Part shown: piece by piece, positions 1 through 64,000 of the stretch
How the letters are laid out: each line of letters opens with the position of its first letter
Position numbering within the stretch: the first letter of the stretch is position 1
NCBI RefSeq assembly: GCF_001299475.1
Contig: NZ_CYUJ01000003.1
Location: 1-64,000, forward strand
Direction of reading: 5' to 3'
Source of the DNA: Neofamilia massiliensis
GTDB taxonomy: Bacteria > Bacillota > Clostridia > Tissierellales > Peptoniphilaceae
Length of the DNA: 64,000 bases
Notes under the pieces: model-generated
What the model was told of the DNA's origin: nothing
Seen by the model: the letters and a program-made list of their open reading frames with translations, nothing else
Databases searched by the model: none
Position numbers and translations under genes: made by a program

Positions 1-10
1 AGAATATACT

Positions 11-1545
<1,535 letters not shown>

Positions 1546-1679
1546 ATTTTTGTTCATTTAATCTTTAAGCTCATCTAAAAACTGACTTTGTTCGCTTTTA
1601 TTTCGCTTGTGTGTTTTTTTCGTTCTCACACTATATTCAATTTATTTGGTTCTTGCTTTCCCAAAAGGTTAGCTTGATT

Positions 1680-1708
1680 ATCTTATCAAATCTATTTTAT
1701 CTTGTCAA
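1680..1708 (-). promoter_or_regulatory. rRNA operon promoter P2 (proximal)
   Basis: On the reverse strand a perfect -35 TTGACA (1708-1703) is followed after exactly 17 bases by TAAGAT (1685-1680). It lies about 135 bases before the 16S 5' end, a normal distance for an rrn leader. Its architecture is identical to the second copy about 96 bases upstream, which supports tandem rrn promoters. Confidence 0.75.
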
Positions 1709-1775
1709 GGCCTTTTTTAAAGTTTTTTAATTTTCTTTACTTTAACCTTACATTCCCTTTCGAGACAGCTTATTT

Positions 1776-1804
1776 ATCTTACCAAGCCACTATTCTTTTG
1801 TCAA
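1776..1804 (-). promoter_or_regulatory. rRNA operon promoter P1 (distal)
   Basis: A second reverse-strand TTGACA (1804-1799), a 17-base spacer and TAAGAT (1781-1776). Both hexamers and the spacer length match the proximal promoter, as in Firmicute rrn operons with two stacked promoters. The remaining gap to the rpmB promoter (about 1805-1950) is AT-rich, and I see no gene in it. Confidence 0.72.
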
Positions 1805-1951
1805 GAACTTTTTTTAGAAAACTTTTTTCTTTTTTATAGATTTTCTTCTTTACCTCAAACAACTTTCTCTAAAATCAGCGATTTCTTTCTATATTATAAT
1901 GATCATATACTTTTTTATTTTTAGTCTTTTTCATTTTTTCTTTACTTTTTC

Positions 1952-1980
1952 TTGTATTTGTGTTTATCTTATGCTAATAT
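1952..1980 (+). promoter_or_regulatory. rpmB promoter
   Basis: TTGTAT (1952-1957), a 17-base spacer and TAATAT (1975-1980), with an upstream TATG giving an extended -10 flavour. It sits 33 bases ahead of the rpmB start codon, and the ribosome binding site GGAGGTGA lies between. Confidence 0.55.
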
Positions 1981-2012
1981 ACTAATGTTAATAATTTTAT
2001 GGAGGTGACTAT

Positions 2013-2204
2013 ATGTCTAAAAAATGTGATGTGTGCGGAAAAGGTAAAATGTTTGGTAATCAAGTTTCATTCTCTCATAGAAGGAGCCGTAAGTCCTGGT
2101 CACCAAATGTACAATCAGTAAAAGCTGTTGTTAATGGAACAACTAAAAAGATTAATGTTTGTACTAAATGTTTAAAGAGTGGAAAAGTAGATAGAGCAAT
2201 ATAA
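2013..2204 (+). CDS. rpmB: 50S ribosomal protein L28
   Basis: A 63-residue protein of the L28 family, a component of the large ribosomal subunit. The N-terminus MSKKCDVCGKG, the NQVSFSHRRSRKSW segment and the C-terminal CTKC are typical. The two CxxC pairs (residues 5-8 and about 51-54) mark the zinc-binding (C+) form of L28. The start is an ATG behind a strong GGAGGTGA site. It stands alone, with its own promoter and a hairpin terminator directly after it, divergent from the 16S gene. Confidence 0.97.
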   Translation: MSKKCDVCGKGKMFGNQVSFSHRRSRKSWSPNVQSVKAVVNGTTKKINVCTKCLKSGKVDRAI

Positions 2205-2226
2205 ATATATTGGCTTTAAACTTACT

Positions 2227-2258
2227 AGTGTTGATTTAATAATCAACACTCTTTTTAT
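2227..2258 (+). terminator. rho-independent terminator of rpmB
   Basis: A perfect 10-base stem AGTGTTGATT / AATCAACACT with a 4-base loop, followed by CTTTTTATTTT. Confidence 0.85.
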
Positions 2259-2261
2259 TTT

Positions 2262-2297
2262 AAAAGAGAGCCTGCTATTATTTGCTGACTCTCTTTC
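2262..2297 (-). terminator. probable terminator of the J-domain gene
   Basis: An 8-base stem AAAGAGAG / CTCTCTTT with an 18-base loop just past the stop codon of the reverse-strand J-domain gene. The tract after the stem on the reverse strand starts TTTT but is short, so termination may be weak or shared with the rpmB hairpin. Confidence 0.5.
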
Positions 2298-2304
2298 TTT
2301 ATTT

Positions 2305-3090
2305 TTAATTTATATTTTTAAGTCTTTTGTATCTTTCTATATTTTCATCTGATAGAAATTCATTGGCTTCATTAATTTTTTGAAAGACTTCAGTTGCATC
2401 TTCAGCCTTGTTTATATCAGGGTGATATTTTTTCGCCATTTTTCTATAAGCTAGTTTTATTTCATACTTATCCACTGTTGGATCAAGTTCTAATGTTCTA
2501 CATGATGCTTCATATTTATCAATAAAATCATTAGTTGGATTGTAAAAATTTCCTTGATTATAGTTTTGATTATTATTGTAATCTCTATAATAGCCTCCGT
2601 TATAACCCTGGCTATTCATATTTTCATAGAAATCCTTAAACATTTCTTCCCACATTTTTTGTGTTTGTTCGGCTCGTCTTTGAGATTCTTTTCGCCTAGC
2701 TTCTTCTTGTTGTCTAAAGTATTCATTTTTATAAGATCCAAAAGAGCCTCTTCTATTATCTTTTCCTAATAAATAATAATCGGCTTTGTCATAAAAGTAT
2801 TCTGTTGAAATATATTGAATGTACTTTAAATAGGATATTAATCCCCTGCCAAGTAAGGGTACTATAAATAATATAATTAACAAAACCAATATTAAAGGAT
2901 TTAAGATTATAAAAGTCCACAGTAAAGGGTTTATTAAAAAGAAAACAAATAAGAGTGTAAAAACACCTAAAAGTTTCTTTACATTATCTATAAGCATAAC
3001 AATAAGCTCTAATATAAATATCAAAGCCGTTGTTATTAATTCTAATATTTTTCCTAATCCTTTATAAAAGTATCCAGCTATATTATTCAA
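2305..3090 (-). CDS. Membrane-anchored J-domain (DnaJ-like) protein
   Basis: A 261-residue protein with a C-terminal J domain (about residues 200-258) containing the HPD signature in KYHPDIN, which stimulates Hsp70/DnaK ATPase. The first 90 residues are strongly hydrophobic and should form two to three membrane segments. They are followed by a charged linker and a Gln/Asn/Tyr/Gly-rich stretch (about 130-195). There are no zinc-finger or C-terminal DnaJ domains, so it is not the general DnaJ. The start is a TTG preceded by GGAGAAG; a nearby ATG at 3098 is out of frame. It probably recruits DnaK to the membrane; the client is unknown. Confidence 0.8.
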   Translation of the reverse strand: MNNIAGYFYKGLGKILELITTALIFILELIVMLIDNVKKLLGVFTLLFVFFLINPLLWTFIILNPLILVLLIILFIVPLLGRGLISYLKYIQYISTEYFYDKADYYLLGKDNRRGSFGSYKNEYFRQQEEARRKESQRRAEQTQKMWEEMFKDFYENMNSQGYNGGYYRDYNNNQNYNQGNFYNPTNDFIDKYEASCRTLELDPTVDKYEIKLAYRKMAKKYHPDINKAEDATEVFQKINEANEFLSDENIERYKRLKNIN

Positions 3091-3144
3091 AAATTCATCT
3101 TCTCCAATTTCCTCAAATTTAAATGATGTAGAACACAGAAGAGA

Positions 3145-4773
3145 TTATATGTCACTAGCAAGTCTTTCTTGTTTGTTATAATCTACTACATAATTAGCTA
3201 TATTTACGCAGTGGTCAGAAACTCTTTCTAGGTTGCTAATTACATCTAAAAACATTACGCCAGATTTTATGTCACAAGTCCCATCAGATAGTCTTTCAAT
3301 ATGGCTGTTTCTATATGTTTCTTCTAATCTATCTATTTCGTCTTCTATTTTAAATATAAGTTTTGCATCTTCTTGGCTAAGGGCAGTAAATGACTCCTTA
3401 GCTACTTTAATATTTTCTAATACTAAAGAAAACATATAATTAAGTTCATCTTTAGCAACATCAGAAAAGTTTATACTTTCATCATTACTTGTTACTGCTG
3501 AATCATTAATGTTTTTTACATGATCGCCTATTCTTTCTATATCGCTTAGAGCATATAAAAATATATCATTTAGGGCTCTTTGTTCATCAGAGATTTCAGT
3601 TTTATTTAATCTAACTATAAATTCTGTAATGTGTTCATTTAAATAGTTAATGGTTTGTTCTATTGAATAGATCTTATCTATAAGATCAAATTTTTTATTA
3701 ACTAAGGCGTCATTTGATAAAATTATATTGCTTTCTGCAAACTCAAACATCCTGTCAATTTCTTTAAATAACTGATTTGTTGCTACTGATGGAGTTTCGA
3801 TCATTCTAACATCTAGGTATTTTAATGATTTTTCTTCTACAGTGTCTTCGCCCTTTACTAAGGCCTTAACAATTTTTATGTGTAAGTTAGCAAATGGGAC
3901 TTGAATTAAAACATTTGTAAGATTAAAAATCGTATGGGCATTTGCTATTTGTCTAACTATATCATCTGGAGTTAGGCTTTGAACGAGTCTGGTTACTGGT
4001 ATTCTAAGTCCTGCTAAAAAGATTATTGATCCAATTACATTAAATAAAAAGTGTAGAAGCGCTGCTCTTTTTGCATTTCTACTTGCTCCTATTGAAGAAA
4101 TCATTGCAGTTGTAGTTGTACCAATGTTTTCTCCAAGAATGATGGAGAAAGCTACTGGAAATGGAATTAGGCCTTGCATAGCAGTAGCTTGTAAGATACC
4201 CATGGTTGCACTTGAAGATTGTAAAACAGTTGTAATTAAAAACCCAACAAAAACCCCTAAAATTGGGTTTTCTAATTTTACAATCATTTCAGCAAAAACA
4301 GGACTATTTTGTAAAGGTATTAGACCCTGGCTCATCATATTTAATCCAACAAATAATAATCCAAAGCCTATTACTATATCTGCTAAATCTTTTTTCTTAC
4401 TAGTCTTAAAGGCTAGTTTTAAAGCAACACCAATAGCAACTGCTACTGGAGCAATGTCTGTAAGCCTAAAAGCTATAATTTGTGATGTTACTGTAGTACC
4501 AAGATTGGCACCCATAATAACACTAAAGGCCTGGGTCAAGTTCATTAATCCAGCGTTAACAAAACCTATTACCATTACTGTAGTGGCACTTGATGATTGG
4601 ATAATCATAGTTACTACAGTTCCTAGTAATATTCCCATAAACTTGTTTTTTGTTAAAAAACCTAAAATTTCTCTTAATCTCTTACCTGCAGCTTTTTGCA
4701 AGGAGTCTCCCATTAGGTTCATTCCGTAAATAAATAAACCTAGACCTCCTAAAGCAGCTAAAATATTTGCCAT
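3145..4773 (-). CDS. Na+/phosphate cotransporter family protein with PhoU-like tail
   Basis: A 542-residue protein of the NptA/YjbB type. The N-terminal two thirds contain two inverted repeats, each with the diagnostic QSSSAT motif (about residues 60 and 186), and about eight to ten membrane helices. The C-terminal 200 residues are helical and PhoU-like (EXXRXGDH-type segments such as DIERIGDHVKNI and LERVSDHCVNI). The family exports or imports phosphate with sodium. It lies 3 bases downstream of trmL and is probably co-transcribed. Which direction phosphate moves cannot be told from sequence. Confidence 0.88.
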   Translation of the reverse strand: MANILAALGGLGLFIYGMNLMGDSLQKAAGKRLREILGFLTKNKFMGILLGTVVTMIIQSSSATTVMVIGFVNAGLMNLTQAFSVIMGANLGTTVTSQIIAFRLTDIAPVAVAIGVALKLAFKTSKKKDLADIVIGFGLLFVGLNMMSQGLIPLQNSPVFAEMIVKLENPILGVFVGFLITTVLQSSSATMGILQATAMQGLIPFPVAFSIILGENIGTTTTAMISSIGASRNAKRAALLHFLFNVIGSIIFLAGLRIPVTRLVQSLTPDDIVRQIANAHTIFNLTNVLIQVPFANLHIKIVKALVKGEDTVEEKSLKYLDVRMIETPSVATNQLFKEIDRMFEFAESNIILSNDALVNKKFDLIDKIYSIEQTINYLNEHITEFIVRLNKTEISDEQRALNDIFLYALSDIERIGDHVKNINDSAVTSNDESINFSDVAKDELNYMFSLVLENIKVAKESFTALSQEDAKLIFKIEDEIDRLEETYRNSHIERLSDGTCDIKSGVMFLDVISNLERVSDHCVNIANYVVDYNKQERLASDI

Positions 4774-4776
4774 TTT

Positions 4777-5244
4777 TTACTCCAGTTCTTCAAAATCCAA
4801 TTGTCTTAACGCTTCAAATAGTATTATATTTGCTGAATTTGCCAAATTTAAAGATCTACCATAGTCTTTTAGCATAGGTATTCTTATATTGTGATCAGGC
4901 TCAAGGTTTAATATTTCTTTTGATAAGCCCTTAGTTTCTTTACCAAAAACTATAAAATCGCCTTCTTTATAAGAAACATCAGTATATCTCTTTTTTGCTT
5001 TTGTTGTAGCAAAGTAAAAATTATGTTTGTCTTTATACTTATTATATAAGTCAAGAAAAGAATCATAATATTCAATTACAGCTAATTCCCAATAATCTAA
5101 GCCTGCTCTTTTAACTTTCTTATCTTCCATATCAAAACCTAAAGGCTTAACTAGATGGAGTTTAGAAGAAGTAAGGCCACATGTTCTTACCAAGGCTCCT
5201 GTATTAAAAGGTATTTCTGGTTCGACAAATACTATATTTAGCAT
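4777..5244 (-). CDS. trmL: tRNA (cytidine(34)-2'-O)-methyltransferase
   Basis: A 155-residue SPOUT-class methyltransferase of the TrmL type. It methylates the 2'-OH of the wobble base of certain leucine tRNAs using SAM, acting as a dimer. Family landmarks are NTGALVRTCGLTSSKLHLVKP near the N-terminus, FGKETKGL in the middle, and the trefoil-knot segment RSLNLANSANIILFEALRQ near the C-terminus. Length is normal for the family (about 150-160). An ATG start lies behind an AAGGAGTAAAC site. It is followed at once by the Na/Pi transporter gene. Confidence 0.93.
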   Translation of the reverse strand: MLNIVFVEPEIPFNTGALVRTCGLTSSKLHLVKPLGFDMEDKKVKRAGLDYWELAVIEYYDSFLDLYNKYKDKHNFYFATTKAKKRYTDVSYKEGDFIVFGKETKGLSKEILNLEPDHNIRIPMLKDYGRSLNLANSANIILFEALRQLDFEELE

Positions 5245-5388
5245 AGTTTACTCCTTAATCTTGCTAATAATTTTATCTCTTTATTCCTATTTTAATATAA
5301 GTTTCTGATAAGTTAAATAGTTTTAATGCTTTTCTAATAAATTTTACAAAATTTATTAGAAAAAACTTCTATTAAAAATTTCCAATAA

Positions 5389-5412
5389 TAAAGGGAGTTT
5401 GAACTCCCTTGT
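5389..5412 (-). terminator. possible terminator after ddl
   Basis: A 9-base self-complementary hairpin AAGGGAGTT / AACTCCCTT just after the ddl stop. The reverse-strand tract after the stem is TTATTATTGG, so the U-run is poor. Confidence 0.5.
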
Positions 5413-5425
5413 ATAATTTATTTTA

Positions 5426-6607
5426 TTATTTTAAGCTTGATCCACCTTTTGTTCCATAAGATGTCTTTAGATAAATATCAGATTCAAATGTAACTAGGTT
5501 TTTATCTTTTTCTTCTTGGTTTTTTAAAGCTATTTCAATAAGTCTGTCCATTAATTCTTTAAAACTTATTCCAACTTTTTCCCAAAGATGGTAGCTTGTA
5601 GATCCTGGTAGGGTATTTATTTCATTTACATAAACTTTTTCATTGTCTTCAAGCAAAAAGTCTATCCTAGCTGTTCCAGCACAGTTAATAACTTTAAAGG
5701 CTTCTTTTGCTAAATCTTCAATTTGTTTTTTTACATCTTCTGTAACATCTGCAGGTATTCTTCTGGTAGTTTTAGAGTCTTTGCTGTATTTATCTTGAAA
5801 ATTTTGTACATCTTTCCAGCCAATTGGTTCTTCTAATACAGATGTTATTAAATCATCATTTCTACCTAAGACTGCACAATTAATTTCTCTTAAGTTTTCA
5901 ATTGCTTCTTCAATTATAATTTTGTTATCATAATTAATAGCTACTTCTATTGATTGAATTAAACTATCTCTATCTATAGCCTTAGAAATTCCTATACTAG
6001 AACCAAGATTTGAAGGTTTAACCATTAGAGGATAGGAAAGTTTTTCAACTTCTTCAATAACTTGGTCTTTGTTAGTTTTCCACCTATCTCTATAAAACCA
6101 GTAGTAATTAACTGTTGGTATATTATTTTGCTTATAAACATCCTTCATTAATACCTTGTCCATTCCTATAGATGAAGCTAATACATCTCCTCCTGTATAT
6201 GGAAGACCAATAGTATCTAAAAGTCCTTGAATAGTTCCATCTTCAGCATTGGTTCCATGAAGGCCAAGTATAGCTACATCAAGGTCACAATACTTTTTAA
6301 GTGACTTGTAGGATTCTCTTTTGCCAAATAAACCTCCAGAAACTTCCTTGTCTTCAAGAACATAAAGAGTCTTTGATCCATATGTAGGCATTAAAAATAC
6401 CTCTCTGCAGTTTGAAAAATCTCTTTTTTTATAAGTTTCAAATTTATCTAAGCCTGGTCCAACTAACCATTTCCCAGTATTGCTTATATAAATTGGATAT
6501 ACTTTGTATTTTGATTTGTCTAAGTTTTCGATCATTTGCATGGCAGTTATAACTGCTACCTCATGCTCTACACTTCTACCACCTATTAGAACACCAACAT
6601 TTAGCAT
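5426..6607 (-). CDS. ddl: D-alanine--D-alanine ligase
   Basis: A 393-residue ATP-grasp ligase that joins two D-alanines for the peptidoglycan stem. The N-terminal signature GGRSVEHEVAVITAMQ begins at residue 9. The lid and binding segments PLMVKPSNLGSSIGISKA and the metal-binding EINTLPGSTSYHLW are present. It is a little longer than E. coli DdlB, with an insert typical of Clostridial and VanA-like ligases. It starts 2 bases after the murF stop, so both are translated from one message and supply and use the same dipeptide. Confidence 0.95.
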   Translation of the reverse strand: MLNVGVLIGGRSVEHEVAVITAMQMIENLDKSKYKVYPIYISNTGKWLVGPGLDKFETYKKRDFSNCREVFLMPTYGSKTLYVLEDKEVSGGLFGKRESYKSLKKYCDLDVAILGLHGTNAEDGTIQGLLDTIGLPYTGGDVLASSIGMDKVLMKDVYKQNNIPTVNYYWFYRDRWKTNKDQVIEEVEKLSYPLMVKPSNLGSSIGISKAIDRDSLIQSIEVAINYDNKIIIEEAIENLREINCAVLGRNDDLITSVLEEPIGWKDVQNFQDKYSKDSKTTRRIPADVTEDVKKQIEDLAKEAFKVINCAGTARIDFLLEDNEKVYVNEINTLPGSTSYHLWEKVGISFKELMDRLIEIALKNQEEKDKNLVTFESDIYLKTSYGTKGGSSLK

Positions 6608-6609
6608 CC

Positions 6610-8136
6610 CTATTCCTCCTCGCTGTAATTATCAGGCAAATCATTTTCAAATAAAATAACATCACCTGGATTTAACATTGTTGAAAAAATTTCAGTAGCT
6701 TCATTTAAAGAATCGCAAGAAAATATATTATCATCAGTGAAATTTTCTTCTATTAGCCCTTCTCTAATTGCTGTTGTCCTCTTTTTACCAATTAAAAAGA
6801 CCAAGTCAGCTACTTTTGAAATTTCTTGACCAAATTTTTTATTTTCTATATATTCTAGTTCTCCTAGTTCTATCATTCCAGGAGTTACAATGATTTTCTT
6901 TCCGTTTTTAAATTCATTAAGGACTTCTAAAGCAGCCCTTGCTCCAGCAGGATTAGAATTAAATCCGTCATCTATAATAATAACCCCATTAGGAGAATCA
7001 ATCAAGCTTAACCTGTGGTCAATCGGCTCAATTTTTGAAATACCTAAAGCTATTTGATCTAGGTCCAAACCTAAGGTAAAAGCAGCTGTAGCTCCTGCTA
7101 ATATATTTCTAATATTGTGTCTACCTAAAATTTTTGTCTGACAAGGTATTCGACCTAGATCTTTAATGACTAAAGTAAAGCTAGACCCTTTTTCAGAAAC
7201 TGCTATGTCCTTGGCATAGACATCTAGTCTATCTATGATATCAAGTCCAAAGTAGTATTTTTTTATTTTAGTTTTTTCAGCAACTTCCTTTAAATTCTCG
7301 TCATCATAGTTAAATATAGCAATTCCATCTTCAGGCAAGGATTCAATTAATTCATATTTAGTAGCTATAATATTTTCTATAGAGCCAAACGTTTCTAAAT
7401 GTGCAGGTCCAATTGACGTCAATATCCCTATTTGAGGTTGAACTAGGTCTGCACACTCTTTAATTTCCCCCTTACAATATGCTCCCATTTCTGCAATAAA
7501 AACTTCCTTATCTTCAGTTAGTTCATTATTTATAACTTTTGATAGGCCCATTGGAGTATTATAAGATGACGGTGTATCTTGTACCTTATATTTTTCTTTT
7601 AAAATTGTAGAGGTGATAAATTTAGTTGAAGTTTTTCCATAGGAACCTGTTATTCCAACTACTGTTAGATTTTCTAGGCCTTTAATCTTATTTTGAGCCT
7701 GCTTGTAGAAGCCCATATTTATTTTATCTTCTCTTTTTTGGTTTAACTTAGCTGACCAAATCATTATACTTGGTTGGAAAAAAACTATAAGAAGGCCTAC
7801 TACTATTAAAATAATAGTCCAGGCAATGTTATTGTTTAAATCTGCTTTTAACACAATAATATTTATAGCAAGTAAAGCAATAAATAAAAATAAGTTTAAA
7901 GTTTTATGTCTTTGAAGAGTTCTCTTCGCCCTATCTGTCATAACAAGAGGCGTCTTATCTTCTTTTACTATTGGGTCAAGAGAAAACATCTTATAAGAAT
8001 CTTCCTTCAACCAATTTTTATATTTATTTAAATCATAACCGACAAGTTGTAAAAGATGAAGAGAGCTAAGACATCTCTTTTTTGGATCTATATAAACATA
8101 TACTCCAATAAGTAATAATAATATAATGCTTATCAT
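6610..8136 (-). CDS. murF: MurF-type Mur ligase with membrane N-terminus
   Basis: A 508-residue Mur ligase. The P-loop GITGSYGKTST lies near residue 163, followed by the central-domain segments YNTPMGLSKVINN and AEMGAYCKGEI and the C-terminal domain with DDGFNSNPAGA. These fit UDP-MurNAc-tripeptide:D-Ala-D-Ala ligase. In place of the soluble uridine-binding domain, the first ~140 residues carry one hydrophobic segment at the extreme N-terminus and two more around residues 80-125, so the enzyme is membrane-bound. Its operon neighbour is ddl, which makes its substrate. Another Mur-like role cannot be excluded. Confidence 0.88.
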   Translation of the reverse strand: MISIILLLLIGVYVYIDPKKRCLSSLHLLQLVGYDLNKYKNWLKEDSYKMFSLDPIVKEDKTPLVMTDRAKRTLQRHKTLNLFLFIALLAINIIVLKADLNNNIAWTIILIVVGLLIVFFQPSIMIWSAKLNQKREDKINMGFYKQAQNKIKGLENLTVVGITGSYGKTSTKFITSTILKEKYKVQDTPSSYNTPMGLSKVINNELTEDKEVFIAEMGAYCKGEIKECADLVQPQIGILTSIGPAHLETFGSIENIIATKYELIESLPEDGIAIFNYDDENLKEVAEKTKIKKYYFGLDIIDRLDVYAKDIAVSEKGSSFTLVIKDLGRIPCQTKILGRHNIRNILAGATAAFTLGLDLDQIALGISKIEPIDHRLSLIDSPNGVIIIDDGFNSNPAGARAALEVLNEFKNGKKIIVTPGMIELGELEYIENKKFGQEISKVADLVFLIGKKRTTAIREGLIEENFTDDNIFSCDSLNEATEIFSTMLNPGDVILFENDLPDNYSEEE

Positions 8137-8145
8137 ATAATCTCC

Positions 8146-8901
8146 TTACATATAAGAATTAATTACAGCAGAAAATGTTCCATAGTCGTCTATGTAGGAA
8201 AAATGTCCTGCGTTTTTTAAAACAACTAAACCGCTTTTATGAATTAGTTGTTCAAATTTCTTCCCTAAATATAAGGGAGTTGCATCGTCGTCTTCTCCCC
8301 ATATTAATAAGGTATCTGCCTTAATTTTTTTCAAATCTTCAGCGATGTTTTCATTAACTACAGTGACCATAATTTTCCTCATAATTCCAGAGGAATTTTG
8401 ATAATCATCTGAGCCTCGACTTTTTTTAAAGTTTTCTAATTTTTCTTCTTTGTTTTTTATTGGTAGAAGCTTATAAAATTTCTTTATGGCCTTGTATGAA
8501 TAAACCTTAAAGTAATATGAGATTCCTCTCTTTGGAATTAATCCAGCAGAATCAATTAGAATAAGCTTATCGACTTTTTCTGGATGATTGGCTGCTATTA
8601 TAGATGAAATCTTTCCGCCAAAAGAATGACCAAAAAAGCTAGCCTTTGTAATATTTAGACTTTCAATTAAGTCTAAAATATAGTCTGCGTAGTCATATGA
8701 ATTTAAAACCTCTTTCGGCTCTTCAGACATACCAAAACCAGGTAAATCTATTAAGACTACCCTGTACCTATCTTTTATTAGATTTGCTATTGGGACCATA
8801 GTCTCTTTACTTGCTCCCCAACCGTGAAGAAAGACTGCAATATTGTCAAAGTCTCCTTGGTCTAAATAATTTATTTTTAAGTCTTTAATCGTTTTTTCCA
8901 T
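8146..8901 (-). CDS. Alpha/beta hydrolase
   Basis: An alpha/beta-hydrolase-fold protein of 251 residues from the preferred start. The nucleophile elbow GHSFGG (Ser ~93), the oxyanion segment FLHGWG, the acid in WGEDDDATP and the base in AGHFSYID form a complete catalytic set. The ATG at 8901 is preferred because GAGGAAATA precedes it; an upstream in-frame ATG at 8940 lacks a comparable site and would overlap the hppA terminator. The gene is nine bases ahead of murF and probably part of the murF-ddl transcript. Substrate unknown; esterase, lactonase or peptidase are all possible. Confidence 0.85.
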   Translation of the reverse strand: MEKTIKDLKINYLDQGDFDNIAVFLHGWGASKETMVPIANLIKDRYRVVLIDLPGFGMSEEPKEVLNSYDYADYILDLIESLNITKASFFGHSFGGKISSIIAANHPEKVDKLILIDSAGLIPKRGISYYFKVYSYKAIKKFYKLLPIKNKEEKLENFKKSRGSDDYQNSSGIMRKIMVTVVNENIAEDLKKIKADTLLIWGEDDDATPLYLGKKFEQLIHKSGLVVLKNAGHFSYIDDYGTFSAVINSYM

Positions 8902-8944
8902 TATTTCCTCTAAAAGATTATACCATAAATAAATGTCCATAACA

Positions 8945-8980
8945 AAAAAACACTCCTCTTTTTTTAAGAAGAGTGTTTTA
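8945..8980 (-). terminator. rho-independent terminator of hppA
   Basis: On the reverse strand AAAACACTC pairs with GAGTGTTTT across a 15-base interval, and the second arm runs into a TTTTTTT tract. It lies between the hppA stop and the hydrolase start. Confidence 0.82.
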
Positions 8981-8989
8981 AATTTTTAA

Positions 8990-10996
8990 TTAGAATAAAC
9001 CAAAATATCCAACAAATAATGGAGCGAATACAAGAGATACAATAGTCATAAGTTTAATTAAAATATTAATTGATGGACCTGAAGTATCTTTAAATGGATC
9101 TCCTACAGTGTCTCCTGTAACTGCTGCTGCATGAGCAGGGCTTCCTTTTCCGCCATATTTGCCTTCTTCAATATATTTCTTAGCATTATCCCAAGCTCCA
9201 CCAGCATTTGACATAAAGATTGCCATTAGTACACCTGATACAAGTGCACCTGCTAGCATTCCACCTAGGGCTTCTGATCCTAAAATCAATCCTACTGCTA
9301 CTGGAGAAATAATAGCCATTAATCCTGGGATAATCATTTCTCTTAGGGCAGCTGCTGTAGAAATATCTACACATTTTGCATATTCTGGTATAGAAGTTCC
9401 TTCCATAATTCCAGGGATTTCCTTAAATTGTCTTCTAACTTCTTCAATCATTGAGTTGGCAGCTTTTCCAACTGCATTCATAGTATAAGCTGAGAAAGCA
9501 AATGGTAGCATACCACCAATAAACATACCAGCAATTACTCCTGGTTTTGTAACGTCAATTGATTGTAGTTGAACAGCTTGAGTATAAGAAACAAATAGGG
9601 ATAGAGCTGTAAGTGCAGCTGATCCAATAGCAAATCCTTTACCGATTGCTGCTGTTGTATTTCCTACTGCATCTAAAGAGTCAGTAATTTCTCTAACATT
9701 GTCTGGAAGTTCGCACATTTCTGCAATACCACCAGCATTGTCAGCAATTGGTCCATAAGCGTCAACTGCTATAGTAATACCAGCAGTTGATAGCATGCCT
9801 ACTGCTGCAATTGCAATACCATAAAGACCTTGAAGTGTGTTGGTGTTTCCTCCAGCTCCTGTAAATGCAACAATAATTCCAATTCCAATAATAATTATTG
9901 GTCCTACTGTAGACATCATTCCAGCTGCTAACCCAGAAATAATATTTGTTGATGCTCCAGTTTGAGAGTCGTGAGCAATCTTTTTAACTGCTTGGTAGTC
10001 AGCTGATGTATAAACTTCTGTTAATTTAGAAATTACAAGTCCAACAACAACACCTGCTGCAACACCAATAAATGGTCTAAGTGATTTTAATAGAATTAGT
10101 GAGAATATTGCTCCTGCAATTAAAGTAACAGCTGAAGCAGCATAAGTTCCCATGTTTAATGCTTTTTGTGGGTCTTTGTCACCTTTTACAGTATAGCATC
10201 CAAAAATAGAAGCTAAAATACCTACTGATGCTAGGATAAATGTATAAGTTACACCAGCTGTGTTATAAGCTGATAAGCCTAAAACTAATCCTGAAAGTAA
10301 AGCTCCTACATAAGATTCGAAAAGGTCAGCTCCCATTCCAGCTACGTCACCAACATTGTCTCCAACGTTATCTGCAATTACTGCTGGGTTTCTTGGGTCG
10401 TCTTCTGGAATTCCTGCTTCAACTTTACCTACAAGGTCAGCTCCAACGTCTGCTGCCTTAGTATAAATACCTCCACCTACTCTTGAGAATAATGCAATTG
10501 AAGATGCACCTAGAGAGAAACCATAAACAACATCAGTATTTCCTCCAGATAAAAAGTAAGAAAGAGAAATTCCAATAATTCCTAATCCAACAACGCACAT
10601 TCCCATAACTGCTCCACCTGAAAAAGCAACGTCTAATGCTTTAGCCATACCACTTTGCATAGCTGAGTTAGAAGTTCTAACATTTGCCTTAGTAGCAACG
10701 TTCATTCCAATGTATCCAGCTAAAATTGAAAATGCAGCTCCAAATACAAAAGTAAGTGGTAGAGCAAAAGTTTTTCCACCTACAAAAAATAAAATAATAA
10801 TCATAGCAAGGGTAAAGATTCCTATAACTTTATACTCCCTGCCTAAAAATGCCATAGCACCATCATGAATATAGCCAGAAATTTCTTTCATTCTATCATT
10901 TCCAGCATCGATCTTATTAATAAAGCTGATTCTAGAAAAAGCAAAAATTAAAGCAATTACTCCAACTATTGGTGCTAAATAATTTAAAAAATCCAT
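8990..10996 (-). CDS. hppA: Membrane-bound ion-pumping pyrophosphatase, K+-dependent type
   Basis: A 668-residue integral membrane pyrophosphatase with about 16 helices that couples PPi hydrolysis to export of H+ or Na+. The catalytic loop with DNVGDNVGD and the C-terminal [15 protein letters not shown] motif are intact. The [10 protein letters not shown] segment carries Ala where K+-independent enzymes have Lys, which marks the potassium-stimulated subfamily. Many anaerobic members of that subfamily pump sodium, but the ion cannot be fixed by eye. An ATG start lies behind GGAGGAAG. It follows secG by 9 bases and ends in its own terminator. Confidence 0.96.
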
Positions 10997-11005
10997 TTCT
11001 TCCTC

Positions 11006-11236
11006 CTACGCTCTTGCTAGTAATATTAGAGAAATAGCTAGTACAATAGCTGCTATAATATTAGCCCTATTAATCATTGCTTCTTTACTATTTCCCTTGT
11101 TTCCTTCCCAGAATGATTCAGAAGCACCGCCGCCCATAATGGCAGCCATGTTATTTTCTGCTGGTTCTGAAATAAGTGTCAAAATAATAAGTGTTAAACT
11201 TGAAACTAACACTAGTATTGACAATAATGTTGTCAT
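11006..11236 (-). CDS. secG: Preprotein translocase subunit SecG
   Basis: A 76-residue protein with two hydrophobic helices (about residues 2-21 and 52-72) joined by a Gly-rich cytoplasmic loop carrying GGGASESFW, the hallmark of SecG (compare GGGAS...LFG in other bacteria). It is the non-essential stimulating subunit of the SecYEG channel. The ATG at 11236 is chosen because GGAGGAAGATT sits just upstream; an in-frame ATG ten codons earlier has no site. It is not followed by rnr-smpB, the common arrangement, but by hppA. Confidence 0.88.
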   Translation of the reverse strand: MTTLLSILVLVSSLTLIILTLISEPAENNMAAIMGGGASESFWEGNKGNSKEAMINRANIIAAIVLAISLILLARA

Positions 11237-11339
11237 AATCTTCCTCCATTCATAAGTTAAATACAATATATAAATATTAGCATAATAGCTATCTATTTAC
11301 AATATTAAATGCTATTTCCCTAAATTTTAAGGTTGTTTT

Positions 11340-11804
11340 TTACATCATTAATCTAGATGCCAAAGAGTTATTAGATTTTTGCATAAATAAACTGTTAGTA
11401 ATATCATCAATAATAGACCTAACATCTTCAATGTTTTCTATAAATTCTTCAATTTTAATTCTAGAAAAAAAATTTATATCTTTATTAAAAATATCTTGGT
11501 CTATAAATTCATCATTTATATCTAAAAAACCATTTGATCTATCATAATTAGTGACTTGTTCCAACTCTGATTCAAATAAGTCGATAAACCTTTCGCTGAA
11601 TTCTAATTTTTTAAATAGATAATCAGCAATTCTACTATCAAGAGCCTTGCCTCTGTAAGAATTATTAGTTAGAAATAAATCTAGCTCATCTAAATTATCC
11701 TTAAGAAGATTTGTAATTGAGTCTAGTTCTCTAGAAAGTTCTAGGCCTATTTCTATTATACTTTGTAGCTGTAAGTCCTCTATAGCCAAGTCTTTATAAA
11801 ACAT
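11340..11804 (-). CDS. Hypothetical protein downstream of addA
   Basis: A protein of about 154 residues from the ATG at 11804, which has AGGTGAT nine bases upstream. A longer frame begins inside addA. I do not recognise the family. It is acidic and soluble-looking, rich in Leu, Ile, Asp and Glu, with predicted long helices and no membrane segment or signal peptide. The start lies 10 bases after the addA stop, so it is probably co-transcribed with addBA. A link to recombinational repair is only suggested by position. Confidence 0.65.
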   Translation of the reverse strand: MFYKDLAIEDLQLQSIIEIGLELSRELDSITNLLKDNLDELDLFLTNNSYRGKALDSRIADYLFKKLEFSERFIDLFESELEQVTNYDRSNGFLDINDEFIDQDIFNKDINFFSRIKIEEFIENIEDVRSIIDDITNSLFMQKSNNSLASRLMM

Positions 11805-11814
11805 AATAATTTTA

Positions 11815-14800
11815 TCACCTGTTACATAAATCTTTGTATTTACAATAGTCATTACAAGTCTGACAATAATTGTACTTGTCTATACTATCATTGTCTCTTA
11901 TAAATCTCAAGAAGTAGTTTAAATCTTTTTTCAATTTTTCTATTTCCTCTTTAACTAATGTAATTTCAACTAATTCATTAGCTTCTAAAAATAATAAATA
12001 AGATCCCTTTATTGGTTTGGAAAAAATTTCTTCAGCTGCTAATGAATAAATTAAAATTTGATCTTTATAAGTCTTTGCCAAATCAAAAGTTTTTCCGTAT
12101 CTATTAGTTTTAAAGTCTACAATTATTATTCCATTTTCTGAAAGAATTAACTGGTCTATAGCTCCTTGGATAAATCCACTTTCTAAATTTAAAATAAAAG
12201 GAAACTCAAAATACTTCTCTCCTTTGATTATATTGTTTTTATAAGACCTAAGGTTTTTTCCCAACCTTTTAATAATTCTAAGATCATTATCTACACTATA
12301 ATCTTTTAGTTTTAAAGCAATTAGATCATTAATATCTGTATAGATTTCAATTTCTTCTATTATAGAGTGAACTAGGCTGCCATACTCTGTAGGTGATAGT
12401 GGGAACTCATCTTTAAATTTCAATTCATCTTCATAATTATAGAAATCTTCTTCTGAGTCAGTAGAAATTTTGATTTCATCTTGAAGGCCTAGCTTGTATT
12501 TATAGTAGTATTCTCTTGGACATCTTTTATAGACCATATAGGCTGAAATACTACTTGTAGTTTTTATTTTTTCTTTTGGCCTAAGTTTACTATCTCTTAG
12601 TTCACTTTCATCAGTAGATATTTTTCTGATTTCTTTTTTTCCTAAAATCTGTTTTGGCATATCTTTTATTATTTTATAATCATAATCTTCTAATGATTCA
12701 AGTAAGGCTAAAAAACTATTGTCATCAGCTGATCTTAGATTTTCTTTAGTTGATATAAATATAAAATCTTCCTTGGCTCTGGTTACACATACATATAAAA
12801 GTCTATCCCTTTCTTCGAGGTCTTCTAAGAAGTTTTTATCTTGGACCAAGGAGAAGGCTTGACTATCTTTTGATGTCCTTATTCCGTAACCATATTTATC
12901 GTTTAAAATTATAGAGTTCTTTTCTTTTGCTGGACTATTTTGGCTATCATAAAAAATTACACTTTTAAATTCAAGACCTTTGGATCCATGAATAGTCATT
13001 AAATTAACTGCGCCTTTAGTAGATAAAACTAGGGCTTCATTTAGATCGCCTTTTTCTTCTAACAAGAGAAAGTCTAAAAATTCATTTATAGAAGAAGAGT
13101 TGTTTTCTTCAAATATAAGGATCATTTCCTCAAACTTTTTTACATTTTCAATTTCTTGTTTTGTAGAAGATGTTATAGTTAAAAATTCATAGTAGTTACA
13201 GTTGTTAATAAAAGTTTTAAAAATTTCATATATAGAAACATTATTTTTAATAGATAAAATATTTTCTAAAACGCCCCTAGCAAATATTAAATCTCCATCA
13301 TCTCCTGAATAATTAAAGAGGTTATATTTTAGGCTCTTGTCAGAAGCTTTGGCTAACTTAAAAAGACTATTATCGTCTATTATAAAAAAATTACTTCTTA
13401 AAAGACCATAAAGGCTTTCTGAGTCTTCTGGATTATTTAAGAACTTAAAAAATAAAATTATATCTAAAATCTCTCTCTTATTATAAAAGTTTCTGGACTT
13501 TGGATTTATATAAGGAATATTATAGGCTGAAAGATAGTATTCAAGTTCAGCCAGTTTTGTAGACGACCTAAACAAGACACCTATCTCAGATAAGTCTCGT
13601 CCTTGGTTTTGTAAATCTAAAATTTTTCTAGCTACAATTTCTCCTTCTTCTAGCTGGTCTCCTTCTTCAGCTACAATGTTTACATACTCAATTTTTTTAT
13701 TGTACAAGTCATCTTTAGCCCAAGGAATTTTTGCTTCTAAGTTTGTATAGTCTTTCGCCATTAGTCTTGTAAATAAGTCATTAGCATAATTAACTAAGGT
13801 ATGAGAAGACCTATAATTTTCTTTTAATTCTATGATTTTTCCACCAGTTTTTTCTATGTCTTCCCTAACTTCTTTAAAGACATTTAAATCAGAACCTCTA
13901 AAGCCATAAATAGATTGCTTAGGGTCCCCTACTACAAATAGATTTTTTCTGTCTAAAAGATTTTTATCTGTGGAAATTTTATAGAAGATCTTTTTTTGAT
14001 AGGAGTTTGTATCTTGAAACTCATCTATCATAATGTGACTATATTTATTTTTTATCTCGTCTAAAATTTTTTTATCATCTAAAAGGACATTTGTATAATA
14101 TAAAAGATCTGAAAATTCTACTAGTCCCTTGATCTTCTTCCCTTCCATATAAATCCTATCAAGATCTTTAAGCATAGAATTTATTAGTTCATAATAAACT
14201 AAGTCATCTTTTTCGTAAGATAAAATTATAAGCTTTAAGTCCTTTTGAAGAAAGTCTACATCAGATTTTTTAGAAAGATTATCAAGGCCTTTTTTTAGTT
14301 CATAAAGGCCTGCCTTGATTATTTCTTGGTCTTCAGTTTTTAAATCGTCAAGAAGGCCATTTTTAATATCTTTGACTATTTTATCTCTGCCGTTAATTAT
14401 CTTTTCTTCTCTTAAACTCTCTACTGTTTCTGCTACTTTAAAGAGAAAAATATCTAAGTTAAAATCTTCTAAATTATAAAGTGGATTTTTTTCTAATAGC
14501 TCATCAAAGTCGTAGCCCTTAGCTTTTATTTTTTTATAAATGTCTCTAAGTTCGTATAAGAAAAAATCTTTTTTGGCATAGTTTTTTTCAACTAAATACT
14601 TGGTCAAAGTCTGGTCACTTTGTAAATATTTATCAAAGACTTCTTCCAATGCCTTATTTAAAATAAGATTGGCCTCTGCCTCTTCAATAATTTTATAATC
14701 AGAGGGCAGACCTAGTTTAAAGGAATTTTCACTAATGATTTTTTGGCAAAAGCTGTCTATAGTAGAAATATTTAAAAATCCTATGTTTTTATATAGACCT

Positions 14801-15057
14801 TGAAATCTAGGATCTTCACTTTCTAATATATTAATCTCCTTAGAAATTCTGTCGACCATTTCCTTAGTTGCCTTCTTGGTAAAGGTTATGGCTAAAATTT
14901 TTTCCATGGCCTGGCTAGGTTCTAAGGGAGATTTTTTTATTATATTTATAAACCTATGAGTTAAAATTGCTGTTTTTCCTGTTCCAGCTCCAGCTACAAC
15001 ACAAACATTTTCGTCTATGGTGTTTATAGCAAGCTCTTGGTCTTTATTAAATTTCAT
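11815..15057 (-). CDS. addA: ATP-dependent helicase/nuclease subunit A
   Basis: A 1080-residue UvrD-like helicase fused to a RecB-type nuclease, the main motor of AddAB, which processes double-strand ends for RecA. Walker A AGAGTGKT is at residues 22-29. FDEFQDT-like IDEFQDTNSYQK (motif II), VGDPKQSIYGFRGSD (motif III) and VTRAKE near motif VI follow. The C-terminal nuclease has GAIDQLI and VDFKTNR. Four cysteines, one in KRCPREYYY and three in CQTCNDYC and the following segment, look like a Cas4/AddB-type iron-sulfur staple. It starts 10 bases inside the end of addB. Confidence 0.93.
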   Translation of the reverse strand: MKFNKDQELAINTIDENVCVVAGAGTGKTAILTHRFINIIKKSPLEPSQAMEKILAITFTKKATKEMVDRISKEINILESEDPRFQGLYKNIGFLNISTIDSFCQKIISENSFKLGLPSDYKIIEEAEANLILNKALEEVFDKYLQSDQTLTKYLVEKNYAKKDFFLYELRDIYKKIKAKGYDFDELLEKNPLYNLEDFNLDIFLFKVAETVESLREEKIINGRDKIVKDIKNGLLDDLKTEDQEIIKAGLYELKKGLDNLSKKSDVDFLQKDLKLIILSYEKDDLVYYELINSMLKDLDRIYMEGKKIKGLVEFSDLLYYTNVLLDDKKILDEIKNKYSHIMIDEFQDTNSYQKKIFYKISTDKNLLDRKNLFVVGDPKQSIYGFRGSDLNVFKEVREDIEKTGGKIIELKENYRSSHTLVNYANDLFTRLMAKDYTNLEAKIPWAKDDLYNKKIEYVNIVAEEGDQLEEGEIVARKILDLQNQGRDLSEIGVLFRSSTKLAELEYYLSAYNIPYINPKSRNFYNKREILDIILFFKFLNNPEDSESLYGLLRSNFFIIDDNSLFKLAKASDKSLKYNLFNYSGDDGDLIFARGVLENILSIKNNVSIYEIFKTFINNCNYYEFLTITSSTKQEIENVKKFEEMILIFEENNSSSINEFLDFLLLEEKGDLNEALVLSTKGAVNLMTIHGSKGLEFKSVIFYDSQNSPAKEKNSIILNDKYGYGIRTSKDSQAFSLVQDKNFLEDLEERDRLLYVCVTRAKEDFIFISTKENLRSADDNSFLALLESLEDYDYKIIKDMPKQILGKKEIRKISTDESELRDSKLRPKEKIKTTSSISAYMVYKRCPREYYYKYKLGLQDEIKISTDSEEDFYNYEDELKFKDEFPLSPTEYGSLVHSIIEEIEIYTDINDLIALKLKDYSVDNDLRIIKRLGKNLRSYKNNIIKGEKYFEFPFILNLESGFIQGAIDQLILSENGIIIVDFKTNRYGKTFDLAKTYKDQILIYSLAAEEIFSKPIKGSYLLFLEANELVEITLVKEEIEKLKKDLNYFLRFIRDNDSIDKYNYCQTCNDYCKYKDLCNR

Positions 15058-17860
15058 TAATTCCTAGGTCCTCTTTTCTGCATATTAGTCCATAAGGACA
15101 CACTTGGCATGTTCTATCATCAATAGGCTTTAGCATAAAGTCTCCTTCTTGAATCTTCGAATCAATTTCTTCAACTAAAGTTTTTAGCTGAGAAAAATAT
15201 TCTTCTATCTCTGTATCTTCCTCGCCTTTTTTTAGATATTCTTTTTTAAATAGAAAGTTTGCCAGTCTTTCGTTTTCTATTGATCCATAACTTATGCCAG
15301 CAAGTTTTTCTTGGCCAAGGATAAGGCCGTAAAGAGAAAGCTGGATGTTTTTAAATTCTGCAAAGGAGTTTTTTGTCGGTATAGCCCGAGACTTGTAGTC
15401 GTAAATTATATATGATCCATCATCTCCTAGGTCAACTCTGTCAACTTTGCCGTAAATATTAATCTTGTCATAGGTGTTTTTTATATTTTTTTCAAAATAT
15501 CTGGCCCAAAAATCTTTTAAAAAAGCTTTTTGGTTGGCTAGGTCTTTTTTTATATAGGCGAAAAGATAATTTTTATAAATTTCTTTTTGATAGTCTTGAA
15601 GCTTAAATTGAGAATCCATTTTAGCATCAATGTCATCAATTATTCTAACTAGCCTTTCTTCCATTTCTTCATCTGATAAAAATTTATAGTCATCTTCCTT
15701 AAAAAATTCTTCTAAAACCTTGTGATAGATATTTCCCTTATCTATAAAAAAACTGTCTTTGTAATCTAGGTCTAGGCTTTCATATTTTAATATATAGGCC
15801 ATATAGTATTTAAATGGACAGTCATTGTAGTAACCTAACATTTTTGGCGAATACTCTGACCTGTGAAAGTACAAATCTTTCTCTTTAATAGCTTCAACAA
15901 ATCCATTAAGACTTGGACTAAAATCTTTTCTCTCTTCATAAAGATCTGTAAGCCTATTTATATTTAAAGCCTGACTCTTTGATAAGTGATTAAAGTCATC
16001 GTCTTCATGGCCTAGAAAATTTATTGGAAAGTCCTTACTTGCATAATCGCTTAAATAGTCAGCATTAATTCTCTTTAGAGTATCATTTAACAAGACAGAC
16101 CTTGAGTCTTTTGCATCCATATCTGAAAAAATATAGGAAAAAATTAAATTTTCTGCAAATGAAACAGTTTGAGAGTATAAAAGTATGCTATTATCGTAGG
16201 CTTCATAATAGTCTTCAACTTTAAAGTTTAACTTCTTATGAAAGTTTTTAAACTTGTCGCTATACAAGTAGCCTTTAGTAGATATTTTTGGATAATCGTA
16301 GTTTAAACCACAAATAATTTTATAGGGAGTATTTATACCTATAGAATTTACCGCCTTTAGAACTTGGAGGCCTTGGGTTTTATTAGAAGCATAGTAATTT
16401 TCGTCTTCTAAATAATTTATTAATAGATCTAAAGTATCGTCAATGTTAAGGTTTAATATGTTTTTAAAGTTTTCAACTTTGAATAAAATTTTTCCCAAAG
16501 CATCTACGGCCTGTAAATAATCTGATAAAATTTTTTCATCTTGGTTTTTTATAAAATTCTTTAAGATTTCGCCTTTAAAGTTTTCCTCACAAAAATTATT
16601 TTTTAAATAATCAATAGGTTCATTCTTAAAAACATTAAGCTCTTTCTTAAGTCCTTCTAAAAATTTTTTAAGGTCTAAATCAATGTTTTTATACTTGTAA
16701 TACAAGCCCTTGTAGTCAAATTCTCTTAAGGCTCCTACAAATTCATTTTTATTTATATTTTTGTCAGTATAATTATTGAAGTTTAAATTGTCATCGTAAA
16801 AACAAGAAATAAGTTTTTTCTTTTCATCATTTTTAACAAAATATAAAAAATTTAAAATAGAAGAAATTAAAGGCAAGGACCTTAGCTTTTCTTCGTTCAT
16901 AATATTTAGATCTAGCTTTTCTTCCTTGCCAAGGGTTTTTAAAATATTTTCATAGTCATTTGGAATTATTAGAGAAATTTGGTCTAAGGGTATATCAGCT
17001 AGGTTTTTGTTAATGTAATTTATAACCTGCTTAATTTCTTCAAGCTTATTAGCTGCTGGCAAAACTATAGTCTCTATGTCAAAAGTTTTTTCTTGGTCTG
17101 AAAATATATCTAGACCAAGGTTAACATTAGAAGCCTCAAAGGTCTCGTCAATTACAAAAGATAGGGCTTCAAGGTCCTTCCTTGTCTTTATTACTTTCCT
17201 ATTAGGTCTTTTGGTATAAAAAGGAAACTGGACAGTGATTTGATTTCCCATTTCCATTAAGCTTTTAATTAGTTTAAGCTCCTGCCTTCTAAATTCAATA
17301 AAACCGTTTATGACAATGTCGTAGTCTTTAATTTTTTGGCTATTCTTTAGATTTTTTATCCCGTCAAAATATAGGCCTATATCATCTTCTAATGAATTTT
17401 TCTTTAAAAAATCTTCGTAGGTCTTGTATATATTTGCTAGATTTTTTAAATCTAAGTCTTCGTATACTTGAGATTTATAAGTTTCGCTGTCTATTTCATG
17501 AGACTTTAAATCTAAAAGATAATTAAAAATTTCTTTGGCTGTGCCTAGAGATGACGAATAAGTATAAGATTCATCTTCTAAAATCTTTTTTATTATCCAT
17601 GCCCCCTCTTCTCTTGATATATATTTTTTCTTAGGGGCTTTAAAATCACTTACTAGGTCATCAAAGGTTAGGATGTTCTTAATAGAAACTCCACCTACTG
17701 CTTCTGCAAGGGCTTTTCTCATATGGTCCAGTTGAGAATAGTTGGCTAAGATAAAAATTGTCTTCAACCTATCCCTAGCAGCTAGATTTTTAAAATCATT
17801 AATATTGTCCCTATTAAAGTCATAACCTATTTCTCTTATAATTAACTTATTCATATTCAT
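15047..17860 (-). CDS. addB: AddB-type helicase-like/nuclease subunit
   Basis: A 937-residue partner of AddA. The N-terminal half is a diverged inactivated helicase. The C-terminal half is a PD-(D/E)XK nuclease with KVDRVDLG and YDYKSRA as catalytic segments. Iron-sulfur ligands appear as a lone Cys in NDCPFKYY and three in CQVCPYGLIC. It is shorter than B. subtilis AddB (about 1160), as is usual in this group. The ATG at 17860 overlaps the glucokinase stop; a second ATG two codons later is equally possible. Overlap with addA on the other side indicates coupled translation. Confidence 0.88.
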   Translation of the reverse strand: MNMNKLIIREIGYDFNRDNINDFKNLAARDRLKTIFILANYSQLDHMRKALAEAVGGVSIKNILTFDDLVSDFKAPKKKYISREEGAWIIKKILEDESYTYSSSLGTAKEIFNYLLDLKSHEIDSETYKSQVYEDLDLKNLANIYKTYEDFLKKNSLEDDIGLYFDGIKNLKNSQKIKDYDIVINGFIEFRRQELKLIKSLMEMGNQITVQFPFYTKRPNRKVIKTRKDLEALSFVIDETFEASNVNLGLDIFSDQEKTFDIETIVLPAANKLEEIKQVINYINKNLADIPLDQISLIIPNDYENILKTLGKEEKLDLNIMNEEKLRSLPLISSILNFLYFVKNDEKKKLISCFYDDNLNFNNYTDKNINKNEFVGALREFDYKGLYYKYKNIDLDLKKFLEGLKKELNVFKNEPIDYLKNNFCEENFKGEILKNFIKNQDEKILSDYLQAVDALGKILFKVENFKNILNLNIDDTLDLLINYLEDENYYASNKTQGLQVLKAVNSIGINTPYKIICGLNYDYPKISTKGYLYSDKFKNFHKKLNFKVEDYYEAYDNSILLYSQTVSFAENLIFSYIFSDMDAKDSRSVLLNDTLKRINADYLSDYASKDFPINFLGHEDDDFNHLSKSQALNINRLTDLYEERKDFSPSLNGFVEAIKEKDLYFHRSEYSPKMLGYYNDCPFKYYMAYILKYESLDLDYKDSFFIDKGNIYHKVLEEFFKEDDYKFLSDEEMEERLVRIIDDIDAKMDSQFKLQDYQKEIYKNYLFAYIKKDLANQKAFLKDFWARYFEKNIKNTYDKINIYGKVDRVDLGDDGSYIIYDYKSRAIPTKNSFAEFKNIQLSLYGLILGQEKLAGISYGSIENERLANFLFKKEYLKKGEEDTEIEEYFSQLKTLVEEIDSKIQEGDFMLKPIDDRTCQVCPYGLICRKEDLGINEI

Positions 17861-18740
17861 TTAAAATTAAAGATGCAGCTCCAATAATTCCTGCGTTATT
17901 TAAAAACTTTGCTTTTACTATAGGCATTTGATCAAAGGAATTTATTTTTTCTTGGTAGGCTCTTAAATAATCATCCCACCAAATATGTGAGGAATTAATA
18001 ACTCCTCCACCAACTATAAAAACTTCTGGATCGAAAAAATTTTTAAAAGAAACAGTTGCTGTAGCCAAGTCGTCGACAAATTTTTCTACAGTCATCTTTG
18101 CATAAGGATCGCTTTTAAAGGATTCCATAATTTCAAAACCAGATTTTCTTTGACCTGAAAACTCAAAATATGTTTCTTCTAAACCAGTTCCGCCAACATA
18201 TCTTTCTGTACAGCCTCTTTGACCACAAGCACAAAGTCTACCATTGGGATAGAGAATTGTGTGACCAAGTTCTGACGCCCTATACCTTGCTCCTCTAATA
18301 ATGTGGTCTTTGTAGAAAATAAAACCTCCAAGACCTGTCCCTAAAGTTATAGCCAAGGCAGAATCATATCCCTTCCCTGCTCCAAGCCACATTTCACAAA
18401 GGCCTGCACAGTTGGCATCATTGTCTATTTTAAATTTTAAATTTGGATGGATGGCTTCTAATTCTTTTTTTATATTCATGCCAATCCAGCCTTCAACATT
18501 GCCACCAATTGTAAGAACCTTGCCTTCTTTATAGTCAATTGTTCCAGGTGAGCCTACTCCTACTCCTTCAATTGGCAAATCCGTTTTTAGATCATTTATT
18601 AAATCAGCTATGGCTCTTATAACTTCTTTGTTTACTTTAGAAGTTTTAGTTGAAAGACTTTTAATGATTTTTCCATTTTCATCAACTAAGCCGCCTTTTA
18701 CTCCAGTGCCTCCCAGATCAATACCTATTGCATATTTCAT
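17847..18740 (-). CDS. glcK: ROK-family glucokinase
   Basis: A sugar kinase of about 297 residues phosphorylating glucose or a related hexose with ATP. GIDLGGTGVKGG at the N-terminus is the phosphate-binding loop. The ROK zinc motif CACGQRGCTERY is in the middle, and DNDANCAG contains the catalytic Asp. The ATG at 18740 is preferred over a GTG three codons earlier because AGGTGA is correctly spaced to it. It begins 1 base past the nucleoside kinase stop and overlaps addB, so it belongs to the same long reverse-strand transcript. Confidence 0.9.
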   Translation of the reverse strand: MKYAIGIDLGGTGVKGGLVDENGKIIKSLSTKTSKVNKEVIRAIADLINDLKTDLPIEGVGVGSPGTIDYKEGKVLTIGGNVEGWIGMNIKKELEAIHPNLKFKIDNDANCAGLCEMWLGAGKGYDSALAITLGTGLGGFIFYKDHIIRGARYRASELGHTILYPNGRLCACGQRGCTERYVGGTGLEETYFEFSGQRKSGFEIMESFKSDPYAKMTVEKFVDDLATATVSFKNFFDPEVFIVGGGVINSSHIWWDDYLRAYQEKINSFDQMPIVKAKFLNNAGIIGAASLILNEYE

Positions 18741-18741
18741 C

Positions 18742-20370
18742 TTAATCACCTATAAATTCTCTTAAAAGAGACTCACTGCTAACTAATTTATCATCATCTA
18801 TTGATACAACATATTTTAAAGTTTCCAAAACGTTCCTAGCTTCGCTATAATATTCAGAGTCTTCTTCAATTGTCTCTAGCATTGGAACGATATGTTTTTT
18901 TAATACTGCTGACTCATAAGGTAGAGACGAGCTTATTAAAGCATCTGCCTTTTCTTGGAATGGAAAAATATATTTTTCTTCAGCCTTGCCAATATTGTCC
19001 CACATTTTAAAGGTTTCTTCTATACTGTAACCTCTAAAGTTGTGGTCTCTAACACTTCTACGAATTAGTCTTCCATCAGTTGTTGAAACTCTATTATGGG
19101 AGTCTAAGTTAACTTGGTTCAAAGCGGAAATATAAACCTTGTACTTATTTTTTTCTGGAATTAATTTTGATATTAGAGGATTAAGGGCGTGAATCCCTTC
19201 AATCATAATAATTGTATGGCCATCAGGAACAATTTCTTCATCCTTGTACATGCCCAGGCCAGTTAGGAAATCAAATTCTCTTTTATAAATTTTTTCTTGG
19301 TTTAAAAGCCTGTACATATCCTTATTAAAAAGATCGAGATCAACTGCATAAGGTGACTCAAAGTCAAATTCTCCATTTTTATCTAAGGGAGTTTTTTCCC
19401 TATCGACAAAGTAGTCGTCCATAGAAATCATTATTGTTGAATAGCCAAGAGCTTCTAAATAAATTTTTAGCTTGCCAGTAAAAGTAGTTTTGCCAGATGA
19501 AGTAGGTCCAGAAATCAACACCATTTTTATGTCCTTGTCGTTGTGTATTTTACTTGCAATATCCATTATTTTTTTTGTGAAAATTGCATCTGAGATTTGC
19601 ATTATCTTTTTTGCTTGGCCAGATAAAATCTTTTCATTTATATCTGCAAGTTTATTTAGCCCTAAAAGTTTATAATGGTCAGTTGAATCTTGGAAGACTT
19701 TTGCAAGTTTTGGCATCTCCTTGTAGTTAGAAGCATCGAAATTGTTTTTAATATTAGGAGAAATTAGTAGTAGTCCAGGATAATAGTTCATTAACTTGTA
19801 GCTAGAAATATAGCCAGTTGTTGGAGCTAAAATTGAATAATTAATGTCTATTAATTCTTGACACTGACAAATTCCAACATCAATGTCTTCTTCAATTGTA
19901 GATAAAAGTCTTATTATCTCTGGATTTTTGTCTTTAAAAATTTCAATAGCTTCATTTTTAGAAACAGTGTAAGTCTTAATTTCATAGTTAGCTGCAATAA
20001 TGTCATCCATTTCTTTTTTTATTTTTTCAATTTCTTCTATTCTAAGTCCTTGTCTATTTGCAAAGTCAATATAAAGACCTGCCCCTATATAGTGATTTAG
20101 GTCTGCCTCTATTTGAGGATACAGACGATTTAAAGCCATAGCAAAAACTAAACTCAAAGTTTTTGTATAGGTTCTATTTCCCCATTTGTAAGAAATATCT
20201 AAAAATTCAACTTCCTTGTCTTTTTCTATCTTTTCTCGCAAGTCTACAATTTTATTTCCAACTTTGCAAATAGGATAGTCTTTGTAATTGTCTATCTTAT
20301 TTTTGGCATAGTCAAAATAGCTTATATCAGCAGTTTTAATATCTTCAGCAAAAATTTTAATTTTCTTCAT
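18742..20370 (-). CDS. Uridine kinase-like nucleoside kinase
   Basis: A 542-residue protein with a uridine kinase/phosphoribulokinase domain in its C-terminal half. The P-loop GPTSSGKTT is near residue 290, followed by ISMDDYFVDR and IMIEGIHALNP. The N-terminal ~200 residues resemble the TGS/second additional domain of threonyl-tRNA synthetase (HYIGAGLYIDFAN), the arrangement found in the Clostridial nucleoside kinase family. Its substrate is uncertain. It overlaps the pseudouridine synthase upstream by 14 bases and directly precedes glucokinase. Confidence 0.87.
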   Translation of the reverse strand: MKKIKIFAEDIKTADISYFDYAKNKIDNYKDYPICKVGNKIVDLREKIEKDKEVEFLDISYKWGNRTYTKTLSLVFAMALNRLYPQIEADLNHYIGAGLYIDFANRQGLRIEEIEKIKKEMDDIIAANYEIKTYTVSKNEAIEIFKDKNPEIIRLLSTIEEDIDVGICQCQELIDINYSILAPTTGYISSYKLMNYYPGLLLISPNIKNNFDASNYKEMPKLAKVFQDSTDHYKLLGLNKLADINEKILSGQAKKIMQISDAIFTKKIMDIASKIHNDKDIKMVLISGPTSSGKTTFTGKLKIYLEALGYSTIMISMDDYFVDREKTPLDKNGEFDFESPYAVDLDLFNKDMYRLLNQEKIYKREFDFLTGLGMYKDEEIVPDGHTIIMIEGIHALNPLISKLIPEKNKYKVYISALNQVNLDSHNRVSTTDGRLIRRSVRDHNFRGYSIEETFKMWDNIGKAEEKYIFPFQEKADALISSSLPYESAVLKKHIVPMLETIEEDSEYYSEARNVLETLKYVVSIDDDKLVSSESLLREFIGD

Positions 20371-21340
20371 CTATTTCTCCTTTAATAATTCTATTTAAAA
20401 TCTCAGTGTTTTCTATTTCTATAATCTTTCCATTTAAGTAGGAAAAGTCACCTTCAAAACCATTGAAAACTAACTTATAACAATGAAGTAGTTGGTTTTT
20501 AAGTCCATACTTGTCTTTGAAATACTTGTTGATTCTAGCTAATCCATACTTTCTATCTCCAACTAATGGCATTTTTAAATAAGCTAGATGGGCCCTAATT
20601 TGATGTGTTCTACCAGTTATTAAATCTATTTCTAGAAGACTATATCTCTCTCCTGTCTTTAAGGACTTGTAACCAGTTACAACCTCTTTACTATTTTCAG
20701 TTTTATTTTTAGATATTCTAACTTGGTTGTCCTTGTCTGCTAGTTTTTCAAAGTAAGCTTTTTCGATCTTTTCTCCATCAACTTTTCCGACTACAATAGT
20801 TTTATAAAATTTATCTAAGCTATTTTCCCTTTGAACCCTATTTAATTCTTGTAAGGCGGCGTAGGTTTTAGCTCCAATAATTAAGCCAGATGTATTTCTA
20901 TCTAGTCTATTTGCTAGAGCTGGACTAAAGGTAGAAGATCTTTTAGGCTGGTAGTCTCCTTTTTTTATTAAATAAGAAGTCATTCCATCAACTAAATTGT
21001 CTTCTCTATAATTCTTTTTAGCGGCGTGAGAAAGAAGTCCTGCTTCCTTGTTCATAACTATAATATTTTCATCTTCATAGACTACATTTATTTTTACATT
21101 TGATTTAGGAATCTTTTCTTTGGTCTTAAATTTTTCTATAGTTTCATCAGAAAAGTATATTTTTATTAGGTCATTCTCTTTTAAAATATATTTTTCATTT
21201 ACCTTTTTATCGTTAACTACTATATTCTTTTTTCTAAGTTGCTTGTACAAAAAAGACAGTGAGGCATTTCCTAAAAGTTTTCTAAGATACCTGTCTATCC
21301 TCTGACCTTTTTGGTCTTCATTAATTATTATTTCTTTCAT
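20357..21340 (-). CDS. RluA/RluD-family ribosomal large subunit pseudouridine synthase
   Basis: A 327-residue enzyme converting uridines in rRNA to pseudouridine. An N-terminal S4-like RNA-binding domain (about 1-75) precedes the catalytic domain. The catalytic Asp lies in NRLDRNTSGL, and the family motif GRTHQIRAHLAYLKMPLVGD follows. The exact target uridine cannot be assigned from sequence. An ATG start lies behind AAAGGATGGAAA. It overlaps the nucleoside kinase gene. Confidence 0.9.
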   Translation of the reverse strand: MKEIIINEDQKGQRIDRYLRKLLGNASLSFLYKQLRKKNIVVNDKKVNEKYILKENDLIKIYFSDETIEKFKTKEKIPKSNVKINVVYEDENIIVMNKEAGLLSHAAKKNYREDNLVDGMTSYLIKKGDYQPKRSSTFSPALANRLDRNTSGLIIGAKTYAALQELNRVQRENSLDKFYKTIVVGKVDGEKIEKAYFEKLADKDNQVRISKNKTENSKEVVTGYKSLKTGERYSLLEIDLITGRTHQIRAHLAYLKMPLVGDRKYGLARINKYFKDKYGLKNQLLHCYKLVFNGFEGDFSYLNGKIIEIENTEILNRIIKGEIDEEN

Positions 21341-21350
21341 TTTCCATCCT

Positions 21351-21803
21351 TTAGTCCATAATTATTTCTTGTAATTGTTTTAGGCTAAAAATATAAACTC
21401 CAACATTTGTTATTATTAGCTGGCTAAGACTTATTGAAATAAAAGAGATAAAAAAATTTAAGCCAGAAGTATAATACAAGGCCAGTCCAACAAAAAGGCC
21501 GGATATTAAAGAAAAAATCGCCGCATTTATATGTTTGTTTTTTACATATTTAGAAATAGCATAAGTTATTGCTGCACAGGAAATTCCAACTCCAATATCG
21601 ATTATGCCAAGAGGCGAAAAAATATTTGCAAGGCCTGCTGCCAATATAAAAGTTCCAACGTACTTTCTATTACAAAATGGAATTACCGACATGGCCTCTC
21701 CTATTCTAAATTGGATCATCCCAAAACCAATTGGGTTTATGTTTATTAAAATAAAATATATGCCTATTAAAATCGCTTTTTTTGTTAAATCTTTTATCTC
21801 CAT
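21351..21803 (-). CDS. queT: QueT-family transporter (ECF S component)
   Basis: A 150-residue hydrophobic protein with about five to six helices. The pattern QFRIGEAMSVIPF near residue 30 and the GIIDIGVG segment match the QueT family, the substrate-binding subunit of an energy-coupling-factor importer for a queuosine precursor. The energising EcfA/T genes are not in the window, as expected for group II ECF systems. I saw no preQ1 riboswitch in the leader (21804-22010). An ATG lies behind AAGGAGAAG. Confidence 0.83.
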   Translation of the reverse strand: MEIKDLTKKAILIGIYFILININPIGFGMIQFRIGEAMSVIPFCNRKYVGTFILAAGLANIFSPLGIIDIGVGISCAAITYAISKYVKNKHINAAIFSLISGLFVGLALYYTSGLNFFISFISISLSQLIITNVGVYIFSLKQLQEIIMD

Positions 21804-22014
21804 TAACTTCTCCTTTTATCTGTCACTTTTATAATACCACAAAGATTTTTTCTATAAGTACAAACTTCTCTTTTAAAATTTTATATGAAAATTAAAAAAT
21901 TTTAGTGTAATTATAGTCTTTCTTTTTACTTTAAGATAAAATGTGATAAAATACTTATTGTATTAATTATAATGTAACTTTTAAGAAAATTCACTTTAAT
22001 TTGAAAGGATAAAA

Positions 22015-22767
22015 ATGAAAAATATATTTAATAAGTTCCTAGACGTCCTTAGCTATCTATTTTCAAAGTTGTCTTATGTAATAATTATAGCAGTTTTAGG
22101 ATTGTTTGTTTTTTCAAAACTAAATAATCTTTTTGATGTTGGAATAATTGATAACGAAAATTTCATAAGCAAAAAACTTAATTTAAATAGCGAAGAAGAA
22201 GTTGTAGATCTAAGTCCTGCAAAAATTATCTACAAGGGTGGCAGGCCAAGCGAAGAACAAATCCAAGCTGAAGAAGAATTTTTGAAATCGAAGGGATCAA
22301 TAGTTTCTTTTGAAATTAAAGCCAACCAAAGTGTAGACGAAGTTTGTGATAGTATTCTAGCTGCAGGTCTTATAAATGACCCTACTTCTTTTAAAATGAT
22401 GTTAGAATCAACTAAGTTAATTGATAAAATCGAGCCTGGAACCTATGAAGTCCCATCAGATATTCGAAATAGAGATTTGATTTCTGAAATTACTCACACT
22501 GAAACAGTTAACGAAAGTATTTCCTCGAAGAATGTTGAAAAAGAAGAAACAATCGACTTGGTTACTTTTGAAATAAAAGAAGAAGATGGACCTATTGAAG
22601 TGTCTAATACATTAAAAGAAGCTGGCCTAATCCAAGATACCACAACTTTTATAAATCTCTTAGAAGATGCAAATCTTTTAGATGAAATAAAACCTGGCAA
22701 ATATAGGCTACCAAGAAATATTAAAAATATAGACTTAATAGAGTCAATAACACTAAATGAACAATAA
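22015..22767 (+). CDS. Membrane-anchored protein with two MltG/YceG-like LysM-type modules
   Basis: A 250-residue protein with one N-terminal membrane helix (about 18-36) and an outside region containing two similar modules, residues 97-160 and 183-246. Each has the pattern V..I..AGLI.D...F..ML......I.PG.Y..P..I.N.DLI..IT, which is the LysM-like subdomain at the N-terminus of endolytic transglycosylase MltG. No transglycosylase domain follows; the gene stops after the second module with a strong terminator. It likely binds peptidoglycan or partners MltG. Specific role unknown. An ATG lies behind GAAAGGATAAA. Confidence 0.72.
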   Translation: MKNIFNKFLDVLSYLFSKLSYVIIIAVLGLFVFSKLNNLFDVGIIDNENFISKKLNLNSEEEVVDLSPAKIIYKGGRPSEEQIQAEEEFLKSKGSIVSFEIKANQSVDEVCDSILAAGLINDPTSFKMMLESTKLIDKIEPGTYEVPSDIRNRDLISEITHTETVNESISSKNVEKEETIDLVTFEIKEEDGPIEVSNTLKEAGLIQDTTTFINLLEDANLLDEIKPGKYRLPRNIKNIDLIESITLNEQ

Positions 22768-22768
22768 A

Positions 22769-22807
22769 AAAACTTCTGCTTAAGACTTTCTTAGGCAGAA
22801 GTTTTTC
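22769..22807 (+). terminator. bidirectional terminator
   Basis: An 11-base stem AAAACTTCTGC / GCAGAAGTTTT with TTTTTCTTT after it on the forward strand and an A-tract before it that gives a U-run on the reverse strand. It serves the forward MltG-like gene and the convergent pncB. Confidence 0.88.
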
Positions 22808-22814
22808 TTTATCA

Positions 22815-24254
22815 TTATCTTTTTTCCTTTAATAATTTATCTTTTAATGTCCAAAGATCTAAACTCAAGTCTACATAATATTCGTGAGGATATTCTAATC
22901 TCTTTTGTTCTTCCCAAAGTCTAGCAACTGCTTTTTCAGATTTTTCTTTTATCTGATTAAGGCTTGGAAGTTTGTAGACTAGTTTTCCGTCCTTATAAAT
23001 TCTCTTTAACATTTTTACTGCCTGATAGTCGGTAAGAGTTCTTCTCTTCCAAGTAAAGTTTGGATGAAATATTTCAACAGAATCTGTATCTTCATATTTT
23101 TCATCGTGCAGACATACTAAATCAGCCAGTGGAGCATCATCTTTATTTGAATAAAACCTATAGACTTGTTTAAAGCCAGGAGTTGTAATTTTTTCTACAT
23201 TTTCGCTAATTTTAATTTTTGGAATGATTTCTTCATTTTTTTCAACAGCTACAAGTTTGTATACTCCACCAAAAACTGGATCGCTTTTTGCAGTTATTAG
23301 TCTTTCACCTACACCAAAGGAATCGATTTGGGCTCCTTGGTCTAAGAGAGACTTAATTATTTTTTCATCTAAGGAATTTGAAACCATAATTTTTACATCT
23401 TCATAGCCATGGGCATCAAGGGTCTTTCTAATTTGCTTGCTTAAGTAGGCAATGTCCCCACTGTCAATTCTAACACCTGTTGGCCTGTGACCACTTGGAA
23501 CAACAACTTCATCAAAAACTTTAATGGCATTAGGCAGGCCTTCTTTTAAAACGTCATAGGTGTCAATAAGAAGATTGCAATTTTCTGGATAAGTTTCTGC
23601 ATAGGCCTTAAAGGCTTCATATTCGCTATCAAAAAACTGTACCCAGGAGTGGGCCATTGTTCCCAAGGCTGGAATATCAAACATCTTTCCTGCCAAGGTA
23701 TTGGAAGTTCCAATAGCTCCTCCAATATAAGATGCCCTAGCTCCATAAAGAGAAGCAGAATAACCTTGGGCTCTTCTTGAGCCAAATTCTGAAACTGCCC
23801 TACCTTCAGCAGCATTTACAATTCTTCTTGTTTTTGTAGCTATTAGAGACTGGTGGTTAATAGTAAGTAAGATCAAAGTCTCCATTAGTTGAACTTGAAT
23901 AATCGGACCTCTTATAATCATTAAAGGTTCGTTAGGATAAACAGTTTCCCCTTCTTCAAAGGACCAAATGTCGCATTTAAATTCAAAGTTTTTTAGATAG
24001 TCTAAATATTCTTCAGAAAGATTGTGATTTTCTCTTAAATAAGAAATCTCATCTTCATCAAAAGATAGGTTTTCAATATAGTTTACGACATTTTCTAGAC
24101 CAGCAAAAACTGCATAACCTCCATCGTCTGGAATTTTTCTAAAGTAGACATCAAAATAAACTATTGTATCTTCATGGCCCGTTTGTAAAAATCCATTGCC
24201 CATAGATAGTTCATAGAAGTCAGTTAATAAATTAAGTTTGTTTAAATCTTTCAT
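22815..24254 (-). CDS. pncB: Nicotinate phosphoribosyltransferase
   Basis: A 479-residue enzyme of NAD salvage that makes nicotinate mononucleotide from nicotinate and PRPP. LLTDFYELSMGNGF near the N-terminus, the EFGSRRAQG and ARASYIGGAIGTSN segments and the ribose-phosphate site TGVRIDSGD are characteristic. The ATG at 24254 follows GGAGAGTGAAA; an in-frame upstream ATG five codons earlier lacks a site. It is monocistronic, with its own end hairpin. Confidence 0.95.
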   Translation of the reverse strand: MKDLNKLNLLTDFYELSMGNGFLQTGHEDTIVYFDVYFRKIPDDGGYAVFAGLENVVNYIENLSFDEDEISYLRENHNLSEEYLDYLKNFEFKCDIWSFEEGETVYPNEPLMIIRGPIIQVQLMETLILLTINHQSLIATKTRRIVNAAEGRAVSEFGSRRAQGYSASLYGARASYIGGAIGTSNTLAGKMFDIPALGTMAHSWVQFFDSEYEAFKAYAETYPENCNLLIDTYDVLKEGLPNAIKVFDEVVVPSGHRPTGVRIDSGDIAYLSKQIRKTLDAHGYEDVKIMVSNSLDEKIIKSLLDQGAQIDSFGVGERLITAKSDPVFGGVYKLVAVEKNEEIIPKIKISENVEKITTPGFKQVYRFYSNKDDAPLADLVCLHDEKYEDTDSVEIFHPNFTWKRRTLTDYQAVKMLKRIYKDGKLVYKLPSLNQIKEKSEKAVARLWEEQKRLEYPHEYYVDLSLDLWTLKDKLLKEKR

Positions 24255-24298
24255 TTTCACTCTCCTCATTTTATAAATAGATTATACAACACATTATA

Positions 24299-24327
24299 AA
24301 AAATAACAGCCTCAATAAAGAGGCTGC
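24299..24327 (-). terminator. terminator of murI
   Basis: Stem CAGCCTC / GAGGCTG with a 6-base loop, followed on the reverse strand by TTATTTTTTATAATG. It lies about 105 bases beyond the murI stop. A second hairpin without a U-run (24390-24418) lies between them. Confidence 0.75.
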
Positions 24328-24389
24328 TAAAGTCAAATAGAAAAATTTTTCTATAATTATTTTAATACTATATGAGTTTCTTTTTTTAA

Positions 24390-24418
24390 TAAGTAAATCA
24401 TCCATGGATTATTACTTA
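24390..24418. repeat. 29-base inverted repeat between murI and its terminator
   Basis: TAAGTAA and TTACTTA flank a core with ATCC and GGAT arms, so the whole stretch folds into one hairpin with a single mismatch. Neither strand has a U-run after it. It may be an mRNA-stabilising hairpin or a protein site. Confidence 0.5.
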
Positions 24419-24430
24419 AAATCCACATGG

Positions 24431-25228
24431 CTATAAGTTTTTAACTTCATCAATTGTCAAAGTATCTCCTAAAATTACATTTCCAATTTTTTTATACGAT
24501 TCAGTGTCACCTGAAGTAAAAAATTCCACCTTGCCCTTATCTTTTTCAGAAGTTAACATTCCCTCTTTTGCAAGCTCTCCTTTAATTATCTCAGCACATT
24601 TTTTCGCTGGATCAATAATTTTTATATCCTTACCCTTTTCCTTATAATAGTCAACTACAAAGTCTTGCAAAACTGGGAAATGAGTACAAGATAACATAAC
24701 TCCGTCAGGATCAATAGTAGCTTGGTCTAAGTAAGAGTAGACAATTTTTCTTCCTTCTTCACTTTTCCCTAAACCATTTTCTACAGCTAAAACCATTTTT
24801 GGAGCGCCAATGCCTTCAACTTCAATAGAAGGTTTGCCTGCCTTTAATAATTTTTGTATAAGTCCTGACCTTATAGTCGCCTCAGTTGCAAGCACTAAAA
24901 CCTTTTCCAGATCATTTTCTAAAGCAGCCATTACTCCTGGCTCAATAACACCTACAACAGGAATGTCAGTGGACTTTGAAATTTTTTCTAACGAATAAAC
25001 AGTAGCAGTATTGCATGCTATAACAAAAGCTTTTAAACCCAAATTCTCTAATTTTTTAAAAGCAGAATATGAAAGGCTTTCGATTTCTTCCCCTGGTCTA
25101 GTCCCATAGGGAACGTTTTTCGTATCTCCAAAAATATAAAAGTCTTCAGCAGGCATTGCCTTGTACAATTCTTTTAAAACAGTAAGTCCTCCTAAACCAC
25201 TGTCAAAAACTCCAATTTTTTTATTCAT
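24431..25228 (-). CDS. murI: Glutamate racemase
   Basis: A 265-residue racemase making D-glutamate for peptidoglycan. GVFDSGLGGLTVLKEL with the catalytic-site Asp, the first catalytic Cys in FVIACNTATV and the second in LSCTHFPVL are all present. The ATG at 25228 follows GGAGGGTAAGT. An upstream in-frame start 16 codons earlier would have no site, so the shorter protein is taken. It is divergent from guaA. Confidence 0.95.
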   Translation of the reverse strand: MNKKIGVFDSGLGGLTVLKELYKAMPAEDFYIFGDTKNVPYGTRPGEEIESLSYSAFKKLENLGLKAFVIACNTATVYSLEKISKSTDIPVVGVIEPGVMAALENDLEKVLVLATEATIRSGLIQKLLKAGKPSIEVEGIGAPKMVLAVENGLGKSEEGRKIVYSYLDQATIDPDGVMLSCTHFPVLQDFVVDYYKEKGKDIKIIDPAKKCAEIIKGELAKEGMLTSEKDKGKVEFFTSGDTESYKKIGNVILGDTLTIDEVKNL

Positions 25229-25322
25229 ACTTACCCTCCTTTTTCTTACACTCCTTATTATAACAAATAAAAGCAAGTTTACTTAAGAAAAATGAAAATT
25301 TTCCTAAAACTTTTTCGCCTTA

Positions 25323-25351
25323 TTGAAAGAAAAAAAATAAAGTGATAATAT
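25323..25351 (+). promoter_or_regulatory. guaA promoter
   Basis: TTGAAA (25323-25328), a 17-base spacer and TAATAT (25346-25351), 29 bases before the start codon. The short leader leaves no room for a purine riboswitch. Confidence 0.6.
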
Positions 25352-25379
25352 TGTAAATATAAATACTTAGGAGGTTTAA

Positions 25380-26909
25380 ATGAAACATCAAGAAATAACA
25401 GTTATAGACTTTGGTGGTCAACACTGCCAGCTAGTAGCTAGACGAATAAGAGATCTTAATGTATATTGTCAAGTTATTCCCTATAAAAAAGCCCTTGACC
25501 ATATAAAAGAAAATAAGCCCCTTGGCATAATTTTAATTGGCCAAGCAGGCAAAGATTTAACTGACAAGCATAAATTAGTAATAGAAGAATTAAGAAAAAC
25601 AAAACTTCCAATACTTGCAATAAACTATGCAATTGAAGAAATAATAAAAAATAACGGCGGCAAAATTGAAAGTTGCCAAGACCTTAATGACCTTGTAGAA
25701 ATTGAAAACACAAGTAAACACAACTTGTTAGCAGATATTAACAGCCCTTCTAAGGTTTGGACTTCATTTTTTATAAAATCATCTGACCTTGGACCAGGTT
25801 ACGAAATAATCCAACAAACAAAAGACGGAGATTTTGTCTCAGCACTAAACGAAGAAAAATCACTTTACCTAGTCCAATACCATCCAGAACTATCAACAAG
25901 TGAAAATGGTACAGAGCTAATTAAAAACTTCCTTTATAATATTTGCAAGTGCCAAGGAGACTGGACAGTAAAAAACTTTAAAGAAGCCCAAATCCAAAAA
26001 ATTAAAGACCAAGTTGGAGATAAAAAAGTTCTCCTTGCCCTATCAGGTGGAGTTGACTCATCAGTTTGTGCAGCCTTAATTTCCAAAGCCATAGGCAAAA
26101 ACCTAACCTGTGTCTTTGTTGATACTGGACTAATGAGAAAAAATGAAGGCGACGAAGTTGAAGGATTTTTTAAAGATCAAGACCTAAACTTCATTAGACT
26201 AGATGCAGAAGAAAGATTTTTAGGAAAACTAAAAGGTGTCACAGATCCAGAAAAGAAGAGAAAAATAATTGGCGAAGAATTTATAAGAGTCTTTGAAGAA
26301 GTTGGAAGACAAGTTGGTTCAGTAGACTACCTTGCCCAAGGAACAATTTATCCTGACATAATAGAATCAGGCAAAGAAGACGACCAAGTAATTAAATCTC
26401 ACCACAATGTAGGTGGTCTACCAGATGTAATTGACTTTAAAGACCTAGTAGAGCCATTAAAAGATTTATTCAAAGACGAAGTCAGAAGACTGGGAGAAGA
26501 GTTAGAGATGCCTGACTACTTAGTCCACAGACAACCCTTCCCTGGCCCAGGACTAGCAGTAAGAGTAATGGGAGAAATTACTAAAGAAAGATTAGATATT
26601 CTAAGAGAAGCTGACTATATCTTTAGAGAAGAAATTGCCCTAGCAGGCCTTGATAGAGAAATCAGCCAGTACTTTGCAATAATAACAAATATCCAAACAG
26701 TAGGAGTAAAAAACGATCAAAGAACCTACGACTACACCCTAGCCCTAAGAGCAGTAAAAACCAACGACTTTATGGTTGCTGACTGGGTAAAAATTCCATT
26801 TGAAGTTTTAGAAAAAGTTTCAACTAGAATTACTAGCGAAGTCAACCATATAAACAGAGTTGTCTACGACATAAGCTCAAAACCACCAGCAACAATTGAA
26901 TGGGAATAG
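25380..26909 (+). CDS. guaA: GMP synthase with degenerate glutaminase domain
   Basis: A 509-residue enzyme aminating XMP to GMP. The ATP pyrophosphatase domain is intact: LSGGVDSSV (about 219-227), DTGLMRKNEG and the dimerisation domain ending in PPATIEWE. The N-terminal class I glutaminase domain is abnormal. The usual GICYG nucleophile motif reads LAINYA, with Asn at residue 82 where the catalytic Cys belongs, and the GGP oxyanion loop reads IGQAGKD. The later YHPE with the triad His and Glu remains. The enzyme probably uses free ammonia or a separate glutaminase. The last 11 bases of the gene are the left attachment site of the element downstream. Confidence 0.93.
   Translation: MKHQEITVIDFGGQHCQLVARRIRDLNVYCQVIPYKKALDHIKENKPLGIILIGQAGKDLTDKHKLVIEELRKTKLPILAINYAIEEIIKNNGGKIESCQDLNDLVEIENTSKHNLLADINSPSKVWTSFFIKSSDLGPGYEIIQQTKDGDFVSALNEEKSLYLVQYHPELSTSENGTELIKNFLYNICKCQGDWTVKNFKEAQIQKIKDQVGDKKVLLALSGGVDSSVCAALISKAIGKNLTCVFVDTGLMRKNEGDEVEGFFKDQDLNFIRLDAEERFLGKLKGVTDPEKKRKIIGEEFIRVFEEVGRQVGSVDYLAQGTIYPDIIESGKEDDQVIKSHHNVGGLPDVIDFKDLVEPLKDLFKDEVRRLGEELEMPDYLVHRQPFPGPGLAVRVMGEITKERLDILREADYIFREEIALAGLDREISQYFAIITNIQTVGVKNDQRTYDYTLALRAVKTNDFMVADWVKIPFEVLEKVSTRITSEVNHINRVVYDISSKPPATIEWE
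26898..26908 (+). repeat. attL core, left end of integrated element
   Basis: GAATGGGAATA, the first copy of an 11-base direct repeat whose second copy is at 41034-41044. It covers the last codons of guaA (E-W-E-stop). With the right-hand flank restored the gene would read GAA TGG GAA TAA, so integration leaves the protein unchanged. The 3' end of guaA is a known integration site for tyrosine-recombinase elements. Confidence 0.88.
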
Positions 26910-26965
26910 TAGCAAAATTTTCTAAAATGGCTTAATTACAAGCTATATAGAGAATGAAAAATGGC

Positions 26966-26990
26966 TGCTGGTACTCAAATGGTACTGGAA
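26966..26990. repeat. left-end GGTACT repeats, possible integrase arm sites
   Basis: Two GGTACT units (CTGGTACTC at 26968-26976 and GGTACTGG at 26981-26988) about 60 bases inside attL. The same hexamer opens a tandem array near the right end (40908-40930), the layout expected of arm-type recombinase sites. Confidence 0.45.
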
Positions 26991-27044
26991 GTAAAAAAGA
27001 ATAAACTAAATAATAGTTCCAAGTGGTTTACATTTGGGCAAAAT

Positions 27045-27076
27045 AAGACCGTAGTTTAAAAACTGCGGTCTTTTTG
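27045..27076 (+). terminator. terminator downstream of guaA inside the element
   Basis: Stem AAGACCGTAGTT / AACTGCGGTCTT (one mismatch or wobble) followed by TTTTTGCG. It is element-encoded and replaces guaA's displaced terminator. The rest of 26910-27150 holds no gene. Confidence 0.82.
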
Positions 27077-27150
27077 CGTTCATTTTATTATTCTTTTTCT
27101 CTAGAGAAGGGTCAAATTAACGTAATTTAATTTAATTAAAATTTTTAAAG

Positions 27151-28017
27151 CTAAATGTATATTGCAATAGGTATTACCATAATAACTGGTGCACTTATTA
27201 CAGTTTTAATTCCGCCCTCACCAACGAATTGATCTAAAGATGGATCAGAAAAAAATTCTTGAAATTCTTTCATTTTATCTAATTGGAGCTTAGAAAAAAC
27301 TGTATTTCTAAGTAGGCTTATCTCCCCATCATCCATACAAACTTTAATAACCTTTCCTAATATTTTATAGTTTCCATCGGTAACTTCACTCATATTATTA
27401 TTTAAAAAGTAATTTTCATCTGTTGGAAGGATTATATTAATTTTATCTGCTTCACAAATTATATCTTTTTTTCCATCTGCTTGAAGCCCTTTAATTAAAC
27501 CATCTATTTGGGAGTTTAGCCTTTTATCTGTCAACACATTTCCTTTTCTGTTTTTATTATTTTTAGGATTGTTATCAGTAAATAAGTTTGCTAAAGTTAT
27601 AATTTCTTTGAATCCAGATAACATATCAATAACTGGATTGTTTTTCAGAGTTCCTTGAACTTCAACAAAATCTCCAATATTTAAGTTATTAATGTCACGA
27701 TTAATAAACTTTGCATTCTCCAATTGTTCTTTTAGTTGCTGGAACAAAGAAACTGGAGTGTGGGTTCTTTCTTCAATAATAGTTTCACCATCATTTGACG
27801 TACCTTTATGATTTCCACGAACTCCTATATTCAAAAACGCGAATAGATTGTTAGTGCCTATATTTGATTCTATATCATTTACTTGATTTTTATTTTTTGA
27901 AGTTTGAACATTTTTAACATCTGCAAAGCCATCCTCAATTGTAGCTAACATATCAAAAACTATTTTAGTATTAAGATAGATTGGTATTGTAAGCTTATTC
28001 TTTTCTATTTTATTCAC
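27151..28017 (-). CDS. DUF6414-like protein of unknown function
   Basis: A 288-residue soluble protein starting at GTG. The opening IPIYLNTKIVFDMLATIEDGF and the general layout resemble the DUF6414 family as I remember it; this is a recollection, not a search. A middle region INNLNIGDFVEVQGTLKNNP may form a small beta domain. The C-terminus APVIMVIPIAIYI is hydrophobic. No catalytic motif is recognised. It sits alone at the left edge of the element, a common place for accessory cargo, and faces guaA. A defence role is only a guess from position. Confidence 0.6.
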   Translation of the reverse strand: MNKIEKNKLTIPIYLNTKIVFDMLATIEDGFADVKNVQTSKNKNQVNDIESNIGTNNLFAFLNIGVRGNHKGTSNDGETIIEERTHTPVSLFQQLKEQLENAKFINRDINNLNIGDFVEVQGTLKNNPVIDMLSGFKEIITLANLFTDNNPKNNKNRKGNVLTDKRLNSQIDGLIKGLQADGKKDIICEADKINIILPTDENYFLNNNMSEVTDGNYKILGKVIKVCMDDGEISLLRNTVFSKLQLDKMKEFQEFFSDPSLDQFVGEGGIKTVISAPVIMVIPIAIYI

Positions 28018-28089
28018 TACTTTAAATCGCCTTTCCTATAAATTGTATGGTTTTCATGTTATTTATCTTATATTCTAGATTTATTATTT

Positions 28090-28521
28090 TTATTTTAAAA
28101 ATCTTGATTTTTTAGGATAAGATAACTTCCAATCTTCAAATTCTTCGTCTGTTATTTCATCGTTGTAATGCTTTTTTCTCATTTCATTCCATTCTATTAG
28201 AAAATTATTAAAGTCTACATCATTTGATAATAGTCCTGTGACTTCTCCATCGTCTGCTAATGGTCTAAACTTCATATCTTTTTCATAATCAAATATTATA
28301 TGCATTATTTCAAAAATAGAATTAGGTTCATGATCGATCAATGCTGATATATCACAACCAAGTGCTTCAGATATTTTTTGTAATTGTTCTTTACTTGGAG
28401 ATCTATTTCCAAGTTCGTAATTTCTTATAGCAGCATCTGTCAATCCAGACTTAATGGCAAGTTCTTTTTGAGTTAAGTTTCTCATAAGTCTTAACTTTTT
28501 TAATTTTTCTCCAGAAATCAA
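28090..28521 (-). CDS. XRE-family transcriptional repressor
   Basis: A 143-residue regulator with a Cro/CI helix-turn-helix at residues 1-65 (TQKELAIKSGLTDAAIRNYELGNRSPS) and a small acidic C-terminal domain. It starts at TTG behind AGGAGGAGT. It is divergent from the excisionase-like and integrase genes across a 262-base region with GAAC/GTTC inverted motifs, so it is probably the element's master repressor, keeping excision and mobilisation off. Confidence 0.85.
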   Translation of the reverse strand: MISGEKLKKLRLMRNLTQKELAIKSGLTDAAIRNYELGNRSPSKEQLQKISEALGCDISALIDHEPNSIFEIMHIIFDYEKDMKFRPLADDGEVTGLLSNDVDFNNFLIEWNEMRKKHYNDEITDEEFEDWKLSYPKKSRFLK

Positions 28522-28564
28522 ACTAACTCCTCCTTATTTCATAATAACTATAAATATTTTATCA

Positions 28565-28707
28565 CAAGACGAACAAAAGCTCAACAAAACTGTTCTGTTA
28601 CAAATATCTGCAAGCATCTGAATATTTTAGAAAAAAATAAATAGAAAAAACTTGACAGAACAAATATGAACTGTTATTATATATACATACCGTTCGATAA
28701 TGAACGG
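28565..28707. promoter_or_regulatory. Divergent control region of repressor and xis-int
   Basis: A forward promoter-like TTGACA with TATTAT 17 bases later lies around 28651-28680. Around it are inverted GAAC/GTTC motifs: one widely spaced pair near 28569-28596, GAAC repeats within the promoter, and the 18-base CCGTTC-GATAAT-GAACGG at 28690-28707 just downstream. These are good candidates for operators of the XRE repressor. Confidence 0.55.
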
Positions 28708-28783
28708 AAAATGTAAGATATAAAAATTAATGCTCGCCTTTTTTGAGGATGTAGAACCTTACAAACTATAAAAGGAGGACATT

Positions 28784-28978
28784 ATGAAAGGTATTTTTAT
28801 GAATGCAAAAGATGTGCAAGAATTTCTTGATGTAAGTAGGACAACTGCATATCAAATAATAAATGATATGAATCAAGATCTACTTAAATTAGGCTATCGT
28901 GTGCAAAGAGGAAAGGTAAATAGAGAATACTTTATGGAAAAGTATTGCTATAAACCAACAAATACAAAGGAGGTTTAG
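28784..28978 (+). CDS. xis: Excisionase-like small DNA-binding protein
   Basis: A 64-residue basic protein with a winged-helix/MerR-like HTH (MNAKDVQEFLDVSRTTAYQII), the usual form of recombination directionality factors beside tyrosine integrases. An ATG lies behind AAAGGAGGACATT. Its stop is 1 base before the integrase GTG, so they are translationally linked. It could also act as a transcriptional activator; excisionase is inferred from position. Confidence 0.78.
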   Translation: MKGIFMNAKDVQEFLDVSRTTAYQIINDMNQDLLKLGYRVQRGKVNREYFMEKYCYKPTNTKEV

Positions 28979-28979
28979 A

Positions 28980-30104
28980 GTGCCAGCATTTAGAGATGAA
29001 AGTGGGAACAAGACTTGGTTTTGTAAATTTAATTACACCAACTGGAAAGGAGAAAAATTAACTAAGAAAAAACGTGGATTTTCAACGAAAAAAGAAGCTT
29101 TAAAATGGGAACAAGAATTTTTAAATCAACATTCTGAATCGATTGAGATGAGCTTTAGGGAGTTTTTTGAACTTTATAAGAGAGATAGAAAACCAAGAAT
29201 AAGAGAAAATACTTGGAGGACAAAAGAAGCAATTGTAAATCAAAAAATACTTCCTTATCTAGGTGATCTAATGCTTAATGAGATAAGTAATGTAACCATA
29301 ATTCAATGGCAAAATGAGCTTATGAAGATTAAGGATAAGAATGGGAAAAACTACTCTCCTACTTATTTGAGAACTATTCATGCCCAGTTATCTAGTATCT
29401 TAAATCATGCCTGTAGGTACTACAATTTAAAAACTAATGTTGCTCGTGATGTTGGTTCTATGGGAGAAAAAGAAGCTGACGAAATGCTCTTTTGGACACA
29501 AGATGAATATGAAAGATTTATAGAAGCTATTAAAGATAAACCTGAATCATTCTATGCCTTTGAACTGTTATATTGGTGTGGTCTTAGGATGGGAGAATTA
29601 TTAGCCTTAACAAAAGAGAAATTTGATTTTGAAAGGCATACATTAAAAATTGATGAATCTTTACAAAGGATTAATGGGAAAAATGTAATAACTGCTCCTA
29701 AAACTAAAAAAAGCATAAGGACAATAGTTATGCCTGAATTTCTAACTTATGAGATCAAAGAATATATAGATAGCTTTTATAAGTTAAAACCAAAAGACTT
29801 AATATTTAATTTCTCTAAGAGCTACCTACACCATGAAATGGATAGGGGATCTAAGAAAGCTCAAGTAAAACGAATTAGAATACATGATTTAAGGCATTCT
29901 CACGTTTCACTCTTAATTGAACTTGGATTTTCTGCAACTGCAATAGCTGATAGGGTTGGACACGAATCCATTGACATCACCTATAGATATGCTCATCTTT
30001 TCCCTAGCAAGCAAAAAGAAATGGCTTTGTCTTTAACACAAGTAAGACATAATAAGGCAAATGACTGGAAAGATTTATTAGAAGAGGACGATAAAGATGT
30101 TTAG
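28980..30104 (+). CDS. int: Tyrosine recombinase / integrase
   Basis: A 374-residue phage-type integrase. An N-terminal AP2-like arm-binding region (about 1-55) is followed by a SAM-like core-binding domain (55-160) and the catalytic domain. Catalytic residues are visible as Arg203 in CGLRMGEL, His302 and Arg305 in HDLRH, the His in VGHES and Tyr337 in TYRYAHLFP. The GTG start follows GGAGGTTTAGA. Position near a guaA 3'-end direct repeat fits its being the enzyme that inserted the element. Confidence 0.95.
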   Translation: MPAFRDESGNKTWFCKFNYTNWKGEKLTKKKRGFSTKKEALKWEQEFLNQHSESIEMSFREFFELYKRDRKPRIRENTWRTKEAIVNQKILPYLGDLMLNEISNVTIIQWQNELMKIKDKNGKNYSPTYLRTIHAQLSSILNHACRYYNLKTNVARDVGSMGEKEADEMLFWTQDEYERFIEAIKDKPESFYAFELLYWCGLRMGELLALTKEKFDFERHTLKIDESLQRINGKNVITAPKTKKSIRTIVMPEFLTYEIKEYIDSFYKLKPKDLIFNFSKSYLHHEMDRGSKKAQVKRIRIHDLRHSHVSLLIELGFSATAIADRVGHESIDITYRYAHLFPSKQKEMALSLTQVRHNKANDWKDLLEEDDKDV

Positions 30105-30459
30105 AAGACATTCACTAGATGATATTTCTAAAAAAACGAAAAATAAAGAGAAAAATAGAAAGAGAAATCGCATTTTAAATTTCAGGGTTTCTGAAGAAGA
30201 ATATGATTTAATAAACAAAAAGATTGAAATAAGCGGACTTAAAAAGCAAGATTATTTTATTCAAATGTTATTAAATCACGAAGTTAAGTTGGTAAGTGAT
30301 TACAGACTTTCTGATAATATAGCCAAAGAAATATTTCAACTAGCAAAAGTTATTAAAAAGTTTGGAAAACTAGATGACGATGAAGCTGATATTTTAATCT
30401 ATGTTTTAGAAATATATGAAGAAATCAAAAAAGAAAAAAGCCCCTACTACAAAGAGTAA
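30097..30459 (+). CDS. RHH-type protein, MobC-like
   Basis: A 120-residue protein. A very basic N-terminus (residues 8-28) precedes a ribbon-helix-helix segment LNFRVSEEEYDLINKKIEISGL typical of MobC-like and other mobilisation accessory proteins. It overlaps the integrase end by 8 bases. A second, clearer MobC lies next to the relaxase, so this one may instead regulate replication or excision. Function tentative. Confidence 0.65.
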   Translation: MFRRHSLDDISKKTKNKEKNRKRNRILNFRVSEEEYDLINKKIEISGLKKQDYFIQMLLNHEVKLVSDYRLSDNIAKEIFQLAKVIKKFGKLDDDEADILIYVLEIYEEIKKEKSPYYKE

Positions 30460-30467
30460 AGGCATAC

Positions 30468-30515
30468 ACTCCTGTGAGAAGTGTTCTCTAGACAAGTTCA
30501 TTTTACCACAGGAGT
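30468..30515. repeat. Large inverted repeat before the 25-codon ORF and vapE
   Basis: Perfect 9-base arms ACTCCTGTG and CACAGGAGT enclose 30 bases that contain a nested hairpin GAGAA-GTG-TTCTC. There is no proper U-run after it (CTTATTTAT). It may be an attenuator, an RNA processing site or a protein site in the leader of the vapE transcript. Confidence 0.6.
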
Positions 30516-30542
30516 CTTATTTATACCAGACAGGAGGATAAA

Positions 30543-30620
30543 ATGAAAAATAAATATAAAAATTTGAAGAGATTAGTTACTTGTAAAAAGAAAAGGAGTA
30601 AGCCTTATGACAGATATTAA
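30543..30620 (+). CDS. 25-residue basic peptide ORF overlapping vapE
   Basis: ATG behind an excellent AGGAGGATAAA site, encoding 25 residues rich in Lys and Arg (MKNKYKNLKRLVTCKKKR and onward). Its last 14 bases overlap the vapE start codon at 30607 in another frame. It looks like a leader or coupling ORF that controls vapE translation. No homologue is recognised, so expression is inferred only from the ribosome binding site. Confidence 0.45.
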   Translation: MKNKYKNLKRLVTCKKKRSKPYDRY

Positions 30621-32067
30621 ATTAAAATTCCCAGAAATAGATCAGACTTACGCTTTTTTAGACTTGCAAACTACAGATAAAGGGACGGTTAGACAAATTA
30701 CTGGGAATATTGTAACTGCTATTTTAAATCCAAAATATTGCCAAAACCAAAAAATAATTGATGGACAAATATTCTTTGATAAATTTACCAATGAAATAAA
30801 ATTCCAGGGGAAAATTATCGGAGAAAGAAATATAAAGGAAAATCAAATACGACTTTGGGATGATTCTTTGAACAATAGATTAGGCTTAGAGATAGAAAAA
30901 CATTTTGGAATTAATTATAATGCCAATAAAATGTGGGAAGCTATTCGTTTTGTATCTCACCAATATGAAGTGAGTCCGCCAAAGCAGTATCTTCAAAATC
31001 TAAAATGGAATGGAGATAAGAATGCCATTAGAAAACTTTTACCAAAGTATTTAGGAGCAGATGATACAGAGCTTAACAATTGGATAATGGAACATATGAT
31101 ATTGGGCATGATAAAAAGAATTTTTAATCCAGGATCTAAGTTTGATGAGATGATTGTTTTAGTTGGTGGGCAAGGTATAGGCAAATCGACTTTTGCAAGA
31201 TATTTGTCCATAACAGATGATTGGTTTTGTACAATAGAAAACATTCAAGGTAAGGATGCTGTCATGAACCTTATGGGTAAAACTGTTGTTGAAATTGAAG
31301 AATTTGTTGCTTTAAGAAATGCAAAATCGGCTAATGAAGCTAAATCTTTTTTATCCAAACTAAGTGATAGAATAAGAATACCTTACGAAAAATATGCAAC
31401 AGATGTGCCAAGAACTTGTATCTTCATAGGTACATTAAACGAAAGAACTTTTCTTAATGACCATACTGGAGAAAGAAGATATTTACCTGTTGAATGTAAC
31501 CCGAATAAAAGAATAAGGACTATATATCCTGATAAAAATAATAAAGAAAAAATCTCAGACAAAGAATATATATCTAGCATAAGAGAAGATTTTAATCAGG
31601 CACTGGCCTTGGGATATGAAATTTTTAAAAACAAGACTCACTCATGGACTATACCAAAAAATCTTCTAAAAGACTTGTATAAGGAGCAAGAAAAATTCAA
31701 ATATCTAAACCCAGATGTGGAAGATATTAGATATTTCTTAGAAGAATATAAGCCCAAAAGTGCAGATCCTAATATAACTTGTTTCAAAGAACTAACCATG
31801 CAAGGCTACCAAATAAAATCAAAATCTTTTTCAGAGATTATGGATAATTATTTCCAAGAATGGATTCCAGTTAGGTCATCAAAGACCAAGAGAATATCAC
31901 CAAGTGGAGTCTCAATCCCAGTAAAACTATATTATGAAAAGAAAACAGAAAATGAAACTGACTTTATAGAAGTTGATAAGAATTTGTTGCCAGAAGAATG
32001 GCAAAAAGAAAATCAATTAAAAATAGATACAGCAAATCAAGTGAAAGATATAAATGTAACTTTGTAA
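30607..32067 (+). CDS. VapE-family replication helicase (virulence-associated E domain)
   Basis: A 486-residue P-loop ATPase. The Walker A GGQGIGKST is near residue 190, followed by VVEIEEF (Walker B) and the VapE landmark TLNERTFLNDHTGERRYLPV. VapE-type helicase/primase proteins start replication of phage satellites and integrated elements. The start is fixed by overlap with the short upstream ORF and a weak AAGGAGTAAGCC site. In this element it most likely drives replication after excision. Confidence 0.88.
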   Translation: MTDIKLKFPEIDQTYAFLDLQTTDKGTVRQITGNIVTAILNPKYCQNQKIIDGQIFFDKFTNEIKFQGKIIGERNIKENQIRLWDDSLNNRLGLEIEKHFGINYNANKMWEAIRFVSHQYEVSPPKQYLQNLKWNGDKNAIRKLLPKYLGADDTELNNWIMEHMILGMIKRIFNPGSKFDEMIVLVGGQGIGKSTFARYLSITDDWFCTIENIQGKDAVMNLMGKTVVEIEEFVALRNAKSANEAKSFLSKLSDRIRIPYEKYATDVPRTCIFIGTLNERTFLNDHTGERRYLPVECNPNKRIRTIYPDKNNKEKISDKEYISSIREDFNQALALGYEIFKNKTHSWTIPKNLLKDLYKEQEKFKYLNPDVEDIRYFLEEYKPKSADPNITCFKELTMQGYQIKSKSFSEIMDNYFQEWIPVRSSKTKRISPSGVSIPVKLYYEKKTENETDFIEVDKNLLPEEWQKENQLKIDTANQVKDINVTL

Positions 32068-32269
32068 CTTGTAACCCACCGTTATAAATCTTCTTAAATT
32101 AGGATTACATTAATTAATGGCTTGATAATAAGGGGTTGAAACAGACTCTTAAAACAAGCTTGCCTAATTTTGGAAGTTTTTATTTTATAAGTTACAGTTA
32201 CACTTATTAATTTCTATTTGAAAAATTATGGAAAATCAAATTAAAGACTTGTTAATAATAGCAAGCACA

Positions 32270-32363
32270 GTAAGTGAGTACTCACTTACGAAAAAATCAA
32301 AAAATCAATAGCTTTTAAGGCTATATAATTTTATGATTTTTACCTTGTTAGGGAGAACCCTAA
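32270..32363. other. Candidate oriT region
   Basis: A 328-base gap before mobC (32068-32395) holds a perfect 20-base palindrome GTAAGTGAGTACTCACTTAC (32270-32289), then a hairpin ATAGC-TTTTAAG-GCTAT (32308-32324) and TTAGGG-AGAA-CCCTAA (32348-32363). Inverted repeats directly upstream of mobC and a relaxase are the usual layout of an origin of transfer, and TAAGTG arms occur in several Gram-positive oriTs. The nick site cannot be placed by eye. Confidence 0.55.
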
Positions 32364-32395
32364 GACCCCAAAAGATATGAGCAAAGGAGAAAATT

Positions 32396-32752
32396 ATGGA
32401 TAATAGAACAAGAAAAAATCAACTTAAAATATATTTAACAGATGAAGAAAAAGAAATTTTTGAAAAGAAAATGAAACTTGCAAATTGTAAAACAATGTCC
32501 CATTTTCTTAGAAAATGTGTATTAGAAAAAGAGATATATGTTGTAGATTTAGAACCATTTAGAAACCTACAATGGCTACTTTCAAATGCAACAAATAATA
32601 TAAACCAAATTGCAAAAGCTACTAATACAACTGGAATTATTTACAAAAATGAAATCGAATCAATGAATAAACAGATAGAAAAATTATCAAAAGAAATATG
32701 GCAGATCCATTCCTTACTTCTTAATAAGTCAAAAGGAAATTATGGTGATTAG
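32396..32752 (+). CDS. mobC: Mobilisation relaxosome protein MobC
   Basis: A 118-residue RHH protein: QLKIYLTDEEKEIFEKKMKLANCKTMSHFLRKCVL, then NLQWLLSNATNNINQIAKATN, the conserved MobC core, and a coiled tail. MobC binds oriT and helps the relaxase open the DNA. An ATG lies behind AAAGGAGAAAATT. It overlaps the relaxase frame. Confidence 0.87.
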   Translation: MDNRTRKNQLKIYLTDEEKEIFEKKMKLANCKTMSHFLRKCVLEKEIYVVDLEPFRNLQWLLSNATNNINQIAKATNTTGIIYKNEIESMNKQIEKLSKEIWQIHSLLLNKSKGNYGD

Positions 32753-32753
32753 T

Positions 32754-34085
32754 ATGGCAATTACAAAAATACATCCTATAAAATCAACTCTAAATTTGGC
32801 AATAGACTATATAACTAAGAGTGAAAAAACTGATGAAAAAGTCTTGGTATCTTCATTTAAATGTTATCCATATACTGCTCTTATACACTTTATAACAACA
32901 CGAGAAGATAATGATACTAAAGGTACAGTTTTGGCTAGACATTTAATCCAATCTTTTCTACCAGGAGAGGTTGATCCTATAAAAGCTCACGAAATTGGAA
33001 TGGAATTATGTAAGAAAATTTTAAAAGAAGATTATGAATTTGTTTTTGCAACTCATATAGATAGAGGGCATATCCACAACCATATAATCTTTAATAATGT
33101 TAAATACAAGACTGGCAAATGCTACCAATCTAACAAAAAATCTTACCACAAAATCAGGTATCAAAGTGACGAATTATGTAAAGAAAATAAGCTTTCAGTC
33201 ATTGATGAATACTATGAAGTTTACAAAAGAAAATATAAAACTGCTGGTAAGTCTTGGTACGAATATGACCAAAACAAGAAAGGAAATTCTTGGAAGTCTA
33301 AACTGCAATTTGATATAGACAGAATGATTAATAAGTCTAACTCGTGGGAAGAATTTTTAGAAAATATGAAATCTCTTGATTATGAAATTAAGTTTGGTAA
33401 ACACATTGCTTTTCGTCATAAAGATAAGAAAAGATTTACAAGAGCTAAGACTATCGGAGAAGATTATACTGAGGAAAAAATCAAAGAAAGAATAGATTTA
33501 GCTATTAAAAACAAAGCTAATCCTATTAAAAAACGAGTAGGAAATGTTATTGATATATCTACTAATGAAAAAGCTCAATTCTCTAAAGGCTATGAAGTTT
33601 GGGCAAGAAAACACAATATCAAAACTATGGCTGATTCAATAATTAAACTTAGAGAACAAGGAATTAATTCAATTACTCAACTCGATGATCTAATCAAAAA
33701 ATCTGCTGATGATAGACAAGAATTGTTAAATAAAATAAAGAAAATTGAAACTGATATGAAGAGTTTATCCCAAGATATGGAAAATATAAATACTATAAAT
33801 AAGTATCGTGAAATCTATAAATACCACAAGAAAAATCCTGAAGATAAGCAATTTGCAGATGAGTATTATAGTGAACTTTCTGTCTATAAAATAGCTGCTA
33901 AAGAAATATTAGAAAGATATAAAAAGCTACCAAATACAAAAGAAATACTATCAAACCTCGATAAATTGCAAGAAAAAAAGAACACTCTTATGCAAGAGTA
34001 TTCTAAGTCAAATGATTTATTTTATGAGTTGAATCAGTGTATGAAAAACTATGAGAATTATACGGATAAGGAAGTAGAGAGATGA
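32754..34085 (+). CDS. mobA: Relaxase (MobA / MOBP-type mobilisation nuclease)
   Basis: A protein of about 443 residues. The first ~250 form the relaxase domain: MAITKIHPIKSTLNLAIDYI at the N-terminus with the candidate catalytic Tyr, and the metal-binding HIDRGHIHNHI (HxDxxHxHNH; His about 101). The C-terminal ~150 residues are coiled coil. Start at 32754 matches relatives; an in-frame ATG at 32742 inside mobC is also usable. It nicks oriT and leads transfer through a helper's channel. It ends 2 bases before the convergent TrlF-like gene. Confidence 0.92.
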   Translation: MAITKIHPIKSTLNLAIDYITKSEKTDEKVLVSSFKCYPYTALIHFITTREDNDTKGTVLARHLIQSFLPGEVDPIKAHEIGMELCKKILKEDYEFVFATHIDRGHIHNHIIFNNVKYKTGKCYQSNKKSYHKIRYQSDELCKENKLSVIDEYYEVYKRKYKTAGKSWYEYDQNKKGNSWKSKLQFDIDRMINKSNSWEEFLENMKSLDYEIKFGKHIAFRHKDKKRFTRAKTIGEDYTEEKIKERIDLAIKNKANPIKKRVGNVIDISTNEKAQFSKGYEVWARKHNIKTMADSIIKLREQGINSITQLDDLIKKSADDRQELLNKIKKIETDMKSLSQDMENINTINKYREIYKYHKKNPEDKQFADEYYSELSVYKIAAKEILERYKKLPNTKEILSNLDKLQEKKNTLMQEYSKSNDLFYELNQCMKNYENYTDKEVER

Positions 34086-34086
34086 T

Positions 34087-36660
34087 TTATATTTTATACT
34101 TCTTTTCCCTAATCTCAAATGCTTCTTTTCCACCTTCGAGGAGTTTTATTACATGTTGCTTCACATTATTCGAGTCAATAGAACCTATACCATTATCAAT
34201 AATTTTTCCTTTTCCATCTTCCTCATTTAATGTTACAATAAGTTCAGCATCTCCAAAGACTGGAATATTAGCATTATGCGTAGCAAATATATATTGTCTA
34301 TCTGATTTGAATTTTCTTATGGAATCCACAAAGCTCTCTGCAATATATGAATTGTCCAGGTTGTCTTCCGGTTGATCTATGATTAATGGATCTGTATTTT
34401 CAACTAGTAATACGTTTAATAAAGCTGTACATTGCTGACCTTTTGATAAATTTCTCATGTTTTTAAAGGTACCATTGACATTTAATGATATCTCAGTTAT
34501 GTCATCTAGTTGCATTTCCTCAATTTCATATAAACTATTCTCATCCATAGTTAATATTTTACTTGCAGTATTGCTAGTAATACTGTAAATTTCAGATAAT
34601 TCAGTAGGTCTTTTCTTTATATTTTCAATAAAAGTTATACAATCAAAACCATCAAACTCGCTAATACCAGTTATTGATTTATCTCCTATCCCTTCTATCT
34701 TTTTTAGTTTAGTAAGTAATTTTTCTTTATTTTGAATTGGAAATGCAGTCACTTTAATTTTATTATCAAATTTATTCTTATTAATCTTTGCAACCTTTTT
34801 CTCCAAATCTCTAGCATAATTACTGTTGGCTTCTTTACATTTTTCTAAAATGTTTTTTCTTTTTTCTAACAACTCTGTCTTTCTAGATAAAAGAATCTCT
34901 TCTTTTTCTTTGTTTGGTCTAGAATTTTCTACTATACTAACTAAATTCCTGTATTCTTCTACAACTTCAATGTTGGTCTTATCTTGTATGCCTTCTATTT
35001 TACTTATTAATTTTGAGAATTCACTTTCTTTATTATTTTTATACTCACTCCAGTCTTCAACAACTTTATTGGAATTTAACATTAAATTCTCGTACTCATT
35101 TTTAATAGTTTCTTCACAGATAAGGACTTTATCATTGAATTCTTCTACCTTATTTTTTACTTTAGTATAAAATTGTATCGAATCACTTGAATCATCAGTA
35201 ACGTTAATTCTTTCTATGTTAATTTTATAGGAGGAAATTTTCTTGACTAATGACTCAATATAACTGTTCTCCTTTTCAAGTTCTACTATAGGCTTTAATT
35301 TCTCCTCAAATCCTATTTCATTATATTTTGATAGTTTTTCAATGTTTTTAGGCAATGCTCCTAAATCTTCACTTAATTTCTTAATTTCATCGTTAACTAG
35401 TTTTATCTCTTGAGTGTTTTCTTGCAATTCTTTATAGTACATACGTTTTTTATTTAAAACTTTATCATCGATTTTTATTAAACGTTTAACAATATTAGTA
35501 ATTGTCTCTGAAGATTTAATTGCATCGATTAATTCGTTTTGACCATAAATTTCTATCTTAGGCAAAAGATCTGTAACAGTTAATTCAGACAAACTGCCAT
35601 CTTCATTAAATACAGTAGTATTTTGATTATATCTTTTTACTAACTTATATTTTTGCCCATTAAGTGAATATGAAGATAAATAAATATTTATTTCTCCAGA
35701 GGTCCCTAAATTATTCTTAATCATGTCTTCAATTTCTTTTTCTAATTCTTTGTCATATGAGTAGTTTCCTAATACATATCTTATAAAAGTAATCAAAGTT
35801 GATTTTCCTGTACCTCTTCCACCTATTATAGTATTTAATTCATCAGAGAAATCTAGCTCCAGCCCATCTAAATAACCGCCTTTTACACATATTCTTGAAA
35901 TATAACTTTTATATTTGGTTTTTATAGAACTATTAAGCTTAATTCTTGATGTTGGATCTGTGAACGCTGACTTAAATGAAGCAAAGGTTAGTTCAGACAT
36001 TTTAATTAGCGTAGTTGCTGTCTCAAGTTTCAAATCTATTGGATTACAAATATCTTTAGCATTTATATATGCAATAGCATTTTTTCTTTTATATTGCGGT
36101 TCCTTATTCTTAATTATATTTTTATAATTTGGATCTATTTTTTCTTCACTATCTGGAATTTGAGCCGCTATTAATAATTCATTTATCCACACATGTTGTA
36201 ATTGACCTAGCTTTAAAATTCCATTATCACTAGTTATATGTGCAGCATACCAAAATCCATCATTTTCAGCTATCTTTTTAGCTATATCAATGCAGGATAA
36301 ATTACTTTTTTCTGTACCATTTTTTATTTCTGGCATTCCTAATTGTCCTAGAATACGGTTTAGCTCATTAGCATCTGTTTCTGGAGAGAATAGACAAACT
36401 ATATGAATTTTTTCTGCCGTAGATATTTCAAATCCTGGAAAAACTAAAATACCATTATCTGTTAGAAGTTTTCTTAGATTTTCTGCTCTTTCAACTGAAC
36501 CATGATCTGCTAAACCAACTACTCTAATATTTTCTTCTTTACATATATTTAAGATTTGTGTATTATATTCTGATTCTTCCATTTTGTCTTTCCCGCGATA
36601 TTGAGAGTATGCGCTTGGATTTACTTGCAAAGCACATTTGTAATATTGAGCGTATTTCAA
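34087..36660 (-). CDS. TrlF-like PHP/SMC-type ATPase (probable defence protein)
   Basis: An 857-residue protein. Residues 1-~260 resemble a PHP phosphoesterase domain with VVGLADHGSVERA and VFPGFEISTAEKIHIVCLF, but the usual first metal pair at the N-terminus reads CALQVN, so the metal site may be incomplete. Then comes an ABC/SMC-like ATPase: Walker A GGRGTGKST, about 350 residues of coiled coil, signature LSKGQQ, Walker B LIIDQPEDNLDN and a switch His in ATHNANIPV. The layout matches proteins called TrlF-family AAA-like ATPases, suspected in phage defence. Starts at TTG behind GGAGG, 50 bases after the FokI-type gene. Confidence 0.8.
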   Translation of the reverse strand: MKYAQYYKCALQVNPSAYSQYRGKDKMEESEYNTQILNICKEENIRVVGLADHGSVERAENLRKLLTDNGILVFPGFEISTAEKIHIVCLFSPETDANELNRILGQLGMPEIKNGTEKSNLSCIDIAKKIAENDGFWYAAHITSDNGILKLGQLQHVWINELLIAAQIPDSEEKIDPNYKNIIKNKEPQYKRKNAIAYINAKDICNPIDLKLETATTLIKMSELTFASFKSAFTDPTSRIKLNSSIKTKYKSYISRICVKGGYLDGLELDFSDELNTIIGGRGTGKSTLITFIRYVLGNYSYDKELEKEIEDMIKNNLGTSGEINIYLSSYSLNGQKYKLVKRYNQNTTVFNEDGSLSELTVTDLLPKIEIYGQNELIDAIKSSETITNIVKRLIKIDDKVLNKKRMYYKELQENTQEIKLVNDEIKKLSEDLGALPKNIEKLSKYNEIGFEEKLKPIVELEKENSYIESLVKKISSYKINIERINVTDDSSDSIQFYTKVKNKVEEFNDKVLICEETIKNEYENLMLNSNKVVEDWSEYKNNKESEFSKLISKIEGIQDKTNIEVVEEYRNLVSIVENSRPNKEKEEILLSRKTELLEKRKNILEKCKEANSNYARDLEKKVAKINKNKFDNKIKVTAFPIQNKEKLLTKLKKIEGIGDKSITGISEFDGFDCITFIENIKKRPTELSEIYSITSNTASKILTMDENSLYEIEEMQLDDITEISLNVNGTFKNMRNLSKGQQCTALLNVLLVENTDPLIIDQPEDNLDNSYIAESFVDSIRKFKSDRQYIFATHNANIPVFGDAELIVTLNEEDGKGKIIDNGIGSIDSNNVKQHVIKLLEGGKEAFEIREKKYKI

Positions 36661-36710
36661 AATTTAATCCTCCACTTAAATTTTATTTTTAATAAAAATA
36701 ATCCCTGTTA

Positions 36711-37430
36711 TTAAATCGAATAATGACTTTCTTCTTCAGCAGCTATTTTAACATTGCTATAATCAATAATATTTCCTACATATATCTCATCATTATCATA
36801 CATCGTAAATGAATCAACATAAGATAATCTCCCAGCTTTTAATTCTTCTGCAAAATACAGTAAATTTTCCACATTTATAGCTCCACCATTCACTCCAGTT
36901 CTGTTAGCTATATGTTTCAAATTATTTTTAAAGTTTCCTTTAAAGAAAGATGATACAAATAAATAGTTGAAATTTTTAACTTTGTCATCAAAGCTTTCCC
37001 ACCATTTATTTGAATTTATTTTTTTATCTCTAGTTTGATTTTCTTCAATATATCTAATCATTTCATCTGCTTGATTAATTGGTAAATTATATCCAGTAGA
37101 GTAAGCCTTATTATCTATAATAACGCCATTAATATCATAAGATATAATTCCATCTGGTTTTCTGCTTTCTCCAAGACGTACGCCCTTAAATTTAAGCTCA
37201 TTAATTAAAAGGTCTATTGTTTGAATTTCAAAATCTCGATTTGCAGTTCCATCATAAGCTAAATCAATTAGTGCTAGATATCTGTGGTCAACATATTTTA
37301 ATTTATCTCTTACTTTATCCTTTAATTCTAGTACATTTGTCTTAGAAATCTTAGTTCTAGGTATTTCTAATTTTATAATGTTATCATCAATTACATAACC
37401 ATTCCTACTATGTTTAAGTGATAGACCCAT
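36711..37430 (-). CDS. FokI-type endonuclease, cleavage domain (second frame)
   Basis: The 239 residues from the first ATG match the FokI nuclease domain very closely: LKYVDHRYLALIDLA, GESRKPDGI, VIIDNKAYSTGYNLPI, QADEMIRYIEENQTR, NKWWESF and FLFVSSFFKGNF. The catalytic Asp in RKPDG and the Asp and Lys in IDNK are kept. The frame is open upstream to 37490, where it reads NIDESITTIEDELKV, the end of the FokI recognition region. It is therefore the 3' part of the gene starting at 38481, out of frame by one base. Alone it would lack DNA recognition. Confidence 0.9.
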   Translation of the reverse strand: MGLSLKHSRNGYVIDDNIIKLEIPRTKISKTNVLELKDKVRDKLKYVDHRYLALIDLAYDGTANRDFEIQTIDLLINELKFKGVRLGESRKPDGIISYDINGVIIDNKAYSTGYNLPINQADEMIRYIEENQTRDKKINSNKWWESFDDKVKNFNYLFVSSFFKGNFKNNLKHIANRTGVNGGAINVENLLYFAEELKAGRLSYVDSFTMYDNDEIYVGNIIDYSNVKIAAEEESHYSI

Positions 37431-37476
37431 TGCTTCAATAACTTTTAGTTCGTCTTCTATAGTTGTAATGCTCTCA

Positions 37477-38481
37477 TCAATATTTTTTTTCTAATAAATA
37501 AGCCTTAATATCTTCTAAATTTCTTTCTCTGTTGTTAATAGCTTTAATTGTATATCCACGTCTGTTTCTAATATAATCTCTATCTTTACCCTTGGTTGCT
37601 AGCATTTGCCAATAAACAATTTTATCAGTCTTTGGATATGAAGATAATCCCCTTGCTCTTTTAAGTTCTTTTATACCATTCAAAGTAATTCTATAGGAAT
37701 GGCCTATGTTGACCTTGTATTCAACACCTCCGATTTTAGTTGAAACTTCTTTTCCAATTCTTTGCACAAGTCCAACTTTAGATAACCAGCCCGAAATCAT
37801 TCTTGCATATTTATCAGCTGATCCCTCTGTGTTTGATCGAATACTTACTTTGTCTGTTTCAGAAGCAAGTTCTATTGCTTGAATATATAAATCTTGAGGA
37901 ATTGATGTAAAACCAGCTTCTCCAAGTCCACCTAATTGCTTACCAAGTTCAAATTTTGTTAAATGGTCTCCACTTTCCAATAAAGTTAAAATTCTTACAG
38001 CTGGTGGGTATGACAAAAAGGCTGAAATTAGTATTTCTTTATCTGAATCTTCAGAATTAGATTTTACAAACTTTTCTCCTAGTTTTGTTATAGAGACTGT
38101 ATCATTTTCTGTATCATAATCTAAAAGTCCTATGGATATTCCCCATCTTAAAAATCCATCAGCAGTCCAATCATCTGTATAAGCTCTACCACCTTGTGTT
38201 GTAATAGCAGCTTGAACAATACCACTACACTCAGCATCAGCTCTTTTCTGACCTGATTTTATACCATGACCTTTTAATAAAACATAGTCCATTTCAAGTG
38301 GATCTTTTTTCATTTCTGAAATGAGTTTATTTTGTAAATCTAAATCTTTTACTAATTTAGGAAGTTTAGTATTTAAGATTTCCTTGTATATATCGGTATT
38401 TTTATCAAAAACAGAAACTACATTTTTTAAATTTTCAAAACTTGATGGATTTTGTATCCAGCCTAATGTTCTTTCTGCCAT
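37477..38481 (-). CDS. FokI-type endonuclease, DNA-recognition domains (first frame, interrupted)
   Basis: The 334 residues align with FokI D1 and D2: LGWIQNPSSFENLKNVVSVFD, DGFLRWGISIGLLDYD, SYPPAVRILTLLESGDHLTKFELGK (parts), SADKYARMISGWLSKVGLV and YWQMLATKGKDRDYIRNRRG. It stops at 37477 just after GAAAAAAAAT. With seven rather than eight A's the frame runs straight into the nuclease frame and gives a 589-residue protein, the size of FokI (about 580). This could be a true null, phase variation, transcript slippage or a sequencing error. FokI itself recognises GGATG and cuts 9/13 bases away. ATG behind AGGAGGAAAT. Confidence 0.9.
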   Translation of the reverse strand: MAERTLGWIQNPSSFENLKNVVSVFDKNTDIYKEILNTKLPKLVKDLDLQNKLISEMKKDPLEMDYVLLKGHGIKSGQKRADAECSGIVQAAITTQGGRAYTDDWTADGFLRWGISIGLLDYDTENDTVSITKLGEKFVKSNSEDSDKEILISAFLSYPPAVRILTLLESGDHLTKFELGKQLGGLGEAGFTSIPQDLYIQAIELASETDKVSIRSNTEGSADKYARMISGWLSKVGLVQRIGKEVSTKIGGVEYKVNIGHSYRITLNGIKELKRARGLSSYPKTDKIVYWQMLATKGKDRDYIRNRRGYTIKAINNRERNLEDIKAYLLEKKY

Positions 38482-38489
38482 ATTTCCTC

Positions 38490-39338
38490 CTAGTAATTTG
38501 TAATCAAAACTTCTTTGGTTTCGCCTAGCTTATTACGTTGATAATTACTGTTTGAGTAATTTATCTTTAACAAGTGAACTTTATATTTTCCACTCCACTC
38601 TTGTAACTCTTTATTAGCTAATCCATTATTAAAAAATACATTTGATAATGCAAACTTAATATTTCTATCATTTAATTCATCTAATATCTCAAATAAAGCT
38701 AGATCATCATCAAGAGTCCAGCCTTCAAATCCTCTTTTACCATCATTATATGAACCTACAGAGCTTCTATAAGGTGGGTCACAATATACAAAGTCCGAAC
38801 TTTTAATTTTAGAGAAATCAAATTCTTTGAAATTCTTATTGCTAAATTCTATGTTGAAAAGTTTGTCTCTAAAAGAAGTAAGTCTATTTTTCATATTTTC
38901 ATTAAAGCTACTCCTATTAGTTCCAGCAGGGTTATTATAGTCATGATTTGAATTAAACCTAAACTGGTAATTAAAGGAATAACACATCAGAACATATAGC
39001 AAAAGAGGGTCTTTGTTTTTATTATAATATTCTCTAAATTCATAATATGATTCTTTGTTTTCCTTCGATAGATTAAATTTACTTATTACATCATCAATAT
39101 TTCTTAACAACTCTTTGCTATCAGTCTTTTTAAACATTTCTAAAATTTCAATTACAAAATAATTTATATCATTAGCTATTTTCCTATTAGCTTTAACATT
39201 AACAGAAACATCTAAGCCACCACAAAAAACGTCATAAAAAGTGTCTATATTTTGAGGAAATAGAGGCAATATTTGAGCTAATAACCTATGCTTATTTCCA
39301 ATGTAATTAAATGGTGATTTTATATAATTCTCGCTCAT
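38490..39338 (-). CDS. D12-class adenine-N6 DNA methyltransferase, FokI-type M2
   Basis: A 282-residue methyltransferase: SAM-binding SPFNYIGNKHRLL and DVFCGGLDVSVN (motif I), catalytic DPPY in FVYCDPPYRSS, and a variable region typical of the Dam/M.FokI class. FokI needs two different adenine methylations because GGATG is asymmetric. M.FokI carries two such domains in one chain; here they are two genes. This one corresponds to the C-terminal half. It ends 8 bases before the endonuclease start. Confidence 0.9.
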   Translation of the reverse strand: MSENYIKSPFNYIGNKHRLLAQILPLFPQNIDTFYDVFCGGLDVSVNVKANRKIANDINYFVIEILEMFKKTDSKELLRNIDDVISKFNLSKENKESYYEFREYYNKNKDPLLLYVLMCYSFNYQFRFNSNHDYNNPAGTNRSSFNENMKNRLTSFRDKLFNIEFSNKNFKEFDFSKIKSSDFVYCDPPYRSSVGSYNDGKRGFEGWTLDDDLALFEILDELNDRNIKFALSNVFFNNGLANKELQEWSGKYKVHLLKINYSNSNYQRNKLGETKEVLITNY

Positions 39339-39340
39339 AA

Positions 39341-40363
39341 TTACTCCTTTTCTACAAAATATAATATTTCTTTTAAGTTTTTATTTTTATTTGTATGTGC
39401 GTTTTTATATCTTTTATAATCTATAAATTTATAATCCACAGTGCTTTGCTTTCCATATTTTTCTAAAATACTAATAATCTCATCATGGGATAACAAACCT
39501 TCTGTATTATAGCTAAGAATAATATATCTCGAATTAGTCTTTTTGATTAAATCTTCAAAAGCATTGAAAACTGAGTCTTTTCTACAATAGTCACTTTTTT
39601 GTTCAGAATAATCTCTTAATCCAGTTACTCCTTTTATTCTAGGAGCATCATATTTAGCTATTGTTTCTAATACATGATAATTGGGCAAGTACTGCCTTTG
39701 ATTATATGGTGGATCAAAGTATGCTAAATCTGTTTTTATATTTTCGATTAATTTATTAGAATCTTCATTATATGCTTGTCCTACTGAATTATTAATTGAT
39801 AAACCTACATTTTTTAATTCTAAATTATTCAACGCCCTTTTATCCCAGTGTTTTAAATAAGCTCCATATACTCCTGTTATATTGCTGATAAATGGAACTG
39901 CTTCTATTAGACAGGCAAGTAAGTAAAAATATTCATCTTCATTAATAGAAGATGCATTATACCAATTTTCGATCTGAGTCCTAACTAAATCAATTTTTAA
40001 AGCATTCTCTTCTGTGAAATACATTCTTCCGCCCTTAGGACTATAATTTTGGTAAATAAAGCAATTTTCTAGATGAAGATTTATATTTTCAAAATTACGA
40101 TTATTTAAATATTCTATTGGATTTGATATATTAAGGTTCTTAAATTCTAATTTAGAATTTATCCCAACTGTTCCTCTTAATAGCACATAAGAAAAATACA
40201 TCAAATCGTTAGATATAACATCATATCCGAGATTTTTAAATTCACGAGATACAACTCCCGAACCAGCAAATACATCTGATATACTTTTTACATCTATTGT
40301 TTTTTCTTTAATTAATTCTAGTATATATGGTATAATCAGCGTTTTGCCACCAATAAATCTCAT
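39341..40363 (-). CDS. D12-class adenine-N6 DNA methyltransferase, FokI-type M1
   Basis: A 340-residue methyltransferase: MRFIGGKTLIIPYIL at the N-terminus, motif I DVFAGSGVVSREF, DPPYNQRQYLPNYHVLET as the catalytic block, and a C-terminal KEILYFVEK. It corresponds to the N-terminal half of M.FokI and is expected to methylate one strand of the recognition site while M2 methylates the other. It overlaps the controller stop by ATGA and ends 2 bases before M2, so all are translated as one operon. Confidence 0.9.
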   Translation of the reverse strand: MRFIGGKTLIIPYILELIKEKTIDVKSISDVFAGSGVVSREFKNLGYDVISNDLMYFSYVLLRGTVGINSKLEFKNLNISNPIEYLNNRNFENINLHLENCFIYQNYSPKGGRMYFTEENALKIDLVRTQIENWYNASSINEDEYFYLLACLIEAVPFISNITGVYGAYLKHWDKRALNNLELKNVGLSINNSVGQAYNEDSNKLIENIKTDLAYFDPPYNQRQYLPNYHVLETIAKYDAPRIKGVTGLRDYSEQKSDYCRKDSVFNAFEDLIKKTNSRYIILSYNTEGLLSHDEIISILEKYGKQSTVDYKFIDYKRYKNAHTNKNKNLKEILYFVEKE

Positions 40364-40581
40364 TTGCTTTCCTCTTCATTCTTTCTTCTGTATTCAATAA
40401 TATCTCCAATATCACATTGAAAATACTCACAAATCTTTCCTAATGTTTCCAAACTTACATTTTCGTCTCTTCCCATTTTTGCTATTGTCTTGGGAGTTGT
40501 TGCTATTGCACATTGTAAGTCTGCTTTTTTCATATTTTTATCTATTAATAACTTCCATAATTTATTATATGAAAATCCCAT
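40360..40581 (-). CDS. XRE-type controller protein of the restriction-modification operon
   Basis: A 73-residue HTH protein (FSYNKLWKLLIDKNMKKADL, TTPKTIAKMGRDENVSLETLGKICEYFQCDIGDII). This Cro/CI subfamily often precedes restriction-modification genes as a controller that delays nuclease expression. The ATG at 40581 follows GGAGAATAAT; the TTG four codons earlier is part of that site. A promoter with TATAAT and a palindrome CTACATGTATAG downstream of it fit autoregulation. Confidence 0.82.
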   Translation of the reverse strand: MGFSYNKLWKLLIDKNMKKADLQCAIATTPKTIAKMGRDENVSLETLGKICEYFQCDIGDIIEYRRKNEEESK

Positions 40582-40610
40582 ATTATTCTCCAATTCTATA
40601 TTTTACCTTT

Positions 40611-40664
40611 CTACATGTATAGATTAACTACCTAATTATAGCATATAACACAGATCCCTTTCAA
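40611..40664 (-). promoter_or_regulatory. Promoter and candidate C-box of the restriction-modification operon
   Basis: On the reverse strand TTGAAA (40664-40659), an 18-base spacer and a consensus TATAAT (40640-40635). The near-palindrome CTATACATGTAG (40622-40611) lies about 12 bases past the -10, around the expected transcript start, where an autogenous controller would block or tune RNA polymerase. Confidence 0.6.
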
Positions 40665-40703
40665 TTATATAATTTAGTGTGGTAAACTGAGCAATAAAAT
40701 AAA

Positions 40704-40726
40704 GACAGTCCGAAGACTGCCGATAT
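40704..40726 (-). terminator. UUCG-loop terminator of a gene remnant
   Basis: On the reverse strand GGCAGTC-TTCG-GACTGTC followed by TTTATTTTATTG. It lies directly after the stop of the truncated reverse-strand frame at 40727 and belongs to it. Confidence 0.75.
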
Positions 40727-40885
40727 TTATCTCTCTGTACCTTTGCTATGGTCTTTCTTATTTGACTTTACTTTGTCATCTGGCTTAAAGCTTTTTATTT
40801 GCCCTAATATGGACTTTTTACCCTTGTCTTGACTCTTTACTTGTTCTTTTGCTTTTAAAGAGTTTGGAATACAAAAAGAGATATT
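40727..40885 (-). pseudogene. 3' remnant of a mobile-element gene
   Basis: A reverse-strand frame with no start codon. It runs from a stop near 40885 and ends with lysine-rich residues KSILGQIKSFKPDDKVK... before the TAA at 40727, then a proper terminator. The charged tail with KSILGQ resembles the C-termini of YodL/DUF4316-type proteins of Tn916/Tn1549-like conjugative elements. Family assignment is tentative. It suggests the present element arose by deletion from, or recombination with, a larger conjugative element. Confidence 0.5.
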
Positions 40886-40907
40886 ATATTAAAACAATAT
40901 TTGTCTG

Positions 40908-40930
40908 GTACTGGGACTGGGACGGGACTA
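40908..40930. repeat. Right-end tandem GGKACK repeats, possible integrase arm sites
   Basis: GGTACT GGGACT GGGACG GGACT, a 6-base period repeated almost four times, about 105 bases inside attR. The leading CTGGTACT also occurs near the left end at 26968. Position inside both ends fits arm-binding sites for the integrase or excisionase. Confidence 0.5.
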
Positions 40931-41033
40931 AAAACTTGAAAACGTCCTATAATTAGATGGATTTAGTGATACTCTAAAAAATAGAACCTAGTATTTTGAA
41001 TGGTTTGGGATATATCGGACGTTTTGAAAAGAA

Positions 41034-41044
41034 GAATGGGAATA
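41034..41044 (+). repeat. attR core, right end of integrated element
   Basis: GAATGGGAATA, second copy of the 11-base repeat. The following A restores a TAA stop for guaA in the empty site, and a strong terminator follows 18 bases later. Both fit this being the original chromosomal flank. Confidence 0.88.
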
Positions 41045-41061
41045 AAAGATATAAAGATATT

Positions 41062-41093
41062 AAACCGTAAGTTACCTGCTTACGGTTTTTTAT
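41062..41093 (+). terminator. Displaced original terminator of guaA
   Basis: Stem AAACCGTAAG / CTTACGGTTT followed by TTTTATTG. No forward gene precedes it within the element. In the element-free chromosome it would lie about 20 bases after the guaA stop codon. Confidence 0.78.
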
Positions 41094-41096
41094 TGT

Positions 41097-41820
41097 GGGT
41101 TTACCACAATAAATACCCCCAGCTATGCTGGGGGAATAATTAGCTTTAGCTTCAAGTAAAAAAACTCCAATCATGTTAAAATAGATTTGTCTATCAATCT
41201 AATTAAATGAAAGGAGTTACCCACGTGGATAATAATAGTTTATCACATACAAAATGAAATTGTAAATATCATATAGTATGTGCACCAAAATACAGAAGAC
41301 AAATAATTTATGGAAGAATAAAAACAGATATAGGAAAAATCTTAAGAGATTTGCTGACTAGAAAAGGAATAAAAATAATAGAGTCAGAGTTATGCATAGA
41401 CCAAGTTCATATGTTGCTAGAGATACCACCAAAATATAGCGTGTCAGAAATAATGGGATACTTAAAAGGAAAAAGTAGCTTAATGATATTTTACCGCCAT
41501 GCCCATTTAAAATATAAGTATAGAAATAGAAACTTTTGGTGTAGAGGTTATTATGTAGATACAGCAGGAAAGAACACGAAGAAAATTCAAGAATATATCC
41601 AAAATCAGTTAAAAGAAGATTTTACAAAAGACCAAATAAGTATAAAGGAATATATGGATCCATTTACTGGAGAAAAAAATGTAAATAATGGAATGAGGCG
41701 CTTTAGCGCTAGTTGAAAAAGTAGTGCGATTGATAGACATTCAGTGTGCACAAGGTGCACAGCAGGTAAAAGCCCCTTATAGGGGCAGAGCAAACCACCG
41801 ACTACGCCGGTGGTTATGAT
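41097..41820 (+). mobile_element. Degenerate IS200-type insertion sequence
   Basis: A left-end hairpin CCCCCAGC-TAT-GCTGGGGG (41116-41134), a broken tnpA and right-end hairpins GCCCC-TTATA-GGGGC (41772-41786) and CCACCG/CGGTGG (41795-41813). These are the subterminal structures that IS200/IS605 transposases recognise. Ends are approximate. It sits immediately right of attR and the displaced terminator. Confidence 0.75.
41225..41716 (+). pseudogene. tnpA: Inactivated IS200-type transposase
   Basis: A frame starting at GTG reads DNNSLSHTK, then TGA at 41255-41257 where the intact copy elsewhere in the window has Trp, then NCKYHIVCAPKYRR and the rest of the Y1 transposase to 41716. The HUH metal motif, DHIH in the intact copy, reads DQVH, so the first His is lost. 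The Tyr-bearing C-terminal helix (TAGKNTKKIQEYIQNQ) remains. It has two independent lesions, so it is a dead copy. An ATG at 41351 could start only a fragment. Confidence 0.88.
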
Positions 41821-41934
41821 TGTTTTAGATTTGATGGTTAATTATCAATGTTTAAATAATTAGCTGTGTGTTATAATTATTTTAAACATAGATATATTTT
41901 CGCTATTTAAATTCTACTAACCAAGGAGATTTTT

Positions 41935-42831
41935 ATGAATTGGATAAATGCTTTTGAGATTATTTGTTATATCATTGTGGCTATATTTTTAGTTGACCTT
42001 TTTAAGAAAAAGTCTTGGAGGGAATTTTGTCTTTTTATTTCTGCGGCTATTGCTGGTTTTGCTTTAGAGCTTTTAGCTGTTTTTTTAACTGATATTTACC
42101 ACTACTCTAATCTATATTATATTATGGTCGGTGTAGAGCCTTATCAGTTTCCGTTTTTTGGCGGGCTTATGTGGGGTGCTGTTGCTGTGCTTTCTTTAAG
42201 GCTGGCTAAGAAGTTTTCTTTAAGTGATTTTAAAACTGCTCTTTTGTCTGGTTTTTTTGTAGTTTCAATGGACTTACTTTTAGATGTAGCAGCTATTCGC
42301 CTATCTGGTGGTTTTTGGGTTTGGGATGGTGTTGATATTAATCTTTCCATTAACCAACACACTTTTATGTCTGTAATTTGGGTAAATTTTTTAGGCTATA
42401 TGTTTGAAACTCCTTCTTTAGTTTATTATTCTAAAAAGTATTGGAAGTCAGATCAGACTTCAGTAGTGAAAAATATTCTTGCAGCAATTATTATTGGCGT
42501 CTTAAGTGTCTTAACTGTTGGTGCCTTTAGTTTTATTTCTTTAAAACTAAATGAACTGACTGATGATTATTTTGCCTTTGTGGCCTTTGTACTTTTATGG
42601 ATTTATATTTTTTCCTTTTTAATTAAAGAATTGATTAGAAAGAGAGACCATCTTTCTTTTAAACTTACAGATCCAGCCTTATTTATTTTTTGGCTTGCTA
42701 TATACTTGTATTGTTTAGTTGCCTTGGCTTCTTTAAATATTTTTAAAGAAAGACCACTTTATGGACTCTTTGCAGGATTTTTATTTGTCCTTACTATGGG
42801 CCTTGCCCTTGTTGATTTTGAAGAAAAATAA
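41935..42831 (+). CDS. Polytopic membrane protein of unknown function
   Basis: A 298-residue protein with about eight to nine hydrophobic helices and no cleavable signal. The middle part (SMDLLLDVAAIRLSGGFWVWDG, then NFLGYMFETPSLVYY) recalls the DUF422/carotenoid-biosynthesis-type membrane family, in which an acidic D..LDP.A...G.W.W pattern is conserved; this likeness is weak. An ATG lies behind AAGGAGATTTTT. It is the first of three closely spaced forward genes, 23 bases before the next. Confidence 0.7.
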   Translation: MNWINAFEIICYIIVAIFLVDLFKKKSWREFCLFISAAIAGFALELLAVFLTDIYHYSNLYYIMVGVEPYQFPFFGGLMWGAVAVLSLRLAKKFSLSDFKTALLSGFFVVSMDLLLDVAAIRLSGGFWVWDGVDINLSINQHTFMSVIWVNFLGYMFETPSLVYYSKKYWKSDQTSVVKNILAAIIIGVLSVLTVGAFSFISLKLNELTDDYFAFVAFVLLWIYIFSFLIKELIRKRDHLSFKLTDPALFIFWLAIYLYCLVALASLNIFKERPLYGLFAGFLFVLTMGLALVDFEEK

Positions 42832-42854
42832 TTTTAATTTTTGGAGGTAAGATT

Positions 42855-43130
42855 ATGTGGTTATTTTTTGGACTTGGAGCAATAGTTTTTGCTTGTTTAA
42901 ATCTTTATAACTTTTATAAAAACAGAGATTCTTCTCTTTATAGGTTTATTTCTATGGCCCTTACCTGTCTGACCTTACTTGCTTTTTATAGGGATGCTGG
43001 CCAAAGAGTTGTAAATGAAGACTGGGCTGGCCTTATGGATATTTTACCTACAATGTCTACTGCCCTTTTGTTTTTGACTTTAGCTGCAATTGTAATTAAT
43101 GGGTTTACATTATTTATGCGTAAAAAATAA
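42855..43130 (+). CDS. Small membrane protein, unknown
   Basis: A 91-residue protein with three hydrophobic segments (about 1-20, 30-48 and 62-85) and a short polar loop. An ATG lies behind TGGAGGTAAGATT. I do not recognise the family. Between the larger membrane protein and another unknown gene with short gaps, so probably one operon and perhaps one complex. Confidence 0.65.
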   Translation: MWLFFGLGAIVFACLNLYNFYKNRDSSLYRFISMALTCLTLLAFYRDAGQRVVNEDWAGLMDILPTMSTALLFLTLAAIVINGFTLFMRKK

Positions 43131-43159
43131 GATTATAGAAAATATGTTGAGGGAAAATA

Positions 43160-43594
43160 ATGAAACGATTTGACTTACAAATGATTGATTGGTACGTTGA
43201 TCAAAGTTGGTGGGTTCAATTAATTAAACATTTTATTTGTCTTGGCGATAGTTTTGAAATTGTCTGCTGGAAAGATGAACTTGAAGAGATTTCTATTGCT
43301 AAAAAATTAGGAAGTCTTGTTCCTAACAAGTATGGTAAAAATGAAGTTGCCATCTCTGGCCTAGTCTCTGAAGAATTTTTCCAGGCAATTTTTGATTCTT
43401 CTCAGCTTGATAAGGAAACTTATAATAAGATGACTAGGTTCTTTACTATAAATTTTAAAAATGACAGATGTAATCTTTCTAGTGCCCACTATGGAACTGA
43501 AATTTATATAGATATTTACAGAGAAGAAGATGTTTTATTTTTTACAAATCTTATGGATGGCTATAAGGACTACTTTTCTCTTGGTGAAGTTTAA
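43160..43594 (+). CDS. Hypothetical cytoplasmic protein
   Basis: A 144-residue soluble protein, aromatic-rich at the start (DWYVDQSWWVQLIKHF), with no recognised motif. An ATG lies behind GAGGGAAAATA. It is the last gene of the three-gene cluster before the thiamine riboswitch. No function proposed. Confidence 0.65.
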   Translation: MKRFDLQMIDWYVDQSWWVQLIKHFICLGDSFEIVCWKDELEEISIAKKLGSLVPNKYGKNEVAISGLVSEEFFQAIFDSSQLDKETYNKMTRFFTINFKNDRCNLSSAHYGTEIYIDIYREEDVLFFTNLMDGYKDYFSLGEV

Positions 43595-43640
43595 TTTTTC
43601 CCTTGCTTTATTGTCCTTTTAGGTATAGAATTTTATATGA

Positions 43641-43730
43641 TTAACAGGGGAGCTTGTTTTACAGGCTGAGAGGAAGTTTTTAACTTCGACCCTTATACCT
43701 GATGTGGATAATGCCGCCGTAGGAATTATA
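43641..43730 (+). promoter_or_regulatory. TPP riboswitch (THI element)
   Basis: Carries the conserved parts in order: GGGGAGC, GGCTGAGAGGA (pyrimidine-sensing arm), GACCCTTATACCTGATGTGGATAATGCC and CGTAGGAA. It precedes thiW-thiM, so thiamine pyrophosphate should shut off uptake and salvage of the thiazole moiety. A stem ACAGG/CCTGT with a U-run (43745-43782) follows and may be its terminator. Confidence 0.93.
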
Positions 43731-43744
43731 TTTTTGTATTTTTT

Positions 43745-43782
43745 ACAGGTCTAGACCACTTAGGTATTAGCCCTGTTTTTTA
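43745..43782 (+). terminator. Possible riboswitch-controlled terminator
   Basis: ACAGG (43745-43749) can pair with CCTGT (43772-43776) and is followed by TTTTTTATT. The stem is short, with extra pairing possible inside, so assignment is moderate. Confidence 0.45.
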
Positions 43783-43798
43783 TTACTTTTAAGGAAGG

Positions 43799-43950
43799 AG
43801 GAAATTGTCTAACTGAGGTGGAGCGCCCTTGGTTTAGTATATCAGCGATGGGAAGCCGTGTTCCGGCGTGAGAGGATACCATAAAGTATCGACCGCAAGT
43901 AAAAATATCTCTTAGAGATTTTATTGAAACGTTGCTGATTTTGACGTTTC
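43799..43950 (+). ncRNA. Unidentified structured leader RNA upstream of thiW
   Basis: About 150 bases, clearly richer in G+C than the surroundings, lie between the TPP riboswitch and thiW without any ORF. Visible hairpins are GCCG-TGTTC-CGGC (43855-43867), GATAC-CATAAA-GTATC (43875-43890), ATCTCT/AGAGAT (about 43907-43919) and GAAACGT/ACGTTTC (43925-43951). ATCAGC in the first part can pair with GCTGAT inside the last loop. I could not match it to a known riboswitch class. Confidence 0.5.
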
Positions 43951-43975
43951 CAACTATTTTAAAAGGAGAATTTTA

Positions 43976-44494
43976 ATGAATAAAAATAATACAAAGAAGT
44001 TAGCCTTGGCATCAATGTTTTGTGCCCTGGCAGTTGTTGGCAGTCTGTTTTCTTTTCCAGTTTTTGGATCTAAGTGTGCCCCAGTCCAACATATGATTAA
44101 TGTTTTGTGTGCAGTATTTTTAGGACCTGCCTACGGAGTTGGCGTTGCCTTTGCTGCAGCCTTAATACGAAATCTTTTAGGTATTGGCTCTTTAATGGCT
44201 TTCCCTGGTGGAATGTTTGGCGCCTTTGTCTGCGGCCTAGTTTATAAAAAAACTAAAAGCCTTATTCCAACTGTTATTGGCGAAGTTTTTGGAACTGGAA
44301 TTTTAGGTGGCCTTGCTGCCTACCCTGTAGCAATTTTATTTATGGGAAAATCTACAGGAGATATAGGCTTTTACGTTTATATTGTTCTATTTTTAATTTC
44401 AACTGCAGTTGGCGCAGTTTTTGCAGGCCTTATTCTCTATTCTTTAGAAAAGTCAAAAGTCTTAGCAAACTTACAAAATTCACTTTCTTTTTAG
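43976..44494 (+). CDS. thiW: ThiW, thiamine-related ECF transporter S component
   Basis: A 172-residue protein with five to six hydrophobic helices. The segments SFPVFGSKCAPVQHMINV and GIGSLMAFPGGMFGAFVCGL match ThiW, the substrate-binding subunit thought to import the thiazole precursor of thiamine. An ATG lies behind AAAAGGAGAATTTT. Control by the TPP riboswitch and co-transcription with thiM, whose kinase uses the same thiazole, support the call. Confidence 0.93.
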   Translation: MNKNNTKKLALASMFCALAVVGSLFSFPVFGSKCAPVQHMINVLCAVFLGPAYGVGVAFAAALIRNLLGIGSLMAFPGGMFGAFVCGLVYKKTKSLIPTVIGEVFGTGILGGLAAYPVAILFMGKSTGDIGFYVYIVLFLISTAVGAVFAGLILYSLEKSKVLANLQNSLSF

Positions 44495-44503
44495 GAGACC
44501 TTA

Positions 44504-45325
44504 ATGTTTGGGGAATTTTTAGAAAATGTCAAAATAAAAAAGCCTATTATCCACAATATTACAAATTTTGTTACAGCAAATGACTGTGCAAATATTTTGC
44601 TTGCTGCAGGAGCGTCGCCTATTATGGCCAATGAATACAAGGAAATGGCTGATATTACAAGGCTTTCTCATGGCTTGAATATTAATTTAGGAACTATTAA
44701 TGACAGTCTAGTTCCTTCTATGCTTTTAGCAGGAAAACTTTCTAATGAATTGTCCCATCCAGTGGTCTTAGACCTTGTAGGAGTTGGTGCTTCTTCTTAT
44801 AGGTTTGATGTTTGTAAAAGGCTAATAGAACAAATTAAATTTTCTGTTGTTAAGGGAAATATTTCTGAAATAAAAACATTAATTTTAGAAAAAAATTTTT
44901 CAAATGGCGTCGATGCAAGGTCTCTGGACCAAGTTAGTGAAAATTCTATCCTAAACAGTTTAGAAACCATAAAATCCTATGCAAAGAAAGTACAATGTAC
45001 TTTAGTAGTAACAGGTCCTGTTGATTTAGTTACTAATGGAGACCGAAGTATTTTAATTGAAAACGGCCATCCAATAATGACAAGTATTACAGGTAGTGGT
45101 TGTATGCTTTCGGCCTTAATTTCGGCTTTTATTTCTTCAAACAAAGATAAAATTTTTAAAGCTACAGCAGCAGCTGTTTCTGCCTTTGGTCTAGCTGGTG
45201 AAATTGCCTATACTAGACTTAATGACTTAGACGGAAGCGGGACCTTTAGAACTTATTTAATTGATGGGATTTATAATATGAGACCAGATGATTTAAATAA
45301 AAATTCTAAATATAGAGAAATATAA
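44504..45325 (+). CDS. thiM: Hydroxyethylthiazole kinase
   Basis: A 273-residue ribokinase-fold enzyme that phosphorylates 4-methyl-5-hydroxyethylthiazole in thiamine salvage. HNITNFVTANDCANILLAAGASPIMA near the N-terminus, VLDLVGVGAS and VVKGNISEI are family landmarks, and TSITGSGCMLSA carries the anion hole and catalytic Cys. It lies 9 bases after thiW and ends at a strong terminator. No thiD or thiE is in the window. Confidence 0.96.
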   Translation: MFGEFLENVKIKKPIIHNITNFVTANDCANILLAAGASPIMANEYKEMADITRLSHGLNINLGTINDSLVPSMLLAGKLSNELSHPVVLDLVGVGASSYRFDVCKRLIEQIKFSVVKGNISEIKTLILEKNFSNGVDARSLDQVSENSILNSLETIKSYAKKVQCTLVVTGPVDLVTNGDRSILIENGHPIMTSITGSGCMLSALISAFISSNKDKIFKATAAAVSAFGLAGEIAYTRLNDLDGSGTFRTYLIDGIYNMRPDDLNKNSKYREI

Positions 45326-45330
45326 AAAAT

Positions 45331-45360
45331 ATCCAGGATAAATTTTTCCTGGATTTTTTA
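45331..45360 (+). terminator. Terminator of thiW-thiM
   Basis: Stem ATCCAGGA / TCCTGGAT with an 8-base loop, then TTTTTTATT. Upstream A-tracts would also let it end the convergent yaaA transcript. Confidence 0.87.
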
Positions 45361-45363
45361 TTG

Positions 45364-46077
45364 CTATTTTACAAATACAAATTTAAATTCTTCTGACAGG
45401 TCTTCCCTATACTTATATGAGTCAATATTAAAGCTCTTTATCGCTTCAATATCTTCAATTCTTTCACTGGCTAAGTATCTGACCATTAAGCCCCTGGCCT
45501 TTTTTGATGTGGTTGAATGGCTTTTTAATATTCCATCTTTGTCTTCATAAAATTCAAAATCATAGAAGATAAATTTTTTTCTATCTATTAAAGAGGAAAA
45601 TTCATTTGATGCTAGGTTTAATATAATCTCGCCTTCTTTGAAGTTCTTGTTATAATCATCTTTCCATAAATTTTTTAAAGTTTTTCCGTTTACTTTTATT
45701 GGTGTATTAAAGTCTAGCCTGTAAGGTTTTATATATGTTTCTGGACTTATTGGGCCGTAAAAGGCTGATAGGATTAATAAATGATCATTTAAATAATTTA
45801 TGGCCTCTTCCTTCAGGTCTTCTTTGTTTAAATACTTATAGGCCAGGCCCTTGTACATATTTAAGGCCTTAAAACTAAGGTCCTTATCAAAGTTTTCTAT
45901 ATAGGCTTTTATTTCTTCTAAGACCTTGTCACTAACCTTATAAAGTTTTTTTAATTCTGTATCGTCTAAGGTCTTTAGACTAGAAATTATTTTCTCTGTA
46001 TTTTTTGAAAAGCTAGTTGAAGTTTTTTCTCCCCTGCTAAGATCCATTTCTTTACTTGGTGCAAATATTATTTTCAT
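45364..46077 (-). CDS. yaaA: YaaA-family peroxide stress protein
   Basis: A 237-residue protein of the YaaA (UPF0246/DUF328) family: MKIIFAPSKEMDL at the start, AFYGPISPETYIKPYRLDF in the middle and KKARGLMVRYL near the end. In E. coli YaaA lowers free iron during peroxide stress and binds DNA. Its role in a strict anaerobe may be similar oxygen protection, which is inference. An ATG lies behind GGAGGGAAAA. Monocistronic. Confidence 0.9.
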   Translation of the reverse strand: MKIIFAPSKEMDLSRGEKTSTSFSKNTEKIISSLKTLDDTELKKLYKVSDKVLEEIKAYIENFDKDLSFKALNMYKGLAYKYLNKEDLKEEAINYLNDHLLILSAFYGPISPETYIKPYRLDFNTPIKVNGKTLKNLWKDDYNKNFKEGEIILNLASNEFSSLIDRKKFIFYDFEFYEDKDGILKSHSTTSKKARGLMVRYLASERIEDIEAIKSFNIDSYKYREDLSEEFKFVFVK

Positions 46078-46140
46078 TTTTCCCTCCGTATTTATTATAA
46101 CAAAATTTTTTATTTTCTCTTGTATTTTTATTTTTTTTGC

Positions 46141-46175
46141 TTTAAAATAGACATATGTTTAAAATAAGACATTTG
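46141..46175 (+). promoter_or_regulatory. Tandem 17-18-base repeats upstream of psuK, candidate operator
   Basis: TTTAAAATAGACATATG (46141-46157) is followed directly by TTTAAAATAAGACATTTG (46158-46175), 27 bases before the psuK start. Each copy includes a TAAAAT that could be a -10. The psuK product has its own N-terminal HTH, so autoregulation is likely. Confidence 0.5.
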
Positions 46176-46201
46176 TTAATTGTTTTTAAGGAGGCTGTTA
46201 G

Positions 46202-47317
46202 TTGAATAAAAACGAAAAAGCTGTTTTAGATCTTATTAAGGCTGATCCCTACATTAGTCAAAAAGAACTAGGACAAAAACTTAATTTAACTAGGTCAACT
46301 ATTGCCAGTATAATTTCCAGCCTAAATAAGAAAAATATTATTTTGGGCCGAGGTTATATTTTAAGTGACTTTAGCTCTGGTGTTGTTTGTATAGGTGGAA
46401 TGAATGTAGACAGAAAGTATTATTTTAAAGGCGACCTTATCTTTGAAACTTCTAATCCAGCTAGGTCTGAGGCCTTTGTTGGTGGTGTTGGTAGAAATGT
46501 TTGTGAAAACCTAGGTAGGCTAGGTTTTGTCCCCTACATTTTAAGTGTAGCAGCTAATGACTTCGACTTTGATTTAATAAAAAATCAGTCTGGATCTTTT
46601 GTGAATTTCGACTATGTTAGCACCTTTGCCAATGCTAAAACTGGATCCTACTCTGCCCTTTTAGATAAAAATGGCGACTTGATTTTGGCCTTGGCTGATA
46701 TGGATATTTATGAGCATATGACTGTTGAGTGGATAAGGTCTTATGAAGAAGTTTTAAAAAATTCCCAGCTTATTATCTTGGATTTAAATACTCCTAAGGA
46801 TGTTGTAAGCTATGTAATAGAATTTTCAAGGACCAATGAAATTGACCTAGTTGTAATTACTGTTTCAAGTCCAAAGATGGAAAGACTTCCAGAAAATTTA
46901 AAGGGACTTAGCTTTTTAATAACTAATGAAGATGAGTCAGCTGCATATTTTTCAGAAGACATTAAAACTGAAGAAGATTTTTTACTTTTAGCTGACAAAT
47001 GGATTGCCAAAGGGCTTGACAATGTTATTGTGACCAGGTCTACTAAATCTTGTCTTTATCAAAACAAGGATGGAGAGAGAATGCTTTTTAAACCTCCCCT
47101 AGCTGACAAGGTTTTAGATGTTACTGGAGCTGGAGATTCTTTTTCTGCTGGAATAATCTATGGCCTCTTAATGGACTACGATATGAAGAAGACAATTGAG
47201 TTGGCATTGACTAATGCCTATGAAACAGTTCAGGTTCCAGAAACAGTTAGAAAAAATTTGACAGATAAAGTTTTAGAAGAAGAAAGAAAAAAATTAATTG
47301 AGAAAGGATTGTTATAA
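46202..47317 (+). CDS. psuK: Pseudouridine kinase with N-terminal HTH
   Basis: A 371-residue protein. Residues 1-55 form a winged helix-turn-helix (SQKELGQKLNLTRSTIASIISSLNKKNII) and 60-370 a PfkB-type kinase with the N-terminal GGVGRNVCENLGRLG and the catalytic DVTGAGDSFSAG. It phosphorylates pseudouridine to the 5'-phosphate. The TTG start follows AAGGAGG. Its stop overlaps the psuG start, and psuG uses its product, which makes the substrate assignment firm. Confidence 0.9.
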   Translation: MNKNEKAVLDLIKADPYISQKELGQKLNLTRSTIASIISSLNKKNIILGRGYILSDFSSGVVCIGGMNVDRKYYFKGDLIFETSNPARSEAFVGGVGRNVCENLGRLGFVPYILSVAANDFDFDLIKNQSGSFVNFDYVSTFANAKTGSYSALLDKNGDLILALADMDIYEHMTVEWIRSYEEVLKNSQLIILDLNTPKDVVSYVIEFSRTNEIDLVVITVSSPKMERLPENLKGLSFLITNEDESAAYFSEDIKTEEDFLLLADKWIAKGLDNVIVTRSTKSCLYQNKDGERMLFKPPLADKVLDVTGAGDSFSAGIIYGLLMDYDMKKTIELALTNAYETVQVPETVRKNLTDKVLEEERKKLIEKGLL

Positions 47318-48240
47318 TGAATTTAGAAAACCTACTTGTTTATAGTAAAGAAGTTAAAGAAGCCAAAGAAAAAAAACAACCTATAGTTGCCTTAGAGTCT
47401 ACTATTATTTCTCATGGCATGCCATATCCACAAAATGTTGAAATGGCCAAGGCTACTGAAAAGATAATTAGAGAAAAAGGAGCAGTTCCTGCAACTATTG
47501 CCATTATGCACGGAAAAATCAAAATTGGTTTAGAGGAAGAAGATTTAAAGCTTTTAGCTACAGCAGAAGGTGTTAGAAAAGTTTCTAGAAGAGACTTAGC
47601 TGAAGTTTTAGCCAAGGACCAACTTGGTGCAACTACTGTTGCCACTACAATGATTGCTGCCCACTTAGCTGGAATTAAAGTTTTTGTTACTGGTGGAATT
47701 GGTGGAGTTCACAGGGGCTTTGAAGATTCTATGGACGTTTCTGCTGACCTTGAAGAACTAGCTCAAACTCCAGTTGCAGTTGTCTGTGCAGGAGCAAAGG
47801 CAATTTTAGATATTCCAAGAACTCTCGAATATTTAGAGACCAAAGGAGTTCCAGTAATTGGTTATAAAACCAGTTATATGCCAGCCTTCTACTCTTCTCT
47901 ATCTGACCACAAGTTAGTAACTAGAGATGACAATGTAGAAGATATAGCAAAGAGAATTTATATTTCAAAACTTTTAGGACTTAAAGGTGGTTTTGTTATA
48001 GCCAACCCAATTCCAAAAGATGATGAAATCCCTCACGAAGAAATTGATAAAATAATTAACCAAGCTTTAAAAGAAGAAAAAGCTGCAGGAATAAAAGGCA
48101 AAGACTCTACTCCATTTTTACTAGCAAAGATAGTTGAACTAACTGAAGGTAGAAGTTTAGATGCAAATATTAAACTTGTATTTAATAACGCAAAACTTGG
48201 AGCAGACCTTGCCCTTGCTTATAACAAAATAGATAAATAA
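47317..48240 (+). CDS. psuG: Pseudouridine-5'-phosphate glycosidase
   Basis: A 307-residue enzyme splitting pseudouridine 5'-phosphate into uracil and ribose 5-phosphate. VALESTIISHGMPYPQNVEMA, PATIAIMHGKIKIGL and VFVTGGIGGVHRG are conserved. Length is normal. Translationally coupled to psuK, giving a two-step route to recycle pseudouridine from RNA turnover. Confidence 0.96.
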   Translation: MNLENLLVYSKEVKEAKEKKQPIVALESTIISHGMPYPQNVEMAKATEKIIREKGAVPATIAIMHGKIKIGLEEEDLKLLATAEGVRKVSRRDLAEVLAKDQLGATTVATTMIAAHLAGIKVFVTGGIGGVHRGFEDSMDVSADLEELAQTPVAVVCAGAKAILDIPRTLEYLETKGVPVIGYKTSYMPAFYSSLSDHKLVTRDDNVEDIAKRIYISKLLGLKGGFVIANPIPKDDEIPHEEIDKIINQALKEEKAAGIKGKDSTPFLLAKIVELTEGRSLDANIKLVFNNAKLGADLALAYNKIDK

Positions 48241-48245
48241 TTTTT

Positions 48246-48281
48246 AGCCCTAAGATCTTAAATGATTTTAGGGCTTTTTGT
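48246..48281 (+). terminator. Terminator of psuK-psuG
   Basis: A 12-base stem AGCCCTAAGATC / GATTTTAGGGCT (one wobble) followed by TTTTTG. Confidence 0.87.
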
Positions 48282-48391
48282 TTTTAAATATTATTATTTT
48301 GTGAAATCTATTTAAAAAATTTTCTTATCTAAGGTCGGCAAATGCTCTTTATGTTATAATTATGTCAGTAATTTTAATTTAAGGAAGAAAA

Positions 48392-49282
48392 ATGGAAAAG
48401 GTACTAATAATCTACAACCCTGTTGCTGGTAGCGAAAAGGGAGAAGAGATAAATTTTTTGTTGAGAAAAAAGTTAGTTGAATATTTTGATTGTATTAAAT
48501 CTATGAAAACTGAAAATCCTAATGATGCCTATCTATTTGCCAAAAATGCTTGTGATGAAGGCTATCACTCTATTTTTGTTGTAGGTGGTGACGGAACAAT
48601 TAATCAAGTTACTAAGGCATTAATGGAAGCTGATCCTAACAAGAGACCAATTCTTGGAGTATTGCCTGGTGGAACCTTTAATGGAGTATCTAGAATTTTA
48701 GGCTACCCACAAAATATAAGGCTGGCAGTTAGACGATTAAAGGTCGACAAGACCATTAAAATGGATGTTGGAAAGTTTAATGACAACTACTTTAATATGA
48801 TTTTTTCCATTGGCGATATTCCAGAGTCAATTCACAACGTCAGTCCTGAATCAAAATCTGTATTTTCAGGTTGGGCATATGCCTATAATATTGCTAGAGA
48901 TGCAATAAAAAACAACCACTACCTAATGGAAGTGGACGTTGATGGTGAAAATTTAGTTGGCGATTTTAGCCATTTAATTGTCATGTTGTCTTCGGCGATT
49001 TATGGCACTCCTTTAATTAATGACATAGAAAAAAATGATGGCTTCCTCCATCTATTTATAGTTAAAGAATCAACTCTCTTTGATAAGATGTCAATTTTAC
49101 CTGATGTTATTTCTGGTAAGGTGAAAAATAATGAATATATTAAATACTATAAGTGCAAAAATGTTTCAATTGCATCTATGGATACAGTTATTGAAACTGA
49201 TATTGATGGAGAAAAGTCCGATCCCCTACCTGCAAGTATAAGTATTTTTGAAAAAGCTATAGAAATGTATTGTTTAAATTAA
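48392..49282 (+). CDS. Diacylglycerol/lipid kinase family protein
   Basis: A 296-residue kinase of the DagK/YegS/sphingosine kinase fold. The N-terminal VLIIYNPVAGSEKGE, the nucleotide loop VVGGDGTINQV and LPGGTFNGVSRIL define it. It probably phosphorylates diacylglycerol released during lipoteichoic acid or phospholipid turnover, but related members use other lipids. An ATG lies behind AAGGAAGAAAA. It is convergent with the next reverse-strand gene, with stops touching. Confidence 0.88.
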   Translation: MEKVLIIYNPVAGSEKGEEINFLLRKKLVEYFDCIKSMKTENPNDAYLFAKNACDEGYHSIFVVGGDGTINQVTKALMEADPNKRPILGVLPGGTFNGVSRILGYPQNIRLAVRRLKVDKTIKMDVGKFNDNYFNMIFSIGDIPESIHNVSPESKSVFSGWAYAYNIARDAIKNNHYLMEVDVDGENLVGDFSHLIVMLSSAIYGTPLINDIEKNDGFLHLFIVKESTLFDKMSILPDVISGKVKNNEYIKYYKCKNVSIASMDTVIETDIDGEKSDPLPASISIFEKAIEMYCLN

Positions 49283-49641
49283 GGTCTATTTAAGGCCTTT
49301 TTTATTTGGACTTTAACATAAAATTGTTTTTCACTTATATATATTTCAAATTCATTTAGGTCAATAGAAAAGTTTAAAAGAGAACTATTTAGATCAATGA
49401 CTCTTAAAAAATGAATAGTTCCAAGTTTAAAATTTTCTTTTAGAGAATGTCTAATTAATATGTTTTTTACTTCAGTTAATTGAAATCTACTTACAGAAAA
49501 TTTTTCTAGCCCTGCAAAACTTAAGTTTACTACTCTTGAATCAAGATTAATAATTAAGTCTTCATCGGTTGCTGAAGAGTTTAATACTTTAATTGGAAAG
49601 TCACTTTTTATTTTTAAATAATTCTTTTCATAAGTTTCCAT
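49279..49641 (-). CDS. Hypothetical protein, beta-rich
   Basis: A 120-residue soluble protein with alternating hydrophobic pattern suggesting beta strands, no membrane segment and no recognised motif. An ATG lies behind GAAAGGACTGC. Its stop overlaps the end of the lipid kinase gene on the other strand. The guaB terminator separates it from the genes upstream. Confidence 0.6.
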   Translation of the reverse strand: METYEKNYLKIKSDFPIKVLNSSATDEDLIINLDSRVVNLSFAGLEKFSVSRFQLTEVKNILIRHSLKENFKLGTIHFLRVIDLNSSLLNFSIDLNEFEIYISEKQFYVKVQIKKALNRP

Positions 49642-49671
49642 TAGCAGTCCTTTCTATAATTAAAAATATGT

Positions 49672-49699
49672 AAAAAGCAGGCTTAAAAACCTGCTTTGT
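49672..49699 (-). terminator. Terminator of guaB and the 56-aa membrane protein
   Basis: An 8-base stem AAAGCAGG / CCTGCTTT with an 8-base loop; on the reverse strand TTTTTACATATTTTT follows. Confidence 0.82.
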
Positions 49700-49732
49700 T
49701 GTAAATTAAAATCTTTTTAAAGAATGAACTTA

Positions 49733-49903
49733 TTATTGTCTATCTTCATTTAGTTTTTTTAGTAAGAATACTAGTAAAACTATAACTCCTACCCCAACAA
49801 TGGCTCCTACTATATTTCCCAATACTTTAAAAGCCATTTTTATAATCCATACAGATAAGACTATAGAAATAATAAGTGATATTATTTTTCCTACTGAGTT
49901 CAT
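49733..49903 (-). CDS. 56-residue membrane protein downstream of guaB
   Basis: A short reverse-strand frame with ATG at 49903 behind AAAGGAGGCACT, ending TAA at 49733. It encodes MNSVGKIISLIISIVLSVW, then a basic turn IKMAFKVLGN, then a Gly/Val-rich second helix and a charged tail KKLNEDRQ. Two membrane helices are predicted. It starts 10 bases after the guaB stop and is followed by a good terminator, so it is translated from the guaB message. Family unknown. Confidence 0.75.
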   Translation of the reverse strand: MNSVGKIISLIISIVLSVWIIKMAFKVLGNIVGAIVGVGVIVLLVFLLKKLNEDRQ

Positions 49904-49913
49904 AGTGCCTCCT

Positions 49914-51368
<1,455 letters not shown>

Positions 51369-51395
51369 TTACCTCCAAAAAATCTTAATACTCTT

Positions 51396-51424
51396 ATTCT
51401 ATTCCCAATTCTATCTTTTATCAA
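51396..51424 (-). promoter_or_regulatory. guaB promoter
   Basis: Reverse strand TTGATA (51424-51419), a 17-base spacer and TAGAAT (51401-51396), 30 bases before the start codon. Confidence 0.65.
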
Positions 51425-51445
51425 GGCTTTATTAAATTTTTCGCC

Positions 51446-52756
51446 TTATGGAACTTGGTTAGTTGGTAAATTTTCATCAACTTCAGAATCTTTATTTTCT
51501 CCTTCAACTTGTTCACCTTCAATAGCTTGTTCATTTGTAATTCTAATTGTAAGGCTTGTTGGATCAATACTTTTTACTCTAATTCCTTCTAAAGTATTAG
51601 CTTGAATTTCTACTAAGCGGTCACCAAGTTCAAGATCTGTAACATTAAATGAAAGATTAATATTAGTATCTAAAAGGTTCTTTAGATCTTCATCTGTGCC
51701 TAGTAAAGTTACATTAACTTCTTTTAAATCAGATATTATTTCGTAGTTTAGCTTAGAGTTTTTTCCTACAAAATTTATTTGATCCATAGGTATTTTTCTA
51801 ATTTCTTCTTTGTTTACAATATGGTCAAAAGAAACTTTAACATCAATATCTTCATGAAGACTTATTCCATCTGGAAGTTTTAATTTTACCTTGTAATTAC
51901 TATCTTCAACTAGGTTTGAAATATTTATACTTTCACTTTCTATTTCCTTAATTTTATCAACATTGGCTGCTGATCCTCGTATAACAATATTTTCAGGAAG
52001 AGCTTTAATGTTTTCCAATCTTTCATTAGGCTTTAGGGCACCATAAGTTTTAAGTTTTATAGGTACAGACTTTATCTTATAAATTGGGACTTCAACTTCA
52101 GCGCTAGTAACATTTGTCTTAATGTTATTTAGCTCTATGCCGTTTTTGTCTAAAAATGCTAATTTAGATTTCACCATAAAAGATTCAGTCTTGTTAGAAA
52201 CATCTGCATAGGCTACTACCCTGTCAACTTGAGCCAGGTCAGAAGAAGGCCCAGTTACTCTTACAAAAGAATTTAAGGCCCTAGTTTCTCCTAGGGTATA
52301 AGATTCTGGAAGTTCGCCTAAAATTTCTATATCAATTTTTTTGTTTTCGCTAATAATTTCATCTAGCTTTACTAAAATTGTAGCTGGGTCTACATTTATA
52401 ATTCTAATGTTTCCAGTTTGCCCTTGAAGAGAATAATCTACTGGAACCTTATTTTCTCCAGCTTTTAATCCTTGTAAGTCAATTGAAGCCTTAATGTTGT
52501 GACTGTCAATTGAGTTTAAATCAGACTTGTTTCCCTTAATTGAAATATTCACCTTAGGATTTTTTGGAGAAATTATTGATAGGCCTTCTTTGTTTAAATA
52601 ACCTTCTCCTTCAAAGGCTACGTCAATGCCTCTATAGGGAATTTCAATTTCAGGATTTTCAACACCAATTACCCAAGACCATAAAAATATGGCCATAACT
52701 ACAGATATACCTATTTTATAAATTTTATTCTTGTTTATCTTGTCCTTTAGATCCAT
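51446..52756 (-). CDS. cdaR: CdaR-like YbbR-domain regulator of diadenylate cyclase
   Basis: A 436-residue protein with one N-terminal membrane helix (about residues 12-28, ending WSWVIG) and an extracytoplasmic region of about four YbbR repeats, each with patterns such as V.I.G....L..I. It ends in a short acidic tail. CdaR binds and modulates the cyclase CdaA, whose gene it overlaps by 32 bases. glmM, the usual third gene of this operon, is absent here. Confidence 0.92.
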   Translation of the reverse strand: MDLKDKINKNKIYKIGISVVMAIFLWSWVIGVENPEIEIPYRGIDVAFEGEGYLNKEGLSIISPKNPKVNISIKGNKSDLNSIDSHNIKASIDLQGLKAGENKVPVDYSLQGQTGNIRIINVDPATILVKLDEIISENKKIDIEILGELPESYTLGETRALNSFVRVTGPSSDLAQVDRVVAYADVSNKTESFMVKSKLAFLDKNGIELNNIKTNVTSAEVEVPIYKIKSVPIKLKTYGALKPNERLENIKALPENIVIRGSAANVDKIKEIESESINISNLVEDSNYKVKLKLPDGISLHEDIDVKVSFDHIVNKEEIRKIPMDQINFVGKNSKLNYEIISDLKEVNVTLLGTDEDLKNLLDTNINLSFNVTDLELGDRLVEIQANTLEGIRVKSIDPTSLTIRITNEQAIEGEQVEGENKDSEVDENLPTNQVP

Positions 52757-53573
52757 TTGTATTTCTCCATAAGTTCAAAAAGTTACTTTGTTCGTTTTTT
52801 TCTGGCAAATATATTCCCTCTAAAATTGTCTTTAGAGTTTCTATGTCTAAGTATCTAGAAAGCTCAGCATTTTCAGTTATAGAAATTACTCCAGTCTCTT
52901 CAGAAACGATAATTGAAAGAGCGTCTGATTTTTCTGAAATACCTAATGATGCCCTGTGTCTAGTTCCTAGTTCCTTACTAATAGTCATATTTTCAGAAAG
53001 AGGTAAGAAACATGCAGCTGCAAGTATTTGATTTTTTCTAATTATTACTGCCCCATCGTGCAGTGGGGTGTTTGGTATAAAAATATTAATTAAAAGTTCA
53101 GGTGAGACAATTCCATTGATTTCAGTTCCTGTTTCTATTAAATCTCTAAGACCTACTGTTCTTTCAATTACTATTATCGCTCCAATTTTTTGCCTAGATA
53201 GAGATGCAACTGCAGATGTAATTGCCTCAATTGTCTTCGTTGCCTCTGAAGTTTGGGCATCAGCAATATTTTTTGGAAAAATTCTTGACCTCCCTAAATA
53301 TTCAAGTCCCCTTCTCAGTTCAGGTTGAAAGACAACGATTATTGCAAAGGCTCCAACTGTTAAAATATTTGATAGCAAATAATTTACTGTAAATAATTGC
53401 AACCATTCACTTAATTTAGTTAGGACTAATAAAAGTCCAATTCCCTTAATTAACTGTTCTGCCCTTGTTTCTTTTAGAAAGTCTAGGCACCTATAAATAA
53501 AAAAGCTAATTACTAGTATATCTATAATATCTTGCACCCTAACTTGGGATATAGCTTTCATTAAGCCTGTCAT
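52725..53573 (-). CDS. cdaA: Diadenylate cyclase CdaA
   Basis: A 282-residue membrane enzyme that makes cyclic di-AMP from two ATP. Three N-terminal helices (about 10-90) precede the DAC domain with the catalytic LHDGAVII and GTRHRASLG motifs. Cyclic di-AMP controls potassium and osmolyte balance and cell wall stress. An ATG lies behind GGAGGCAGGTT. Coupled to cdaR downstream and 12 bases from the CapA-like gene upstream. Confidence 0.96.
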   Translation of the reverse strand: MTGLMKAISQVRVQDIIDILVISFFIYRCLDFLKETRAEQLIKGIGLLLVLTKLSEWLQLFTVNYLLSNILTVGAFAIIVVFQPELRRGLEYLGRSRIFPKNIADAQTSEATKTIEAITSAVASLSRQKIGAIIVIERTVGLRDLIETGTEINGIVSPELLINIFIPNTPLHDGAVIIRKNQILAAACFLPLSENMTISKELGTRHRASLGISEKSDALSIIVSEETGVISITENAELSRYLDIETLKTILEGIYLPEKNEQSNFLNLWRNTNGSKGQDKQE

Positions 53574-53585
53574 AACCTGCCTCCA

Positions 53586-54806
53586 TCACTTGTTTAAAAT
53601 ATTGTCTACCTTTGTTTTTGCATCTATCAATTTATTTCTTAAATTTTCATCTACTTCTAGTCCCTGAACTTGGCCATTAAGTGCCTGGTCTATAGGAATA
53701 ATTTCATAATACCACTTGTCTGTAAAATATCTGTTAACCCAAGTTGGAATTAATTCAAAATCCTTTAGAGAAACTTCTTCTGTTTGAAAATTCTTCTCTA
53801 GTTTAAAGCGGACAAAAAGTCCTTCTTCAGTATTTTGGCTAGGAATAAATTCTTTTCTCTGGTTGGATAAAAAGTTCCCCATAGAATAAACAATAAACTT
53901 GCCATTGTCGAATCTTTCAACTGGCATAACGACATGAGGATGAGACCCTAAAATATAGTCAACACCAAGGTCTAAAATTTCGTGGCCAAGATTTTGCAAT
54001 TCATCATAAAGCTCTGTCCTATACTCTACTCCCCAATGGACAAATAAAATAATTTTATCAGCTCCTTGGTCCTTTAAATGTTTTACATCTTCAGCTATCA
54101 TGTCTAAGTTTATTATATTAACAAGAAAGTCTTCTTCTGCTGTAAAACCATTTAGACCATAGGTATAGCACATAAGGCCAAGCTTTAGACCATCAAAATC
54201 ATAAAGTCTCGTCCTATCATCTTCAGCTGTTGCATTAGTTCCCATATAATCTAAGCCAGCTTCTTTTATATGAGCTATTGTATCTAAAACTCCTTGCCTT
54301 CCTTGGTCATAGGAATGGTTGTTGGCAGTTGATAAAAGATTAAAACCTCCTGATTTAATGCCATAAATTATTGGATAAGGGGCATTAAAAGTTGGAAACC
54401 CTTGGGGCTCTCTATCATTTCTTATTACTGTTTCTAAATTTGCCATTTTTAAATCGGCACCAGTATTTAAATCTTTTACATACTTAAAGGGATTGGAAAA
54501 ATCGTAGCCTAGGCCTTCTGTGTAGTGGGCTTTTATTATAGGCATGTGAGTCATAATATCGCCAGCAGCAGTTATAGTTATCTCTTTAAAAGTAGGAAGA
54601 TCTTCTTTAATTTCTTCGACTTCTTCATCGATTTTTTTATCGTAAGAGTTTTCTTCAATATTTTGATCTTTAATTTTTTCTTCAACTTTATTATTTTCAA
54701 GTACAATATCAGTTGAGAAATTCTTGTAGGTCAAATATGAAAATCCTAAGTATAAGCCAAGTATAAGTAAAACTACTAGCAAAATTATTTTTATTTTATT
54801 AAGCAT
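53586..54806 (-). CDS. CapA-family (poly-gamma-glutamate type) metallophosphatase-like protein
   Basis: A 406-residue protein with an N-terminal membrane anchor (5-25), an acidic linker and a calcineurin-like CapA domain: ITAAGDIMTH, ANLETVI, STANNHSYDQG, FVHWGVEY and LGSHPHVVMP carry the metal-site residues. CapA proteins act at the cell surface in polyglutamate capsule or related polymer handling; many are found without capsule genes, as here. It overlaps the DUF5317 gene by 8 bases. Confidence 0.88.
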   Translation of the reverse strand: MLNKIKIILLVVLLILGLYLGFSYLTYKNFSTDIVLENNKVEEKIKDQNIEENSYDKKIDEEVEEIKEDLPTFKEITITAAGDIMTHMPIIKAHYTEGLGYDFSNPFKYVKDLNTGADLKMANLETVIRNDREPQGFPTFNAPYPIIYGIKSGGFNLLSTANNHSYDQGRQGVLDTIAHIKEAGLDYMGTNATAEDDRTRLYDFDGLKLGLMCYTYGLNGFTAEEDFLVNIINLDMIAEDVKHLKDQGADKIILFVHWGVEYRTELYDELQNLGHEILDLGVDYILGSHPHVVMPVERFDNGKFIVYSMGNFLSNQRKEFIPSQNTEEGLFVRFKLEKNFQTEEVSLKDFELIPTWVNRYFTDKWYYEIIPIDQALNGQVQGLEVDENLRNKLIDAKTKVDNILNK

Positions 54807-55362
54807 AATCTCTGCCTCTAGTCATAAAATAGCTAATAAACAAAACTAGGCCTAAGGCTAAAAAAATATCTCCCAAGGAAATAACTTTAGGAAGGAAATA
54901 TTTTATAGGAATGTTGTCACACAGAGCCTTAAATCTAGTAGCTTCATTTACTAGCGAATGAGTCAACAATTGGTTTTTTATTAATAAATCAATTTCTCTG
55001 GTTTTATTAATACTTAAAAGAGCGTCTTTTAAAATTGGCATCTTGCCTCCATTTGCTATCATTGGCAAATAATTTAGAACAAAGCCTGCCTCAACTACTC
55101 GCAAGTATTTTAGATTTTTGTTGATTTCTAAAATAAAAATTATAAAAAGATATATGAGTAAATTAAAGTAGGGATAAAAGGAAAAAAGTTTTGCTGCCAA
55201 GGTGCTAGTTGACTTGACAATAAAAAATCTTAGGACTAAATCAAAAATGAAAACTCCAAGTAAGGGCATAAGAGCCTTAAATTTTAAGTCTTCTAAGTTT
55301 GAGATTTTTCCAGACCTAAGTTTACCTAATAAAATTCCTAAAATAATTGCTTCAATAACCAA
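54799..55362 (-). CDS. DUF5317-family membrane protein
   Basis: A 187-residue hydrophobic protein with about five helices. The pattern LGKLRSGKISNLEDLKFK, the motif NYLPMIANGGKMPI and a C-terminal LGDIFLALGLVLFI match the DUF5317 family, whose function is unknown. The start is probably TTG behind GAGGTGAAGAA. It leads the operon DUF5317-capA-cdaA-cdaR, suggesting an envelope role. Confidence 0.78.
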   Translation of the reverse strand: MVIEAIILGILLGKLRSGKISNLEDLKFKALMPLLGVFIFDLVLRFFIVKSTSTLAAKLFSFYPYFNLLIYLFIIFILEINKNLKYLRVVEAGFVLNYLPMIANGGKMPILKDALLSINKTREIDLLIKNQLLTHSLVNEATRFKALCDNIPIKYFLPKVISLGDIFLALGLVLFISYFMTRGRDYA

Positions 55363-55459
55363 TTCTTCACCTCTTTATAATTTTAACACAAATTAAATTT
55401 ATTATAAAGTTACTTATTTAGATTGAAAAATAGAAACTTTTCTTTTTGAAAAATATGTA

Positions 55460-56160
55460 CAATAATCATCCCCCGGCGTAGCCGGGGGTTTTTCTCATGC
55501 GGCCCAAAGGGCCTGTATTACCAGCCACGCCTCAATGGCGTTGGTTAGTCCGCCACTTGCAACTTCTACTTGCTACCCTTTAAAAGGGTCAACTACATCA
55601 AATGTTAGTTGTTCGCTTAACTGATCTTGTTTTAATTGGTTTTGGATATATTCTTGGATTGCTTTTGCATTTTTACCTGCTGTGTCTACATAATATCCTC
55701 TACACCAAAACTGTCTTCCTCTGTATTTATATTTTAAATTTCCCCATCTTTCATATATCATTATGCTACTCTTTCCTTTTAAAAATCCCATAAAACTTGA
55801 TACTGATAGTTTTGGTGGTATTTCTACTAACATATGAATATGATCTGGGCATACTTCCGCTTCTATTATGTTTACTAATTTCCAGCTACATAATTCTCGA
55901 AGTATTTGTCCTATTTCTAATCTTTTGCTTCCGTAAAATTCTTTTCTCCTATATTTTGGTGCAAATACTATATGGTATTTACAGTTCCATTTTGTATGTG
56001 ATAAACTATGTTTGTCATTTATTGATGACATTTTCTTACCTCCTTGATATTTTTTATTGCAGTTGGCGAACTACAATTTAATTATATATCATAGGAGGTT
56101 TTTTGTTGGTTTTTCATCGCTAAAGCTATACTGAACCCCCAGTCTAACTGGGGGTTTTCT
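55460..56160 (-). mobile_element. Intact IS200-type insertion sequence
   Basis: A left-end hairpin AACCCCCAGT/ACTGGGGGTT (56134-56156), an intact tnpA and downstream hairpins GGCCC/GGGCC (55502-55514) and CCCCCGG/CCGGGGG (55470-55488). There is no tnpB. Ends are approximate. It lies between the DUF5317 gene and rpsR and interrupts nothing obvious. Confidence 0.82.
55573..56031 (-). CDS. tnpA: IS200-type Y1 transposase
   Basis: A 152-residue HUH transposase. SLSHTKWNCKYHIVFAPKYRR starts the fold, CPDHIHMLVEIPP holds the His-hydrophobe-His metal site, and FWCRGYYVDTAGKN followed by IQEYIQNQ carries the catalytic Tyr helix. It is full length and uninterrupted, unlike the copy at 41225. It moves single-stranded DNA by peel and paste. 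ATG behind AAGGAGGTAAGAAA. Confidence 0.95.
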   Translation of the reverse strand: MSSINDKHSLSHTKWNCKYHIVFAPKYRRKEFYGSKRLEIGQILRELCSWKLVNIIEAEVCPDHIHMLVEIPPKLSVSSFMGFLKGKSSIMIYERWGNLKYKYRGRQFWCRGYYVDTAGKNAKAIQEYIQNQLKQDQLSEQLTFDVVDPFKG

Positions 56161-56213
56161 TCTTACAAAAAAACCAAGAACGACTTCTTGGTTTTCTTAG
56201 TAAATTTATTTAA

Positions 56214-56438
56214 TTAGTCTGCGCTATATGGTAAAAGTGCAACTTGTCTTGCTCTTTTTATAGCAGTAGTTACTTCTCTTTGGTGCTTAGCACAAGTTCC
56301 TGTAACTCTTCTTGGTAAAATCTTACCTCTGTCAGAAACTAATTTTTTTAATTGATCAACGTTCTTGTAATCAATTACGTTGTTTTTATCTGCACAAAAA
56401 GCACAGACCCTTCTTCTAGGTCTAAATCTTCTTCCCAT
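56214..56438 (-). CDS. rpsR: 30S ribosomal protein S18
   Basis: A 74-residue ribosomal protein. [43 protein letters not shown] and [13 protein letters not shown] are typical. The Cys residues (CAFC and CAKH) indicate the zinc-binding form. It pairs with S6 on 16S rRNA, and is third in rpsF-ssb-rpsR. ATG behind TAGGAGGATAAA. Confidence 0.97.
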
Positions 56439-56454
56439 TTTATCCTCCTATACT

Positions 56455-56928
56455 TTAAAATGGAATATCTTCGTTATCTATAGTATAGAAACCTTCTATA
56501 TCAGACATATCATCTGAAGAATTAGAGTTATCATAATTGTTGTCTAAATTATCATAACTGTCATTTCTAGAAGATCTGTTAGGGCTATCTCCCCATTCTA
56601 AGAATTGAACATTTTCAGCTACAACTTCAGTGGTGTAAATCCTTCTGCCATCTTTTTCATAAGAGCCAGTTTGAATTCTACCGCTTACTGCTGTAAGTCT
56701 ACCCTTAGCTAGGTAATTTGAACAAGTTTCTGCAAGTTTGCCCCAAACTACTATATTTATAAAATCAGCTGTTGGCTGATTTCTAGATTCCATTTCTAAC
56801 TTCTTTTCCTTAGATAATTGTTTATCTACAGCCAAAGTGAACCTTGCAACTGCTGTGTTTGAACCTGTTGTTAGGTATCTTAACTCTGGATCTCTGGTTA
56901 ATCTTCCAATTAGAACTACTTTATTCAT
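56455..56928 (-). CDS. ssb: Single-stranded DNA-binding protein
   Basis: A 157-residue OB-fold protein. MNKVVLIGRLTRDPELRY opens it, VVWGKLAETCSNYLAKG and VSGRIQTGSYE follow, then a Ser/Asn/Asp-rich flexible linker and an acidic tip DNEDIPF that recruits partner proteins. ATG behind TAGGAGAATGAT. It sits between rpsF and rpsR, the standard Firmicute order. Confidence 0.97.
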   Translation of the reverse strand: MNKVVLIGRLTRDPELRYLTTGSNTAVARFTLAVDKQLSKEKKLEMESRNQPTADFINIVVWGKLAETCSNYLAKGRLTAVSGRIQTGSYEKDGRRIYTTEVVAENVQFLEWGDSPNRSSRNDSYDNLDNNYDNSNSSDDMSDIEGFYTIDNEDIPF

Positions 56929-56943
56929 ATCATTCTCCTAATT

Positions 56944-57228
56944 CTACTTATCAAGATTAATTGTCATTTGTCTAATAATAGATTCTGAAATTCTAGCTAT
57001 TCTGTTAAACTCTTTTTCTGTTTCAGGTTCAGCTTGGAATTTGAATAGAGTATAGTATCCGTGGTTGTGATATTGAATTGGGTAAGCAAATTTCTTATCT
57101 CCCCAGTGTTCAACGTCTTCAACTTTTCCATTTGTTTCGATGATATTAGTTAATCTATCAATTGTAGCTTGTCTAACCTCTTCTTCAAGATCTGGATAAA
57201 AAATTACTATAGCTTCATAATTTTTCAT
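56944..57228 (-). CDS. rpsF: 30S ribosomal protein S6
   Basis: A 94-residue protein: MKNYEAIVIFYPDL, EDVEHWGDKKFAYPI and YTLFKFQAE are diagnostic. The ATG at 57228 is preferred over a GTG three codons upstream because AAGGAGG is correctly spaced. It is first in the operon and preceded by a hairpin that resembles the S6:S18 autoregulatory leader. Confidence 0.96.
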   Translation of the reverse strand: MKNYEAIVIFYPDLEEEVRQATIDRLTNIIETNGKVEDVEHWGDKKFAYPIQYHNHGYYTLFKFQAEPETEKEFNRIARISESIIRQMTINLDK

Positions 57229-57238
57229 ACGTGTCACC

Positions 57239-57271
57239 TCCTTGTGGTCTTGTGGCCCATAACGGGCAAGG
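57239..57271 (-). promoter_or_regulatory. Candidate S6:S18-binding leader of rpsF
   Basis: On the reverse strand CCTTG...CAAGG encloses the hairpin GCCC-GTTAT-GGGC, overlapping the ribosome binding site of rpsF. The known rpsF leader motif has a paired stem with an exposed CCG that mimics the S18 site on 16S rRNA; CCCG is present here. Assignment by position and shape only. Confidence 0.5.
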
Positions 57272-57399
57272 AATATTTTTCCAAAGTGAAATTATAACAA
57301 AGTTTTGCAATAAATGCAAGCTGTTATTAGTAATATTATAAAAATCCACTTTCTTCCTTTTCTATTATACAACAAAAAGTAAAAATTCTAAAGCGAGAA

Positions 57400-57433
57400 A
57401 AAAGACGACCTAAAATAAATTAAGTCGTCTAAA
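57400..57433 (-). terminator. Terminator of groES-groEL
   Basis: Stem AGACGAC / GTCGTCT; on the reverse strand TTTTTTCTCG follows the second arm. Confidence 0.85.
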
Positions 57434-57445
57434 AATTCATTTTTA

Positions 57446-59358
<1,913 letters not shown>

Positions 59359-59388
59359 TATTTTCATCCTTTCTAAAAATGTTTTATG

Positions 59389-59415
59389 TTAGCAGTCTTT
59401 AGTGTTGAGTGCTAA
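59389..59415 (-). promoter_or_regulatory. CIRCE operator (HrcA-binding site)
   Basis: TTAGCAGTC-N9-GAGTGCTAA, which matches the CIRCE consensus TTAGCACTC-N9-GAGTGCTAA with one change in one arm. It lies 31 bases before the groES start and implies heat-shock control by HrcA, whose gene is outside the window. Confidence 0.9.
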
Positions 59416-59473
59416 TCCGTACAAGCTATATATTACCAGTATTTAATTTTTTAAACACTAATTTTTAAAAATC

Positions 59474-60355
59474 TTACTTTTCTACTCCTATGGAGTTTTC
59501 CCTACCATAGTAAAATAAATATTGTTGGGCAAGGCCTGCAAAAGGGCCAAACTTTTCTCTAGAAAGCATTGCTAGTTTATTTTTATTTACATCTTCTTTA
59601 AAATAAAGAAACTCCATAACCCTCTTTATCCAAACATCAACTGGAAAAGAATCTTTTTTGTTGTAGGCAAATAATGTTATACAGTCTGCAATTTTTGGTC
59701 CAATTCCAGGCAAGGTTATTAAAACATTTTTTATGTCTTCCCTGTCTCTTTCTTTTAAAATATTTAAATCCAAGTCTCCGCAAGCAACCATTTTTGAAAC
59801 ATCAATTATTCTTTGGTCTCTAAAGCCAACTCGACAAATTTCTCTTAGTTCAGATACATCGACTTGGGCCAAGGCCTGTGGACTCGGAAAGGAAAAATAT
59901 TCTTTACCCTCATAAAAACCAATTGAGTCTCCATAGGTCCTAGCTATTAACTCTATAGATTTTTTTATTTGAGGAATTCTGTTATTGGCAGAAATTATAA
60001 AAGAAATAGTAGTTTCGAAAGGATCTTGTTTTAATATTCTAATGCCTTTCCCGTATTCTATTGCCTCTTGCATAATTGGATCCTCATTAAAGGTCTCTTG
60101 CATAGACTTGTAATCAGCTTTTAAATCAAAGTAGTCTATCCAAACATTTTCAAAATCTTCTAGACTTGTATTTTTAATTACAACATCTTCTTTATCTAGT
60201 GATACATTTATAACCCTATTAAAAGCAACTACAGTATAAGATCCGTCTTCTTGTCTTTCCCATCTAAAGGCCTGACCGCATTCAAAAATATGTTCAGGAT
60301 TAAAGTTTTCTAAATTTTTTATTCTTACTTGGTCATTGTGTATACTTATATTCAT
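59474..60355 (-). CDS. 8-oxoguanine DNA glycosylase (OGG1-like)
   Basis: A 293-residue glycosylase/lyase. An N-terminal beta domain (about 1-100, FECGQAFRWERQEDGSYTVV) precedes a helix-hairpin-helix GPD domain, with LPGIGPKIADCITLFAY carrying the catalytic Lys and FPVDVWIKRV the catalytic Asp. It removes oxidised guanine from DNA and is of the Clostridial OGG1 type. ATG behind AAAAGGAAAACATT. Monocistronic between groES and rex. Confidence 0.92.
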   Translation of the reverse strand: MNISIHNDQVRIKNLENFNPEHIFECGQAFRWERQEDGSYTVVAFNRVINVSLDKEDVVIKNTSLEDFENVWIDYFDLKADYKSMQETFNEDPIMQEAIEYGKGIRILKQDPFETTISFIISANNRIPQIKKSIELIARTYGDSIGFYEGKEYFSFPSPQALAQVDVSELREICRVGFRDQRIIDVSKMVACGDLDLNILKERDREDIKNVLITLPGIGPKIADCITLFAYNKKDSFPVDVWIKRVMEFLYFKEDVNKNKLAMLSREKFGPFAGLAQQYLFYYGRENSIGVEK

Positions 60356-60409
60356 AATGTTTTCCTTTTCAATTTAAAAAGCGTCTATAAAAGACGCCAT
60401 TATTTTTTC

Positions 60410-61036
60410 TTATTTGTTATTTAAGAAATATGATAGCACTAAGAGACTTTCTGTAAAACTTACATTTTCTACATAAACATCATCTTCAACATCTAAATCA
60501 ATTGGAGCAAAGTTCCAAATTCCCTTTAGTCCATGCTTAACAAGAATATCGCAAATATCTTGAGCTGACTCTTTGTCTACAACAATTATTCCTATGTCTA
60601 CTTTTTTCTTTTCTAAAAAGCCTTCAATTTTTTTTACATCTTGAATTTGTATGCCATCAAGTTCTTGGCCAATGTTGTTTGGATTTCTATCAAAGATTCC
60701 AATTAAGTTTAGGCCACAATCTTTAAATCCGCTGTATTTGGCTATAGTTTTTCCTAAATTTCCAGCTCCAACCATAACTGCATTTTTAACTTGGTCGTGA
60801 GCTAGAATGTCACTAATTGCTTGTTTTAAACTTTTTACATTATAACCAAAACCTTGTTGGCCAAAACCACCAAAGTTATTAAAGTCTTGTCTAATTTGTG
60901 AAGCTGTAAATCCTGTAAGTTCACTTAGTTCTTGTGAAGAAACACCTTTAACGCCTTGGGATTCTAATTCTTCTAAGTACCTGTAATATTTTGGTAGTCT
61001 TCTAATAACTGCTATTGAAATTCTTTTGTCTGCCAT
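60410..61036 (-). CDS. rex: Redox-sensing transcriptional repressor Rex
   Basis: A 208-residue NADH-sensing repressor. The winged helix at 1-75 includes GVSSQELSELTGFTASQIRQDF and NFGGFGQQGFGYNV. The Rossmann domain begins with VMVGAGNLGKTI. It represses fermentation genes when NAD+ is high. ATG behind AAGAGGGAGTAATAAA. Divergent from the ABC-F gene. Confidence 0.97.
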   Translation of the reverse strand: MADKRISIAVIRRLPKYYRYLEELESQGVKGVSSQELSELTGFTASQIRQDFNNFGGFGQQGFGYNVKSLKQAISDILAHDQVKNAVMVGAGNLGKTIAKYSGFKDCGLNLIGIFDRNPNNIGQELDGIQIQDVKKIEGFLEKKKVDIGIIVVDKESAQDICDILVKHGLKGIWNFAPIDLDVEDDVYVENVSFTESLLVLSYFLNNK

Positions 61037-61169
61037 TTTATTACTCCCTCTTTTAAATTAATATAACTATAAGATATTTTATATGATTGAACTTGCTAAG
61101 TCAAATTTTTATCTATCTAAGGACTTTTACTTAAGTACGAAATATTGTAAAATGTATGAGGAGGTAAAG

Positions 61170-63074
61170 ATGGCAATACTTAGTGTTAAAAATCTAAATA
61201 AAGAATTTATAATAAATCCAATACTAACTGATATAAATTTTCATGTAGAAGAAAGAGATAAAATCGGACTAATTGGGCAAAATGGGTCAGGAAAAACAAC
61301 TCTATTAAATATTTTAGCAGGCGATCTTTCTTATGATAGTGGCGAAATTTTTTATCAAAAAGATGCCCATCCAAAATATTTAAAACAGTACACAAAAATT
61401 TCTTCAGACAAATCTATTTACGATGAGTGCTTAACAATCTTCGATGAGGTCTTTGATCTTGAAGACAAAATAAGGGAAATCGAAGGAGAAATTTCTAAGT
61501 TTACTGAGGCTAGTGAAGATTTAGACAGACTTTTAAACGACCATTTAAAGCTTCTCGAAAGATTTAATAATTTAAAAGGCCAAGAAGTTGATTCTAGAAT
61601 AAAAGGTGTTCTTAAAGGTTTAGGTTTTGCTGACGAAGACTTGTCAAAGGTCGTAAATAATCTTTCTGGTGGACAAAAGTCTAGAATTAATTTAGCAAAA
61701 CTTTTACTCTCAAATCCTGACTTTATGTTTTTAGACGAGCCTACCAACCATCTTGATATTAAATCAATTGCCTGGCTAGAAGCATTTTTAAGAGACTACA
61801 AGGGATCTTTTATTGTCGTATCTCACGATAGGTTTTTCCTAGACAATGTAGTAAATAAAATATTTTTACTAGAAAATCACAAGCTGACAACTTATAAGGG
61901 ATCTTACACTAACTTTCAAAAAATTAGAAAAAAAGAACTTGAAGTTAGAAAAAAACAATACGAAAACCAGCAAAGAGAGTTTGCCAGAGAAAGTAAAATC
62001 GTCGAAAGATTCTTGCACGGTGCTGGTGCCAAAGCCATTAAACAAGGAAAGTCCAGATTAAAAAGATTAGAATCTCTAGAACCTGTCGATCCTCTTTATT
62101 TAAAAAACACAGCTAGAATTAAATTTCAAACTAATATTAAAGCAGGAAATGATATTTTTATTGGAGAAGATCTTTCGAAAACTTATGGAGACAGAAAAAT
62201 TTTTTCTAATATAAATTTTAAGGTCTTTAATGGAGATAGGATTGGTATTGTTGGAGAAAATGGAGTTGGCAAGTCTACCCTTTTTAAAATTATTATGGGA
62301 GAGACTAACCTTTCGGCTGGAGAATTAAAAATTGGTACAGATGTTTTCATAGGATATTTTGACCAAGAAATGGACCACCTGACTTCTACTAATACAATTA
62401 TAGATGAAATTTGGAACTCCTATCCAAGTTTGACTCATTTTGAAATTAGGTCTTATCTAGCCAAGATGATGTTTATTGGAGACGATGTTTTTAAAGTGAT
62501 AGAAGATCTATCTGGTGGTGAAAAAGCCAGAGTATCTCTTTTAAAATTAATGTTATCTGATTCAAATGTCCTTTTAATGGACGAGCCGACTAACCACTTG
62601 GACATTGATTCAAAAGAAATTTTAGAAGACGCTCTAAAAAATTATGAAGGCACAGTAATTGCAATTTCTCACGATAGGTATTTTTTTAATAACTTTGCCA
62701 ACAAGGTTTGGGAAATGAAAAATGATGGCATTGATGAATACCTAGGCAACTATTCTTATTATATAGAAAAGAAACTTAGCCTAGAAATCGAAGATTCTGA
62801 CAAAGAAGAAATGACCCAAACTCAGAAAAAGGCCTTGCAAAAAGAAGAGCGAAAAAAAATTAACCAAAGACAAAAGCAAAGAAAAAAAATTCAAGGCCTA
62901 GAAAATGAAATTGAATCTATAGAAAGACAAATTGAAAATATTGATTTAGAGCTTGCAAAACCTGAAGTGGCAGCTGACTATGAAAATATCCTAGCCCTAA
63001 GCCAAAAAAGAGACGAGCTAACAAAGACCCTAGAAGAAACTTATGATAAATGGATGGAATATGCAGAAAATTAA
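61170..63074 (+). CDS. ABC-F family ATPase
   Basis: A protein of about 634 residues with two ABC ATPase domains in one chain: Walker A GQNGSGKTT and GENGVGKST, signatures NLSGGQKS and DLSGGEKA, and Walker B FLDEPTNHLD and MDEPTNHLD. A charged linker (about 225-310) joins them, and a C-terminal coiled coil (about 530-630) ends it. No membrane part, so it acts on the ribosome as a translation factor rather than a transporter. Start at 61170 is fixed by GAGGAGGTAAAG; an ATG 29 codons earlier is unsupported. Confidence 0.93.
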   Translation: MAILSVKNLNKEFIINPILTDINFHVEERDKIGLIGQNGSGKTTLLNILAGDLSYDSGEIFYQKDAHPKYLKQYTKISSDKSIYDECLTIFDEVFDLEDKIREIEGEISKFTEASEDLDRLLNDHLKLLERFNNLKGQEVDSRIKGVLKGLGFADEDLSKVVNNLSGGQKSRINLAKLLLSNPDFMFLDEPTNHLDIKSIAWLEAFLRDYKGSFIVVSHDRFFLDNVVNKIFLLENHKLTTYKGSYTNFQKIRKKELEVRKKQYENQQREFARESKIVERFLHGAGAKAIKQGKSRLKRLESLEPVDPLYLKNTARIKFQTNIKAGNDIFIGEDLSKTYGDRKIFSNINFKVFNGDRIGIVGENGVGKSTLFKIIMGETNLSAGELKIGTDVFIGYFDQEMDHLTSTNTIIDEIWNSYPSLTHFEIRSYLAKMMFIGDDVFKVIEDLSGGEKARVSLLKLMLSDSNVLLMDEPTNHLDIDSKEILEDALKNYEGTVIAISHDRYFFNNFANKVWEMKNDGIDEYLGNYSYYIEKKLSLEIEDSDKEEMTQTQKKALQKEERKKINQRQKQRKKIQGLENEIESIERQIENIDLELAKPEVAADYENILALSQKRDELTKTLEETYDKWMEYAEN

Positions 63075-63107
63075 AAAAAGTGACTTGCGAAAAGTCACTT
63101 TTTTCTT
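63073..63107 (+). terminator. Bidirectional terminator between the ABC-F gene and tsaD
   Basis: Stem AAAAAGTGACTT / AAGTCACTTTTT with a short loop, T-tract on the forward side and A-tract on the other, between two convergent genes. Confidence 0.88.
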
Positions 63108-63116
63108 GTCTTAAAT

Positions 63117-64000
63117 TTATAAGCCTAAGTTTGCAATGGCCTTTATAGAAAAATCACTTGGTCCTTGGCTCTTGTATTGATTAAAGCCTGCTGCTGCAAT
63201 CATAGCTGCATTGTCTGTTGATAAGATCTTTGATGGAAAATAAGTTTTTATTCCCTCTTTCCTTTCAAGGTCTGCAAATCTATTTCTTAGTCCATCATTG
63301 GCAGAGACTCCACCTGAAACGGCAATTGTTTTTATGTCTAGCTCTCTTGCTAGCCTCATTGTCTTTCCAACTAGGACATCTAAAACTGCATCTTGAAAAG
63401 ACCTAGCTAAATCCTCAGCAACAATTTCTTCTCCCTTCATTTGTTGGGAATTAATATAATTTAAAACTGCTGTCTTTAAACCAGAAAAAGAAAAATCGTA
63501 GTGGTCTTCCTTGAGCATTACTCTTGGAAGTTCAATGTTTGCATGACCTAGTTTTGCAAGCTTATCGATTTTTGGTCCACCTGGATAACCTAGGCCAAGA
63601 GTTCTGGCAATTTTGTCATAGGCTTCTCCCGCTGCGTCATCTCTAGTTCTTCCAATGACATCATAAGATGTGTAGTCCTTTACATGAATTAAATATGTGT
63701 GGCCACCAGAAACAACTAAAGATAGAAATGGCGGTTTTAAATCTGAATCTAAATAATTTGCTGCTATATGGCCTTCCATGTGGTTTACTCCAACAAAATC
63801 AATGTCGTTAGCAAAGGCCAAGGCTTTGGCATAAGATAGGCCTACTAAAAGCGATCCAATTAAACCTGGTCCCCTAGTTGCAGCAACTAAGTCTACATCT
63901 GAAATATCTATTTTAGCCTCCTTTAAAGCCTCTTCAACTACAAAAGAAATCATTTCTATATGTTTTCTTGAAGCAACTTCAGGAACTACTCCTCCATACT
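63117..64000 (-). CDS. tsaD: tRNA threonylcarbamoyladenosine transferase TsaD, partial
   Basis: The C-terminal ~294 residues of TsaD, which adds the threonylcarbamoyl group to A37 of ANN-decoding tRNAs. The frame runs off the right edge beginning with YGGVVPEVASRKHIE, so about 45 N-terminal residues are missing. The metal-binding HMEGHIA, LVVSGGHTYL, DDAAGEAYDKIAR and STDNAAMIAAAG are visible. The internal ATG at 63953 is not the true start. Confidence 0.96.
   Translation of the reverse strand, partial: YGGVVPEVASRKHIEMISFVVEEALKEAKIDISDVDLVAATRGPGLIGSLLVGLSYAKALAFANDIDFVGVNHMEGHIAANYLDSDLKPPFLSLVVSGGHTYLIHVKDYTSYDVIGRTRDDAAGEAYDKIARTLGLGYPGGPKIDKLAKLGHANIELPRVMLKEDHYDFSFSGLKTAVLNYINSQQMKGEEIVAEDLARSFQDAVLDVLVGKTMRLARELDIKTIAVSGGVSANDGLRNRFADLERKEGIKTYFPSKILSTDNAAMIAAAGFNQYKSQGPSDFSIKAIANLGL

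What the first reader, a model, noticed from the sequence alone, without database searches (positions are those of the whole stretch)
43799..43951. Unidentified structured RNA between the TPP riboswitch and thiW
After the TPP riboswitch and its likely terminator there are about 150 non-coding bases with raised G+C, four hairpins and a possible long-range pairing (ATCAGC with GCTGAT). It begins GAGGTGGAGCGCC and contains GATGGGAAGCCGTG and GGCGTGAGAGGATACC. The last piece faintly recalls the CTGAGA part of TPP aptamers, but the rest does not. A second sensor in tandem, perhaps for a thiamine precursor, would give two-input control of thiazole uptake.
Basis: partly seen in the sequence, partly recalled or inferred. 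Interest (0 to 1): 0.75.

Follow-up and report, generated by a model that had tools for sequence, protein, structure and literature searches.

The report
TPP-like precursor-sensing RNA before thiW
A strongly conserved, uncatalogued RNA element sits in front of vitamin B1 thiazole-uptake genes in many Firmicutes bacteria; it reuses one half of the known vitamin B1 (TPP) riboswitch and probably senses a B1 precursor rather than finished B1.

Summary
No Rfam 15 family was found on it.

Anatomy: a 5' hairpin with a GGAGCR loop, then an arm that copies the pyrimidine-binding arm of the TPP riboswitch, with the bases reported to contact the aminopyrimidine. The pyrophosphate arm is absent. Of 143 loci, 121 have thiW downstream, 3 thiM, 10 a phosphonate-type ABC transporter; 9 were too short. 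A TPP riboswitch lies upstream in 83 of 122 thiW or unjudged loci and 0 of 9 transporter loci.

Best reading: a new riboswitch candidate for a hydroxymethylpyrimidine (HMP) compound, most likely HMP-PP or HMP-P, in tandem with TPP. Ligand and ON/OFF sense are inferred.

The parts
43636..43742 (+). TPP riboswitch aptamer (first sensor of the tandem)
   Evidence: Rfam RF00059, 69.1 bits, gathering 54.3
43745..43784 (+). hairpin plus T-run, probable terminator of the TPP riboswitch
   Evidence: sequence shows it directly
43800..43809 (+). 5' strand of a predicted outer helix (with 43943-43951); Shine-Dalgarno-like
   Evidence: in the predicted fold. Weak support from relatives at this distance: upstream 55 nt against 16-60 nt after the core z 1.8; against 60-110 nt z 6.0; in the window the partner lies 48 nt after the core
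43811..43834 (+). P0 hairpin, loop GGAGCG (43820-43825)
   Evidence: 9 of 9 P0 pairs show changes on both sides, one of them a mismatch in 68 of 85; GAGC in 25 of 25 loci not chosen by pattern and in 85 of 87 of A2, exceptions L158 and L207
43841..43846 (+). P1 5' strand ATCAGC
   Evidence: long-range complementarity in relatives
43847..43849 (+). GA(U) bulge between P1 and P2, not seen in the TPP aptamers aligned here
   Evidence: A2/A3 alignments
43850..43854 (+). P2 5' strand GG, then G equivalent to TPP G19, then AA
   Evidence: GGG 25 of 25
43855..43867 (+). P3 hairpin GCCG-TGTTC-CGGC
   Evidence: 3 of 4 pairs with changes on both sides, 100% of cells paired
43869..43873 (+). UGAGA, equivalent to the TPP J3-2 T-loop U39-A43 that grips the aminopyrimidine
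   Evidence: 25 of 25; role from passages of PMC3764141 and PMC7824784
43875..43890 (+). P3a hairpin
   Evidence: 4 of 5 pairs with changes on both sides
43891..43895 (+). GACCG: A equivalent to TPP A47, CC = P2 3' strand
   Evidence: ACCG 25 of 25, G at the first position 24 of 25
43899..43925 (+). variable hairpin X, in place of the TPP pyrophosphate arm
   Evidence: predicted fold; X complementarity z 6.0 in 34 leaders
43926..43950 (+). P4 hairpin GAAACGT...ACGTTTC, with the P1 3' strand in its loop
   Evidence: P4 complementarity z 10.8 in 34 leaders
43934..43939 (+). P1 3' strand GCTGAT
43943..43951 (+). predicted outer helix 3' strand; includes possible anti-Shine-Dalgarno TTTCC (43947-43951)
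43965..43969 (+). Shine-Dalgarno region of thiW
   Evidence: sequence
43976..44494 (+). thiW, ECF S-component for the thiazole precursor
   Evidence: PF09512 165.7 bits, TIGR02359 152.2 bits
44504..45325 (+). thiM, hydroxyethylthiazole kinase
   Evidence: PF02110 240.8 bits, NF006830 300 bits

Best explanation
A cis-regulatory RNA, very probably a riboswitch, that re-uses the pyrimidine-binding arm of the TPP riboswitch (P2, P3, the UGAGA T-loop, P3a) but has no pyrophosphate arm; a 5' hairpin with a nearly invariant GAGC loop accompanies the arm instead. Shown: conservation, secondary structure, gene context, tandem with TPP riboswitches in most thiW loci. Inferred: it binds a compound with the HMP ring, most likely HMP-PP or HMP-P, and thereby controls translation of the thiW-thiM mRNA through alternative pairing of an anti-Shine-Dalgarno strand. 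The likely logic is 'thiazole uptake on when the pyrimidine half is waiting and TPP is low', with the upstream TPP riboswitch giving the second input. The ON sense for thiW is the least certain step. In front of the phosphonate-type ABC transporter the same aptamer is followed by a terminator-like hairpin.
For: Covariation: 372 both-side cells against 105 in shuffles; on 28 rows not chosen by pattern (3 of them TPP riboswitches) 138 against 40. Kinship with the TPP arm runs both ways: the motif's model scores true motifs at 64-92 bits in 11 of 249 genomes, and 17 of the 19 next-best loci returned reach Rfam's TPP gathering score, an 18th reads as TPP; a sequence profile from 15 TPP aptamers hits 56 of 139 motif loci at E up to 0.01. 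The bases reported to contact or support the aminopyrimidine are invariant in 25 of 25 (roles). The pyrophosphate signature lies downstream in 1 of 139, there part of a separate TPP riboswitch. Context: in 134 of 134 assessable loci the first match among the five families searched is thiW, thiM or one ABC transporter protein, with the thiW frame opening a median 36 nt and at most 408 nt behind TGAGAG; 6 of 6 further loci thiW. 18 of 25 motif genomes have ThiC but 4 of 25 a full ThiG; the window's genome has ThiC and no full ThiG. The validated HMP-PP riboswitch holds the same slot, behind TPP and before thiW, and is an ON switch (PMC6478431).
Against: No binding or expression data. A pyrimidine pocket also fits thiamin, TMP or TPP. 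The transporter linked to 10 loci shows only a sub-cut-off likeness to thiamine-binding CypI (one protein tested), and an OFF switch would suit it better. In the window's predicted fold three of the four GGAG bases of the Shine-Dalgarno are open with or without the core enforced, and the blocked state is 10.6 kcal/mol worse, so the fold does not show the switch. The outer helix has weak support at the window's spacing (z 1.8). 39 of 122 thiW or unjudged loci show no TPP riboswitch within 450 nt upstream. A full ThiG is also missing from 34 of 55 thiW genomes without the motif.
Confidence: 0.5

Rival explanations
1. A variant sensor for the finished vitamin or its near forms (thiamin, TMP or TPP), acting as an OFF switch.
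For: It keeps the TPP pyrimidine pocket. A tandem-riboswitch review says, citing its laboratory's unpublished findings, that some RNAs classed as TPP riboswitches are variants for thiamin or TMP (PMC9481103). 10 loci control an ABC transporter with a faint CypI likeness, with no TPP riboswitch found upstream (0 of 9) and a terminator-like hairpin (10 of 10).
Against: The TPP pyrophosphate arm is missing, and the Rfam TPP model does not reach the element even at E up to 10 in the window. A second sensor for the same ligand behind a complete TPP riboswitch and terminator would add little, though tandem TPP pairs are known.
Confidence: 0.28
2. A sensor for hydroxyethylthiazole or its phosphate, the compounds that ThiW and ThiM handle.
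For: thiW or thiM follows in 124 of 134 assessable loci.
Against: The conserved pocket is the one that grips the aminopyrimidine, while the thiazole of TPP is less constrained with only hydrophobic contacts (passage). The HMP-PP study argues that HET-P turning on its own supply would not make sense.
Confidence: 0.08
3. It is the known HMP-PP (thiS motif) riboswitch.
For: Same slot, same genes, tandem with TPP.
Against: That RNA is a short aptamer inside an intrinsic terminator with a U-run; this one has a conserved core of about 85 nt with other folds, and its thiW loci show no consistent terminator before the gene.
Confidence: 0.03
4. A leader bound by a protein rather than a metabolite, or a decayed TPP riboswitch kept by chance.
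For: No ligand is shown.
Against: Decay would not give this covariation and invariance across orders and classes. No protein candidate was looked for.
Confidence: 0.06

Closest known systems
TPP riboswitch (THI element, RF00059)
   Same: Pyrimidine arm: P2, the G19-equivalent, P3, UGAGA T-loop, P3a, A47-equivalent. A P1 helix encloses it.
   Different: No P4/P5 pyrophosphate arm found; an extra GA(U) bulge between P1 and P2; P3 ends on A.G next to UGAGA in 64 of 87 where the Rfam TPP consensus has G-C; added 5' hairpin P0 with GGAGCR loop; not matched by the Rfam model.
HMP-PP riboswitch (thiS motif; Atilho et al. 2019, PMC6478431, passages and sections 6 and 11 read)
   Same: Gene set around HET-P, thiW included, and position behind a TPP riboswitch.
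   Different: thiS is a compact aptamer embedded in a terminator; this is a larger RNA with a TPP-like arm and, at thiW, apparently a translational platform.
TPP-class variants for thiamin or TMP (unpublished, mentioned in PMC9481103)
   Same: TPP-related aptamers, possibly in tandem with TPP riboswitches.
   Different: Those are RNAs already classed as TPP riboswitches; this one is not recognised by the TPP model.
SAM-IV against SAM-I riboswitches (title seen in the PMC9481103 reference list; details recalled)
   Same: Precedent for a new class sharing the ligand core with a known one but with other outer parts.
   Different: Other ligand, unrelated RNA.

Membership tests
TPP riboswitch | Pyrimidine arm with UGAGA T-loop, G19, A47 and G18-C48 equivalents | tested here: met
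   25 of 25 loci not chosen by pattern; numbering mapped by me
TPP riboswitch | P4/P5 pyrophosphate arm (CUGAU...GGAUAAUGCC...GCGUAGG) | tested here: not met
   signature within 140 nt downstream in 1 of 139 (L209, a separate TPP riboswitch); control upstream 73 of 134. Three further loci (L230, L242, L251) let the TPP profile run past the arm, but their sequences show no signature
TPP riboswitch | Matches the Rfam TPP model | tested here: not met
   no match at E up to 10 on the element in the window; no match on the motif in 18 loci at gathering
TPP riboswitch | Binds TPP | not testable with these tools
   needs in-line probing or ITC
HMP-PP riboswitch (thiS motif) | Aptamer embedded in an intrinsic terminator with U-run | tested here: not met
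   no U-run follows the core in the window. Outside the transporter group, terminator-like sites within 330 nt in 41 of 114, many of them far enough down to lie in the gene. Transporter loci have such a hairpin 10 of 10, about 100-200 nt behind TGAGAG, two with a weak U-run, not overlapping the core
HMP-PP riboswitch (thiS motif) | Associated with HET-P genes, often behind a TPP riboswitch | tested here: met
   the transporter group is an exception
HMP-PP riboswitch (thiS motif) | Matches a thiS covariance model | not tested
   could not establish that Rfam 15 holds one
Riboswitch (general) | Conserved aptamer plus less conserved expression platform with mutually exclusive pairings | tested here: inconclusive
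   aptamer-like core clear; platform pairings by complementarity only, switching not shown
Riboswitch (general) | Ligand-dependent change of structure and expression | not testable with these tools
   needs experiment

The most novel reading that the evidence does not exclude
A widespread new riboswitch class in Bacillota built from half of the TPP aptamer (the pyrimidine arm) plus a new hairpin. It senses HMP-PP or HMP-P and forms a two-input gate with the TPP riboswitch, a second, differently built answer to the job of the thiS HMP-PP riboswitch; it also points to an uncharacterised phosphonate-type ABC importer for a thiamine precursor.
Probability: 0.45. Interest if true: 0.88.

Novelty: new variant of a known kind. 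Interest (0 to 1): 0.82.

Why it matters
[quoted passage not shown] If it senses a pyrimidine precursor, it shows how nature re-uses one half of an aptamer to change ligand, gives a second natural logic gate for vitamin B1 supply in Firmicutes, and names an uncharacterised ABC transporter as a thiamine-pathway gene. Compounds aimed at TPP riboswitches may also hit it.

Tried and rejected
Chance fold or unconserved leader: rejected by covariation. Known Rfam family: none on the element. Weak BLAST hits in G024 and G026 were read and show no motif. A C94-G170 pair used in model R1 never varied; it was dropped for R2 because C94 fits P1. Upstream strand paired with the first 16 nt after the core: z 1.7-2.2, not claimed; with 16-60 nt z 1.8, with 60-110 nt z 6.0, the last including some complementarity to coding sequence. 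ON or OFF could not be settled by folding the window leader (nested structures only, so a P1/P4 pseudoknot was not modelled). ThiG content: full-length ThiG in 4 of 25 motif genomes against 21 of 55 thiW genomes without it, ThiC in 18 of 25 against 42 of 55 (counted by me at E under 1e-50); the sample is phylogenetically uneven and some genomes are incomplete, so this is weak. L286-L288, at 43-46 bits, read as TPP riboswitches and were left out of the counts of motifs and bases but are in the pair counts. Dropped: four of 91 loci, cut by contig ends (L188, L208, L224, L226). In one search only 34 of 87 leaders passed the filters (P1 found, start codon with Shine-Dalgarno). L158 and L207 (same sequence) lack the GAGC loop where the model places P0. 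Bias to bear in mind: the 118 loci came from a pattern that fixes GCKA, GGG, TGT and TGAGAG, so invariance of those columns is claimed only from 25 other loci, themselves found by profile or covariance model; P0, P3a and GACC were not in the pattern. Literature: six searches of the open library aimed at the element or its relatives showed no description of it; sought TPP structure papers. Subscription papers and preprints are not held.

Full report
What is there. The window shows a TPP riboswitch (43636-43742, 69.1 bits), a hairpin with a T-run, then about 190 non-coding bases before thiW (43976), followed by thiM (44504). The stretch 43799-43951 is richer in G+C than its surroundings (43.1%, core 52.9%, window 31.4%) and folds better than 200 shuffles (z -2.9). 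No Rfam 15 family matches it, even at E up to 10 with permissive filters, apart from a 6.6-bit tmRNA match on the other strand that is chance level (gathering 47).

Relatives. A BLAST search of 61 genomes gave one clear relative (E 1.1e-15, 81%), again between a TPP riboswitch and thiW. A two-sequence profile run over thiW leaders of the order found more, and model R1 from ten sequences finds 11 of 249 genomes of the order at 64 bits or more, own genome included; their places lie just upstream of the thiW places. The 80 record titles shown are all Bacillota by my reading: Clostridia, Negativicutes and Erysipelotrichia. In samples, 15 of 393 genomes of the class score 66 bits or more (16 at E up to 1e-8) and 9 of 398 of the phylum match at E up to 1e-10, own genome counted in both. 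The window's genome has one copy.

Structure. On 87 sequences (85 distinct), 16 of 21 pairs change on both sides, 93.9% of cells pair, and 372 cells change on both sides against 105 in shuffles; sliding the partner by one column drops pairing to about half. On 28 rows found without the pattern the result repeats (three of those rows are TPP riboswitches). Conserved parts are P0 with loop GGAGCR (GAGC in 85 of 87), P2, P3, UGAGA, P3a and GACCG.

Kinship with the TPP aptamer. Run over whole genomes, the motif's model finds TPP riboswitches as its next-best class: of the 19 such loci returned, 17 reach Rfam's TPP gathering score, L150 reads as TPP, and L141 was not looked at further. The window's own TPP scores 37.5 bits. 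In the other direction, a sequence profile from 15 TPP aptamers hits 56 of 139 motif loci at E up to 0.01, all but four within the pyrimidine arm; 83 of 139 are not hit. In TPP structures the aminopyrimidine lies between G42 and A43 and bonds to G40 and G19 (passage of PMC7824784); G19-G42-A47 and A41 with G18-C48 stabilise it, and U39-A43 form a T-loop (passage of PMC3764141). My mapping of that numbering onto the motif puts these bases at positions invariant in 25 of 25 loci. The pyrophosphate signature occurs downstream in 1 of 139, there in a separate TPP riboswitch. Two features differ from TPP: a GA(U) bulge between P1 and P2, and an A.G at the end of P3 in 64 of 87.

Gene context. Five families (ThiW, ThiM, the transporter's binding protein, ThiE, ThiD) were searched in the 3.5 kb behind 143 loci. 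thiW is first in 121 (L182 included, where overlapping frames also matched ThiM), ThiM in 3, the binding protein in 10, and 9 have no match with under 700 nt to search. The thiW frames open a median 36 nt and at most 408 nt behind TGAGAG. Six further loci from the phylum sample are thiW, three of them with a TPP riboswitch upstream. The binding protein of L215, the one tested, is PF12974 (106 bits), with a likeness below cut-off to the thiamine-binding CypI family. By a sequence profile, a TPP riboswitch lies within 450 nt upstream in 83 of 122 thiW or unjudged loci, 2 of 3 thiM loci and 0 of 9 transporter loci.

Expression platform (inferred). In the 34 of 87 leaders that met the filters, the strands flanking the P1 3' strand pair with each other (P4, z 10.8), the strand before it can pair further upstream (X, z 6.0), and the strand after it resembles an anti-Shine-Dalgarno (z 2.7). 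Pairing of the region upstream of P0 with the region 60-110 nt behind the core has z 6.0, but at the window's spacing (48 nt, region 16-60) only 1.8. Transporter loci have a hairpin with a T-rich stretch in 10 of 10, two of them weak. In the window's predicted fold three of four GGAG bases are open, so folding does not tell ON from OFF.

Ligand (inferred). The pocket argues for an HMP-containing compound, and the lost pyrophosphate arm and tandem position argue against TPP. In 25 motif genomes ThiC is present in 18 and a full-length ThiG in 4; the window's genome has ThiC and no full ThiG. Such cells can make the pyrimidine and would need thiazole from outside, so HMP-PP waiting for its partner is a sensible cue for thiW. 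The validated HMP-PP riboswitch (thiS motif) does just this, is ON, lies behind TPP riboswitches in about 30% of cases, and was tested in tandem on a thiW leader of Clostridium lundense (PMC6478431, passages and sections 6 and 11). It differs in architecture. A 2022 review reports, as unpublished, TPP-class variants for thiamin or TMP (PMC9481103, passages and part of its references), which keeps that rival open. My split: conserved cis-regulatory RNA 0.98, metabolite bound through the TPP-like arm 0.85, HMP-PP or HMP-P about 0.5, ON for thiW about 0.55.

Known or new. Six searches of the open library and passages of three large RNA-discovery papers (PMC6429828, PMC8632094, PMC11109978) show no such element; supplementary files were not seen. 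I rate it a new variant of a known kind: a candidate riboswitch class built on half of a known aptamer.

Noticed in passing
L172, L177, L183, L201, L215, L223, L238, L247, L250, L266 (downstream of the motif): A phosphonate-type ABC transporter is the downstream gene in these 10 loci (in L215: PF12974 binding protein, PhnC-like ATPase just below cut-off, long permease): a candidate importer of a thiamine precursor or phosphate ester.
   Followed up: partly
   Followed up: partly
L209: TPP riboswitches lie both upstream and downstream of the motif in one leader.
   Followed up: no
L181, L211: Leader sequence upstream of P0 is complementary over 12-13 bases to the start of the downstream coding region (encoding a conserved VVIS stretch).
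   Followed up: no
window 26935-27066: Match to the Streptococcus sRNA SpR18 (RF02446, 100.8 bits) just after a guaA-like gene and before an ORF and an HTH-like gene on the other strand; may be the edge of an inserted element.
   Followed up: partly
window 56041-56156 (- strand): Match to STnc490 (RF01405, 64.5 bits) directly upstream of an IS200-type transposase by sequence look (55573-56031); a similar fragment lies at 41351-41716.
   Followed up: partly
P3a loop of the motif (window 43885): An adenine in the P3a loop is invariant (24 of 24 with a letter), unlike what I recall of TPP; it might dock against the P0 loop.
   Followed up: no
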